Shown: in pieces, positions 1 through 43,518 of the stretch
Layout: every line of letters begins with the position of its first letter
Position numbering within the stretch: position 1 is the stretch's first letter
Assembly (NCBI GenBank): GCA_947471035.1
Contig: CANIWJ010000019.1
Span: forward strand, 1-43,518
DNA: 43,518 nucleotides
Direction: 5' to 3'
From: Verrucomicrobiota bacterium
GTDB lineage: Bacteria; Verrucomicrobiota; Verrucomicrobiia; Opitutales; Opitutaceae
Program-made: the position numbers and the translations under genes
The notes under the pieces: model-generated
What the model saw: only the letters and a program-made list of their open reading frames with translations
What the model was told of the DNA's origin: nothing
Database searches by the model: none

Positions 1-1941
1 CTTGCCCGCCATATTCGGACCGGTGAGCAACGCGAGCTGGTCGGCGGTGGCGGAAAGCCGGGTGTCGTTGGGCACGAAGGCCTGCGAACCGGTGGCACGG
101 GCGGGGTCGCGCAGCATTTGTTCCACCACCGGATGCCGGCCGGCGGTGATTTCCAAAACCGGCTCCTCGACAAACTCCGGCCGACAATAATCCCACTCGC
201 GCGCCAGCTCGGCCCAGCCCGCCAGTACATCGAGCTCGGCCAGCGCCTGGGCGGTCTTGGTCAGCGCGATGGATTCGTCGAGCACGGCGGCGACCAGCGT
301 GGCGAAAAGCTCGTGCTCGCGGGCCAGCGCGGTGTCGTCGGCCGAGAGGATTTCCTTTTCCTTCTGCCGCAGCGCATCGGTCACGTAGCGTTCGCCATTC
401 ACCGTGGTCTGGCGCCGGATGTAGTCGGCCGGAACGAGGTGCAGGTTGGCCTTGGTAATCTCGATGTAGTAACCGAAATTATTGGTGAACTTAACCTTCA
501 GGCTGCGAATCCCGGTGCGCGCCTGTTCGGCCGCCTCCAGCTCGGAGAGCCAGGCGCGGTTGCCGGTTTTAAGGGTGTGCAGACGGTCGAGTTCGGCGTC
601 GTAACCGGCGCGGATCAAATTGCCATCGGCCAGATCAGCCGGGAGTTCGTCAGCTAGAGCGCGGGCGAGCAAATCGCGCAGGGCGGGCAGCTCTTGAAGT
701 TGAGCTTTGAAATCGTAGATTTGAGATTCGCCACCGAAGGCGGCGAGGGAGGCATGCAGGGCCGGAATCTGCGCGAGGGTGTCGCGCACGCCGCCCAGTT
801 CGCGCGGGTTGCGCAACCGGTTTTGCAGGCGTCCGAGGATGCGCGGCAGGTCGCGCACCTGGATGAGCGCCTCGCGCAAGTCGGCCAGCGGTCCGGGCGC
901 GGCGAGCAGCGCGCCCACGGCGGCCGAGCGGCGGCGGATCTCGGCCAGATCTTGCGGCGGGGCTGCCAGCCAGGTCTCCAGTAAACGCGCGCCGGGGGCG
1001 GTGCGGGTGCGATTGATCGCAGCCAGCAGCGAACCCGAACGCTCGCCCCGGGTGGAGGCGAAAATCTCCAGATTCCGCAAGGTGGCGGGGTCGAGCAGCA
1101 GGGTGGCCGCGCTACGGTGGAGTTGCAGGCGGTGCAGGTTCTCCGGTTTGGCGCAGAGGTTTTCCGTAACGTAAAGCACCAGCGCCCCGGCCGGCCCGAG
1201 CGCGGCGTGGTCGGAAGGAATTCCAAAGCCTTCCAAATTGAGCACCCCAAGGGTCGAGAGCACGGCGCGCAGGCCGGTGGCGGCCTCAAATTGATAGGCG
1301 GGCAGCTCGGTCAGCGCGCGTCCGGCGGCGAAGGCAGCCAAGGCATGCGCGGCGGTCTGCTCATGCGGGGCGGAACGCCACTTTTCCAACTGGCCCTCGG
1401 GCATCACCAGCTCGCGCGGGTCGAGCGCGGTGAGCACCGGCAGCAGGTCCTCTGGGCGGGTTTCGGAGGCAAGGCGGAAATCGCCGGTCGAGAGGTCGAG
1501 CCACGCCGCGTGCAAGCCGGCGCGATCAGCGTGGAGCGCAGCCAGGTAGTGGTTGCGCCCGGCATCGAGCTGCTTGGCGTCGAGCGTGGTGCCCGGAGAA
1601 AGGATACGGGTGAGTGCGCGGCGCACCAGTTTTCCCGCCACGGCGGGCTCGGCCTGGTCGCAGATCGCGACCTTGCGTCCGGCGGTGAGCAGTTTGTTCA
1701 CGTAGCCGTCGGCGGCGTGAAAGGGCAACCCCGCCATCGGATGGTCACCGCGTTTGGTGAGGGTGAGCCCAAGCAGGCGGGAGGCGTCGATCGCGTCGTC
1801 GAAAAACAGTTCGTAGAAATCGCCCAGCCGAAAGAGCAGCAGCGTGTCCTTGGGCAGGCCGCGCCGCACCTCGAAATACTGCTGGAGCATCGGGGTGAGC
1901 TTGGGCGCGGGAGCATCGGAGGCGGCGGTGGGCGCGGACAT
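1..1941 (-). CDS. mutS: DNA mismatch repair protein MutS (N-terminal 647 residues, cut by window edge)
   Basis: MutS recognises mismatches and small loops as a dimer and uses ATP binding to start repair with MutL. The reading frame starts at ATG 1941. It shows the N-terminal mismatch-binding domain early (residues about 15-48, including LFRLGDFYELFFDDA), then connector and core/lever domains, and the clamp region (FTNNFGYYIEITKANL). It ends in TGPNMAGK, the start of Walker A, exactly at base 1. The rest of the ATPase domain lies outside the window. The canonical Phe-x-Glu mismatch wedge appears as FYELFF. It follows a methyltransferase gene on the same strand after a 69-base gap. No Shine-Dalgarno is visible; the leader is pyrimidine-rich. 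Assignment is firm; completeness cannot be judged. Confidence 0.96.
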   Translation of the reverse strand, partial: MSAPTAASDAPAPKLTPMLQQYFEVRRGLPKDTLLLFRLGDFYELFFDDAIDASRLLGLTLTKRGDHPMAGLPFHAADGYVNKLLTAGRKVAICDQAEPAVAGKLVRRALTRILSPGTTLDAKQLDAGRNHYLAALHADRAGLHAAWLDLSTGDFRLASETRPEDLLPVLTALDPRELVMPEGQLEKWRSAPHEQTAAHALAAFAAGRALTELPAYQFEAATGLRAVLSTLGVLNLEGFGIPSDHAALGPAGALVLYVTENLCAKPENLHRLQLHRSAATLLLDPATLRNLEIFASTRGERSGSLLAAINRTRTAPGARLLETWLAAPPQDLAEIRRRSAAVGALLAAPGPLADLREALIQVRDLPRILGRLQNRLRNPRELGGVRDTLAQIPALHASLAAFGGESQIYDFKAQLQELPALRDLLARALADELPADLADGNLIRAGYDAELDRLHTLKTGNRAWLSELEAAEQARTGIRSLKVKFTNNFGYYIEITKANLHLVPADYIRRQTTVNGERYVTDALRQKEKEILSADDTALAREHELFATLVAAVLDESIALTKTAQALAELDVLAGWAELAREWDYCRPEFVEEPVLEITAGRHPVVEQMLRDPARATGSQAFVPNDTRLSATADQLALLTGPNMAGK

Positions 1942-2010
1942 GGGACTTTTTTGAACGAGGATGGGCGGCGGGCGCACGGCGAAAACGCGCACTCACTCGG
2001 GAAAAGAAAA

Positions 2011-2700
2011 TCAACCGGTCGGCGCCGCCGCCTTGTCACCCACGTAGATCACGTAGGCGCTGCGTTTGGCGGTGGCGAACAAGCGCGCCGGAACCGCCTG
2101 GGCGGCGAATCCGGCGGCAGTTAAGCGCCGCACAAAGGTGTGGTCGGGACTGGCCGACCAAATCGCCAGCCGCCCTCCCGGCGCGAGGCGCGCGTGCAGC
2201 ATTTCCAACCCGCGCGGCCCGTAAAGGCGCACGTTGCCCGCCGCGACCATGGGGATGGGACCGTTGTCCACATCGAGTAAAATGGCGTCGTAGCTCGCCG
2301 GCCGGGCCTTGGTCAGGGTGGCCACGACGTCACCAAGGCGGACCTTGACCCGAGGGTCGTCGAGCAGGCGGCCGTTCAAACCCACCATGTGGGTGCGGTT
2401 CCAGAGTTCGACCTCGGGCATGAGTTCGCCCACCTCCACTTGGGCCTTCGGACCGGCGGCGGCCAGCACGGCCTTGAGCGTGTAGCCGAGCCCCAGCCCG
2501 CCGATCAAAACCCGCACCGGACCGGCGCGCTTGAGCAGCGGCGCAGCCAATTCGCCGAGCAGGATCTCCGAGGTGCTTGTCACCGAGTGCATCAAATCCT
2601 GCCCATCCAGCCGGATGCAGTAGCTGCCGTCGTGCTCGTGCAGGGTCAGGCGCGCGCCGTCGGGCGTGCGGGTCTCGGCCAGAAGATGATGCGGTTTCAC
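2011..2700 (-). CDS. Spermidine synthase-like SAM-dependent methyltransferase-fold protein
   Basis: This 229-residue protein has the Rossmann glycine loop of the spermidine-synthase/PABS class (VRVLIGGLGLGYTLKAVL, about residues 62-79), an acidic residue at the end of strand 2 (VEVGELMPEV) and a strand-4 motif (YDAILLDVDNGP). It is shorter than true spermidine synthases, which are usually about 280-300 residues, and the N-terminal tetramerisation part is reduced. It may therefore be a methyltransferase or aminopropyltransferase of unknown substrate. The start is GTG 2700, with a G-rich stretch just upstream. It lies head-to-head with the small gene at 2799, with 98 bases between them, and upstream of mutS. 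No pathway partner is adjacent. Confidence 0.8.
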   Translation of the reverse strand: MKPHHLLAETRTPDGARLTLHEHDGSYCIRLDGQDLMHSVTSTSEILLGELAAPLLKRAGPVRVLIGGLGLGYTLKAVLAAAGPKAQVEVGELMPEVELWNRTHMVGLNGRLLDDPRVKVRLGDVVATLTKARPASYDAILLDVDNGPIPMVAAGNVRLYGPRGLEMLHARLAPGGRLAIWSASPDHTFVRRLTAAGFAAQAVPARLFATAKRSAYVIYVGDKAAAPTG

Positions 2701-2798
2701 GCCCCCATCCGTTCAGGCCCGGCGACAAATGGCGATACCCGCCTTGCGCGGGATTCTGATTGCCCGCCCGTCCGCTTTCCCCGCCCCTCTCTCCCACT

Positions 2799-3002
2799 AT
2801 GGGAGCCAAATACCTGCCAACCGTCAAAGACCAGAAGGCCAGCCTGCGTTTTCTTAAAAAACAAAAGCCCGTGCCCAACTTCAAATACTCGTCCCACGAC
2901 CTGAGCGCGCCCGTAGCCCCCGAGCTTCCGAAGCCCGAAACACCCGCGTCTCCCGTCGCCGCGAAGGCCCCCGCCAAAGCCAAAACCGCCAAGCGTAAAT
3001 AA
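2799..3002 (+). CDS. Small basic Lys/Pro/Ala-rich protein of unknown function
   Basis: This is a 67-residue reading frame from ATG 2799. An ordered-looking N-terminal half (GAKYLPTVKDQKASLRFLKK) is followed by a low-complexity tail rich in Pro, Ala and Lys that ends in AKTAKRK. I chose the ATG over a TTG at 2760 because the extra residues are low complexity and overlap the divergent promoter region. There is no signal peptide or membrane segment. The basic tail could bind nucleic acid, but that is speculation. Conservation of the N-terminal half across related genomes would decide whether it is a real gene. Confidence 0.55.
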   Translation: MGAKYLPTVKDQKASLRFLKKQKPVPNFKYSSHDLSAPVAPELPKPETPASPVAAKAPAKAKTAKRK

Positions 3003-3031
3003 CGCCCAAGCTCGCGTCGCGCTCGCCGCCA

Positions 3032-3058
3032 TTGACACACCTGAGACGCAAATGAGAC
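3032..3058 (+). promoter_or_regulatory. Candidate promoter/operator of the Fur-family gene
   Basis: A perfect -35 hexamer TTGACA lies at 3032-3037. It is followed by two copies of TGAGAC (3042-3047 and 3053-3058) spaced 11 bases apart, one helical turn. The -10 position has no good match. Direct repeats this close to a regulator start (GTG 3066) are compatible with autoregulation, but this is inference. Confidence 0.35.
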
Positions 3059-3065
3059 TGCCGCC

Positions 3066-3542
3066 GTGAGTTCCGCCCCCATCATCGAAGACGCCCGCCT
3101 GAAATTCCGCGCCCACCTCGCCGCCCACGGCCTGCGCATCACCAACCAGCGTCTGGCCATTTTCGACGCGGCCTTCGGCCAAAAAGAACACATCACCGCC
3201 GAAGAACTGCTCGCTCAGGCCCGCGCCCTCGACGATTCCGTCTCCCGCGCCACCGTTTACCGCACCCTGCCCCACCTCACCGGCAGCGGCGTGCTCCGCG
3301 AAGTCGATATCGGCAAAAACCTCAAATACTACCTGCCCAACACCGACAGCTCCGCCCAGGTCGCCCAAGTCATCTGCGTCGATTGCGACAAGATCTTCGA
3401 GATCAGCGCCCCTTTCATGTCCTGGTATGGCAACACTGTCTCGACCAAGCTCGGCCTCACACCCGTCTCGCAACGCCTGCAAGTCAGCGCCAGTTGCGAC
3501 ACCCTGAAAGCCACCGGCATCTGCAAACACCGCGCCGGCTAA
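3066..3542 (+). CDS. Fur-family metal-responsive transcriptional regulator
   Basis: This 158-residue protein begins at GTG 3066. The N-terminal winged helix is clear: LRITNQRLAIFDAAF, ITAEELL and the recognition helix SVSRATVYRTLPHL. The dimerisation domain has one structural zinc pair (CVDCDK) and a second Cys pair near the C-terminus (ASCDTLKATGICKH). The His-rich segment usually found just before the first CxxC, which helps form the regulatory metal site, is absent: the sequence there is SSAQVAQVICVDC. It could be a divergent Fur, Zur or PerR with altered sensing; the metal cannot be told from sequence. It is followed 54 bases later by a TPR gene on the same strand. Confidence 0.88.
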   Translation: MSSAPIIEDARLKFRAHLAAHGLRITNQRLAIFDAAFGQKEHITAEELLAQARALDDSVSRATVYRTLPHLTGSGVLREVDIGKNLKYYLPNTDSSAQVAQVICVDCDKIFEISAPFMSWYGNTVSTKLGLTPVSQRLQVSASCDTLKATGICKHRAG

Positions 3543-3596
3543 AGCGGTTAAGTCCGTCCCTCGCTTCCCGCTCCCGGCTCCCTGCTTTTTCCGCCC

Positions 3597-3968
3597 ATGG
3601 CCCGCAAAGAAGACCTCGCCTTCGACATCGCCTTTTACGAAAGCGTACTACGCCGCGATCCCGCCTACGTGGACGTGGTCGAGCTGCTCGGCGGCCTCTA
3701 CACCAAGGCCGGCCGCATCGCCGACGGGCTAAAAATGGATCGTAAACTTGTGCGTCTCCAACCCGACAACGCCACCGCCCGCTACAACCTCGCCTGCAGC
3801 CTCGCCCTTTCCAAGCGCCCCTCCGAAGCCCTTACCTGCCTCGCCCAAGCCATCGCCCTCGGCTACGACGACGCCGAGTGGATGGCCAACGACCCCGACC
3901 TCGCCCCCCTCCACGAACGCCCCGACTTCCAGTCCCTCCTCCAACTCGTCCGCAAGTCCGCCCCCTAA
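3597..3968 (+). CDS. TPR-repeat protein
   Basis: This 123-residue cytoplasmic protein consists of helical repeats. The first covers DPAYVDVVELLGGLYTKAGR, and a canonical TPR follows (PDNATARYNLACSLALSKRPSEAL). A third helix pair ends in DPDLAPLHERPDFQSLLQLV, a tail common in stand-alone TPR adaptor proteins. It probably mediates protein-protein contacts; the partner is unknown. It lies between the Fur-family gene and nadA. The leader (CTTTTTCCGCCC) is pyrimidine-rich without Shine-Dalgarno. Its upstream 15 bases TCCCGCTCCCGGCTC (3566-3580) recur exactly before trhO. Confidence 0.85.
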   Translation: MARKEDLAFDIAFYESVLRRDPAYVDVVELLGGLYTKAGRIADGLKMDRKLVRLQPDNATARYNLACSLALSKRPSEALTCLAQAIALGYDDAEWMANDPDLAPLHERPDFQSLLQLVRKSAP

Positions 3969-3983
3969 CTCCACGCTCCCAGC

Positions 3984-4017
3984 CTACTAGCTTACTAGCC
4001 CTACTAGCTTATCAGCT
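3984..4017. repeat. Two-copy 17-bp tandem repeat before nadA
   Basis: Unit 1 (3984-4000) reads CTACTAGCTTACTAGCC and unit 2 (4001-4017) is a near copy. The same 17-bp tandem pair occurs at 7365-7398, just before trhO. It ends 17 bases before the nadA start, so it would lie in the 5' untranslated leader. Its function is unknown. Confidence 0.8.
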
Positions 4018-4033
4018 CCCCGCTACATCCTCC

Positions 4034-5014
4034 ATGTCCGCCCTCCTGAACTACGAACCGCTCGTCCTTCCGCCGCGTGCCGCCCTGCCGGCCCTCACCG
4101 CCATCCAGGAGGAAATCCTCACACTCAAAAAACAGCGCAACGCCGTCATCCTCGCCCACAATTACCAAAACGAGGACATCCAGCGCGTGGCCGATTTTGT
4201 CGGCGACTCCCTCGGGCTCAGCTACCAGGCGCAGGCCGCCCAGGCCGACGTCATCCTCTTCTGCGGCGTGCACTTCATGGCCGAGACCGCCAAAATCGTT
4301 AACCCCGGCCGAACCGTCCTCCTGCCCGACCTCGACGCCGGTTGCTCCCTCGCCGACTCCTGCCCCGCCGAACGCCTCGCCGCCTACAAGGCCGCCCACC
4401 CCGAGGTTTATGTCGTCGCCTACATCAACTGCTCCGCCGCCGTCAAAGCCCTCAGCGACGTCATCGTGACTAGTGGCAACGCCCAGAAAATCGTGCAACG
4501 CGTGCCCGCCGACCGCCAAATCCTCTTCGTGCCCGACCAAAACCTCGGCCAGTGGGTTTCGCAGAAAACCGGGCGCGCCATGCAGCTCTGGCCGGGCAGT
4601 TGTTACGCCCACGTCATGTTCACCACCCAGGCGATCGAGCGCATCCGGCTCCAGTTTCCCGGCGCGCCGGTGGTCGCCCACCCCGAGTGCGTGCAAGCCG
4701 TGCGCGACCTCGCCGACGAGGTCTGCTCCACCGAGCTGATGGTCAAATTCGCCAAGACCTCGCCCGCTGACAAAATCATTGTCGTGACCGAGAGTGGTAT
4801 GCTGCACCGCCTCCGCCGCGAAGTACCGGACAAGACCTTTATCGCCGGCCCGACCGACACCTGCGCCTGCAACGACTGCCGTTTCATGAAAATGAACACG
4901 ATCGAGAAGGTGCGCGACGCCCTCAAGTTCATGCGCCCCGCCATCGACGTGCCCGAGCCCATCCGCACCCAGGCCCTCGCCCCCATCCAGCGCATGCTCG
5001 ACTGGAGCCGCTAA
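4034..5014 (+). CDS. nadA: Quinolinate synthase
   Basis: NadA condenses iminoaspartate with dihydroxyacetone phosphate to give quinolinate in de novo NAD synthesis, using a [4Fe-4S] cluster. The 326-residue protein carries the family motifs AHNYQ (about residues 41-45), VGDSLGLS, DLDAGCSLADSC (C104), WPGSCYAH (C190), AHPEC and TCACNDCRFMKMNT. The probable cluster ligands are C104, C190 and one Cys of the TCACNDC group. The start at ATG 4034 follows the tandem repeat; an upstream in-frame extension to 3878 has no NadA similarity. No nadB or nadC gene is next to it, so the pathway is scattered. The leader lacks Shine-Dalgarno. Confidence 0.96.
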   Translation: MSALLNYEPLVLPPRAALPALTAIQEEILTLKKQRNAVILAHNYQNEDIQRVADFVGDSLGLSYQAQAAQADVILFCGVHFMAETAKIVNPGRTVLLPDLDAGCSLADSCPAERLAAYKAAHPEVYVVAYINCSAAVKALSDVIVTSGNAQKIVQRVPADRQILFVPDQNLGQWVSQKTGRAMQLWPGSCYAHVMFTTQAIERIRLQFPGAPVVAHPECVQAVRDLADEVCSTELMVKFAKTSPADKIIVVTESGMLHRLRREVPDKTFIAGPTDTCACNDCRFMKMNTIEKVRDALKFMRPAIDVPEPIRTQALAPIQRMLDWSR

Positions 5015-5268
5015 ACACGCCGCCCCACCCTTCCTTCCCCCTGCCGCACCTCCTGCCACCCCTCCTGCCACCCCCACTGCGACAACCCTCCTCTTCCCGC
5101 TACCCCAAGCATCAAGTAACCTATTAGGTTACTTTGGGTGGCGGGTCGTCCGGCGAAGTAGGTGATCGAGCGGGCGGAAGCGGGACGAGTGTGCAGGGCT
5201 TGCCGGTAATTCAGGTCGTGCTCAGCCCGCTTGCGTAACCGCCCGCCCGCGACTTTGCTGCGCTCCTT
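5015..5268. other. Gap after nadA: pyrimidine tract, 12-bp tandem repeat and 21-bp palindrome
   Basis: From about 5021 to 5104 the plus strand is almost purine-free. It includes CCTCCTGCCACC twice in tandem (5049-5060 and 5061-5072). A perfect odd-centred palindrome follows at 5114-5134: AAGTAACCTA, one central T, then the reverse complement arm. With a one-base centre it looks more like a protein-binding site than an RNA terminator, as no T-tract follows. I see no gene or clear promoter hexamers in the rest. Confidence 0.55.
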
Positions 5269-5907
5269 ATGAGCACCGGCAAACTTCTCCTCGTGGTCTT
5301 CGGCGCGCTCGGCGCCCTTCTCCTTGTCCTCGGCCTTTGGGTGGCCGGCATCTTTAACAGCCTCGTCGGCCTTGAACAAGCCGCCGACGCGCAATGGGCG
5401 CAGGTGCAAAACGTTTATCAACGCCGCGCCGATCTCGTGCCCAACCTCGTAGCAACCGTATCTGGTGCCGCTAATTTCGAGAAATCCACCATCGTCGAGG
5501 TCACCGAAGCCCGCGCCTCGGTCGGTCGCGTGACCCTGCCCGCCGGCGGCGCGCCCACCGACCCTGCCCAGCTCGCCCAGTTCGAGCAGGCCCAGGGCCG
5601 CCTCGGCTCCGCGCTTTCCCGCCTGCTCGTCGTCTCCGAGCGTTACCCCGAACTCAAAGCCACCACCAATTTCCGCGATCTTCAGGCCCAGCTCGAAGGC
5701 ACGGAAAATCGCATAACCGTCGAACGAGGCCGTTTCAACGAGGTCGTGCGCGACTACAACACCGCCATCAAACGTTTCCCCGCCGTCATCTTCGCTGGCA
5801 TGTTCGGCCACCAGCCCAAGGCCTACTTCGCCGCCAAACCCGGCTCCGAAGAACCGCCCAAAGTCCAATTCGACTTCGGCGCAAAAACCGCCCCCGCCCA
5901 ACAGTGA
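5269..5907 (+). CDS. lemA: LemA family membrane-anchored protein
   Basis: This 212-residue protein has an N-terminal membrane helix (LLLVVFGALGALLLVLGLWVA) followed by the LemA helical domain with the typical NSLVGLEQAADAQWAQVQNVYQRR and RADLVPNLVATV signatures, a loop, and FRDLQAQLEGTENRITVER with RFNEVVRDYN. The topology fits a short extracytoplasmic N-terminus and a long soluble domain. Its function is not established in general. It overlaps the next gene by four bases (GTGA) and forms an operon with two TPM-domain genes, a very common LemA-TPM arrangement in bacteria. The start is ATG 5269, with no Shine-Dalgarno. Confidence 0.93.
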   Translation: MSTGKLLLVVFGALGALLLVLGLWVAGIFNSLVGLEQAADAQWAQVQNVYQRRADLVPNLVATVSGAANFEKSTIVEVTEARASVGRVTLPAGGAPTDPAQLAQFEQAQGRLGSALSRLLVVSERYPELKATTNFRDLQAQLEGTENRITVERGRFNEVVRDYNTAIKRFPAVIFAGMFGHQPKAYFAAKPGSEEPPKVQFDFGAKTAPAQQ

Positions 5908-6692
5908 GTGCGCTTCCGCTGGCCCTCTCGCTGGCCCGCACCTTCCTCCGTTGGCAGGGGTTATTGGCGCTAGGCTTGACACTCGCATTCGCCGCTAAAC
6001 TCCCCGCCGCCGAGACCATCCCGCCCGCCCCTCGCGATCATTTTAACGACTACGCCGGCGTCGTCTCCGCCACCACCGCCCGCGCACTCAACGCCCGCCT
6101 CGCCGAACACGAACGCGCCACCTCCAGCCAGATCGTGGTCGCGATCTACCCACGCATGGCATCCGACTCCTCGGTCGAGGACTACACCGTGCGCGTTGCC
6201 CAGGCTTGGGGCGTCGGACAAAAAAAACGCGACAACGGCGCGGTGCTCTTCGCCTTCATGCAGGAGCGCCAGCTCTACCTCCAGGTCGGCTACGGTCTGG
6301 AGGGTGCCATCCCCGACGTCCTCGCCAAACGCATCATCGAGGACGAAATCGTGCCCCGCATGCGTGCCGGCACGCCCGACGCCGCCTTCAGCTCCGGGGT
6401 GGACGCCATCCTCGCCGCCACCCGCGGCGAATACACCGGCACCGGCCGCACCCGGGCGGAAGCCAAACCCGGTCGAAACTACAGTAACGGCGTTTTCCTT
6501 ATCTTCATAATCCTGGCCTTCCTGATTAGTCGTTTCGGTAAGCGCTCCACGATCTACACCCCTGGAGGCCGACGCCACATCTGGATCAACCCCGGCGGCG
6601 GCATTGGCGGAGGTCACAGCGGTGGCGGAGGGGGCGGATTCTCCGGAGGCGGCGGCGGTTTCGGCGGAGGCGGCGCCGGCGGTAAATGGTAA
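5904..6692 (+). CDS. TPM-domain membrane protein with Gly-rich tail (YgcG-like)
   Basis: The 262-residue product starts at GTG 5904, overlapping the lemA stop. A signal peptide (about residues 1-36, ending near LPAAE) is followed by the TPM domain (about residues 46-170). Seen there are FNDYAGVVS, SSQIVVAIYPRM, AWGVGQKKRDNGAVLFAF, LQVGYGLEGAIPD and the IIEDEIVPRM region. One membrane helix follows (GVFLIFIILAFLISRF). The C-terminus is GGGGFSGGGGGFGGGGAGG-like, a very common tail for this class. TPM domains have been linked to membrane-protein quality control and photosystem repair; the role here is unknown. It would sit in the membrane with the TPM domain outside the cytoplasm. Confidence 0.92.
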   Translation: MSALPLALSLARTFLRWQGLLALGLTLAFAAKLPAAETIPPAPRDHFNDYAGVVSATTARALNARLAEHERATSSQIVVAIYPRMASDSSVEDYTVRVAQAWGVGQKKRDNGAVLFAFMQERQLYLQVGYGLEGAIPDVLAKRIIEDEIVPRMRAGTPDAAFSSGVDAILAATRGEYTGTGRTRAEAKPGRNYSNGVFLIFIILAFLISRFGKRSTIYTPGGRRHIWINPGGGIGGGHSGGGGGGFSGGGGGFGGGGAGGKW

Positions 6693-6720
6693 ATCCACAA
6701 CACGCTCTCGCGCTCTTCCC

Positions 6721-7155
6721 ATGAACCTTTTCACCCGCACCCCGAATATCGACCACGCCCGCATCGAAGCCGCCATCGCCGCCGCCGAGCGGCTCACCTC
6801 TGGCGAAATCCGCGTCGTGCTCTCGCATCGGGCCGCGCCCGAGCCCATCGCCGCCGCCCAGCACGAGTTTACTCGACTCGGCATGGACCGCACCGCCGCG
6901 CGCAACGGTGTGTTGATCTTTCTCGCACCCCGCTCACGCACCTTCGCCATTATTGGTGACACCGGCATCCACACTCACTGTGGCGCGGAGTTCTGGCGCG
7001 AAGTCGCCGCCGCGATGGAAGCCGCCTTCCGCCGCGACGATTTCACCTCCGGCCTAATCCTTGGCATCGAGCGCGCCGGTGCCTTGCTCGCCACTCACTT
7101 CCCCCGCTCGCCCGACGACCGCAACGAACTGCCCAACCGAGTAGAAGTAGTCTAA
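6721..7155 (+). CDS. Second TPM-domain protein (soluble)
   Basis: This 144-residue protein starts at ATG 6721. It carries a short TPM domain without signal peptide: RIEAAIAAAERLTSGEIRVVLSHRA, RNGVLIFLAPRSRTFAIIGDTGI, then FWREVAAAMEAAFRRDDFTSGLILGIERAGALL. This is the cytoplasmic companion often found behind LemA and the large TPM protein. It is the last gene of the three-gene operon (28 bases after the previous stop). The ORF is open upstream to 6604, but that part overlaps the Gly-rich tail of the previous gene in another frame and is not credible. Confidence 0.9.
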   Translation: MNLFTRTPNIDHARIEAAIAAAERLTSGEIRVVLSHRAAPEPIAAAQHEFTRLGMDRTAARNGVLIFLAPRSRTFAIIGDTGIHTHCGAEFWREVAAAMEAAFRRDDFTSGLILGIERAGALLATHFPRSPDDRNELPNRVEVV

Positions 7156-7179
7156 TTCTAATGCGCTTTCGAGTTGAGC

Positions 7180-7270
7180 TGAATTGGCCGGGACGGCCAA
7201 CCCTACATGTAAGGCATAGCTTACTCACATCAGGTGGTTTGTGTAGCGTTGGCCGTCCCCGGCCAATTCA
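7180..7270. repeat. REPIN-like inverted pair of GTAG-headed palindromes
   Basis: Two arms of 28 and 29 bases (7180-7207 and 7242-7270) are near-perfect inverted copies separated by 34 bases. Each arm is itself a hairpin (TTGGCCG...CGGCCAA) with a TGTAG head facing the centre. This is the layout of REP palindromes arranged in inverted pairs. It sits between the TPM operon and trhO. Confidence 0.7.
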
Positions 7271-7329
7271 GACATTCTGCTCATCTTGACTGCGAATTGG
7301 AATAAGCGCGGCCTTACCCGGCCCAAGAC

Positions 7330-7353
7330 GGCATTCGCCAGCGAACGCCCTAC
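7330..7353 (-). repeat. Single GTAG-headed palindrome (REP-like)
   Basis: Read on the minus strand this is GTAG, then GGCGTTCG, a four-base loop, and CGAATGCC. Head and hairpin follow the same plan as the elements at 7180-7270 and 8275-8334 but with a different stem sequence, so it would be a second or third subfamily. Confidence 0.55.
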
Positions 7354-7364
7354 CTGGGCAAAAA

Positions 7365-7398
7365 ATACTAGCTTACTGGCTCTACTAGCTTACTAGCT
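7365..7398. repeat. Two-copy 17-bp tandem repeat before trhO
   Basis: Units at 7365-7381 and 7382-7398 match the pair before nadA (CTACTAGCTTACTAGCN). The repeat is followed by TCCCGCTCCCGGCTC (7403-7417), which is also found exactly at 3566-3580 before the TPR gene. The trhO start lies 22 bases after the repeat. Confidence 0.8.
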
Positions 7399-7420
7399 CA
7401 TCTCCCGCTCCCGGCTCTAC

Positions 7421-8260
7421 ATGACCGCGCCTGTCCTCAACCTCTCCGCCTATAAATTCACACCCTTCGCCGAAACGGAGCTGCCCGCGCTACGAGACCG
7501 GCTACGCGCCCGCACCGCCGAGCTCGGCCTACGGGGCACCATCCTGCTCGCCACCGAAGGCATAAACCTCTTCGTCGCCGGTCCCCGCCCCGCCACCGAT
7601 GCGCTCGTCGCCGAACTGCGCGCCCTGCCCGGCCTGGCCGACCTCACGCCGAAAGAGAGCCAGTCCGACGAACGCCCCTTCAACCGCATGCTGGTGAAGA
7701 TCAAAAAAGAGATCATCGCCTTCGGCCAGGAAGGCATCGACCCGGCCCGCGACCCCGCCGCACGCCTGGAGGCGGCTACGCTTAAGCAATGGCTCGACGA
7801 AGGCCGCCCCGTCACCCTGCTCGACACCCGCAACGACTACGAAATCCGCCTCGGCACCTTTAAAAACGCCCTCGTGCCCGGGATCGATCACTTCCGCGAT
7901 TTCCCCGCCGCCGTGCGCCGTCTCCCGGACGAGCTAAAAGCCCAGCCCATCGTGACCTTTTGCACCGGCGGCATCCGTTGCGAAAAAGCCGCGCCCTTCC
8001 TCGCTCGCGAAGGCTTTTCCAACGTGTTTCAACTCGAAGGCGGCATCCTGAAGTATTTTGAGACCTGCGGCGGGGCGCACTACGAAGGCGATTGTTTCGT
8101 CTTCGACCGCCGCGTCGGCGTGGATCCGCAACTCCAGGAAACCGACGCAGTGATGTGTTTCGCCTGCCAGATGCCCCTCACCGCCGCCGAGCAACGCGAC
8201 CCGCGCTACGTGCCCGACATCTCCTGCCCGCACTGCGCAGCGAACCCGAGCACGGCTTGA
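7421..8260 (+). CDS. trhO: tRNA uridine(34) hydroxylase, rhodanese-domain (TrhO/YceA family)
   Basis: TrhO hydroxylates U34 of certain tRNAs on the way to 5-methoxy- or carboxymethoxy-uridine. The 279-residue protein has the N-terminal acylphosphatase-like domain ([19 protein letters not shown]), the linker [10 protein letters not shown], and a rhodanese domain with [15 protein letters not shown] and the active loop [11 protein letters not shown] (catalytic C181). The Cys-rich tail (CFACQMPL and CPHC, residues about 240-274) is typical of the family. The length matches bacterial TrhO proteins. It stands alone between palindromic repeats; the leader is pyrimidine-rich. Confidence 0.93.
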
Positions 8261-8274
8261 ACTTTGGGTTTGGT

Positions 8275-8334
8275 GTAGCCCCGACCGGTGGTCGGGGGCC
8301 TTTCCCGGACACCCCGACCACCGGTCGGGGCTCC
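8275..8334. repeat. REPIN-like element with 21-bp perfect inverted arms
   Basis: Arms at 8277-8297 and 8312-8332 are perfect reverse complements around a 14-base loop. Each arm is itself palindromic (CCCCGACC GGT GGTCGGGG). The outer ends carry GTAG (8275-8278) and, on the other strand, GGAG (8334-8331), the head tetranucleotides typical of REP elements. It lies between the convergent ends of trhO and the aminotransferase gene. Confidence 0.7.
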
Positions 8335-8354
8335 ATTCACCCACATTCGGGCAA

Positions 8355-8380
8355 TAAAAAAGGGCGCCCCAAGGCGCCCT
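8355..8380 (-). terminator. Rho-independent terminator of the aminotransferase gene
   Basis: On the minus strand a hairpin AGGGCGCC-TTGG-GGCGCCCT (8380-8361) runs straight into a T-tract (8360-8355). The geometry is ideal for transcripts arriving from the gene ending at 8413. Confidence 0.85.
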
Positions 8381-8412
8381 GAAAAGAGAGGATGAAATCC
8401 GAGACGGAGGTC

Positions 8413-9546
8413 TTACGACTTGCCGAGGATCTTGGAGAGTTCGCCGATGAAGATGCTCATCTCTTCCATGGTCCCGAGGCTGACGCGGGTCCACTCGCCA
8501 CCACCGGTCGGATCGTCCACGCCACCGCGAATACCACCGATGATCACTTTGGAAGCCTGCAGCTTCTTAACGACATCATTACGCTTCATGCCTGCGTTGA
8601 AATACACAAAAGAGCCGGAGGGCTGGGCGTATTTGATGCCCATGCGGTCGAACTCGGCCTTCACGTAGTTACGGACCTCGATGTATTTCTTCACATTGGA
8701 AGCCATGTGCTCCTTGTCCTTGATGGACTCGATGGCGCCGACGCAGGCGAGGTAGCTGGGACCGCCGCTGGAGTATTTACGCAGCTTGGCCAGCACCTCG
8801 GGATTGCCGATAGCGTAGCCGACGCGCAGACCGGCCATGGCGTGAGCCTTGGAGAAGGTGCGGGAAACGATCATGTTCTTACGAACCTTCACCAGGGCAG
8901 CCTGGGTGTTGGCGGCCAGACCGGTGTCGGACAGCTCCAAGTAAGCTTCGTCCATGAACACGAGGACGTTCTCAGGCACGGAAAGGATGAAGTTCTTCAG
9001 TTCAACGGGATCGGCCAGCACGCCGGTCGGGTTGTTCGGATTGCAGATGTAAACAATGGCGGTCTTGTCATCGATCAGCTTACCAAGAGCCTTGAAGTCA
9101 TAACCCATCTTCTCGCTCAGGGGAGCGAGCTTCACGTCGCCACCGAAGGCTTTGAAGCGGGTGACTAACTGGGCGTAACCCGTCTCGGTGCTCACCACAT
9201 TCAAACCAGCGGCGGCGTGGGACATCGCCGTAAGATCCAACACCGGACCCGAACCCGCCGTCGGCATGATGTATTCGAGTGGCACGCCCTCGTAGGCCGC
9301 CAGAACCTTGGCCAACTCGCCGGATTCGTTGTTGTTATAATAGTTACCGCTATCGAGCACTTCTTTCATGCGTTCCAGCGCCTTGGGCGAGAAGCCGAAG
9401 GCGTTCTCGTTGCTGCTGATGCGGATATTGCCGTCGTTAAGAGTGGGCTTGCCGGCGAAGGCGGTGCTGCCGATGAAGGCGGCGAACGACAAAATCGCCG
9501 TGGTCGCGAGGGCGCGGCGTGAGGGACTGAACAGGGAGGCTTGCAT
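8413..9546 (-). CDS. Exported (Tat-type signal) PLP-dependent aminotransferase, HisC-like
   Basis: The 377-residue protein is a fold-type I aminotransferase resembling histidinol-phosphate aminotransferase. Seen are CNPNNPTG (about 168-175), FMDEAYLE (D199), the Schiff-base lysine in SRTFSKAHAMAGLRVGY (K233), and a late GGEWTRVSLGT with the substrate-carboxylate Arg. Before the enzyme lies a signal segment with a twin-arginine motif (SPSRRALATTAILSFAAF, cleavage near AFA-GKP). A folded PLP enzyme sent through Tat would carry its cofactor to the periplasm. It is a single gene with its own terminator and is not in a histidine operon, so a biosynthetic HisC role is unlikely. The substrate is unknown. 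Confidence 0.88.
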   Translation of the reverse strand: MQASLFSPSRRALATTAILSFAAFIGSTAFAGKPTLNDGNIRISSNENAFGFSPKALERMKEVLDSGNYYNNNESGELAKVLAAYEGVPLEYIMPTAGSGPVLDLTAMSHAAAGLNVVSTETGYAQLVTRFKAFGGDVKLAPLSEKMGYDFKALGKLIDDKTAIVYICNPNNPTGVLADPVELKNFILSVPENVLVFMDEAYLELSDTGLAANTQAALVKVRKNMIVSRTFSKAHAMAGLRVGYAIGNPEVLAKLRKYSSGGPSYLACVGAIESIKDKEHMASNVKKYIEVRNYVKAEFDRMGIKYAQPSGSFVYFNAGMKRNDVVKKLQASKVIIGGIRGGVDDPTGGGEWTRVSLGTMEEMSIFIGELSKILGKS

Positions 9547-9678
9547 GTGTATGGTTAGCTTACGGGTGGTTTGTTAGACGAAAAACGATCCACCCTACAG
9601 CAATGACCGTGCCGAGCTGCGTCCGTTTGCCACGACGGTCATAAAAAGACACGCGTTCGCCCTATTGAGGCAGGGACG

Positions 9679-10566
9679 TCAGGCCCCGAGCACTTTGGCC
9701 AACGCGATAAAATCCTCGTCGCCGTAGCCGCGCGCCTCAGCGGTTTTGAGCTGCACGCGCACCGCATCCAGCGCCGGCAACTCGGCGCACCCGGCGGCCA
9801 CCGATGCCAGGCGCATATCCTTGTGCAGGTGCTTCACCGAAAACTGGGGCGAAAAATCGCCCGCCCGCAATTTCGGCTCCTTTAACTTCACCAACCCGGA
9901 ATACCCCACGTTGCGGGCCAGCGCGCCGTAAAACACCTCGTCGCCGATTCCCGCCGCCGCCGCCAGCGCGCGCGCCTCCAGCAAACCTTGCATCTGCACC
10001 GCCAGGTTCAGGTTCATCGCCAGCTTCAAGGCCGCCGCCTGCCCGTGGTCGCCAATCGGCAGGCGCACGGCGGAAACCAGTGCCAGCGTCGGCTCCACCT
10101 CGACCAACAACTCCGGCTCGCCCCCGAGATAAAACACCGTCTGTCGCTGCTCGGCGGCAGGTTTGCTCCCGGTGAACGGAGCCTCCAGGTAACGCGCGCC
10201 GGTCGAGGTCACCAGCGCGCGAAATTCCTCGCTCGAAGCCGGGTCGATGGTGCTCGACTGCACCACGATTTTACCCGGCCCGAGCGCCGGACGGATACGC
10301 TCCAAAACCCCGTGCACCGCCGGCGGATCGGCCAGCACGATATGCACCACATCGGCCGCCATCGCCACCGCTTCGGGCGTATCCCGCCAGCCGGGCGCAG
10401 TCGGCTGCGGCGTGCGATTCCATGTTCCGGCCAATACCCCCGCCGCCGCATAATGGCCGGACCAAATCGTGCCGATGATGCCCAGCCCGAGCACGCCGAC
10501 TCGGGGCGCGGCTGACGGAGCTGAAGGGACGGCGGGCAAAGAAGCGGACATGGGGTGAGCGGTCAT
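9679..10566 (-). CDS. NAD(P)-dependent beta-hydroxyacid dehydrogenase (3-hydroxyisobutyrate dehydrogenase family)
   Basis: The product shows the Rossmann motif VGVLGLGIIGTIWS, the family pattern EAPFTGSKPAAEQRQTVFYLGG, and the catalytic lysine helix AALKLAMNLNL, followed by the all-alpha domain that ends DEDFIALAKVLGA. It reduces or oxidises a beta-hydroxyacid or a small aldehyde (glyoxylate/succinate-semialdehyde reductase-like); the substrate is not decided by sequence. Two starts are possible: ATG 10566 (295 residues), one base after the upstream stop, or ATG 10551 (290 residues). Neither has a Shine-Dalgarno. It forms a tight pair with the phosphorylase gene upstream. Confidence 0.88.
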   Translation of the reverse strand: MTAHPMSASLPAVPSAPSAAPRVGVLGLGIIGTIWSGHYAAAGVLAGTWNRTPQPTAPGWRDTPEAVAMAADVVHIVLADPPAVHGVLERIRPALGPGKIVVQSSTIDPASSEEFRALVTSTGARYLEAPFTGSKPAAEQRQTVFYLGGEPELLVEVEPTLALVSAVRLPIGDHGQAAALKLAMNLNLAVQMQGLLEARALAAAAGIGDEVFYGALARNVGYSGLVKLKEPKLRAGDFSPQFSVKHLHKDMRLASVAAGCAELPALDAVRVQLKTAEARGYGDEDFIALAKVLGA

Positions 10567-10567
10567 T

Positions 10568-11275
10568 TTAAACTTCGGAAAGGGTTTCCAGCAAACGGGT
10601 GATGAAGCGGTTAACCCGCTCCTGATTGTGCTGCACGTGTTGTTTGAACAACGCGAAGTCGATCGCAGTGCCTTCCAGCCCGTTGGCGTAGTTATCCACG
10701 ATACCGAACGAGTTGTAACGCAGCCCAAGCTCGGTGCACAGATCAGCCTCGTGTGCCAGCGTCATACCGACCACGTCGCCCCAATGGCGGATCACTCGGA
10801 TCTCCGCCTTGGTCTCGAAACGCGGTCCGCGCATCTGCACGTAGGTCTGCCCGGTCGCGATGGCAAATTCCGGCGTGAGCGCGGCGACCACGCGCGGCAC
10901 CAGATTGTTGGCGATGCCGGGTGCCCCACCCTTCAGCTCGTCGTCGAAGTAGGTCGCCGGCCCTTGTTGCAGGCCCACGTAGTCGGAGCACGAAACAAAG
11001 GTGCCCGGGGCGAGACGCGGTTGGAGCGAACCCACCGAGTTAAACGACACCACATCACGGTAACCGAGTTCGGCCAGCGCGGCCAGATTGGCGCGGAAGT
11101 TGATCCGGTGCGGCGGCAGCGGAGCCGGGCCTGCGCCGTGGCGGTTGAGCACCGCCTGTTCGCCACGGGTTCGTAACGCGACCGGGCCGTATTTGGTCTC
11201 GACCGTGAGCGGCGTCCACCCTGAGAAGATCGGCGCATGCAAAATACTGGTTCCACTCACGAGGGCGATTTTCAT
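10568..11275 (-). CDS. MTA/purine nucleoside phosphorylase family protein
   Basis: This 235-residue enzyme belongs to the PNP/MTAP family (phosphorolysis of methylthioadenosine or purine nucleosides). Visible signatures are NFRANLAALAELGYRDVV and SFNSVGSLQP, the loop YVQMRGPRFETKAEIR, VVGMTLAHEADLCTELGL, and FGIVDNYANGL. The usual GTEGPRFST motif is altered (QMRGPRFET), and the protein is shorter than typical MTAP (about 270-290). The exact substrate is therefore open. The start is ATG 11275, which overlaps the putative start of the divergent lipoprotein gene. It is probably co-transcribed with the dehydrogenase that follows. Confidence 0.85.
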   Translation of the reverse strand: MKIALVSGTSILHAPIFSGWTPLTVETKYGPVALRTRGEQAVLNRHGAGPAPLPPHRINFRANLAALAELGYRDVVSFNSVGSLQPRLAPGTFVSCSDYVGLQQGPATYFDDELKGGAPGIANNLVPRVVAALTPEFAIATGQTYVQMRGPRFETKAEIRVIRHWGDVVGMTLAHEADLCTELGLRYNSFGIVDNYANGLEGTAIDFALFKQHVQHNQERVNRFITRLLETLSEV

Positions 11276-12088
11276 GCTCGCGACTTAACCACGCCCGCCG
11301 GGCGCGCAAAGCCAAAGCGCACAAACCCCGCACGCACGGCCCTTGCCGGGCTGGCCGCGCTGGCTCTCGCGCTGCTCGCCGGATGCAGCACACCGGGCCC
11401 GAGCCACGCCTACCTCTACTCCCCCGCGCTCGGTAGCACGGTGCGCGACATCGATCCGGGCAGCGGGGCCGAACAAGCTGCCGTGCCCGCCTACATCCAA
11501 CCGCACGAGACAGTTAGCGGCATGGTTTACGACCCGTTCACCGACCATGTTTTCCTGCGCATCTTCCCCGGCCGCTTCGTTCGCGTGGTCGATCGTCCGG
11601 CGCGCAAAATCAAACGCGAGTTCACCGCCCCCAGCCTGCCCCTCGGCGGCCATGATTTCACCATCCGCTCGACCGACCGGCATTTCTTTTTCACCGACGG
11701 CTCCGGACCCGCCTTGATCGAAACCAACATCAACGGCGTCTTCGTGCGACGGCTGGCCCTCGCCGGTCTCGCCGCCCCGGCCCACGGCGTGGCCTACGAT
11801 CTGGTTAACAAAGAACTGCTCGTGCTCGCCGCCGAGACCAGCGACCGCGTGCACCGCTTCGCGATGGACGGAACCGCGCGCGGCGAGATCCCCTTGGAAA
11901 CCTCGGTGCGCGGCATCTCGCTGGGTTTCGACGCGGTGGAGCGCACCCTTTTCGCCTCGCTCGCCGACGGCTCGGCCATCGGCGCGTTCGACACCCAAGG
12001 CCGCCTGCTGCGCCGCTTGCCCCGCCCCGCCCCGGACCAGGACGTATTTATCGACCTCGGGCCGCGTTCGCTGCTGCGCCTTTTTTAA
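11237..12088 (+). CDS. Lipoprotein with beta-propeller-like repeats
   Basis: The frame carries a clear lipoprotein signal: basic KPKRTNPAR, hydrophobic LAALALALLAGCS with the lipobox Cys. About 230 residues follow with short repeating beta patterns (VSGMVYDPFTDHVFLRIF, AHGVAYDLVNKELLVLAAE, VRGISLGFDAVERTLFASLADGS), consistent with an NHL/YWTD-like propeller. The only ATG in frame before the signal is 11237, which overlaps the 5' end of the opposite-strand phosphorylase gene by 39 bases and would give an unusually long polar N-region (about 30 residues). A non-standard start nearer to 11290 is possible. Function is unknown; it is probably an outer- or inner-membrane-anchored periplasmic protein. 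Confidence 0.7.
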   Translation: MQNTGSTHEGDFHARDLTTPAGRAKPKRTNPARTALAGLAALALALLAGCSTPGPSHAYLYSPALGSTVRDIDPGSGAEQAAVPAYIQPHETVSGMVYDPFTDHVFLRIFPGRFVRVVDRPARKIKREFTAPSLPLGGHDFTIRSTDRHFFFTDGSGPALIETNINGVFVRRLALAGLAAPAHGVAYDLVNKELLVLAAETSDRVHRFAMDGTARGEIPLETSVRGISLGFDAVERTLFASLADGSAIGAFDTQGRLLRRLPRPAPDQDVFIDLGPRSLLRLF

Positions 12089-12187
12089 GACCCGCCCTGC
12101 GCTCGCAAGCAGAGCTCCCCGAAACGGCGGCGCACCGCTTGCGGGTTGCCAAGGTTACGGCAACATGTCGACCTGCCGCTTTTCCCC

Positions 12188-13132
12188 ATGTCTTCTCCCG
12201 TCGAAAACGTCGTCATCGTAGGCACCGGTTGCGCCGGACTAACCGCCGCCATTTACACCGGTCGCGCCAACCTCAACCCGCTCGTGCTCGAAGGCCCGCT
12301 GCCCGGCGGCCAGCTCACCACCACCAGCGAAGTGGAAAACTTCCCCGGCTTCGCCCACGGCGTGGATGGTTTTCAACTCACCCAAAACATGCGCGAACAG
12401 GCCACCCGCTTCGGCACGCGCTTCGAGCAGTCGCTGGTCACGGCGGTGGATTTCTCGGTTTACCCGCGCAAACTCGTGCTCGGCGACCGCGAGATTTTCG
12501 CCAAAGCCGTCATCATCGCCACTGGCGCCTCGCCGCGCATGACCGGCATCCCCGGTGAAAAAGAACTCTACGGCGGCAAGGGCGTGACGACCTGCGCCAC
12601 CTGCGACGGAGCCTTCTACCGCAAGATGGAAGTCGCCGTGCTGGGCGGCGGCGACAGCGCCGCCGAGGAGGCCCTCTTCCTCACCCGTTTTGCCAGCAAG
12701 GTTTACCTGGTGCACCGCCGCGATTCGCTACGCGCGTCCAAGATCATGTCCGACCGCGCCACCTCGCATGAGAAAATCCAAATGGTCTGGGACACTGTGC
12801 CCGTCGAAGTGCTCGGCGTTCCCGAAGGCTCGGTCAGCGGACTGAAGGTCAAAAACATCAAAACCGGCATCGAGTCCGTTCTGCCCGTGAAGGGCGTTTT
12901 CATCGCCATCGGCCACACCCCCAACACCGGACCCTTCACCCCCGCCATCGCGGTGGACGAAGGCGGCTACTTCAAGCCCGCCGCCGGTTCCCAAGTGCAG
13001 ACCAACATCCCCGGCGTTTACGTCGCGGGCGACTGCTCCGACCACGTTTACCGCCAAGCCATCACCGCCGCCGGCATGGGTTGCCAAGCCGCCATCGAAG
13101 CCGAACGCTGGCTGGCCGAACACGGCGGCTAA
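12188..13132 (+). CDS. trxB: Thioredoxin reductase
   Basis: TrxB passes electrons from NADPH through FAD to thioredoxin. The 314-residue protein has the FAD motif [14 protein letters not shown] (the usual GSGPAG appears as GTGCAG), the redox dithiol in [11 protein letters not shown] (C136 and C139), the NADPH loop [15 protein letters not shown] with HRRDSLRAS, and the C-terminal [24 protein letters not shown]. The start ATG 12188 is preceded by a pyrimidine-rich leader (CTTTTCCCC); an upstream ATG at 12146 adds 14 unconserved-looking residues. It is a monocistronic-looking gene with a hairpin 26 bases downstream. Confidence 0.95.
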
Positions 13133-13157
13133 AAACCAGATTTTTGCCCGGATTCCT

Positions 13158-13199
13158 CGGCTATCACATAGATAATCAACGTTATCTGTGCGTTAGCCG
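13158..13199. terminator. Imperfect hairpin in the gap after trxB
   Basis: Outer arms CGGCTA/TAGCCG (13158-13163 and 13194-13199) enclose inner arms CACATAGATAA and TTATCTGTG. It sits in the gap where trxB and the minus-strand glycosidase cluster converge. There is no T-tract on either side, so it may be a weak or Rho-assisted terminator, or a repeat. A second small stem (GGAAC-ATAA-GTTCC) lies near 13248-13261. Confidence 0.4.
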
Positions 13200-13363
13200 A
13201 TGTGGGCACCGATTTTCATAGGTAAGGCTGAAATCAGGGAACGGAAAGGGAACATAAGTTCCTTAAACCTGCAAAAAATCTCTACATAGACCTCATCGAT
13301 TACCGGAGTGAGTAGCAGTAGGGCGGCATTGTCCCCTTTTACCTTCATCGCCTCGTGTCCATG

Positions 13364-15619
13364 CTACACGACTCGTCGCAATCGCAGCGTTTGGCCTGGT
13401 TGGGTTGCCAAAACAGAATTAGTTTCGCGACGAGTTACTCCGTCTAGGGTCCAGATATCGCCAAGCGCAGGAGCGATGCGCAACACACCTCCGCGTGAGC
13501 TTACGATACGCAACTGTTCGATTCTACCATGGCTAAATAGGCCATCGATCACAAAGCCGCCTTCGGTGCGGACGCGGTTAAATTCCAGATCGCGCCAGCC
13601 CTTGGGAAGGCGATCTGCAATATGAATTACCCCGTCCCGGCAGGAAACTACCAATTCTAAGATCGCATTAATGGCACCCATCGCGGCATCCATTTGCATG
13701 ATTTCGTAGGCGTGGTAATCGGCACCCTTGCGGTGATCAGGCCAGGCGAGCGAGCCGTCGTCCCACGCAAAAACTCCCGCCGCGTCGGCGTTGTGCAAGG
13801 TGGCGTGGCCTTCGTTGGTGAATTGCCTGGCCAGCAAGTGCAGCCAGCTCGTGGCCGCGTCGGGCAAGCCACAGCGGGAACAGAGTATGGACGCCCACGG
13901 AACACACCACCCGGTCCAGTTTCCCGCACCGAGGGTGTTCCAGCGGTTCAGGCTGCGGGCCACAATTTTTTGGTGGGCCGGATCGAAGGGATTGATCGTG
14001 CAGAAGGGATAAATCGCCGCGAGGTGGCTGTGGTGGCGGTGGCTCTCGGGCAGGTCGTTACCCTCCCAAAGCGCGATACGTTGAGCCGGTTGCCCGATCC
14101 AGCCATAGCCGCCATCCTTGGCATCGACGAGCGAGTAAGGTGCCAGATGAGTAGCGACGTCCGACCAGCGAGGATCTTCGGCCTTTCCCAGCAGTGGCGC
14201 GGCGGCACGAAGTAAGCGGATCGTGGCGTGCAGCGCCGCCAGCTGGAAGCTCGCATCGCGACCCCAGCATTTTTTCCGATCGGAGCCACCAAACTCGGGG
14301 CTCACACTGATCGGGAGGTGATAGCTTTTCTTTCCATTAGCATCCGTTCTGGCCACCAACATGGCAAAATAGCCAACGAAGGAGCCCTCAAGCAATGGCC
14401 AGACGAGAGTGCGTAAGAACTCGGTATCGCCCGTAAAATCATAGTATTTATACGCTTCGCTCGCCATCCAAGCGATGCATGCCTGATCGATCGTGCCGGC
14501 CCAGAAACTACCCATGAGCTGGCATCGGTCGTCCACCGCATGCGGCAGGATCATCGCGCCGGGGGCGCCATAAAACCCCTCGCCGAGGGCGCGCAGGCGA
14601 GGGAGCCATTCGCGTAGCATATCCCAAAGTGGCTGCATCTCGGCGGCCTGGCCGGTGGCCAGCGCGGCTCCATAGACGAGCTGCACGTTAATGTTGAAAT
14701 GATAGTCGTTACTCCAAGGCGGTATAGTGGTGTCCTCCATCCACGGACCTTGCAGGGTGGCGGCGGGCGCATGGCGGCGGATCAGCCCGGCCTGGCGATA
14801 AAGCCCGTAGTCGTATTGCCGTTGCAGCGTCGGGTCGGGCAGACTGACGCGGGCGGCGGTGGCCCAGAAGCCCGACCAAAACGCGAGGCGGGCGGCATCG
14901 GCGGCGATCACGTCGAAACCCAGCAGGCTGGAATTCACCGCCTCGACCGCATCGGCCCCAAGGGCGGTCGCAAGCAAAAGCAGCCCCGGCTGTTTACGCC
15001 AAGCCACCGCGAGCGGCGCATCGGCGGGCATGGGTTGGAGGAACCCGCCGCCATCGGGATTCTGCCACGCTTCGGGTGGGGTAATGCCGAGGCCGGCCAT
15101 CGCATTGTCCCGCACCAGATCGTAGGCGGGCAACAGGCGGATGTTTGTTTCCGAAATCAATTCTCCCTCCATCCAGCAGACTTCGCCCTCGGCGGACTGG
15201 CGGAGCCGAAGCAGGCGCGGCGCGGGGTCGTCTTCGTGGCGGGCGATGCGGACGGTCACCATGGCGGTGGCAAGATCTAGCGTGGCATCTAGCGGCCGCA
15301 TCCCCTCCGGAAAAGTGATTTCCAAACGTCCGCCGCCCATCTGTTGGGGAAAGGCCGCGCCACTCGCGCGCTTGGGAAAGAGCGCGGCGAGGGCCGGGTC
15401 GTCTTCGGATTCGAGCGCACGACGAACGCCCGCGAACGTCGTTGAGGGAAGGATGTCCGACCCGCCGCGATGATCCCAGAAGCCGGCGCGGGCGACGGTG
15501 AGCAGCAGACTGGTTTCTCCCCAGATGAGCAGGCCTTGCGTGCCATTGCCCAGTGGGAGGCCGGCGTGGGGACGGCGCAGAGGAAAATGCCAGGTGAACG
15601 GAGCGGGATGTGGCGTCAT
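13364..15619 (-). CDS. Glycoside hydrolase GH95-like (alpha-L-fucosidase/alpha-L-galactosidase type)
   Basis: This 751-residue protein has the layout of GH95: an N-terminal beta domain starting RRPHAGLPLGNGTQGLLIWG, then an (alpha/alpha)6 barrel with NDYHFNINVQLVYG (paired Asn residues), ISVSPEFGGSDRKKCWGRD (candidate Glu), LPESHRHHSHLAAIYP, and a C-terminal beta domain (RVRTEGGFVIDG). GH95 enzymes remove terminal alpha-1,2-L-fucose or L-galactose by inversion. There is no signal peptide, so a cytoplasmic location is likely. The start ATG 15619 overlaps the stop of the upstream GH63-like gene (ATGA). It is the last gene of the cluster. Confidence 0.8.
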   Translation of the reverse strand: MTPHPAPFTWHFPLRRPHAGLPLGNGTQGLLIWGETSLLLTVARAGFWDHRGGSDILPSTTFAGVRRALESEDDPALAALFPKRASGAAFPQQMGGGRLEITFPEGMRPLDATLDLATAMVTVRIARHEDDPAPRLLRLRQSAEGEVCWMEGELISETNIRLLPAYDLVRDNAMAGLGITPPEAWQNPDGGGFLQPMPADAPLAVAWRKQPGLLLLATALGADAVEAVNSSLLGFDVIAADAARLAFWSGFWATAARVSLPDPTLQRQYDYGLYRQAGLIRRHAPAATLQGPWMEDTTIPPWSNDYHFNINVQLVYGAALATGQAAEMQPLWDMLREWLPRLRALGEGFYGAPGAMILPHAVDDRCQLMGSFWAGTIDQACIAWMASEAYKYYDFTGDTEFLRTLVWPLLEGSFVGYFAMLVARTDANGKKSYHLPISVSPEFGGSDRKKCWGRDASFQLAALHATIRLLRAAAPLLGKAEDPRWSDVATHLAPYSLVDAKDGGYGWIGQPAQRIALWEGNDLPESHRHHSHLAAIYPFCTINPFDPAHQKIVARSLNRWNTLGAGNWTGWCVPWASILCSRCGLPDAATSWLHLLARQFTNEGHATLHNADAAGVFAWDDGSLAWPDHRKGADYHAYEIMQMDAAMGAINAILELVVSCRDGVIHIADRLPKGWRDLEFNRVRTEGGFVIDGLFSHGRIEQLRIVSSRGGVLRIAPALGDIWTLDGVTRRETNSVLATQPGQTLRLRRVV

Positions 15620-17628
15620 GGGTGGAGAGGCTGATCGGCGACTTGAAGATATTGACCGGTGGCGATGAGATAGACGGCGGCGCAACCCCAGTTGTAATCG
15701 GAAAACCCGCTGGAATCAAAGTCTTTGATTTGTGAGGCGAAGTTTTCGGGGAAACCGGCGGAGCGCGAACAGGCCTCAAGCGTCCGGCGGGCGGCCTCCT
15801 CCGCCTGTTTCACATAGCCGTGGCGCACGAGCGTCTGCAGCAGCCAGTAGGTGATGTGCGGCCAGGAGCGACCGCGCCAGTAGCCTTTGGCATCGTAAGC
15901 AGGCTCGTCGTAGGCGACTGAGGGGAACGGGATTTCTCCAAAAAATTGCTTGGGATCCAGCAGGACGTTTTCGATCAGGTCCCGTGCGGTATCAGCGGGC
16001 ACGTCCATGCCGGCAAAGAGCGGCCAAAACATATAGAACGTCTTCACACGACGATGCGTGCGGGTATGGTGGTTATAGTCCCAGAAACGTTTTTCTCCGG
16101 GCACATAACAAACGGCGAAGAGGTCGCGTTGCAGTTGGGCGGCGCGCTGACGGAAACGTGCGGCGTCGGAAAGCAGCCCCTGCCGCCCGGCCAGAGCGGC
16201 AAGGTGGTTGGCATCCCAGAAAAGAAAGCTGTTGAGCGCGACAGACGCGACCGGCGGCAGCCATCCGCATCCGGTGGTGGGATCCAGCGCCGCGTAGGGA
16301 TCCCACAGCGGAGAGTTATCGCAAACCTGCCCGCTCCAGCGGTATTCGGCGAGGCCGTCACGGTCGGTGTCGCCAAAGGTTTCCCAGAAATCGTGGTTGC
16401 GCGTGAGCTTGGGGTAGATCTCGGCAAGGAACGCCGGATCGTTGTGCTTTTGAAGGTAGCACTGGACTGCCCACGAGGCCACCGGCGACTGCGGGGATTG
16501 CTGCGCCATCCGTCCGCGAGGACCGTAGTTGAATTTCCTTTCAGGGGATGATCCGTCCCGTTCATCGAAGCGGACAAAGGCCGTGCGGATCGCACCCCGC
16601 GCGTAGCGCTGATGAAAGTCCGAAATCGCGACCGAGCTAAAGAGGGTGTCCCAAAAAAAGACGCACGAGAAATCGGTGTTATCCGACGTGCAGAGGCAGG
16701 CTAGATCGTCACCAAACTCACCGTCGAGTCCGCGCATGCCGGCGCGAAGCAAGGCGTGGCGCGCACGCCAGGCCTTGAGGGCCAGAGCGGGTCTGACCTT
16801 CTCAATGGGTTGCCCGATGTTCCCGGCAAAGCGTGTCCGTGCACCGTCCGCAAGCGTATCAAAATCCACGGCAACAGGAAGCGCACGGGGCCAAAGGAAT
16901 TCCGGGTGCCCCGGAGTGATAAAATCAATTTCCAGAAGGAACTGAAACTTGGCTGATGCTGCGGGGGCGAGCGAGAGCTCGGTTTGGAAAGCAAAGCGCA
17001 GTCCGGCAGCCTCCACCGTCAGGTTGCTCCCGCAGTGCCGGATCAACACGGCTACCTGAGGGAGATCATGGTCGGGGCTGGCAACACGCAGTCCGCCGGC
17101 GATACCGCCCGGTGCTTTTTCCAGGAAAGGGGTGCGGGGAACGATCTCGGTGCCGGAGAAATACGGGACCATATAAAGCTCCCTATCCTCGCAAACCATC
17201 CCTTGCCAATGGGGTTGAATCGAGACATCCGACGCACTGTTGTTTGTGAAGGTGAATTGCGTGCGCATCGTTCGCTCGTCTTCGAAGATGTGCCGAGCCT
17301 CGATGTCCACCACGCCAGTCCCGATCGGAAGGCAGGCCCGCTCAGTCGTCATCCAAGGAAGGCATTCAAGGTCCTGGCGCTGAAGCGAAACAAGGTCATC
17401 GCCCTCCCGCAGCCAGAGCTGGAGGGTGGGATTGGTGACTGCGTAGGTGGCGAGCGTCGCGCGCGGGCATACCGGCCCGAGGCCCAAGGGAGCCAGGCCG
17501 GGAAAGGCCACACCGAACTGCGCAAAAGCGTCGCAAAAGAGATTGTAGCGGTTGCCGTGATGGCGGAGATCGTGGCGGACAAGGTTTTTCAGTCCGAGAT
17601 CGGGAAGGCGGTTCATGGAATAATTCAT
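15616..17628 (-). CDS. GH63/MGH1-like (alpha/alpha)6-barrel glycosidase
   Basis: The 670-residue protein (start ATG 17628) has an N-terminal beta-sandwich and a C-terminal helical barrel. Barrel motifs typical of GH63 and mannosylglycerate-hydrolase-like enzymes are visible: FFWDTLFSSVAI, QSPVASWAVQCYLQ, LTRNHDFW, DRDGLAEY, CDNSPLWDPY (candidate acid Asp) and KGYWRGRSWPHITYWLL (family segment near the catalytic base). The natural substrate is an alpha-linked gluco- or mannoside in known relatives; here it is undetermined. No signal peptide is present. The long upstream extension to 17820 in the same frame is low-complexity Arg/Pro-rich and is not taken as coding. Confidence 0.78.
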   Translation of the reverse strand: MNYSMNRLPDLGLKNLVRHDLRHHGNRYNLFCDAFAQFGVAFPGLAPLGLGPVCPRATLATYAVTNPTLQLWLREGDDLVSLQRQDLECLPWMTTERACLPIGTGVVDIEARHIFEDERTMRTQFTFTNNSASDVSIQPHWQGMVCEDRELYMVPYFSGTEIVPRTPFLEKAPGGIAGGLRVASPDHDLPQVAVLIRHCGSNLTVEAAGLRFAFQTELSLAPAASAKFQFLLEIDFITPGHPEFLWPRALPVAVDFDTLADGARTRFAGNIGQPIEKVRPALALKAWRARHALLRAGMRGLDGEFGDDLACLCTSDNTDFSCVFFWDTLFSSVAISDFHQRYARGAIRTAFVRFDERDGSSPERKFNYGPRGRMAQQSPQSPVASWAVQCYLQKHNDPAFLAEIYPKLTRNHDFWETFGDTDRDGLAEYRWSGQVCDNSPLWDPYAALDPTTGCGWLPPVASVALNSFLFWDANHLAALAGRQGLLSDAARFRQRAAQLQRDLFAVCYVPGEKRFWDYNHHTRTHRRVKTFYMFWPLFAGMDVPADTARDLIENVLLDPKQFFGEIPFPSVAYDEPAYDAKGYWRGRSWPHITYWLLQTLVRHGYVKQAEEAARRTLEACSRSAGFPENFASQIKDFDSSGFSDYNWGCAAVYLIATGQYLQVADQPLHP

Positions 17629-17862
17629 CGGACAAGCAGGATAGTGAAATTGGCGGCCCTCAGAACCTGGCCGCAATCCGTGGGATGGCAGTGCTCCGCC
17701 GACCGCCCATCGGCGCGGTCCAGGATTCCGCAGCCTCATCCTGACCCGCCCGCACCGCAGCAGGTACACGTTGCAACGACCGTCCCGGGCATGCGGACAC
17801 AGAGGCGGTGTGACTGACATGATGAAACTGAATGGAGGCGTGAATCATGGTCGGGGCGGGGT

Positions 17863-17893
17863 GTGGAAAATCGGTGTTAAAGAAATTTTCCAC
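17863..17893. repeat. 9-bp inverted repeat downstream of the GH42 pseudogene
   Basis: GTGGAAAAT (17863-17871) and ATTTTCCAC (17885-17893) form a stem with a 13-base loop, 16 bases beyond the reconstructed stop of the pseudogene. It could be the old terminator of that gene or an operator for the GH63-like gene. The 280-base gap 17629-17908 shows nothing else I can identify. Confidence 0.4.
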
Positions 17894-17908
17894 GCAGAAA
17901 CAAGGGGC

Positions 17909-19335
17909 TCACCGAGGAAAGAAAACGATTGCTCCGTAGGGCGCGAGGGTGATTTCGCCGGAACAGGGGGTTTCCGAAGAGCAGATCGTGGCCGGTGCGG
18001 TCATGCAGAAGCGCGGTCTGCGCGTCGCGGCGGAAATTCAGGAAGAACCAGAACTCACGGCCGTCGGCGGCGACGCGGCGTTGCAGCGTAACCCCAGGAG
18101 GAAGGCTGCCGAGGGGCAGGAGTGGGCGCACGCCGTGTCGCCGCCGAAGCGCGGCCAGAAGCGCGGTGCGCAGACCCTGCCCGGAACGGGCCGCCTGATA
18201 GTAAACAAATCCGCGCCCGGCCGCGTTCACGGTGAGCGCGGGGTGGCCGGCGTAAAAATCATCGCCGTAGGTCGCGAGCACCTCGGTGCCTTCGAGATGG
18301 TTGATCTCGATTTTGGCGATGGCCTTGCACTAGCCACTGAGACCAAGCGCGTTGCCGGATTGGCAGACGAAGCGGTTGCTATCCTCCGGGTAAAGGTGGT
18401 CGAACTCTTCGCGGCGCAGTACGACGAGGCGACGCCAACCGGCGTCCATACCGCACGGGAAGACGAGATCATTCTCATCGACCCAACCGGAGAGCACGCC
18501 GGTGAGCAGAACGCCCCCGGACTCCACCCAGACGGTGAGTTTTTCCACGAAGCCGGGACGAAGCAGGTAGTGCTGCGGCAGGCAGAGCAAACGGTAGCGG
18601 CCGAGATCCGTAAGCGGCGAGGACGGATCGACGACGTCGCAGGGCACGGCGTTTTCCCAATGCTCGAGATAGAGAGATCTAGTTGCTCCCGTGGGTAGTG
18701 CGAGCGTCCGCGGCCGCCTTGGGCAACGATCTCGGATTGCATCCACCAGTTGTCCCAATCGAAACCGACCGCGACCTCGGCGAGGCCAAGGCTGCCCGCT
18801 ACCGGGCCGAGCTGCGCCAGGGCGGCGCTGGCGGATTGCACGTCGGCGAAGACGCGCGAGCCGGGGCCGCCGCTGTTTTCGATCACCGCGCCGTGAAATT
18901 TTTCCTCTCCGCCCCGGCCGGCGCGGCACTGGAAATAGAGGGCACCGTCGGCCCCGTGGGCGATGGACTGGAGCACGGTCAGGCGGTGGATGCCGGGGCG
19001 CTTGAGTTTGGGCACGTCCATTCATTTGGCGGAGCTGGGTGTTGTTTCCATCAACAGCCAGGGCTGGCCGGGCCGGAGGGCGCGGTGGCGAAAGGCGTCG
19101 CGAGGAAAACTATTTTGCCCGCCGCAGGCGGCCCGGGCAAAGGCGTCATCCACCAGGTGAAATCATAACGCCCTTCCTCAGGCTCGAGACTCGCCCAGCA
19201 GAAAAAAATCAAGGAAAGCACTCCGACGCCCGCATGCGGGAAATGATGGAAATCCTAGTCGACGACGTCAGGCGCGTGCAGGCAATGGTCTGGATTACAG
19301 TCGCAGCCATTAGGCAGACCGGGGAGACCCGGCAT
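17909..19335 (-). pseudogene. GH42 beta-galactosidase pseudogene (stops, frameshifts, internal deletion)
   Basis: Pieces of one GH42 gene can be read in order on the minus strand. From ATG 19335 comes NGCDCNPDHC (normally YNPDQW-like), then a TAG (19257-19255), then GVGVLSLIFFCWASLEP and EEGRYDFTWW from the first barrel strands, and FLATPFATAP. Most of the TIM barrel, including the acid/base NE region, is missing at a junction near 19100. The frame then shifts to RPGQPWLLMETTPSS (nucleophile Glu), a TGA (19024-19022) and MDVPKLKRPGIHRL, AHGADGALYFQCRAG, EKFHGAVIEN. Further frameshifts near 18675, 18315 and 17975 are needed to read CDVVDPSSPLTDLGRYRLL, TYGDDFYAGHPAL and ITLAPYGAIVFFPR up to the stop at 17911-17909. 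It cannot make a working enzyme. Confidence 0.85.
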
Positions 19336-19430
19336 GTTGAGCGGCTTGGCTGAAGATAGTTGCGGGGTGGTTGGACGGGGCACCGCAAAGATCCGCAAAT
19401 TGAATGGGGTTGGCCGGAGGACTGTGCGGA

Positions 19431-20399
19431 CTAGTCCATCGACACACGCACCAGAATGCGGCCGAGACGGCCAAAGCCAAAATGATAGAGCGGTTGTTCG
19501 CGCGGCTGGGACTCCTCGTGGTCAAAGGCCGTGTAATAGAGCGCATAGATATCGTCCCGCTCATGCACGAGCCCGAGTGGCGTGCGCATGTGCCAGGCCC
19601 AAGGTGCGGGCGGGCTGCTCAGCCATAGTTGCTGCTCACTGCCCCAGTTCACGCCGTCCACGGAAGTCGCATAGGCGATGCCATCCACGGTCTCCCCGTC
19701 GTAAAGGGTGATGAACCGGCCCGGCGCGAGCTCATGCACCACGGGATTTTCCACGAATCGCTCATCCATCAAAACCGGGGCCGCTTGATTGATAGGACAC
19801 CAAGGGCCGTTGAGATAAGGCGCCTCGGCGAGCGAAACCAAGAAGCGCCAGTCATTGCGGGTGGTCTGCGGCGAGTAAGTGTTGTGGCCGTAAAAAGCCA
19901 GCCAGCGACCTCCCGCTTGAAAAGGGAAAAAGCTCACGGCGCGTCGGAACGTGATGTCGATTGAGTGTCCTGTCGGCGCGTCAAGCGGCGTCCATGGACC
20001 GACGATCCCGGCTCGTCCCGGGGTCTCTGAAACCGCGCGAAGGATACTGCCGACCGGAGCTCCATACGCGGTATAAAATAAGTTCCAGCGCCCCTCCGAT
20101 TCATTAAAAACCGGATACGGAGTCCACGGTTCCTGCACGGTTGTGATCTCCGCCGGATCGCCGCCGGGGGCGATGACGGTGCCTAGGCGAGAAAAACTGA
20201 AACCATCGGGACTGCTCCAGTGCGCCAGTCGGGTTTTACGTAGTTTGGGCGAGCCCCACACTTCAGTGGTGAAACAGTGATAAATTCCGTTTTCTTTGAT
20301 CACGAGGCCACCTTCACAGCCATAGCGGTTGTCCTCCGTGCCTGGAATGCCGGGGGCGATACAGGCCGATTGGGTTTCTTCGATGAGGTGTAGTTTCAT
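19431..20399 (-). CDS. Five-bladed beta-propeller glycosidase-like protein (GH43/GH117 superfamily-like)
   Basis: The 322-residue protein has repeated blade patterns of the furanosidase/GH43-type propeller: CEGGLVIKENGIYHCFTTE, RTRLAHWSSPDGFSF-like strands, WTPYPVFNESEGRWNLFYTAYG, GRWLAFYGHNTY, FVENPVVHELAPGRFITLYDG, ATSVDGVNWG and DIYALYYTAFD. Candidate acidic residues lie in the blade starts, but I cannot assign a family or substrate with certainty. No signal peptide is present. It starts six bases after the stop of the GH43 gene, and the junction TAATTTATC-ATG is nearly identical to the one before that gene. Confidence 0.65.
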   Translation of the reverse strand: MKLHLIEETQSACIAPGIPGTEDNRYGCEGGLVIKENGIYHCFTTEVWGSPKLRKTRLAHWSSPDGFSFSRLGTVIAPGGDPAEITTVQEPWTPYPVFNESEGRWNLFYTAYGAPVGSILRAVSETPGRAGIVGPWTPLDAPTGHSIDITFRRAVSFFPFQAGGRWLAFYGHNTYSPQTTRNDWRFLVSLAEAPYLNGPWCPINQAAPVLMDERFVENPVVHELAPGRFITLYDGETVDGIAYATSVDGVNWGSEQQLWLSSPPAPWAWHMRTPLGLVHERDDIYALYYTAFDHEESQPREQPLYHFGFGRLGRILVRVSMD

Positions 20400-20405
20400 G
20401 ATAAA

Positions 20406-22106
20406 TTATGCCGTTAAAGAGGGATGAATGACCGGATCCGCCCAGATGGCGTGGCCGCTGCCAATGGTCTCCGGATTCCAGGCACGAAGGCGGAGTCGCC
20501 GCACGCCGACAATGGGAAGATCGAGCACGACCGGCTGACCGGTGGCGCTGAGCAGTTCGGAACGGAAAAGGTCCCGGCCATCGGCTTCGACCGAGAAATA
20601 AGCCTGCCCTCCGGGCCGGTGGGCGTGCAGGCCGATGGTCGCGGTAAAGCGGGCGTAGGCACCGCCGAGCAGATAAACGAAGTCGCTATCAATGTGGGCG
20701 AGCAGGGCTTTGGCGTAATCGCGGTCGCAGAGGCGGAGGGCTTCGCCGTCCCAGGCGCGGTCTTTCACGAGTTCCCCAAAGCCGGTTAAGGATCGCACGG
20801 GCTCGCAGTCGCTCAAGTGGCAGGGACGCGGTTTGCCGAAGCGTAGAATGACGGCGTTGGAGTCGGGCGACTGACCACCGGCTAGGGCTTCGGCGCGGAC
20901 GGTGTAGGCCTGGTTCACGCCCGGCAGGGGAAGCGGCAGTTCGAGAAACGTATCGTCCGTGAAGCCGGCCGCGACGCCGTCGGCATAGACACGATACCCA
21001 TCGGCACCGGGCATTTGTTGCCATTCGAGGCGCACGCCGACGGGATTAAAAACGGAATTTGTGTAACGCAATGCACCGCGCAGTGCGGGCGCGGTGGGCG
21101 CGGGCTTGGGATTGAAGATCGAGGCGTCCCACTGGCGCCGGAAGTCGAGCGTGGTCGTGCCCTCGCGCATCACAAAGGGCAGCCAGATGTGGCGGGTGTC
21201 ACGTAATTCGCGCGGCGTCCAACGATCTGCCATGAAGACAAACGAGCCGGCGGGCGCGCCGGGCATGGCAAAGACAGACGTCGGCTGGGATCGATGCGAG
21301 TGGATCGCGCCGGGACCGATGAACGGGTCGCCGAGGTTTTCCCAAGGTCCCAGCGGATGGGGGGCGCGGGCAAGCAGGGTGGCGTTGGGGTCCCAGAAAG
21401 TGCAGCCGGAAGTAAAAAGGTAATAATGCCCATCGTGTTTAAAGGGTGCAGGCCCCTCGCGCAGGCGGTTCACCAGGGCACGGTTCCACGTCACGCCGAG
21501 TTTTTCCGGCCGACGGTAATCGGTGAAATCGTCGCTCAACTGCGAGATGTAGAGTGTCAGCAGATTTTCCGAAACGTGGAAGACGTAGGCATGCCCGTCG
21601 TCGTCGAGGAAGAGATTCATGTCGAGGAACGCGTTGCCTAGCTCGCGTTGACGGCGCGGATCGTCGGCGGGGTAGCCATAGTCGTAGGCGAAAGAGCGCT
21701 GGACACGGATCAACTTGAAGGGGCCTTCGGGCCGGTCGGCCACGGCGATGCCCGCGTGCGAGAACGAGTAGCTCGAGGCATCGAGATGGATCCACATCAC
21801 GAATTTTCCGGTGCGAGCGTTGAAGAGTACCTTGGGGCGCTCGACGATTTTTGAGCCATGGAGCGGCGACGCGGAATCAGGCTCGGCGGCGAGGCAGAGG
21901 CCGCAGTCTTCCCAGTTGAGCAAATCGGTGGAGCGGTAGCAGGAGACGCCGGTGACGGTCGTGACCTTGGAATTGATGTGGGCGGACTTGTCCTCGCCAT
22001 ACCAATACCAAGCGTTGTCGTGGCGGAGCAGCGCGCCGCCGTGGGCTTGAATGGGCTGGCCTGCGGTATCGAGCCAACGGTCACCGGGAGTAAACTGTGT
22101 GTTCAT
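20406..22106 (-). CDS. GH43 exo-beta-1,3-galactanase-like enzyme with Fn3-like and NPCBM-like domains
   Basis: The N-terminal propeller (about 1-330) carries motifs of the exo-beta-1,3-galactanase branch of GH43 (subfamily 24): PIQAHGGALLRHDNAWYWYGE, FLDMNLFLDDDGHAYVFHVSE, and REGPAPFKHDGHYYLFTSGCTFWDPN. A Fn3-like linker domain follows (about 345-425; VRLEWQQMPGADGYRVYADG), then an NPCBM-like C-terminal domain (about 430-562; DFVYLLGGAYARFTATIGL, GVRRLRLRAWNPE). The activity in relatives is release of galactose from beta-1,3-galactan of type II arabinogalactan. There is no signal peptide, which is odd for a protein with a sugar-binding NPCBM-like module. The length (566) fits the multi-domain plan. 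Confidence 0.83.
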   Translation of the reverse strand: MNTQFTPGDRWLDTAGQPIQAHGGALLRHDNAWYWYGEDKSAHINSKVTTVTGVSCYRSTDLLNWEDCGLCLAAEPDSASPLHGSKIVERPKVLFNARTGKFVMWIHLDASSYSFSHAGIAVADRPEGPFKLIRVQRSFAYDYGYPADDPRRQRELGNAFLDMNLFLDDDGHAYVFHVSENLLTLYISQLSDDFTDYRRPEKLGVTWNRALVNRLREGPAPFKHDGHYYLFTSGCTFWDPNATLLARAPHPLGPWENLGDPFIGPGAIHSHRSQPTSVFAMPGAPAGSFVFMADRWTPRELRDTRHIWLPFVMREGTTTLDFRRQWDASIFNPKPAPTAPALRGALRYTNSVFNPVGVRLEWQQMPGADGYRVYADGVAAGFTDDTFLELPLPLPGVNQAYTVRAEALAGGQSPDSNAVILRFGKPRPCHLSDCEPVRSLTGFGELVKDRAWDGEALRLCDRDYAKALLAHIDSDFVYLLGGAYARFTATIGLHAHRPGGQAYFSVEADGRDLFRSELLSATGQPVVLDLPIVGVRRLRLRAWNPETIGSGHAIWADPVIHPSLTA

Positions 22107-22113
22107 AGATAAA

Positions 22114-22543
22114 TTATCTCATCCAAAAACCAAGATGAGTAAGCACCGACCCGGTGATCAGTTCGTTGCCGAGGGCGTCGCAGTGGACGCCGTTGGAATA
22201 GACGGTGTGATTTTTCTTTTTCCATCTGCGATCAAGGACTTCGGCGCAGGGTTCACAAGTAGGGGCCGACGTTGATGAAGAGACCTCCGTGATTCTCGAT
22301 GACCTCCCGTCCGGCGGCCCAGTAGGGATCGCACTTCGCAAGGACATCGCGCGTCTCTTCGTCCGCATTCGGGCAGGCAGAAAAGGCTCCGACGAGAACC
22401 AGCGAGCGGCAGCCCGCTGCCTGCATCTTTTGGCACCACTCATCGAGCTGGTAGAGATTGACACTCTTGTCCGGCTCAACCGGCCAGTGTTTACGCACGA
22501 TGTCGGCGTCGGACAGAGTCTTGGCAATGGGAGGGAAAAGCAT
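22114..22543 (-). pseudogene. SGNH-hydrolase C-terminal fragment with a frameshift
   Basis: ATG 22543 opens six bases after the upstream stop. The frame reads DEWCQKMQAAGCRSLVLVGAF and GREVIENHGGLFINVGPYL, then stops near 22253. The neighbouring frame continues with CAEVLDRRWKKKNHTVYSNGVHCDALGNELITGSVL to TAA 22114. YSNGVHCDALGN corresponds to block V (DxxH) of SGNH/GDSL esterases, here with the Asp replaced by Asn or Ser. The N-terminal GDS block and the GTN block are missing. A single frameshift plus 5' loss make this a remnant of a carbohydrate esterase formerly in the operon. Confidence 0.65.
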
Positions 22544-22548
22544 GTTGT

Positions 22549-23829
22549 TCAGCGCTTGCCAACATCCTGAACGGCGATGGGGAGATTGGCAGTGGCTGCG
22601 GTTTTGTCGGCGGTCACCACCGAAACAAAAACACGGTAATACCCGGGCTTCGCGGGCGCCGTGACTTCTATCCCGCCCTCCACCGTTTTCCAGTCCGTGC
22701 TCGGTAAAATTCGGGGCGCAGGTTCGGCATCGCCGCCGACCTGGTTGGCCGTGCTCTCGGTGCGGGTCTCCACGGTGATCCGGGCGGCGCGGGGACTACT
22801 CCAGCGCAGGTTGATCTTCACGGTCTCGCCGGGCTGGTATTCATCGGGGGCGCGAAGGGATTTCCATTCCAGGATTTTCGGAGCGGGATTGATGGGTGCA
22901 TGTCCGGTCCACGCGGTGTGCATTGCATCTACCAACTCAGTGCGTTCGCCGCCGAACAGATGCATGCTGAACCAAGTCTGGGTTCGTTCCTGTTTCGGCC
23001 CCCAAATGAACGCGTAGCCGCCGAGCGCCTGCCCCGGGCGCGCGATGATGGCGTCGCGCCAGTTCTCGGCGTAGAGCGCGGCTTTCTGGGTCGAAGTTTG
23101 CTCGATGGGCGCGCCCCACTTGGTGAAGCCCAAGCCGTGTTTGCTCTGCCAGTATCCCAGGGGGCCGAACTCGGTGAGAAGATACGGTTTCGTCCAGCCG
23201 TAGGCAAGTAACTCGGACGGCCAGTAATCCGCCGGGCCATACCAGTTGACCCCGAGCGCGTCCAGGTCGGGACAGTGGGCGAGAAGTTGTTGGATTTTGT
23301 TTTTATCGAAGCCGGCCACGACCGTGATGATGGGGTGATGGGGGTCTTCCACGCGGATCATGCGGGCGATGCGATTCACCTCCTTCCAAAGGGGAACGGT
23401 GTTTTTGGCGTGATGTTCGGGTTCGTTTCCGATGGCCCACATGAGTAGTTCGGGCTCGTTCTTGTAGCGCCGCACGGTCGCACGGAGGCGTTCAAACTGT
23501 GCGTCCACCGCAACTTGGTCGGTGTAGTCAAAGCCCTGGCGTTCGCGTCCGATAGGCAACCCCAAGAGGACGGTGAGGTTGTTTGCGCGGGCAAGCGGGA
23601 GCATCCACTTGACCTCGTCGGCATAGGTGCGGATGGAGTTACCGCCGGCAGAGACCAGCGCGTTAATCGTTTCGGGCGTGGGCCAGTTCGCTCCTTTGGC
23701 AAGGTAGGGTTGACCGTCGCGAAGCAATTGATGCGCGCCCTGTTCATCCGTGATGATCCGCACATCGCCCGCCTTTAGCAGCGGAGACACGAACATAATG
23801 TAGGTGATTGTAAGAAGAAATAGCCTCAT
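22549..23829 (-). CDS. Secreted clan GH-A glycosidase (GH5/GH2-barrel-like)
   Basis: The 426-residue protein has a signal peptide (MRLFLLTITYIMFVSPLLKA), then a TIM barrel (about 25-310) related to the GH2/GH5 catalytic barrel: GANWPTPETINALVSAGGNSIRTY-type start, MWAIGNEPEHH with the acid/base E136, GVNWYGPADYW and LLTEFGPLGYW with nucleophile E220. A beta-sandwich C-terminal domain follows (about 325-420; PGETVKINLRWSS, KPGYYRVFVSV). The substrate is not decided by sequence. It overlaps the upstream cellulase-like gene by four bases (ATGA), so the two are translationally coupled. It is one of only two exported enzymes in the cluster. Confidence 0.8.
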   Translation of the reverse strand: MRLFLLTITYIMFVSPLLKAGDVRIITDEQGAHQLLRDGQPYLAKGANWPTPETINALVSAGGNSIRTYADEVKWMLPLARANNLTVLLGLPIGRERQGFDYTDQVAVDAQFERLRATVRRYKNEPELLMWAIGNEPEHHAKNTVPLWKEVNRIARMIRVEDPHHPIITVVAGFDKNKIQQLLAHCPDLDALGVNWYGPADYWPSELLAYGWTKPYLLTEFGPLGYWQSKHGLGFTKWGAPIEQTSTQKAALYAENWRDAIIARPGQALGGYAFIWGPKQERTQTWFSMHLFGGERTELVDAMHTAWTGHAPINPAPKILEWKSLRAPDEYQPGETVKINLRWSSPRAARITVETRTESTANQVGGDAEPAPRILPSTDWKTVEGGIEVTAPAKPGYYRVFVSVVTADKTAATANLPIAVQDVGKR

Positions 23830-25025
23830 AAAGTGTGATCGGTAACCGGGGATTCATTGCGGTGAGAATCTTCCACCTGATGAACGCCACAAAGGGGCAA
23901 CGACGCGGATTTGATGACGGACGTCAGGCGTTGATGCCAGGCGATGTCCCGCCACATGCCGTGAAACTGGGGGCCACAAAAATTACTGGTCGCGATGGCG
24001 GCCCAGCGACCGGTGGCGGCGGCGGTCAATGTGCCTAGTTCACACGTTTCTTTGACCCAGCCCCAGTCAAGCAAAGGCCAGTCCTTGTAATCAATGATAC
24101 CCCAGCACTCGGTGGTGATCAGCGCGCGTCCATGAGTGCGGCCCACCTCGGCGTAGGTGTTGATGAGATCAATCAATCCCCGGTTCCAATGCGCCGCGTC
24201 TTGCCGGTAAACACGCTCGGCGTTTTTCTGGATGTTATGGTAGCCCCTGGGATCGGTGAGTTCGAAGCCGTAACCCACCTTCGGGTTGAAAGAATAGCCG
24301 TGGGCGTTGACCATCCAGATGTGCGGCTCGAAGAAATCGAGAAAGCTCAGATCGCTTGCGGCGGCCTGCGGATTTTCCGGATTAAACGAATACGTCAGGG
24401 GGACTTTCGGAAACGCTTCGCGCACCAGCGCGATGCTTTCGCGCATATAGTCCAAGGATGTCCGGGTATGCCAACCTCCCCAGGTTAATTCCGGCGGATC
24501 GTTTTGGAAGAAAGGCGCCCAATGCAGACCCGGCCACTCGTTGCACAGATCGACGTAGAGCAGATCGTCCAGAAGCCCTTCTTTCTGTAGCATTTTTAGA
24601 GTGCTGGTCCAGATGCGGGCCATGTCCAAAGGCGTGCGGATGCTCATCCGTGTATCCGTCGTATCTTTACGGAACCAAGTGGACAAGGCCACCCGTATGC
24701 CACGGGCGCGGCAGGCCCTGATAAATTCAGGCAAGGCCGGCCACACCCGCACCCGGGTGGGGGCCGGGCTACCCCAGTCCTGCACTGTCCAAAGGACTTC
24801 GAGGTCCCAATCTTTGTCCGGCGCGGCATCGAGCAAATGGGGAAAGGCGTCTATTCGGACGGCGTTGTAGCCGCGCTCGGCGAGTTCATCGAGCGCCCGA
24901 CCCCAATCCTCGTAACCGGCGCCGGGCCATCTTCGCTCCAACCAAGAAAAGTCCCACATCGTGATGGCAAGGGGCTGAGCGAGGCCGGTGAGCGGCGCGG
25001 ATGGGGAAATCTGAGCGGTGTTCAT
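23826..25025 (-). CDS. Cellulase-like clan GH-A family protein
   Basis: This 399-residue barrel protein opens with ITMWDFSWLERRWPGAGYEDW and RGYNAVRIDAFPHLL. The strand-4 motif LLYVDLCNEWPG gives the acid/base E163, and the strand-7 motif ALITTECWG gives the likely nucleophile E306. This matches the sugar-binding cellulase-like class found in Verrucomicrobiota and Bacteroidota, whose substrate is unproven. There is no signal peptide, so it is probably cytoplasmic. It starts three bases after the stop of the DUF6259-like gene and overlaps the next gene, in the tightest part of the operon. Confidence 0.78.
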   Translation of the reverse strand: MNTAQISPSAPLTGLAQPLAITMWDFSWLERRWPGAGYEDWGRALDELAERGYNAVRIDAFPHLLDAAPDKDWDLEVLWTVQDWGSPAPTRVRVWPALPEFIRACRARGIRVALSTWFRKDTTDTRMSIRTPLDMARIWTSTLKMLQKEGLLDDLLYVDLCNEWPGLHWAPFFQNDPPELTWGGWHTRTSLDYMRESIALVREAFPKVPLTYSFNPENPQAAASDLSFLDFFEPHIWMVNAHGYSFNPKVGYGFELTDPRGYHNIQKNAERVYRQDAAHWNRGLIDLINTYAEVGRTHGRALITTECWGIIDYKDWPLLDWGWVKETCELGTLTAAATGRWAAIATSNFCGPQFHGMWRDIAWHQRLTSVIKSASLPLCGVHQVEDSHRNESPVTDHTL

Positions 25026-25028
25026 TTT

Positions 25029-27137
25029 TTAATTCTCCACCAGCACGGCTATTGAGCGGGCTGGAATGATTACGGCGTTTTTCAAAGTGGGACGACTATC
25101 CATGTCCTCAACGGTATGCACGTGGAAACGTGCGTCGGGACGACCAGGCAAGGCCACGGTCGCGGTGAGTTCACGCGTGGCATCTTCGTTGGCGATGACC
25201 ACAGCGACCTTGCCGGTGCCGCGGTGTTCATGGAGCGACCACATCTGCGGGCGATCCTTCTCTGAGAACGCGACGGTCGCACCTTCGGTGTGTCGAAACA
25301 AACCGTCCCAGATGTAGGCCCGAAGCTTGCGGCGGAGAAGCTGGGCTTTTTGGCCGTAAGCGATGGTGGCGGGAAAGTCGCGCAGACGACCTTTGAAGTT
25401 AATCGGTTCGTAACAGAAGATGTAGCCGAAGGTGAGGCATTGGTTGATTAATTCACGGTCGTCAAAGCCGACGATGCAGGCGGCGAAGCGAGCGTCTGGA
25501 TCCATGTAGCGCCAGGCGGGGATATGGCGACCGGCCCAGTAATAACGGTCGGCAGTGCGGATGTAGTTGATCCTGTAATACTGTGTCATCGGATCGGTCG
25601 AACCTTCGCCGGCCAGGAGGAAATCGGGGTTGTGGGCGGTGGCGATGGCGTGGGTCTCGGCGGCGGCGATGAGGGAGCCGTTGGGGCCGGGTTCTCCGTA
25701 GGGGTGATCGTGCGAGCGGTCGAAGCACGGGCTGTTTTGCAGCACTTCGTCGCATTGCAGGCCGCTCGCGCCGAGGTCTAGGAGCTTACGAAGCTCGGTC
25801 ATGAGAAACGCGCGCGCAGCGGGTGAACTGTGGCAGATCTGAACGCCTTTGTAGCGACTGTAGCCCATCGCGTTGGCGATGGTGGAGTAGTCCCAACCAC
25901 CGGCACCCACGGGGTTGCCTTTCATATCACGGCAGACGTGAGGGAGGACGTCGCGATCAAAATTAGGCGCATCAAGATTAGCCCAGCCGATTTTAAAAAA
26001 GAGAATGATACGCACGCCCATTTTCTCACAGTCGCGAATGGCAGCCTTGAGTTCAGCGTGGGTGCCGAGCAGGGGGTTGGCGTCGATGTAAGGGACGTTG
26101 CGATCCTGTCCGCCGGCGTTGTAGCCGATGAGATGAATGGCTCCGACGCCGTGGGCGAGACACTCGGAGGCGATCCCGGGCAAGTCGGTGTAGCGATAGC
26201 GGGCGTCGCCTTCGGGCGTGTCCATTTGCAGGGTGAGCCACGCATCCACCTCGTCCACCCAGGCGGGAAGCGGCTTGGGGTGGAACCACGACTTGCGCCA
26301 CTCGGCATAAAACCTGGCGGCGGTGTGCCAATCGCCGCGATAGGGACGCACGGTGGTGGTGGGCAAGGTCACACACGCGCCAGGTGCGATGAAGGGATTA
26401 AAGGCGCGACTGAAAACAAAGCCGGCCGGGCGACCAGAGAGCTCGGTGGCTCGCGGGTCGTGGCGCAGATGAAGACTGTCGATGTAGCCCGGTTTCAGTT
26501 CGGCGACCCAAGTCGATAGGAAGCGAGGCGCGACCTCGTGCTGGCCGAGGTAGAGGCCTTGTTGCCCATTATCCAGAGCGAAGAAACTGGTGCGGTTGGC
26601 GTTGTCGTAGGCGACGGGGTTTTCAAAACCCCAGTAACCGGTGCCGGGGTGGAAATCCGTATCGAAGCGGATGCTGTGACTGAGACCGCCGCACATATTG
26701 AGGTATTTGAGCTGGAGCGGCGGCTCGCCTTCGAGCTGGCGAAGACCGGCAAAACTGGGTGCCCAGACCTCTTCGACTACATAGGCGGAGCGATTGTCGA
26801 TATTGACGGTGAAGAGGGCCGCGCCGTCGCCGGTCAGCTCGATAACAAGGTTGGCGGCGATGGGCAATACGCCGGCCTTGTGGGTTAGGATGGAATCGTA
26901 ATGAAGCGTGAGTTTTCGAGGCCCGTCGAACGAGGCTTCCGCTAGGGTCTGCGCGGCGGTGCAGGCGGTGTTGCAGCCATGTCCGGGCACGGGCACGAGC
27001 AGACGCAGGCCAGCTTGGAGGTCGGGCGTGTTGACGACCTGCCAGCCAGTCGCTTTGACCCAAAAGCGGGTCATCGCACCGGTGGAGGGATCGAAGGCGA
27101 TTTCGAGATGATTATCGCTGAGTATTATCGGTGTCAT
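25029..27137 (-). CDS. DUF6259-like predicted glycosidase
   Basis: The 702-residue protein has an N-terminal beta-supersandwich (about 1-290) and a barrel (about 295-600). Family-like features are TAARFYAEWRKSWFHPKPLPAWVDEV, HLIGYNAGGQDRNVPYID, VRIILFFKIGWAN, LDLGASGLQCDEVLQ (acidic strand end, candidate nucleophile Asp) and DFLLAGEGSTD (candidate Glu). A beta-sandwich C-terminus follows (VAVVIANEDATREL). The overall plan resembles clan GH-D (GH36/GH27) and related DUF6259 proteins, but no activity can be assigned. No signal peptide is present. A 113-base gap separates it from the GH36 gene upstream. Confidence 0.68.
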   Translation of the reverse strand: MTPIILSDNHLEIAFDPSTGAMTRFWVKATGWQVVNTPDLQAGLRLLVPVPGHGCNTACTAAQTLAEASFDGPRKLTLHYDSILTHKAGVLPIAANLVIELTGDGAALFTVNIDNRSAYVVEEVWAPSFAGLRQLEGEPPLQLKYLNMCGGLSHSIRFDTDFHPGTGYWGFENPVAYDNANRTSFFALDNGQQGLYLGQHEVAPRFLSTWVAELKPGYIDSLHLRHDPRATELSGRPAGFVFSRAFNPFIAPGACVTLPTTTVRPYRGDWHTAARFYAEWRKSWFHPKPLPAWVDEVDAWLTLQMDTPEGDARYRYTDLPGIASECLAHGVGAIHLIGYNAGGQDRNVPYIDANPLLGTHAELKAAIRDCEKMGVRIILFFKIGWANLDAPNFDRDVLPHVCRDMKGNPVGAGGWDYSTIANAMGYSRYKGVQICHSSPAARAFLMTELRKLLDLGASGLQCDEVLQNSPCFDRSHDHPYGEPGPNGSLIAAAETHAIATAHNPDFLLAGEGSTDPMTQYYRINYIRTADRYYWAGRHIPAWRYMDPDARFAACIVGFDDRELINQCLTFGYIFCYEPINFKGRLRDFPATIAYGQKAQLLRRKLRAYIWDGLFRHTEGATVAFSEKDRPQMWSLHEHRGTGKVAVVIANEDATRELTATVALPGRPDARFHVHTVEDMDSRPTLKNAVIIPARSIAVLVEN

Positions 27138-27250
27138 TTGCGTAGATTTTGCCCAAACGGGCCACCCGTTTACGGGCGCTTTTATCCGGCTAGACCGATC
27201 GGTGGGTGCGAAGTATTTCGGCGCTGGCAGGTGTCATACAACGGATGATG

Positions 27251-29404
27251 TTAACAATCCAAAATCATCACGCCGCCCGCATCGGCGCGGGTGAATTCGA
27301 GGTGGAGTTGATCGTGCGTGCAGCGTGCTTCCAGCGGGCGATCGGAGAATTGCTGACGAAGCCGCGAGGCCGCACAGGGCACGGCGACGATGGAGGCGGG
27401 GCCGCCGAAAGTGTGCCAAACGACGAGGGTGCGTCCAAGCTCGGGGGCGCGGCAGAGCGCGACCTGCCAACCGATGAGGTGGCGGTAACTGAGATTCCAT
27501 ACGCCGTGACGGCTCCAATGACCGGCGGCGATGATGGGCGCGGCTTCGTGGTAGAGCGCGATGGCGCTTTGGGCGAAGGCCCACTGTTCAGGGCTCAAGG
27601 AATGCACGTCGCCGGACAGGCACATGCGGCCGAGGAAGGTTGCAGCGAGCGAGTAGGCGAGGCGCTGATGGCTGTCTCCGGGCCGCAACACCGCCCAGAT
27701 CTGATTCTGCCGGGCAGGGATGAGTCGGTGCAAATTCGCGGCGATGAGAGGGATGTCCTTTGTCTCGTGCGCGTCACTGAAGGAACTCATGGCGGTGAGT
27801 TCCATCATGGAGGGTTCGAGCCGATGCCCACCTGAAGAGCAGTTTTCGATCACCAAGTCGGGTAGCGCCGCGCGCATGATTTTAAAGAAACGCTGCACGC
27901 CGTCGAGGTGTTGGCGTAGGGCTTCGCCGGGGGACTCCTCGCCGTCGCAACCGAAGCCGATGCTGTCGTTGTAATCGACCTTGAGGTAGCCGAGATGATT
28001 ATCGCGGAGCAGGCTGATGACTTTTTTCGAGAGGTAGTCGTGAACCCACGGGTCGCGGAAGTCCCAGAATCGACGGTTGCCAACTTGCAACGGACGTCCG
28101 TCGCGGTGAAGCTGGTGACTGGTTTCGTCCCATGCCCTGGCCCCTTGGTTGATGACTTCGAATTCAAACCATATTCCGGGAATCAAGCCCCGGGCGCGGA
28201 TCGCGTCGGCGGTGGCGCGGAGACCGGCCGGGAAAATGGCGTCGTTGATGATCCAGTCACCGTTTTGCTGGATGCCGGGGCCGGGGCGTTGCGCCCAGCC
28301 GTCGTCGATCACCAAGTAACGGATACCGGAATTCTGGAGACGGTCTGCGAGGGCGACCAGGTTATCGTGGGTGGGGTTGCCCCAAGTCGTGCACCACTCG
28401 TTGAAAATGATCGGCAGGGAGCGTTCTGACTCCGGCGTCTGTCGAAGGACGGCGGCGTCGAGATGACTCGTGATGCGCTCGCAGGCCGAAGCCATGCCGC
28501 CCGTCGCGACGGTGAGCAGGGCTTCGGGAGCGGTAAAGGATTCGCCGGGGGCGAGGATTTTTGTCCAATGGCCGAACTCGCGATCGGCGAGACCGCCGGA
28601 GAGGGCGAGTTGGTCGGCGCGCCGATAGAGTTCGAATTGCCAGGAACCCGGATGAGCCAATTGGGCGGCCCAAGTCACCCCGGCTCGGTGGTCTTCCAAC
28701 CCGAGGCGGGGAAACCAGCCATTCGTAGGCAGGGAGCCAACCTGCCCGAAACGCTCGGCGCGTATGCCGTGGACGCCCCAAGAGGGCTCCAGGTGCAAGT
28801 CCTCGATGCGTTCGGAAATCGGGCGCCCCTCCGCGCTCCAGGCGCTGCGAAAGCGGTGAACCCACAGGCGATCCGGGGCATCGTTGGAGGCGAATGGCGT
28901 CAGGCCGCCGAGCGAAAACGAAGTGAGCAAACCGAGCGTGATCGGGGCATCGCCGGTATTGCGAGCGGTGGTGCGCACGCTCAGGCAAGCCGAGCCTTCG
29001 CGGTGGGTGAGTTCGTGAATACATTCCAGGCCGCGCTCGTCGGCCAGCACGGTGCGGATGGTGGTAAGGGGGCCAGCGCGCTCCACGCTTTGCCCACGCC
29101 AGCGCAGAGCTTGGGTTGAGGGGCCGGCACGCAGGGTGCGACCTTGGGAGTATGCACCGTTGGACGGATCGTCGAGGCGGTGGACATGCACCAGAGGATC
29201 CACTTCCCATGCCCGCACGGGGAGCCAAGTGGCGGGCAAGTTGGTGACGGCGGGATCGTCGAGGTGTTCGCGGGGCACGACGAGCGCAGGGGCGAGCGCG
29301 GCCGGGACGAGGCAAAAACCGACGCGCTCTGGATCGTGGGCGGGAGACTGGTAGCGCACCAGCATGTCGCCGAGCGTGAATTCGGAACGTAAAATGATAG
29401 GCAT
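27251..29404 (-). CDS. GH36 alpha-galactosidase
   Basis: GH36 enzymes release terminal alpha-galactose with retention. The 717-residue protein has the N-terminal beta-supersandwich and a barrel with IIFNEWCTTWGNPTHDN, YLVIDDGW, GIWFEFEVIN, the nucleophile in LGYLKVDYND (D477), NCSSGGHRLEPSMMELT and the acid/base in SSFSDAHE (D544). The usual W-x-x-N variations suggest a subgroup that may accept other alpha-linked galactosides. ATG 29404 is chosen; a TTG at 29437 would add 11 unlikely residues. No signal peptide is present. It follows the arabinofuranosidase-like gene by 39 bases. Confidence 0.92.
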   Translation of the reverse strand: MPIILRSEFTLGDMLVRYQSPAHDPERVGFCLVPAALAPALVVPREHLDDPAVTNLPATWLPVRAWEVDPLVHVHRLDDPSNGAYSQGRTLRAGPSTQALRWRGQSVERAGPLTTIRTVLADERGLECIHELTHREGSACLSVRTTARNTGDAPITLGLLTSFSLGGLTPFASNDAPDRLWVHRFRSAWSAEGRPISERIEDLHLEPSWGVHGIRAERFGQVGSLPTNGWFPRLGLEDHRAGVTWAAQLAHPGSWQFELYRRADQLALSGGLADREFGHWTKILAPGESFTAPEALLTVATGGMASACERITSHLDAAVLRQTPESERSLPIIFNEWCTTWGNPTHDNLVALADRLQNSGIRYLVIDDGWAQRPGPGIQQNGDWIINDAIFPAGLRATADAIRARGLIPGIWFEFEVINQGARAWDETSHQLHRDGRPLQVGNRRFWDFRDPWVHDYLSKKVISLLRDNHLGYLKVDYNDSIGFGCDGEESPGEALRQHLDGVQRFFKIMRAALPDLVIENCSSGGHRLEPSMMELTAMSSFSDAHETKDIPLIAANLHRLIPARQNQIWAVLRPGDSHQRLAYSLAATFLGRMCLSGDVHSLSPEQWAFAQSAIALYHEAAPIIAAGHWSRHGVWNLSYRHLIGWQVALCRAPELGRTLVVWHTFGGPASIVAVPCAASRLRQQFSDRPLEARCTHDQLHLEFTRADAGGVMILDC

Positions 29405-29443
29405 AGTAAAACCGTGGAGGGAAGAGAAGGTCACCAAAACCCG

Positions 29444-30964
29444 CTAAGGCGAGGAAGCGCCGGCCGAATAATGCACGCCGAGAGTGAGCACCGTGATGGA
29501 AAGGGGAGGAAGTTCCACGCCTTCTAGCGACAAGCCAGATGCCGGTAGCTCGTTCAGAGATGAGGAGGACGCTTCTGGCGTAGTGGCGGAAAAACAGCGT
29601 ATGGACTCCACGCGGGGCGCTGACACGTTGTCCACCTTGAGTCGGATGCGGTGCGGGCGGGTATCTTTGTTCAAAAGAAAAACCGCCAAACGCCCCGCTG
29701 CCGGGGAAGCGCTCGCATAGGCTTGAATCATCTCGGACCCGGTTGCGGAGACGAGTTGCTGGCCGATGTGACGTCCCCAGAGACCAAGGACATTACCCAT
29801 GGACGTGAGCTGATTGTCGGGCGCGAGGGCGTCATAAACCTTGAGCGGCCCGGCCTCATCGTTGTGAATCCAGCGCGTCACCCACTGATGGAGTTGCGTG
29901 ACGCGCGGCTGGAGCAAGGTCTGGCCAATCATATCGAACATCACCAGCGCGTGACCGTGGTCGGCTACATTGGGCCATTTATCGGTCTTGGCCCAATCAA
30001 TGGGACTCGTTTCGGTGACAAGAAACTCAATTCGCTTTTTGTCCTCAGCCGAAAGGCTCGATTGTTGCAGGAGCGTTTCAGCCTCCTGGATGGACGCGGC
30101 GAAATCATGTTTGCGGGACCGAAAGGTTTCGTAGCCGTTCTTCCAGCCGTAGGTCGGGTAGTTGTGGAGGGAAACAAAATCCACGTGCGACCAGAGCTCC
30201 GGGAAATCGAGTAACTCGGCCAGGCGTTTGTTTTGCCAGACATTGATGCCGATCTTGATGGCGGGATCCTCGGCTTTCATGGCTCGGGCAAAAGCGACCA
30301 CGTCCTCGGCATACTGTTTAGCGCCAGGATCGCCGCCGCTGTGGGCCTCGGGGACGATGTCGCTCTCATTGCCAATCTCCCAATAGCGGATGGCTTGGCC
30401 CTTGGTAACGTTTGCGTAATGCACCCAAGCGGCCGCCGAAGCGATTAGGTCCGGCAAGGCGGGACGGGCGGCGGCGCCGCCGATTTTTTTGTAGGCGGAA
30501 TCGTAGGCGACGATAATGACCGGCGCTGCCCGGGTGGCCTTCACCAAATCTAGAAATGCGTCAAAACCCATGACGTCCGGCCGAGGTTGATAATCCGCAG
30601 TTGAAAAGCGCACATCCTGCGACGGCCAAAAACCGGGACCGCGCAAGGCCCACTGCGGGCGTGCCGCAGACTGGACAGGAAAGGGCGGAACTGCCCAGAG
30701 GTAGGAATCCCCGAGTTCGCCTTCGGGAAAGCGCAGGTTGCCCACGCCTAAATCCTTGAGGGCGGACGTCAGGGGGCGGCTGCCGGCGGGGCGTTTTGAG
30801 TCCGCATCCATCAAGTGGTTTACGTTTATACCGATGGGATTGCGGTCAAAAGTCCGCAGCACCTTGGCGGCATCGACCTCGACGACGTCCTGCGCGAACG
30901 AAGCCAAACTCGCAAGCGGACCTAAAACGAGCGTAGCGAACAATGAACGCACGAAGTATTTCAT
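29444..30964 (-). CDS. Secreted clan GH-A enzyme, alpha-L-arabinofuranosidase-like
   Basis: The 506-residue protein has a signal peptide (MKYFVRSLFATLVLGPLASLASFAQ). The catalytic domain resembles GH39/GH44/GH51/GH79-type barrels: NPIGINVNHLMD, VGNLRFPEGELGDSYLW, RYWEIGNESD with acid/base E200, FVSLHNYPTYGW, and FLVTETSPIDW with nucleophile E318. A beta-sandwich C-terminus (about 410-495) includes GRLAVFLLNKDTRPHRIRLKV. The exact family is uncertain; arabinofuranosidase is the best guess given FPEGEL and the neighbours. It would act in the periplasm or outside and feed sugars to the cytoplasmic enzymes encoded next to it. Confidence 0.75.
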   Translation of the reverse strand: MKYFVRSLFATLVLGPLASLASFAQDVVEVDAAKVLRTFDRNPIGINVNHLMDADSKRPAGSRPLTSALKDLGVGNLRFPEGELGDSYLWAVPPFPVQSAARPQWALRGPGFWPSQDVRFSTADYQPRPDVMGFDAFLDLVKATRAAPVIIVAYDSAYKKIGGAAARPALPDLIASAAAWVHYANVTKGQAIRYWEIGNESDIVPEAHSGGDPGAKQYAEDVVAFARAMKAEDPAIKIGINVWQNKRLAELLDFPELWSHVDFVSLHNYPTYGWKNGYETFRSRKHDFAASIQEAETLLQQSSLSAEDKKRIEFLVTETSPIDWAKTDKWPNVADHGHALVMFDMIGQTLLQPRVTQLHQWVTRWIHNDEAGPLKVYDALAPDNQLTSMGNVLGLWGRHIGQQLVSATGSEMIQAYASASPAAGRLAVFLLNKDTRPHRIRLKVDNVSAPRVESIRCFSATTPEASSSSLNELPASGLSLEGVELPPLSITVLTLGVHYSAGASSP

Positions 30965-31035
30965 GGAAAATGGATCGGATAGATTTCGAGCTGCGCTCTC
31001 TATAATTGAATCACTGTTTCCAGTCCTTTGGGGTT

Positions 31036-33096
31036 TTAAAAGTCATTGGCCTGTCCCGAGTGACCAAGGCGGATGACGGCCACGCCGTTGGGTTCGAGGG
31101 TGAGCGAGCCGGAGACGGGTTGCTCGGTGATAAGGTCTTGTCCGCTGTGCGCCAGTGGGACGCCCACCGCCTGCTCGCCGTGGTTGATGTAGAAACGCAA
31201 GGTGTGCTCGGAGCCGCGTCGTTCGCTTACCTCGACACGCGGCACGGTGCACAGCGGCGCGGGCAACAGATTTTCGGAGGCCAAGTGCGCGGCAAGGCGT
31301 TCGATAATGAGCGGGCTGAAATAGGTGCCCACGTAATACACCCAGCCCTTGCCGTGACGGCGGCGAGTGATGGCGGCGGAGCCGGCGAGGTGGCGCGATT
31401 CCCAACGTGCCACGGTTTCGGTATCCGTATCGGGGAGGAGTTGCTCATACCAGGTCTCAGTGGTGACGGCCGCGCCCGTGAAACGCAGCGCGAGCGGACG
31501 CAGTTCCGGGCGATTTTGATGGCCGTATTCCTCTACGCTGGCACCGACGAGAGGTCGGAGCGCGCCGGGCAGGGTAGTCGCGACGACATTGTTGTTCATG
31601 TCCTTGCTGCCGGAACGAGCGCCGATCACGAGCACGCCGCCGGCCTCTACCCAGGCCTGCCATGCCGGCAGCCACGCTGAATCGATCATCGCGAAGTGCG
31701 TGAGAAAAAACACGGAGACGCCCGCGAGAGTGTCCGTCGGATGGAGGCAGCCCACCGCGTGACCGGCACGATAGAAGTAGTTATGCACGGTCTCCGCGAC
31801 GTTGCGCGGGGAGGGCAAACCGAGGGTGAGCGGCAGATGGGCGGACTGGGTTTCAAAGTGGGCTCCGGCGACCGCGATGCGCACGGTAACGGCAGTGCCG
31901 AGAATGGCGGCGCCAATGCGCTGCAGCTCGGCACCGAGTTGCGCGGCTTCGCGGTAGCGGCGGCGGGGGACGTTGTCGTGATCGAGCACGCCGATCCAGT
32001 ATTCCTCTGCGCCGAAGCGGCAGGTTCGTTCACGGAAAAGGAGCATGCCGTCGGCTCCGCGGGCGATATTCACGTAAGCCCACTTGCGCATCTCGCCGGG
32101 TTCGGGCGTATCTAGCAGGTATTGGTTTTGTCCGCCAGGGCCGCATTGCTGTTCCATCACGACGAAGTTCCCGGAGTAGGCGCGGACGTAATCGGTGTTG
32201 AAGGCCTGATTCGCCGGGCGGGTGCGCCAATCAAAGTCGAAAAGCGGATACGAATCGTAGCTGAGAAAATCTAGGTCGCGAGTAAAGTCGCCCGCGAAAT
32301 CAATGTGGCTGAAACAGCCGTTGTGCGTGATCCACCAAGCGGGGTTCGCGGCGCGAAGAATCTCCACCTGGTCGCGTTGAAAAACTGTTACGCCGTGCGA
32401 AAGAAACCGGTAGTAATCGAGGCTGTGTGCCGGGTTGGGATGCGTGGGCTGCCCGCCGCGTGGGGTGGGCACATGCTCAAAGGCGTCGTAGGTCTGACCC
32501 CAAAACGCAGTGCCCCAGGTGCGGTTGAGTTGGGCTATTTCACCACCAAAGCGGGCGCGAAGGAACTCGACCCAAGCGGCGTGCGCGGCAGGGGAATGAT
32601 CTTCGGAAAAGTGGCAGTGAAACTCGTTATCGGTCTGCCAGCCGATGACGTGGGGGTTGCCCGCATAGTGCGCGGACAGGGCTCGGGTGATGCGGCGGCT
32701 GTGCGTACGAAAAACGTCGCTGAAGTGGCTGGCGTGCTGGCGGGAGCCGTGTTTTTGCACGACACCCTGGGCATCCACCCGCAGCACCTCGGGATAGCGC
32801 AGCGTCAGCCAGCGCGGCGGCGTGGCGGTAGGTGTGCAAAAAATCGTGCGAATGCCCACCGCTCCGAAACGGGCAATGGTTTCGTCGAAGAGCGAGAAAT
32901 CGAAACGTCCTTCCGTGGGTTCAAGACGATCCCACGCAAACTCGCCCATGCGAATCACGTTCCAGCCTGCGGCATGAAACAGCTCCGGATCGGTGGTGCG
33001 AGTGGGGGCGTCCCAATGCTCGGGATAATACGCGGAGCCGTAGAGGAATTCTTTAAGAGGTAGAGGACGGAGGTGAGTGAGACCAGGAATGATCAT
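31036..33096 (-). CDS. GH42 beta-galactosidase (intact)
   Basis: The 686-residue protein has all GH42 parts. The barrel has YGSAYYPEHW, IRMGEFAWDRLEPTEGRFDF, IFCTPTATPPRWL, IGWQTDNEFHCHF (acid/base E158), NPAWWITHNG and FVVMEQQCGPGGQNQ (nucleophile E315). A trimerisation domain (about 400-620; GVLVIGARSGSKD) and a small C-terminal beta domain (EPNGVAVIRLGH) follow. There is no signal peptide. It is the first gene of the minus-strand cluster and the intact counterpart of the pseudogene at 17909-19335, though the two are clearly different GH42 subgroups (YYPEHW versus a YNPDQW-like start). Confidence 0.93.
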   Translation of the reverse strand: MIIPGLTHLRPLPLKEFLYGSAYYPEHWDAPTRTTDPELFHAAGWNVIRMGEFAWDRLEPTEGRFDFSLFDETIARFGAVGIRTIFCTPTATPPRWLTLRYPEVLRVDAQGVVQKHGSRQHASHFSDVFRTHSRRITRALSAHYAGNPHVIGWQTDNEFHCHFSEDHSPAAHAAWVEFLRARFGGEIAQLNRTWGTAFWGQTYDAFEHVPTPRGGQPTHPNPAHSLDYYRFLSHGVTVFQRDQVEILRAANPAWWITHNGCFSHIDFAGDFTRDLDFLSYDSYPLFDFDWRTRPANQAFNTDYVRAYSGNFVVMEQQCGPGGQNQYLLDTPEPGEMRKWAYVNIARGADGMLLFRERTCRFGAEEYWIGVLDHDNVPRRRYREAAQLGAELQRIGAAILGTAVTVRIAVAGAHFETQSAHLPLTLGLPSPRNVAETVHNYFYRAGHAVGCLHPTDTLAGVSVFFLTHFAMIDSAWLPAWQAWVEAGGVLVIGARSGSKDMNNNVVATTLPGALRPLVGASVEEYGHQNRPELRPLALRFTGAAVTTETWYEQLLPDTDTETVARWESRHLAGSAAITRRRHGKGWVYYVGTYFSPLIIERLAAHLASENLLPAPLCTVPRVEVSERRGSEHTLRFYINHGEQAVGVPLAHSGQDLITEQPVSGSLTLEPNGVAVIRLGHSGQANDF

Positions 33097-33453
33097 AGAG
33101 TGGAGTTAAGCGACGTAGCCAAGTGCATGACGTTCCACGACAGCGGCAGCAGGGTGCGTGGCCACCCCTCCGGTCAGCTCGTCGCCCCCTGAGCAAGGCA
33201 ATCTGCGAACGCCTAACGGAGAAAACCACGGGGAGGACTAACTTTGATTTCATGCGTTGAACTGTAGAAAGACACCTTGGAAAGGGACATGCTGCGAAAC
33301 TTGAATTGCTTAATCGATAAGGGAAAAAACCGCCAAATGATCGGCCGAAACATAGATGATAAATTATTCTATCAAAAACGCTTAACGCTTAAGAGTCGGG
33401 AGTTTCTCAGGGAAATAGCGCGATTCGCATGATGTGGATAATCTACTTTTCTC
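33097..33453. other. 357-base divergent regulatory gap
   Basis: This gap separates the minus-strand glycosidase cluster from the plus-strand GH2 pseudogene. It becomes AT-rich from about 33240. It holds a GATAAATTA motif (33358-33366), which on the minus strand matches the intercistronic TAATTTATC motif of the cluster, and an operator-like site at 33381-33397. A 46-codon minus-strand frame (33353-33213) and another short one starting MKSKLVLPVVF (33253) have no recognisable similarity. The promoter of the cluster should lie here, but no hexamer pair is convincing. Confidence 0.5.
33381..33397 (+). promoter_or_regulatory. Operator-like site 1 (CTTAACGCTTAAGAGTC)
   Basis: This 17-base sequence matches 34707-34723 at 16 of 17 positions and in the same orientation. 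The core ACGCTTAAGCGT is palindromic in the second copy and has one mismatch here. It lies 56 bases before the GH2 pseudogene start and 285 bases from the start of the divergent GH42 gene. It fits the size and symmetry of sites bound by dimeric regulators such as LacI-family proteins; no regulator gene is present in the window. Confidence 0.6.
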
Positions 33454-34509
33454 ATGCCCACTATTCATCGCCGACGCGCATCTACGACCGCTACAAATTC
33501 CATGCCCGAACAGGACAGATTCGCGCAAATTGGTGCCATGCGTCAGGTCGAACGCGAGACCGTGTTACAGGAAATTGGCCCGCCCAAACTTCCTAAACGC
33601 ATTATGCCGTCGCTTAAGGTCGGCAACACCCACCGATTCACCCCACGCAAGCGTCTCACCATTGGAAAAGACGTCGAATCAGCCATCGATGCCGAGCGCA
33701 GGAAAATGGCTCCTTACCTTAAAACCCTGGCTCCCTCGCTACCTGGTTTTCGCCAACACCAGGATCTGCGCGCCTTCGACTGGCGTCTAAAAACCGAGCA
33801 GGACGACGCGGAATTCGCAGCCGTAGAACGGGGAGATGGAGCATGGGATAAAGTAACCATCCCTCATTACGGCCCCCCGCCGGACGCGCCACCGCCTTTT
33901 ACCGCACGGAGTTTACCATCGACGAATCCATGCTGGCGCCGGGTTCACTTTGGCTACGGGTCGAGGGAGCCGACTATATCGCCCGAGTGTATGTCAACGG
34001 CCGTTGCCTCGGTCAACCGCTCCTCCCTTATTTTAGCAGATGCGTGGCCCGCCAAGGACGTGGATCAAAGACGCCTGCTCGCCAGAGTAGCGGCGGGGGC
34101 CACCTTGGTTTTGAACGAATTGAAACCCGGCACCCACTCCATTTTGACCGATACACTGGAGATAAAACCCTGCGGCTTCACTACACTCGACTTTGCCTTC
34201 CGCGCCACCGGCCACGTTTTGGTGGCTGACTTCGCGCCCGACGATTTTCGCTACTGGCACGATCCCGCGTGCAACCTCATCACGCCGTTGCTTCCTGCAA
34301 CCTTTCAAGCGCCCCGCTGGACGCCCATTCTGGTCAGAGGCGAAGCCGGTTGGGGCGCGACGCCGCGCCCGGCTCTCGCCGCCGCCGAAAAATCTCACGG
34401 CAAGGGCCGCATTATAGTCTCACTTATATCGCTAGCCGGTCGAACAACCACCAACCCGGCGGCCAGGCACTTTGCCCAACGACTACTCAATCACACCATG
34501 TGCAAATAG
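33454..34509 (+). pseudogene. GH2-type glycosidase pseudogene with frameshift and large internal deletion
   Basis: The uninterrupted frame hides a broken gene. The N-terminal part (MRQVERETVLQEIGPPKLPKR, LRAFDWRLKTEQDD, WDKVTIPHYG) leads into a GH2 sugar-binding domain that continues only in another frame after about 33885: FYRTEFTIDESMLAPGSLWL and YIARVYVNGRCLG. After a junction near 34015-34040 the original frame resumes with a C-terminal piece (LLARVAAGATLVLNELKPG, FRYWHDPACNLITPLL, KGRIIVSLISLAGRTTTNPAA). The GH2 immunoglobulin-like domain and the whole catalytic barrel with both Glu residues are missing. An intact GH2 of this type would be expected to be about 900-1,000 residues; 351 codons remain. 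Confidence 0.75.
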
Positions 34510-34610
34510 CCGCGGCCGCTCGCAGCGTGCATAATTTCCAAGTTGTAATCGAAAGGGCCATTCAAATCACAAGCGATTGCACTGCAAAGCTTTAAAATAA
34601 GTTAATGTCA

Positions 34611-34647
34611 TGGTTTTTAAAATTTTAATACAGGGGATTTTAAACCA
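34611..34647. repeat. AT-rich imperfect hairpin after the GH2 pseudogene
   Basis: TGGTTTTTAAAAT (34611-34623) pairs with ATTTTAAACCA (34637-34647) except for a two-base bulge. It lies about 100 bases after the pseudogene stop and about 60 bases before operator-like site 2, so it could be the former terminator of that gene. Confidence 0.4.
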
Positions 34648-34706
34648 CTAGGCAAAAACCCAAGAGACCGAATAAGTGGATGTTACCCAAGCATCCACGA
34701 AACTAA

Positions 34707-34723
34707 CTTAACGCTTAAGCGTC
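34707..34723 (+). promoter_or_regulatory. Operator-like site 2 (CTTAACGCTTAAGCGTC)
   Basis: The 12-base core ACGCTTAAGCGT (34711-34722) is a perfect palindrome. The site is 66 bases upstream of the start of the 1740-residue secreted protein and repeats the site at 33381-33397. Downstream, TTGGAC (34730-34735) could serve as a -35 element, but the matching -10 is poor. Confidence 0.6.
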
Positions 34724-34789
34724 TACATCTTGGACACACCCCCAGCATTAGCATAGGGCAAAGACCGGCTAGCAACAGCCTTTACCCCT

Positions 34790-37700
34790 ATGTTGTACCC
34801 CCTTCGTCGTTTGCGCTGCTGCAGTGTCGTATTGGCCTGTCTCCACTCATTGGCACCTGCCATGACGATCACTGGCTACACCGCTGCGGCCAGCGATCGC
34901 TGGGCAGCCAATCCGACCAACCCACTCACCGGCCCGTTCACGCCCAACACCAACGCTGCTTTTATAGGGCTGAACCACGATTTGAGCGGCGTCGGCTGGC
35001 AATCCAGCAACACGTCCAGTTGGCAGGACTTGTCCGTCACGCTCCTTAGTCCCATGCATTTCGCAGCCGCGAAGCATGTTACATTCGGCTACACCAATAC
35101 GACCTACACATTTCAAAACACCGATGGCACGCTCGTCAGCCGGACCATTGGCAACACCCTGAATTCCTCTGACGTCGGAGGGGTATCGGCTGACAGCCGG
35201 GTGATTCGCTTAGACGCACCGTTTGCCAGCACCGACAAAGTCAAGGTCTATCGCCTGCTCGACACCGGCGCCTACTCAAATTTAGCCGGGAAAAACGCAA
35301 TACTCTACGGCCACGCCAACTCAGCTGGAGCCAACTATCAGCGGCGGCTCGGCCTCGGTGTCGTCAGCCTCACAAGCAACAACCTGATCTACACGGCGCA
35401 AAACAGCTCGCTGACTAATTACGTGACGATCTTGGTTTCGGGGGATTCCGGCAGCCCCTCATTCGTCGTTTACAACGGGGAACTGCACCTCCTCGGCACC
35501 CACTACGCGAACGGCGGCGGCTACAGCCAGGACAACAACTTCTCCTACAATACCATCTATGTTAACACCAACGCATTCCTGGCCACCGACGGATTCGCCC
35601 TGCGTTGGACCATAGACACCACCAACGCACGCACTTGGACTGGTGCCACCGATGGCACCTTCGGCTCGGCGGACAACTGGGTTTCCCTAAACCAACCTTC
35701 CGAGTTTACCTCCGCCGCCTTCGACGGTGCCACCACCAGCAATCGCAGCATCACACTCGGCTCCGCAGCCACCGTGCGCGGAATGTTATTCAAATCCGCC
35801 TCCGGCACCAACCCGTTCACTTTGTCCGGCTCAACGCTAACCCTCCTCGAAAGCGGTATTCGTAACGAAGACACTGATACACTCACCATCAACAACCCCA
35901 TCACCCTCGGCGGATCCCAGAATTGGGAGGCGCAGAACGGTCCCATCACCCTCGGCGGCAACATCGCCACCGCTGGTTTCCTCGTCGTCATGAGCGGCGC
36001 ACAACCCATCACCCTCGCAGGTAACCTCACCGGCACCGGCAGTGTCGCGTGGGACAACCCCGGCACCTTCACGCCAGCCAGCGGACAGCTCGGCTTTACC
36101 ACCGGAAAACTTTTTGTCCGCCGGGGCGTTGTTAACCTGACCACCGCCAACGCCTACTCCGGCGGGACCGTCGTCACCGGCGGCACTCTGCTCGCCAATA
36201 ACTCCAGCGGTTCCGCGACCGGCAGCGGCTCCTTAACCCTCTCAAACGACGCCCGCCTCGGCGGCAACGGCACCGTAACCGGCGCAGTCACGCTTCAAAA
36301 CACCAGCGGCCTGCTCGCCAACCTCACCACCGCCCCCGGCTCGCACGATAAACTCGACATCACTGGTGCCCTCGCCCTCGGCAGCACCGGCACGTTGACC
36401 ATAACCGCCACTGCGGGTGCCACTACCGGCACCTACACGATCGTCACTGCCACCGGTGGCATAACGGGAGGGTTGCCTACACTAACCCTGCCCTCCGGCT
36501 GGAGCGCCACCGCGCAGATCTCAGGCAATAACCTCAATCTCGTCGTCACTTCCCTGAGTCCTACGGCTCCGGTCATCGCGAGCAGCCAAGCAACCGCTGC
36601 GACGATTAACACCTCTTTTTCCTACCCGATCACCGCAACCCAGAACCCCACTGGTTTCGCGTTTGTAGGTGGCACTTTACCGCCCGGCCTCACCTTAAAC
36701 ACGACCACCGGTGTCATCAGCGGCACGCCCACATCGTTGGGCAGTTACAACCCCAGCTTTACTGCAACCAACGCGATCGGCACCTCGTCCACCGCCATTG
36801 TCACCATCGCCATTAACAGCGCGCCCACGCTCCTCACCGGTTCCGTCATCGGCACCGCCGGTTCCTACAACAACGGCAGCGCCACCGTGGACAAAATCTT
36901 CGACGGCAACTTCACCACCTTCTTCGATGCCCCCACCGCCAACGGCAACTGGGCCGGGCTCGATTTCGGAGCAGGCAACGAAAAGATCCTCACCGAAGTC
37001 CGCTACGCCCCCCGTAGCACCCTCGAAAGCCGCATCCTCAACGCCATCATCCAAGGCTCCAGCTCAGCCGATTTTACCACCGGCGTGGTCAACTTATACA
37101 CCATTACCGCGACCCCTACGGCCGGCGTGCTCACTGCCCAGTCCATCTCCAATTCCACCAGCTTCCGCTACGCTCGTATCCTGCTCGCCAATGGCTCCTA
37201 CGGCAATGTCGCTGAGCTCCAGTTTTACGGTCACAGCCTTCCTGTGTTACCTTCCGCGCCTTCCACGCTCTCGGCCACTGCAACGTCCTCCAGTCAAATC
37301 AGCCTGACCTGGACGGACAACGCCACCAACGAAACCGGCTTCAAACTCGAACGCAGCTCCGACGGCACCACGGGGTGGACCCAAATCGCCACCCCCGTTG
37401 CCAACGCCACCACTGCCGCCGACACAGGACTGGCAACTGGAACAACCTCCTACTATCGCCTTCGCGCTACCAACGCCTACGGCGACTCAGCCTACTCAAA
37501 TACCGCCTCCACCGCCACCTGGAGCGCAGCGCAAAGCTGGCGCCAAACTTGGTTTGGCGACATCGCCAACTCCGGCAACTCCACCGACTCCGCCGACCCC
37601 GATGGCGACGGTCTGACCAACGCCCAGGAATACCTCGCCGCCTCCGACCCCCTCCTTCCCAACGCTCCCGGATCCGCCCCCGCCACCACACTCCCCGCCC

Positions 37701-40012
37701 GCCTCGTCACCCTCGTTCCCGCCGCCGACGCCACCGCAGAAGCCAGCAACCCCACGGTAAACTCCTTCACCGGCGACCTCCTCGTCCGTAGCGAATCCGC
37801 CATCCGCGAGGCCTTCCTGCGCTACGATCTCACCGCTCTCAGCGGCACCGTCGAACGCGCCCAGCTCGTCTTCTGGCCAACCGCCGCCGATAGCCAGACG
37901 CCTACCTTCACCATCGAGCAAGTCGTCGATGCCGGCGACGCTTGGACGGAATCCGCACTCACATGGAACAATAAACCCGCCTCTCTCCCCGCCACCGCAG
38001 TCAGCTTTACCGGCCCGCTCGCCTCAGGCGTTCCGCGCGTGCTGGATGTCACCGCCATGGTAACCGACACCCTGGCCAACGACGTCGCCAAACAACTCGG
38101 CCTCCGCCTTTACGCCACCGGCTCTATGCCCACCCAGGCATCTAGTTTTGGGAGTAAGGAAAACAGCGGCACCTACCGTTACCCTTACCTCCACATCACC
38201 CTGCGCGCCTCCGCCTCCACCCCGCTCAAACTCATGCACGTCGGCGACTCGATCACTCGAGGCGGCACCGGCGGCATAGGCTCCAACACCTTCTCCAACG
38301 CGGGTGTTCGTTATTACCTGCACAACCTTCTGCTTTCCCAAGGCCTCGACTTCCGCGCCGTAGGCCCGCGCACCGACGGCACCATCGCTACCTTCCGTCT
38401 CGGCACCGATGGCAGCGCCAACTCCTCTCTCGCCGACCGTCCGCTCTTATTCCCCGCCAACGCTGGCTACAGCGGCCAGACCATCGAATACATCCGCGAC
38501 AACATCGGCGCCTGGATAGGCACCTACACCCCCGACGTCATCACCCTGATGATCGGCACCAACAACATCGGCTACACCACCACTCCCGTGGCCGCCACCC
38601 CCACCGAAATCAACAACTGGAAGTCCCGCTACTCCACCCTGCTCGACAACATCCTCGCGGCCAGTTCCACGGTGAAAGTCGCCATGACCACCATTCCGCC
38701 CGCCGGCGGCATCAACATCGCCTGCAACTCCACCCGCATCGACCCCTTCAACGCCCAGGTCATCCAGGCGCTCTTTGCCCAATACTCCGCCACCAACCCC
38801 GGTCGCTTCTTCTTTGTGAATAGCAACGCCGCGCTCTCCACGGCGGATATCGGTGCCGATGGCGTTCACCCGAGCAGCCTCGGCCACCAAAAACTCGCAC
38901 GCGCCTGGCATGCCGGAATTATGGCCGCCCTTGGCCGCACCGAGGAAACTCGCTTCGTCAACGAATTCGCCGGAGCCGACGCCCCCCTGCGCGGCGGTAC
39001 GCTCGCCGCCACCGCTCTCGGCACCGTCACCACTCCACTACTCCCAACCTGGACCAACACCCTCCTCCGCGCCAAAGCTGACCCCGCCGCCGATAACCGC
39101 GCCAAGCCGCTCCTGAAATTCGACCTCGCCGGGCTACCCACCCACATCAACACCGCCACCCTCGGCTTGGCCTATCACGGTGCCACTCCCACCGGAGACC
39201 TCCCCGTAGCCACGACACTGCTTCACCTCTACGGCATCAAAGACGGCGCTGACATCTGGACCAAAGCCGCTGTCACCTGGAACTCGGCCCCCGGGCACGA
39301 TTCGACCAATAACGGCGTGCTCCCAAGCAACGTCGTTTATCTCGCCTCCACCACGATCCCCACCGGCACGCGCACCGGCGACCTCGTTACCTTCTCCTCC
39401 ACCGCCCTAGCCGATTTCCTTACCACCCAGGTCGGCTCCGACGACTTGGCCTCGTTCGTAGTTGTCGCCAGCGGACGCCAAAGCACCGAGGTCCTTCTGC
39501 ACGCCTCAAACCTCACTGACTACCAACCACCCTTCCTCCTGATCACCGAAACACCCGTCACCGCCCTCGCCACCTTCCGCACCACCTACGGCCTCGCCGC
39601 CAACGGCTCGCAAGACACTGCCACCCCCGCCGCCGACGGCGTGCCCAATCTGCTCAAATACGCTTTCAACATGCTCGGCACCGGCACCGGCCAGGCCTCC
39701 ACCCTTGCCACCCCCAACGCCGCCGTCCTCGCCCCCTCCGGTTCCGCCGGCCTGCCCTTCGCCTCGATCGGCACCGGCACCGCCGCCGACAAACTCCAGC
39801 TCACCTTCATCCGTCGCAAAGCTTCCGCCTCCCCCGTCCCCGGCATCACCTACTCCGTCGAGTTTACTGATGACTTCGCCACTTGGGCGGTAAACCCCTC
39901 CGCCACCGAATCGACCACTTCCCTCGACGCCACTTACGAACGCGTCACCACCACCGACTCCGTCGCCGCACCCACCCGCCGCTTCGCACGCATCAAAGTC
40001 GCCACACCATGA
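34790..40012 (+). CDS. Giant secreted protein: trypsin-like protease + PATR + putative Ig + SGNH esterase + DNRLRE-like domains
   Basis: The 1740-residue protein has a signal peptide (to about A24). Residues about 25-270 look like a trypsin-fold domain: FAAAKHVTF with H96, DSRVIRLDAPF with D135 and SGDSGSP with S220 form a plausible triad. Then come a PATR passenger-type repeat (about 450-500), a putative Ig domain (about 592-680; LPPGLTLNTTTGVISGTP), a discoidin-like domain (about 685-815), Fn3 (about 816-907), a calcium-loop segment (DPDGDGLTNAQEY), a DNRLRE/CBM96-like domain (about 970-1142), an SGNH hydrolase (about 1145-1380; GDSIT with S1154, GTNN with N1258, DGVHP with D1357/H1360), a second DNRLRE-like domain (about 1384-1582) and a C-terminal beta domain common in Verrucomicrobiota. 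No outer-membrane barrel or sortase motif is seen. It overlaps the next gene by four bases. Confidence 0.85.
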   Translation: MLYPLRRLRCCSVVLACLHSLAPAMTITGYTAAASDRWAANPTNPLTGPFTPNTNAAFIGLNHDLSGVGWQSSNTSSWQDLSVTLLSPMHFAAAKHVTFGYTNTTYTFQNTDGTLVSRTIGNTLNSSDVGGVSADSRVIRLDAPFASTDKVKVYRLLDTGAYSNLAGKNAILYGHANSAGANYQRRLGLGVVSLTSNNLIYTAQNSSLTNYVTILVSGDSGSPSFVVYNGELHLLGTHYANGGGYSQDNNFSYNTIYVNTNAFLATDGFALRWTIDTTNARTWTGATDGTFGSADNWVSLNQPSEFTSAAFDGATTSNRSITLGSAATVRGMLFKSASGTNPFTLSGSTLTLLESGIRNEDTDTLTINNPITLGGSQNWEAQNGPITLGGNIATAGFLVVMSGAQPITLAGNLTGTGSVAWDNPGTFTPASGQLGFTTGKLFVRRGVVNLTTANAYSGGTVVTGGTLLANNSSGSATGSGSLTLSNDARLGGNGTVTGAVTLQNTSGLLANLTTAPGSHDKLDITGALALGSTGTLTITATAGATTGTYTIVTATGGITGGLPTLTLPSGWSATAQISGNNLNLVVTSLSPTAPVIASSQATAATINTSFSYPITATQNPTGFAFVGGTLPPGLTLNTTTGVISGTPTSLGSYNPSFTATNAIGTSSTAIVTIAINSAPTLLTGSVIGTAGSYNNGSATVDKIFDGNFTTFFDAPTANGNWAGLDFGAGNEKILTEVRYAPRSTLESRILNAIIQGSSSADFTTGVVNLYTITATPTAGVLTAQSISNSTSFRYARILLANGSYGNVAELQFYGHSLPVLPSAPSTLSATATSSSQISLTWTDNATNETGFKLERSSDGTTGWTQIATPVANATTAADTGLATGTTSYYRLRATNAYGDSAYSNTASTATWSAAQSWRQTWFGDIANSGNSTDSADPDGDGLTNAQEYLAASDPLLPNAPGSAPATTLPARLVTLVPAADATAEASNPTVNSFTGDLLVRSESAIREAFLRYDLTALSGTVERAQLVFWPTAADSQTPTFTIEQVVDAGDAWTESALTWNNKPASLPATAVSFTGPLASGVPRVLDVTAMVTDTLANDVAKQLGLRLYATGSMPTQASSFGSKENSGTYRYPYLHITLRASASTPLKLMHVGDSITRGGTGGIGSNTFSNAGVRYYLHNLLLSQGLDFRAVGPRTDGTIATFRLGTDGSANSSLADRPLLFPANAGYSGQTIEYIRDNIGAWIGTYTPDVITLMIGTNNIGYTTTPVAATPTEINNWKSRYSTLLDNILAASSTVKVAMTTIPPAGGINIACNSTRIDPFNAQVIQALFAQYSATNPGRFFFVNSNAALSTADIGADGVHPSSLGHQKLARAWHAGIMAALGRTEETRFVNEFAGADAPLRGGTLAATALGTVTTPLLPTWTNTLLRAKADPAADNRAKPLLKFDLAGLPTHINTATLGLAYHGATPTGDLPVATTLLHLYGIKDGADIWTKAAVTWNSAPGHDSTNNGVLPSNVVYLASTTIPTGTRTGDLVTFSSTALADFLTTQVGSDDLASFVVVASGRQSTEVLLHASNLTDYQPPFLLITETPVTALATFRTTYGLAANGSQDTATPAADGVPNLLKYAFNMLGTGTGQASTLATPNAAVLAPSGSAGLPFASIGTGTAADKLQLTFIRRKASASPVPGITYSVEFTDDFATWAVNPSATESTTSLDATYERVTTTDSVAAPTRRFARIKVATP

Positions 40013-43000
40013 AACCAGCCTCCTTTCGCCTTCTACTCCTCGGTCTGCTCGCATTTGTCAGCGCTCCGCTCCGCGCTCAGGTCGGCATAGCCCAGGAAAC
40101 CCTCGGCGTCAGTACCGTCATCCAGGTCAGCCCGCCGCAGATCACCCTGAGTTGGATGGCCGACGCCAATACCAACCTCAGCACCACCGGCCACAGCATC
40201 TTCCGGCGCAACCCCGCCACGGATCGCAATGCCCTCTTCTCGACCGACGGCCTCACCTGGACTCCCGCGACCGGCGCTCCTGAACCCGGCCTCAAAAGCG
40301 TGGCCCACGGCACACCCTCCAGCGTTTCGACCTTTGTCGCCATTTCCGACGACACCGCCGTCTATCGCTCCACCGATGGCTCCACCTGGACTCGCACCGC
40401 CTTCGTGGATGACACCGGCGACACCCCCAACGTTATCGCCTACGGCAACAGCCGTTACATCACCAACATCGGAGGCTACTTCTTCAGCTCCACCGATGGC
40501 ACCGCATGGACCAAATCCACCCGCTACGCCACATTGGCAAATTTCCCTGTCATCATCAACGACCTCACTTTTGCCAATGGCACCTGGGTCGCCGTCGGAC
40601 GCGGCTACGGTGCGGGGGATTTACCCAATGCAGAAGGTCAAGACACCGGCCTCCGCATGGGCATCATCACCTCCACCAACGGCACATCCTGGACCCTGCA
40701 AAAAGAAAACGACACCACCACCGCGCCCGGAAACCCAAACATCGGCCGCACCCTGCAAGGCGTCGCTTTCGGCAACGGTGTCTGGATCAGCGTTGGCCTC
40801 GGCGGCAACATCTATCGCTCGACCGACAATGGCACCACTTGGACCTCTATTGCCAACAGCATCACCAGCGGCTCCAGCACGATTACCCACCTCTACAGCG
40901 TAGCATACAACGCAGGAACCTTCGTCGCCGTCGGCACCAGCCCCAACTCCACCAACGGCACACCCGTCATCCTCCGCTCCACCGACGACGGCCTCACCTG
41001 GTCCAACGTCAGCCTCGGCGGCAGTCCCGCCACCCGCCAGACTCTCAACCGCATCCGAGTCAACGGCGGCCAATTCCACGCCCTCGGCGACGGTGGCGCC
41101 TACATCGTTTCCAACGACGGCCTCACCTGGACCGCCCGCACCACCACGAACACTTCCCCCCAGAAAGACATCGCCTTCGACTCCACGCTCCAAGTCATCG
41201 CCAGCCAGCCCGGCTGGGGCATTACCCCGCTCATCTCCGGCCTCTCGCCCACCACATTTACCTTTGCCGATAACACCGTCCAGACCGGCATCGCCTACGA
41301 CTATATGGTGCGTCGCCACACCCTTGGCGGCGGCACCGGCGGCTTTAAACTCGAACCCATCACCGCCTCGATCCTCCTGCCCGTGGTCGAGCAGCGCGGC
41401 ACCGTCGTCCTCGTCGTCGAAAACACCCTTCCCACCACCCTCGCCTCCGACTACGCCACCTTCCGCAACGACCTCGTGGGCGACGGGTGGACGGTCGAGG
41501 AAATCCTCGTCCCCCGCGCCCTCACCAGCCCCGACGCCACCCAGCGCCTCAACGAGGTCCAGACCATCCGCAGTGCCATCCAGACCCTATACCAAGCCGA
41601 TCCCACTGGCGTGAAAACCGTCCTGCTCATCGGTCGCGTGCCCATCCCCATCTCCGGCAACATCGCTCCCGACGGCCATGCCGGACGCCCCTTCCCCGCC
41701 GATGTGTATTACGGCGATATGACCGGCACCTGGACCGATACCTCCAGTGCCCCCGGCTACACCCCGGGCGACGGGAAGTTCGATAATACCGTCCCGCCCG
41801 TCATCCCCCGGCTCGCCGTCGGACGCATCGATTTCGGCAACATGCCCGCCTTCTCCCTCACCGAGACCCAACTCATCCAACGCTACTTTCAAAAAAACCA
41901 CCGCTTCCGCCACGGCGTCACCACCGTCAACCGCAAGGCCTATGTCGCTAACAACTGGGGAAGCAGTCCGACCAATGTCGTTTTCTTTGACTACACCGCC
42001 CTCCCTTTCCTGCTCAGTGGCTCAGCGATCTTTGGTTTCGCGAACCTGACCTATTCCTACAATGGCAACAACTGGCGCAACGCCCACAATGCCAATAGCT
42101 ACTTAATGAGTTTCGGTGCCGGTGCCGGCAGCAACACCACTTGCGATGGCATCGTCACCACCACCGATTTCACCACTAATAATTACCCGACCATCTTCAT
42201 GTCATTTTACGGTAGTTATTTTTGCGAATATAACCTCTCCAATAACCTGCTCCGCGCCTCAATCGGCATGCCCGATTACGGGCTGACCGCCCAATGGGGA
42301 GGGGTCATTCCGTCGAATGCCGGGATCAATGTGCCCATCGGCCAAAACAATCGCCTGGCTTACGCCAAAAGCAGGGATAACCCGTTCAATGTAATCCTAG
42401 ATTACAAGATGGGTATCTACGATGCCCTCATCGGAGATGCCACCCTGCGTTTCTTCCCCACCAAACCGGCCAGCAACCTCACCCTCAGTGCCTCCAGCGG
42501 ACAGATCGCCCTCAACTGGAGCGCCTCGGCCGATACAAACATCGTCGGCTACCACGTCTATCGCGCCACCAGTCTCAACGGCCCCTTCAACCGCCTCACC
42601 GGCACTACTGTCTCCACGGCCAATCCCACCGGCTCCGCCATCACCGGCACCAGCTTTACCGACACCACCATCGCGCCCGCCACGGTTTACCATTACCAGG
42701 TGCGCGCCGTGAAACTGGAGACCACCAATCAAAGCACCCACTACACCCTCAGCCAGGGCGTCTTCGCCACCAACCAGATTCCCGTCATCACCCCCGGCCA
42801 GTCCGTTTCCGCCCCCACCGACACCGCCTTGAGCTACACCCTCGGAACCAGCAACGGGCCCACCAGCTACACCCTCGCCTCCGGCAGCCTGCCCCCCGGA
42901 CTCACCCTCAACTCCACCACCGGCGTCATCAGCGGCACACCCACCACACCCGGCATTTACTCCCCCTCCTTCACCGCCACCAACGGCGGCGGCACCTCAA

Positions 43001-43518
43001 GCGCCGTCTCGATGTCCTTCACCATCATCAGCGCCGCCCTCATCATCCACGAGCCGTTCAACTACACCGTCGGCTCCAACAGCCCCGACCCCGACGGCGG
43101 TGCCAACTCCACCAACGGCCTACCCGCCACCAACATCGGCGGCAACCCGTCCGGCACCGGCACCGGCTTTTACGGTAACTACGGCACCACTCTCGATGTC
43201 GCCTCCGGCCTGACCTACGCGCAGGGCAGCAAATCCCTCGTCACCTCGGGCGGCTCGGGTGCACCCAACAACGCCACCTGGGGCACTGCCGTTTCCGTCT
43301 ACCGGAACATGACCACCGACCCTTACCTCGCTCGCCGCGTGGGTAATCTCACCACGGGTAACCTCGGCGTGGATGGCGATACCCTCTACCTCTCCTTCAT
43401 TGCCCGCAGTTCCAGCACCACCAGCCGCGCCTTCTGGCTCTGTTTCGCCAACAGCAGCGGCCGCAACATCTACGTTGGTAATACCGCCACCACCTGGTCT
43501 ATCGAGGATAACGCCGCC
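40009..43518 (+). CDS. Giant secreted protein: BNR-like propeller + gingipain (C25)-like domain + Fn3 + putative Ig + LamG-like (partial)
   Basis: ATG 40009 overlaps the previous stop (ATGA). 1170 codons are open to the window end, so the C-terminus is missing. A signal peptide (MKPASFRLLLLGLLAFVSAPLRAQ) precedes a propeller-like region (about 75-390) with repeated STDG-x-TWT and GVWISVG-type strands, as in BNR/YCF48 repeats. Residues about 460-810 resemble the caspase-like fold of peptidase C25: GTVVLVVENTLPTTLASDY, VKTVLLIGRVPIPISG, PADVYYGDMTGTW, PRLAVGRIDF. The segment expected to hold the catalytic GHG reads FGAGAGSNTTC, and the next reads FMSFYGSYFCEYN, so the His is not where expected. 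Then come Fn3 (about 820-917), putative Ig (about 926-1005) and a LamG-like start (HEPFNYTVGS onward). Confidence 0.8.
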   Translation, partial: MKPASFRLLLLGLLAFVSAPLRAQVGIAQETLGVSTVIQVSPPQITLSWMADANTNLSTTGHSIFRRNPATDRNALFSTDGLTWTPATGAPEPGLKSVAHGTPSSVSTFVAISDDTAVYRSTDGSTWTRTAFVDDTGDTPNVIAYGNSRYITNIGGYFFSSTDGTAWTKSTRYATLANFPVIINDLTFANGTWVAVGRGYGAGDLPNAEGQDTGLRMGIITSTNGTSWTLQKENDTTTAPGNPNIGRTLQGVAFGNGVWISVGLGGNIYRSTDNGTTWTSIANSITSGSSTITHLYSVAYNAGTFVAVGTSPNSTNGTPVILRSTDDGLTWSNVSLGGSPATRQTLNRIRVNGGQFHALGDGGAYIVSNDGLTWTARTTTNTSPQKDIAFDSTLQVIASQPGWGITPLISGLSPTTFTFADNTVQTGIAYDYMVRRHTLGGGTGGFKLEPITASILLPVVEQRGTVVLVVENTLPTTLASDYATFRNDLVGDGWTVEEILVPRALTSPDATQRLNEVQTIRSAIQTLYQADPTGVKTVLLIGRVPIPISGNIAPDGHAGRPFPADVYYGDMTGTWTDTSSAPGYTPGDGKFDNTVPPVIPRLAVGRIDFGNMPAFSLTETQLIQRYFQKNHRFRHGVTTVNRKAYVANNWGSSPTNVVFFDYTALPFLLSGSAIFGFANLTYSYNGNNWRNAHNANSYLMSFGAGAGSNTTCDGIVTTTDFTTNNYPTIFMSFYGSYFCEYNLSNNLLRASIGMPDYGLTAQWGGVIPSNAGINVPIGQNNRLAYAKSRDNPFNVILDYKMGIYDALIGDATLRFFPTKPASNLTLSASSGQIALNWSASADTNIVGYHVYRATSLNGPFNRLTGTTVSTANPTGSAITGTSFTDTTIAPATVYHYQVRAVKLETTNQSTHYTLSQGVFATNQIPVITPGQSVSAPTDTALSYTLGTSNGPTSYTLASGSLPPGLTLNSTTGVISGTPTTPGIYSPSFTATNGGGTSSAVSMSFTIISAALIIHEPFNYTVGSNSPDPDGGANSTNGLPATNIGGNPSGTGTGFYGNYGTTLDVASGLTYAQGSKSLVTSGGSGAPNNATWGTAVSVYRNMTTDPYLARRVGNLTTGNLGVDGDTLYLSFIARSSSTTSRAFWLCFANSSGRNIYVGNTATTWSIEDNAA

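Follow-up and report, generated by a model that had tools for sequence, protein, structure and literature searches.

A giant secreted protein of a Verrucomicrobiota bacterium combining a trypsin-like domain, a CE3-like SGNH domain and putative sugar-binding modules

The locus and its genes

The window, i.e. the whole stretch of 43,518 nucleotides analysed here, corresponds to contig C19 of the genome, which measures 3.64 Mb and has an estimated completeness of 92.34% and contamination of 6.58%; given this estimated contamination of the bin, the owner of the contig is not beyond doubt. Positions 34790–40012 of the plus strand hold one open reading frame of 1740 amino acids without interruption, encoding a predicted secreted multimodular protein whose module order recurs almost unchanged in a protein from a pond metagenome. 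The start of the chain (residues 1–24, 34790–34861, plus strand) is likely to be a signal peptide: by eye, the N-terminus MLYPLRRLRCCSVVLACLHSLAPA/MTITGY features a basic n-region and a hydrophobic core leading to APA/MTITGY, with probable cleavage before M25, and relatives present the sequences PAHA/ITI, PARA/ITI and PVEA/ITI at the equivalent place.

Downstream, the start codon of a second giant gene (40009–43518, plus strand, truncated at the contig end) overlaps the stop codon of the first (ATGA at 40009), so that the two genes probably form one operon. The open frame of this partner encodes DUF6242/BNR-like repeats and, later, a He_PIG domain (Pfam; DUF6242 and He_PIG both above cut-off), and residues 405–1148 of its product align at 32% with a PhoD-carrying giant encoded on another contig of the genome (C62, locus L026). 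A gingipain-type peptidase, an idea formed by eye for this downstream gene, found no support in Pfam at E≤0.1 or in a search of the PDB.

Upstream lie glycosidase genes of types GH95, MGH1, GH42, GH43 (with NPCBM) and melibiase, all on the minus strand, from which the giant gene is divergent and to whose operon it does not belong. The nearest model for the melibiase-type neighbour is a beta-L-arabinopyranosidase (131.8 bits, far below the cut-off of 1100), and another neighbour displays a weak likeness to arabinofuranosidases (16.8 bits for a cut-off of 625). Besides a full GH42 gene at 31036–33096, a short, remnant-like GH42 piece at 18227–19021 matches only positions 309–375 of the 376 in the family model. 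The open frame of 351 aa that separates the glycosidase genes from the giant one (33454–34509) matches no family; its product looks, by eye, like a glycosidase with an internal shortening. Promoter-like sites numbered 0 for 1.9 expected, and terminator-like sites 7 for 7.5 expected.

Two predicted catalytic domains

The N-terminal part of the mature chain (residues 25–276, 34862–35617, plus strand) was originally predicted to carry a trypsin-type triad, at positions that proved to be right: H96 (35075–35077), D135 (35192–35194) and S220 (35447–35449), found in the motifs AAAKH, SADSRVIRL and GDSGSP, respectively. Searched as an isolated stretch, residues 25–276 score 24.4 bits with Pfam Trypsin, above the required 20.6 (E 3e-5), a match that does not appear at E≤1 when the whole 1740-aa protein is the query. 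In the PDB, a profile of 29 family members matched 409 entries at E≤10, with V8 protease at the head (E 1.3e-6); to judge from their names, the best 60 of these 409 sequences are all chymotrypsin-fold peptidases. The profile columns of H96, D135 and S220 fall on the His, Asp and Ser of the V8 protease triad. All 29 rows of the corresponding alignment keep H96 and S220, while D135 belongs to the class conserved at 90% or more. A wider alignment of 37 rows has H in 35 rows at the first position (one E, one gap), D in 33 at the second (two E, two gaps) and S in 36 at the third (one gap); the sole E at H96 stems from a row read out of frame (L035), and both E at D135 from one and the same pond protein, present as L009 and L027. 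At E≤0.1, Pfam detects Trypsin in 8, Trypsin_2 in 5 and Peptidase_S6 in 3 of the 29 members. An AlphaFold model of residues 25–280, built from two sequences only, reached a pLDDT of 30.7 and was discarded, so that the fold is predicted from sequence profiles and the triad geometry from alignment.

This evidence supports the assignment of residues 25–276 as an S1-type chymotrypsin-fold domain with a His-Asp-Ser triad, predicted to be a peptidase. With known chymotrypsin-fold serine peptidases (S1, V8 protease being the best match) it shares the ordered His-Asp-Ser residues, the GDSGSP motif and a Trypsin match above cut-off; it differs in belonging to a divergent Verrucomicrobiota set, whose members often have a stalk and, at the C-terminus, a tail domain. 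We know of no activity for any member of this family.

The second predicted enzyme occupies residues 1141–1385 (38210–38944, plus strand). The proposed SGNH triad was also correctly placed, with S1154 in the motif GDSITRG and D1357 and H1360 in DGVHP, and the region scores 46.6 bits with Pfam Lipase_GDSL (cut-off 23.6). Its best solved relatives are the carbohydrate esterase family 3 (CE3) structure 2vpt (E 2.9e-11), followed by 5b5s/5b5l. The SGNH blocks are the Ser of GDS, a Gly, an Asn and DxxH, and S1154, G1229, N1258, D1357 and H1360 align with 2vpt so as to fill them. The structural check suggested for this active site succeeded in part. An AlphaFold model of residues 1141–1740 has a mean pLDDT of 41.7, with ten-residue blocks of the SGNH part ranging from 29 to 83 and usable in parts only, the second CBM96 domain below 40 and the C-terminal domain at 25–59. 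Foldseek with this SGNH model, of low to moderate confidence, returned 2vpt first (E 1.3e-7), and VIA-align superposed the same low-to-moderate-confidence model on 2vpt with Z 14.8 and 3.4 Å over 182 residues. Fold neighbours include PatB and OatA. Sequence and model together support an SGNH esterase nearest to CE3, predicted to be acetyl-esterase-like. The domain shares the SGNH blocks and its best sequence and fold match with CE3 enzymes (2vpt from Clostridium thermocellum, 5b5s from Talaromyces cellulolyticus); it is set apart from them by an identity of 26–27% to 2vpt and by its location between two CBM96 domains.

Accessory modules, recurrence and mosaic structure

The protease domain is followed by a stalk (residues 277–590, 35618–36559, plus strand) that is 74–86% identical in the four closest relatives. 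The PATR region originally predicted here is matched weakly in the window protein (16.3 bits, below the cut-off of 27), and surpasses the cut-off in 2 of 10 relatives scanned. In autotransporters of the IgA-protease type (Peptidase_S6), an N-terminal trypsin-fold protease likewise precedes a PATR-type stalk, and the Peptidase_S6 matches of 3 of the 29 protease-family members, all weak, agree with this likeness. The window protein differs from such autotransporters in that no family of C-terminal autotransporter barrels matches at E≤1, its last ~150 residues forming a small domain common to other giants.

Next come a putative Ig domain, recovered as predicted (He_PIG, residues 591–676, 36560–36817, plus strand; 45.3 bits, cut-off 24), and the domain previously described as discoidin-like (residues 678–815, 36821–37234, plus strand). 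The latter is present and is better named a CBM62-type module: 69 of the 135 residues from 681 to 815 are identical to PDB 2yb7, a Clostridium thermocellum module (E 1.8e-40), and it also matches the C-terminal module of 5g56 (E 2e-41 for the whole chain). We take both entries to be CtXyl5A. As in that enzyme, the module adjoins an Fn3 domain; here, it is part of a protease-esterase chain rather than of an arabinoxylanase, and the order is CBM62-Fn3 rather than Fn3-CBM62. The molecule in 2yb7 is called “carbohydrate binding family 6” in the PDB, and the CBM62 label is taken from the module order given in PMC5063996, where the CBM62 of CtXyl5A is described as binding D-galactopyranose and L-arabinopyranose.

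The Fn3 domain itself (residues 818–910, 37241–37519, plus strand) finds Fn3 matches in the PDB, with a Pfam score of 22.7 bits just under the cut-off of 25. It is followed by a TSP3-like linker that the original prediction had not listed (residues 911–970, 37520–37699, plus strand; Pfam TSP3_bac 15.4 bits, below the cut-off of 25), for which the pond relative reaches 25.4 bits. The two DNRLRE-like domains that had been proposed were both found, and correspond to CBM96: CBM96 (Pfam, 71.7 bits) and DNRLRE (NCBIfam, 88.6 bits) each match two stretches above cut-off. The best stretch is in the first domain (residues 971–1139, 37700–38206, plus strand); the second (residues 1386–1585, 38945–39544, plus strand), whose bounds were set by us, is 73.5% identical to its counterpart in the pond relative. 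A characterised CBM96 is reported to bind alginate, and DNRLRE domains to occur in other polysaccharide-degrading enzymes as well (PMC9971899).

The chain ends with a domain of about 150 residues (1588–1740, 39551–40009, plus strand) that the original prediction had missed and for which neither Pfam nor NCBIfam offers a model at E≤1. The genome encodes 12 further near-full-length copies of it (at least 131 residues matched, 62–82% identical, also detected by blastp), one of them at a contig edge, and three partial copies besides. Nine giants with this domain were scanned, one being cut at the locus end and one reaching a contig end: a GH9 domain was found in one, pectate-lyase-like domains in three, PhoD in one and a sortilin/BNR-type domain in one, and these nine also carry He_PIG, Fn3 and discoidin-type modules. 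By analogy, the domain may serve in sorting or surface attachment, comparable to a PEP-CTERM tail. The window protein has no PEP-CTERM match in Pfam and ends with FARIKVATP; a PEP-CTERM-like tail, detected with a simple pattern, ends 17 of the 50 distinct complete members of the protease family. One locus encodes a short secreted trypsin-like form (L020, 4746–5627, a frame of 294 aa) with a PEP-CTERM-like tail by eye.

Scanned with a three-member profile, GTDB contigs produced 33 pattern matches along with a single relative, on contig JAIYAZ010000003.1 of the pond metagenome-assembled genome Verrucomicrobiaceae bacterium E1_MAG_00022 (L009; G354), which represents another family of the same class. 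Its product consists of protease, stalk, He_PIG, Fn3, TSP3, CBM96, SGNH, CBM96, Fn3 and C-terminal domain, in that order; a LamG-like stretch (our label, without a Pfam match) replaces CBM62, an extra Fn3 precedes the C-terminal domain, and Glu stands at the position of the protease D135. The 612-aa cassette CBM96-SGNH-CBM96 is 73% identical between the two proteins. The possibility that the fusion is an assembly artefact was rejected, since recurrence of nearly the same module order in a genome of another family argues against an assembly accident. The suggested search for this architecture in other genomes thus returned a second case; at E≤1e-20 the cassette was detected in 2 of 387 genomes sampled across the phylum (the own genome and the pond one) and in 1 of 235 relatives (the own genome only). 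The pond relative, too, has carbohydrate genes next to it (L009, 848–5204), which encode a GDSL esterase that stands alone, a GHL6/fucosidase-like protein and a sugar kinase of the FGGY type. Among plasmid records, no relative of the whole chain was found, and three records match the SGNH part only, at ~30% identity.

The protease domain is far more widespread. Counting the own genome, and with the reservation that the weakest matches may be general trypsin-like proteins, the three-member protease profile (E≤0.001) detected it in 4 of 57 relatives and 30 of 387 phylum genomes, and the 29-member profile (E≤1e-5) in 99 of 384 genomes of the class. The own genome has three close copies, that of the window included, and a fourth, distant one. 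The fetched loci yielded 96 open frame entries, corresponding to 62 distinct domains and, at E<1e-20, to 50 distinct complete members, only 2 of which, the window and pond proteins, carry an SGNH domain, as found with a local profile of three sequences and again with a motif check. The two activities are therefore not generally linked; 9 further distinct members, cut by a locus or contig end, fall outside the 50, and more fusions could exist. Literature searches in a limited collection, partly at the level of titles and the first lines of abstracts, retrieved no report of a protease-esterase fusion with CBMs. The protein is a rare combination of parts of known type, and a clear mosaic.

This mosaic character is evident from the nearest relative of each part. 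Protease and stalk are 88% and 86% identical, respectively, to an esterase-free protein of genome G007, the nearest among the giants compared. The CBM62 module is 81% identical to that of a giant of the own genome that lacks a protease, against 53% in the protease paralogue on contig C54. The cassette modules are 70–76% identical to those of the pond protein, and the C-terminal domain is 82% identical to that of a giant on contig C9. A tree of the first ~565 residues, with 7 rows and 2 of its 4 inner branches left open, joins the window and G007 proteins (support 100/100) and places the pond protein outside. A history with a single gain of the fusion was considered and is not simply supported, as the protease half of the window protein groups with the esterase-free one; G007 may have lost the esterase, or the cassette may have been transferred. 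Module shuffling among giants would explain the pattern best, to judge from these comparisons, and unequal rates of change among modules could add to it. With 88%, 81%, 70–76% and 82% identity to four different proteins, the gene would clearly exemplify how domains are shuffled in giant genes of bacteria.

Proposed role and alternatives

We propose, with a probability of roughly 0.55, that the protein is a secreted, glycan-anchored enzyme attacking protein-containing material of the galactan or arabinogalactan type. The signal peptide would export it, and the C-terminal domain may direct it to the outer surface or keep it there. The CBM62-type module and the two CBM96 domains would, by the binding known for their relatives, hold the enzyme on plant or algal wall material that is acidic or bears galactose or L-arabinopyranose. 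There, the N-terminal trypsin-like domain would cut the protein part of the wall material, and the CE3-like SGNH domain may strip O-acetyl groups and so make the chains accessible to the glycosidases of the neighbouring genes. The gene itself would have been assembled by module shuffling among the giant secreted proteins of the lineage.

The neighbouring glycosidase genes together with the CBM62-type module favour arabinogalactan-type material, perhaps glycoproteins, as the substrate. The dual enzyme against arabinogalactan proteins that was originally envisaged is strengthened by the support for both catalytic domains, by the CBM62-type module and by the glycosidase neighbours, and weakened by the divergent orientation of the gene, by the Glu of the pond protein and by the occurrence of SGNH in only 2 of 50 family members; arabinogalactan proteins are a reasonable inference as the target. 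Several observations run against a galactan substrate in particular: the gene is divergent from the glycosidase genes and overlaps the downstream gene instead, the solved relatives of the esterase are named acetyl esterase or acetyl xylan esterase, and the characterised CBM96 binds alginate (PMC9971899).

Peptidases with CBMs have been described as a way to aim proteases at glycoproteins, with 141 MEROPS entries, S01A included, and with 4 S01A members carrying CBM32 and 14 carrying CBM5_12 in the tables (PMC3267712). The M60-like peptidases of that study, and further ones that carry CBM32 or CBM5/12, are proposed to act against glycoproteins and resemble the window protein, a predicted secreted peptidase with sugar-binding modules; unlike it, they have no esterase partner in the main text of that study, and their CBM families differ from CBM62 and CBM96 (PMC3267712).

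Of the alternatives, the one that survives best, although we consider it rather improbable, is that the trypsin-like domain is a processing protease trimming its own chain or other surface giants, and that contact with the polysaccharide is left to the esterase and the sugar-binding modules. The trypsin-like domain is widespread in the class (detected at E≤1e-5 in 99 of 384 genomes, with the own one and weak matches counted), a PEP-CTERM-like tail ends 17 of 50 distinct complete members by the simple pattern, no other enzyme domain was found in 10 members scanned (Pfam, E≤0.001), and three close copies and a distant one coexist in a genome with many giant secreted proteins. Short secreted forms of 294 aa, however, fit a general extracellular protease equally well.

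It is less likely still that activity is limited to one of the two catalytic domains, and that module shuffling has brought the other along as a conserved remnant with a binding role. In the pond homologue, Glu replaces the catalytic Asp, which may lower activity, and the nearest protease relative, G007, is without the esterase, indicating that the domains do not strictly travel together; the window protein, on the other hand, keeps the active-site residues of both. Least likely, and in our opinion improbable, is deacetylation and trimming of the cell's own exopolysaccharide or surface matrix, a role in keeping with the PEP-CTERM tails of protease-domain relatives, with the reported association of PEP-CTERM sorting signals with exopolysaccharide genes (PMC1569441) and with the modification of bacterial polysaccharides by SGNH domains such as the fold neighbours PatB and OatA, but at odds with a window protein that lacks a PEP-CTERM match, has a CBM62-type module and adjoins glycosidase genes.

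Returning to the attack on protein-containing wall material, a bolder form of this proposal can be put forward only tentatively: a truly bifunctional serine protease and carbohydrate acetyl esterase, which CBM62 and CBM96 would direct to galactan or arabinogalactan linked to protein, and which would have arisen by recombination within a shared module kit that yields new giants with a common C-terminal sorting domain. The C-terminal domain, which recurs in the genome and has no counterpart in Pfam or NCBIfam, offers a candidate sorting signal of this lineage that can be put to the test. If the proposal is true, attack on protein and on carbohydrate esters by a single chain would help to account for the way in which free-living Verrucomicrobiota open up plant or algal walls that contain protein, for instance those with arabinogalactan proteins.
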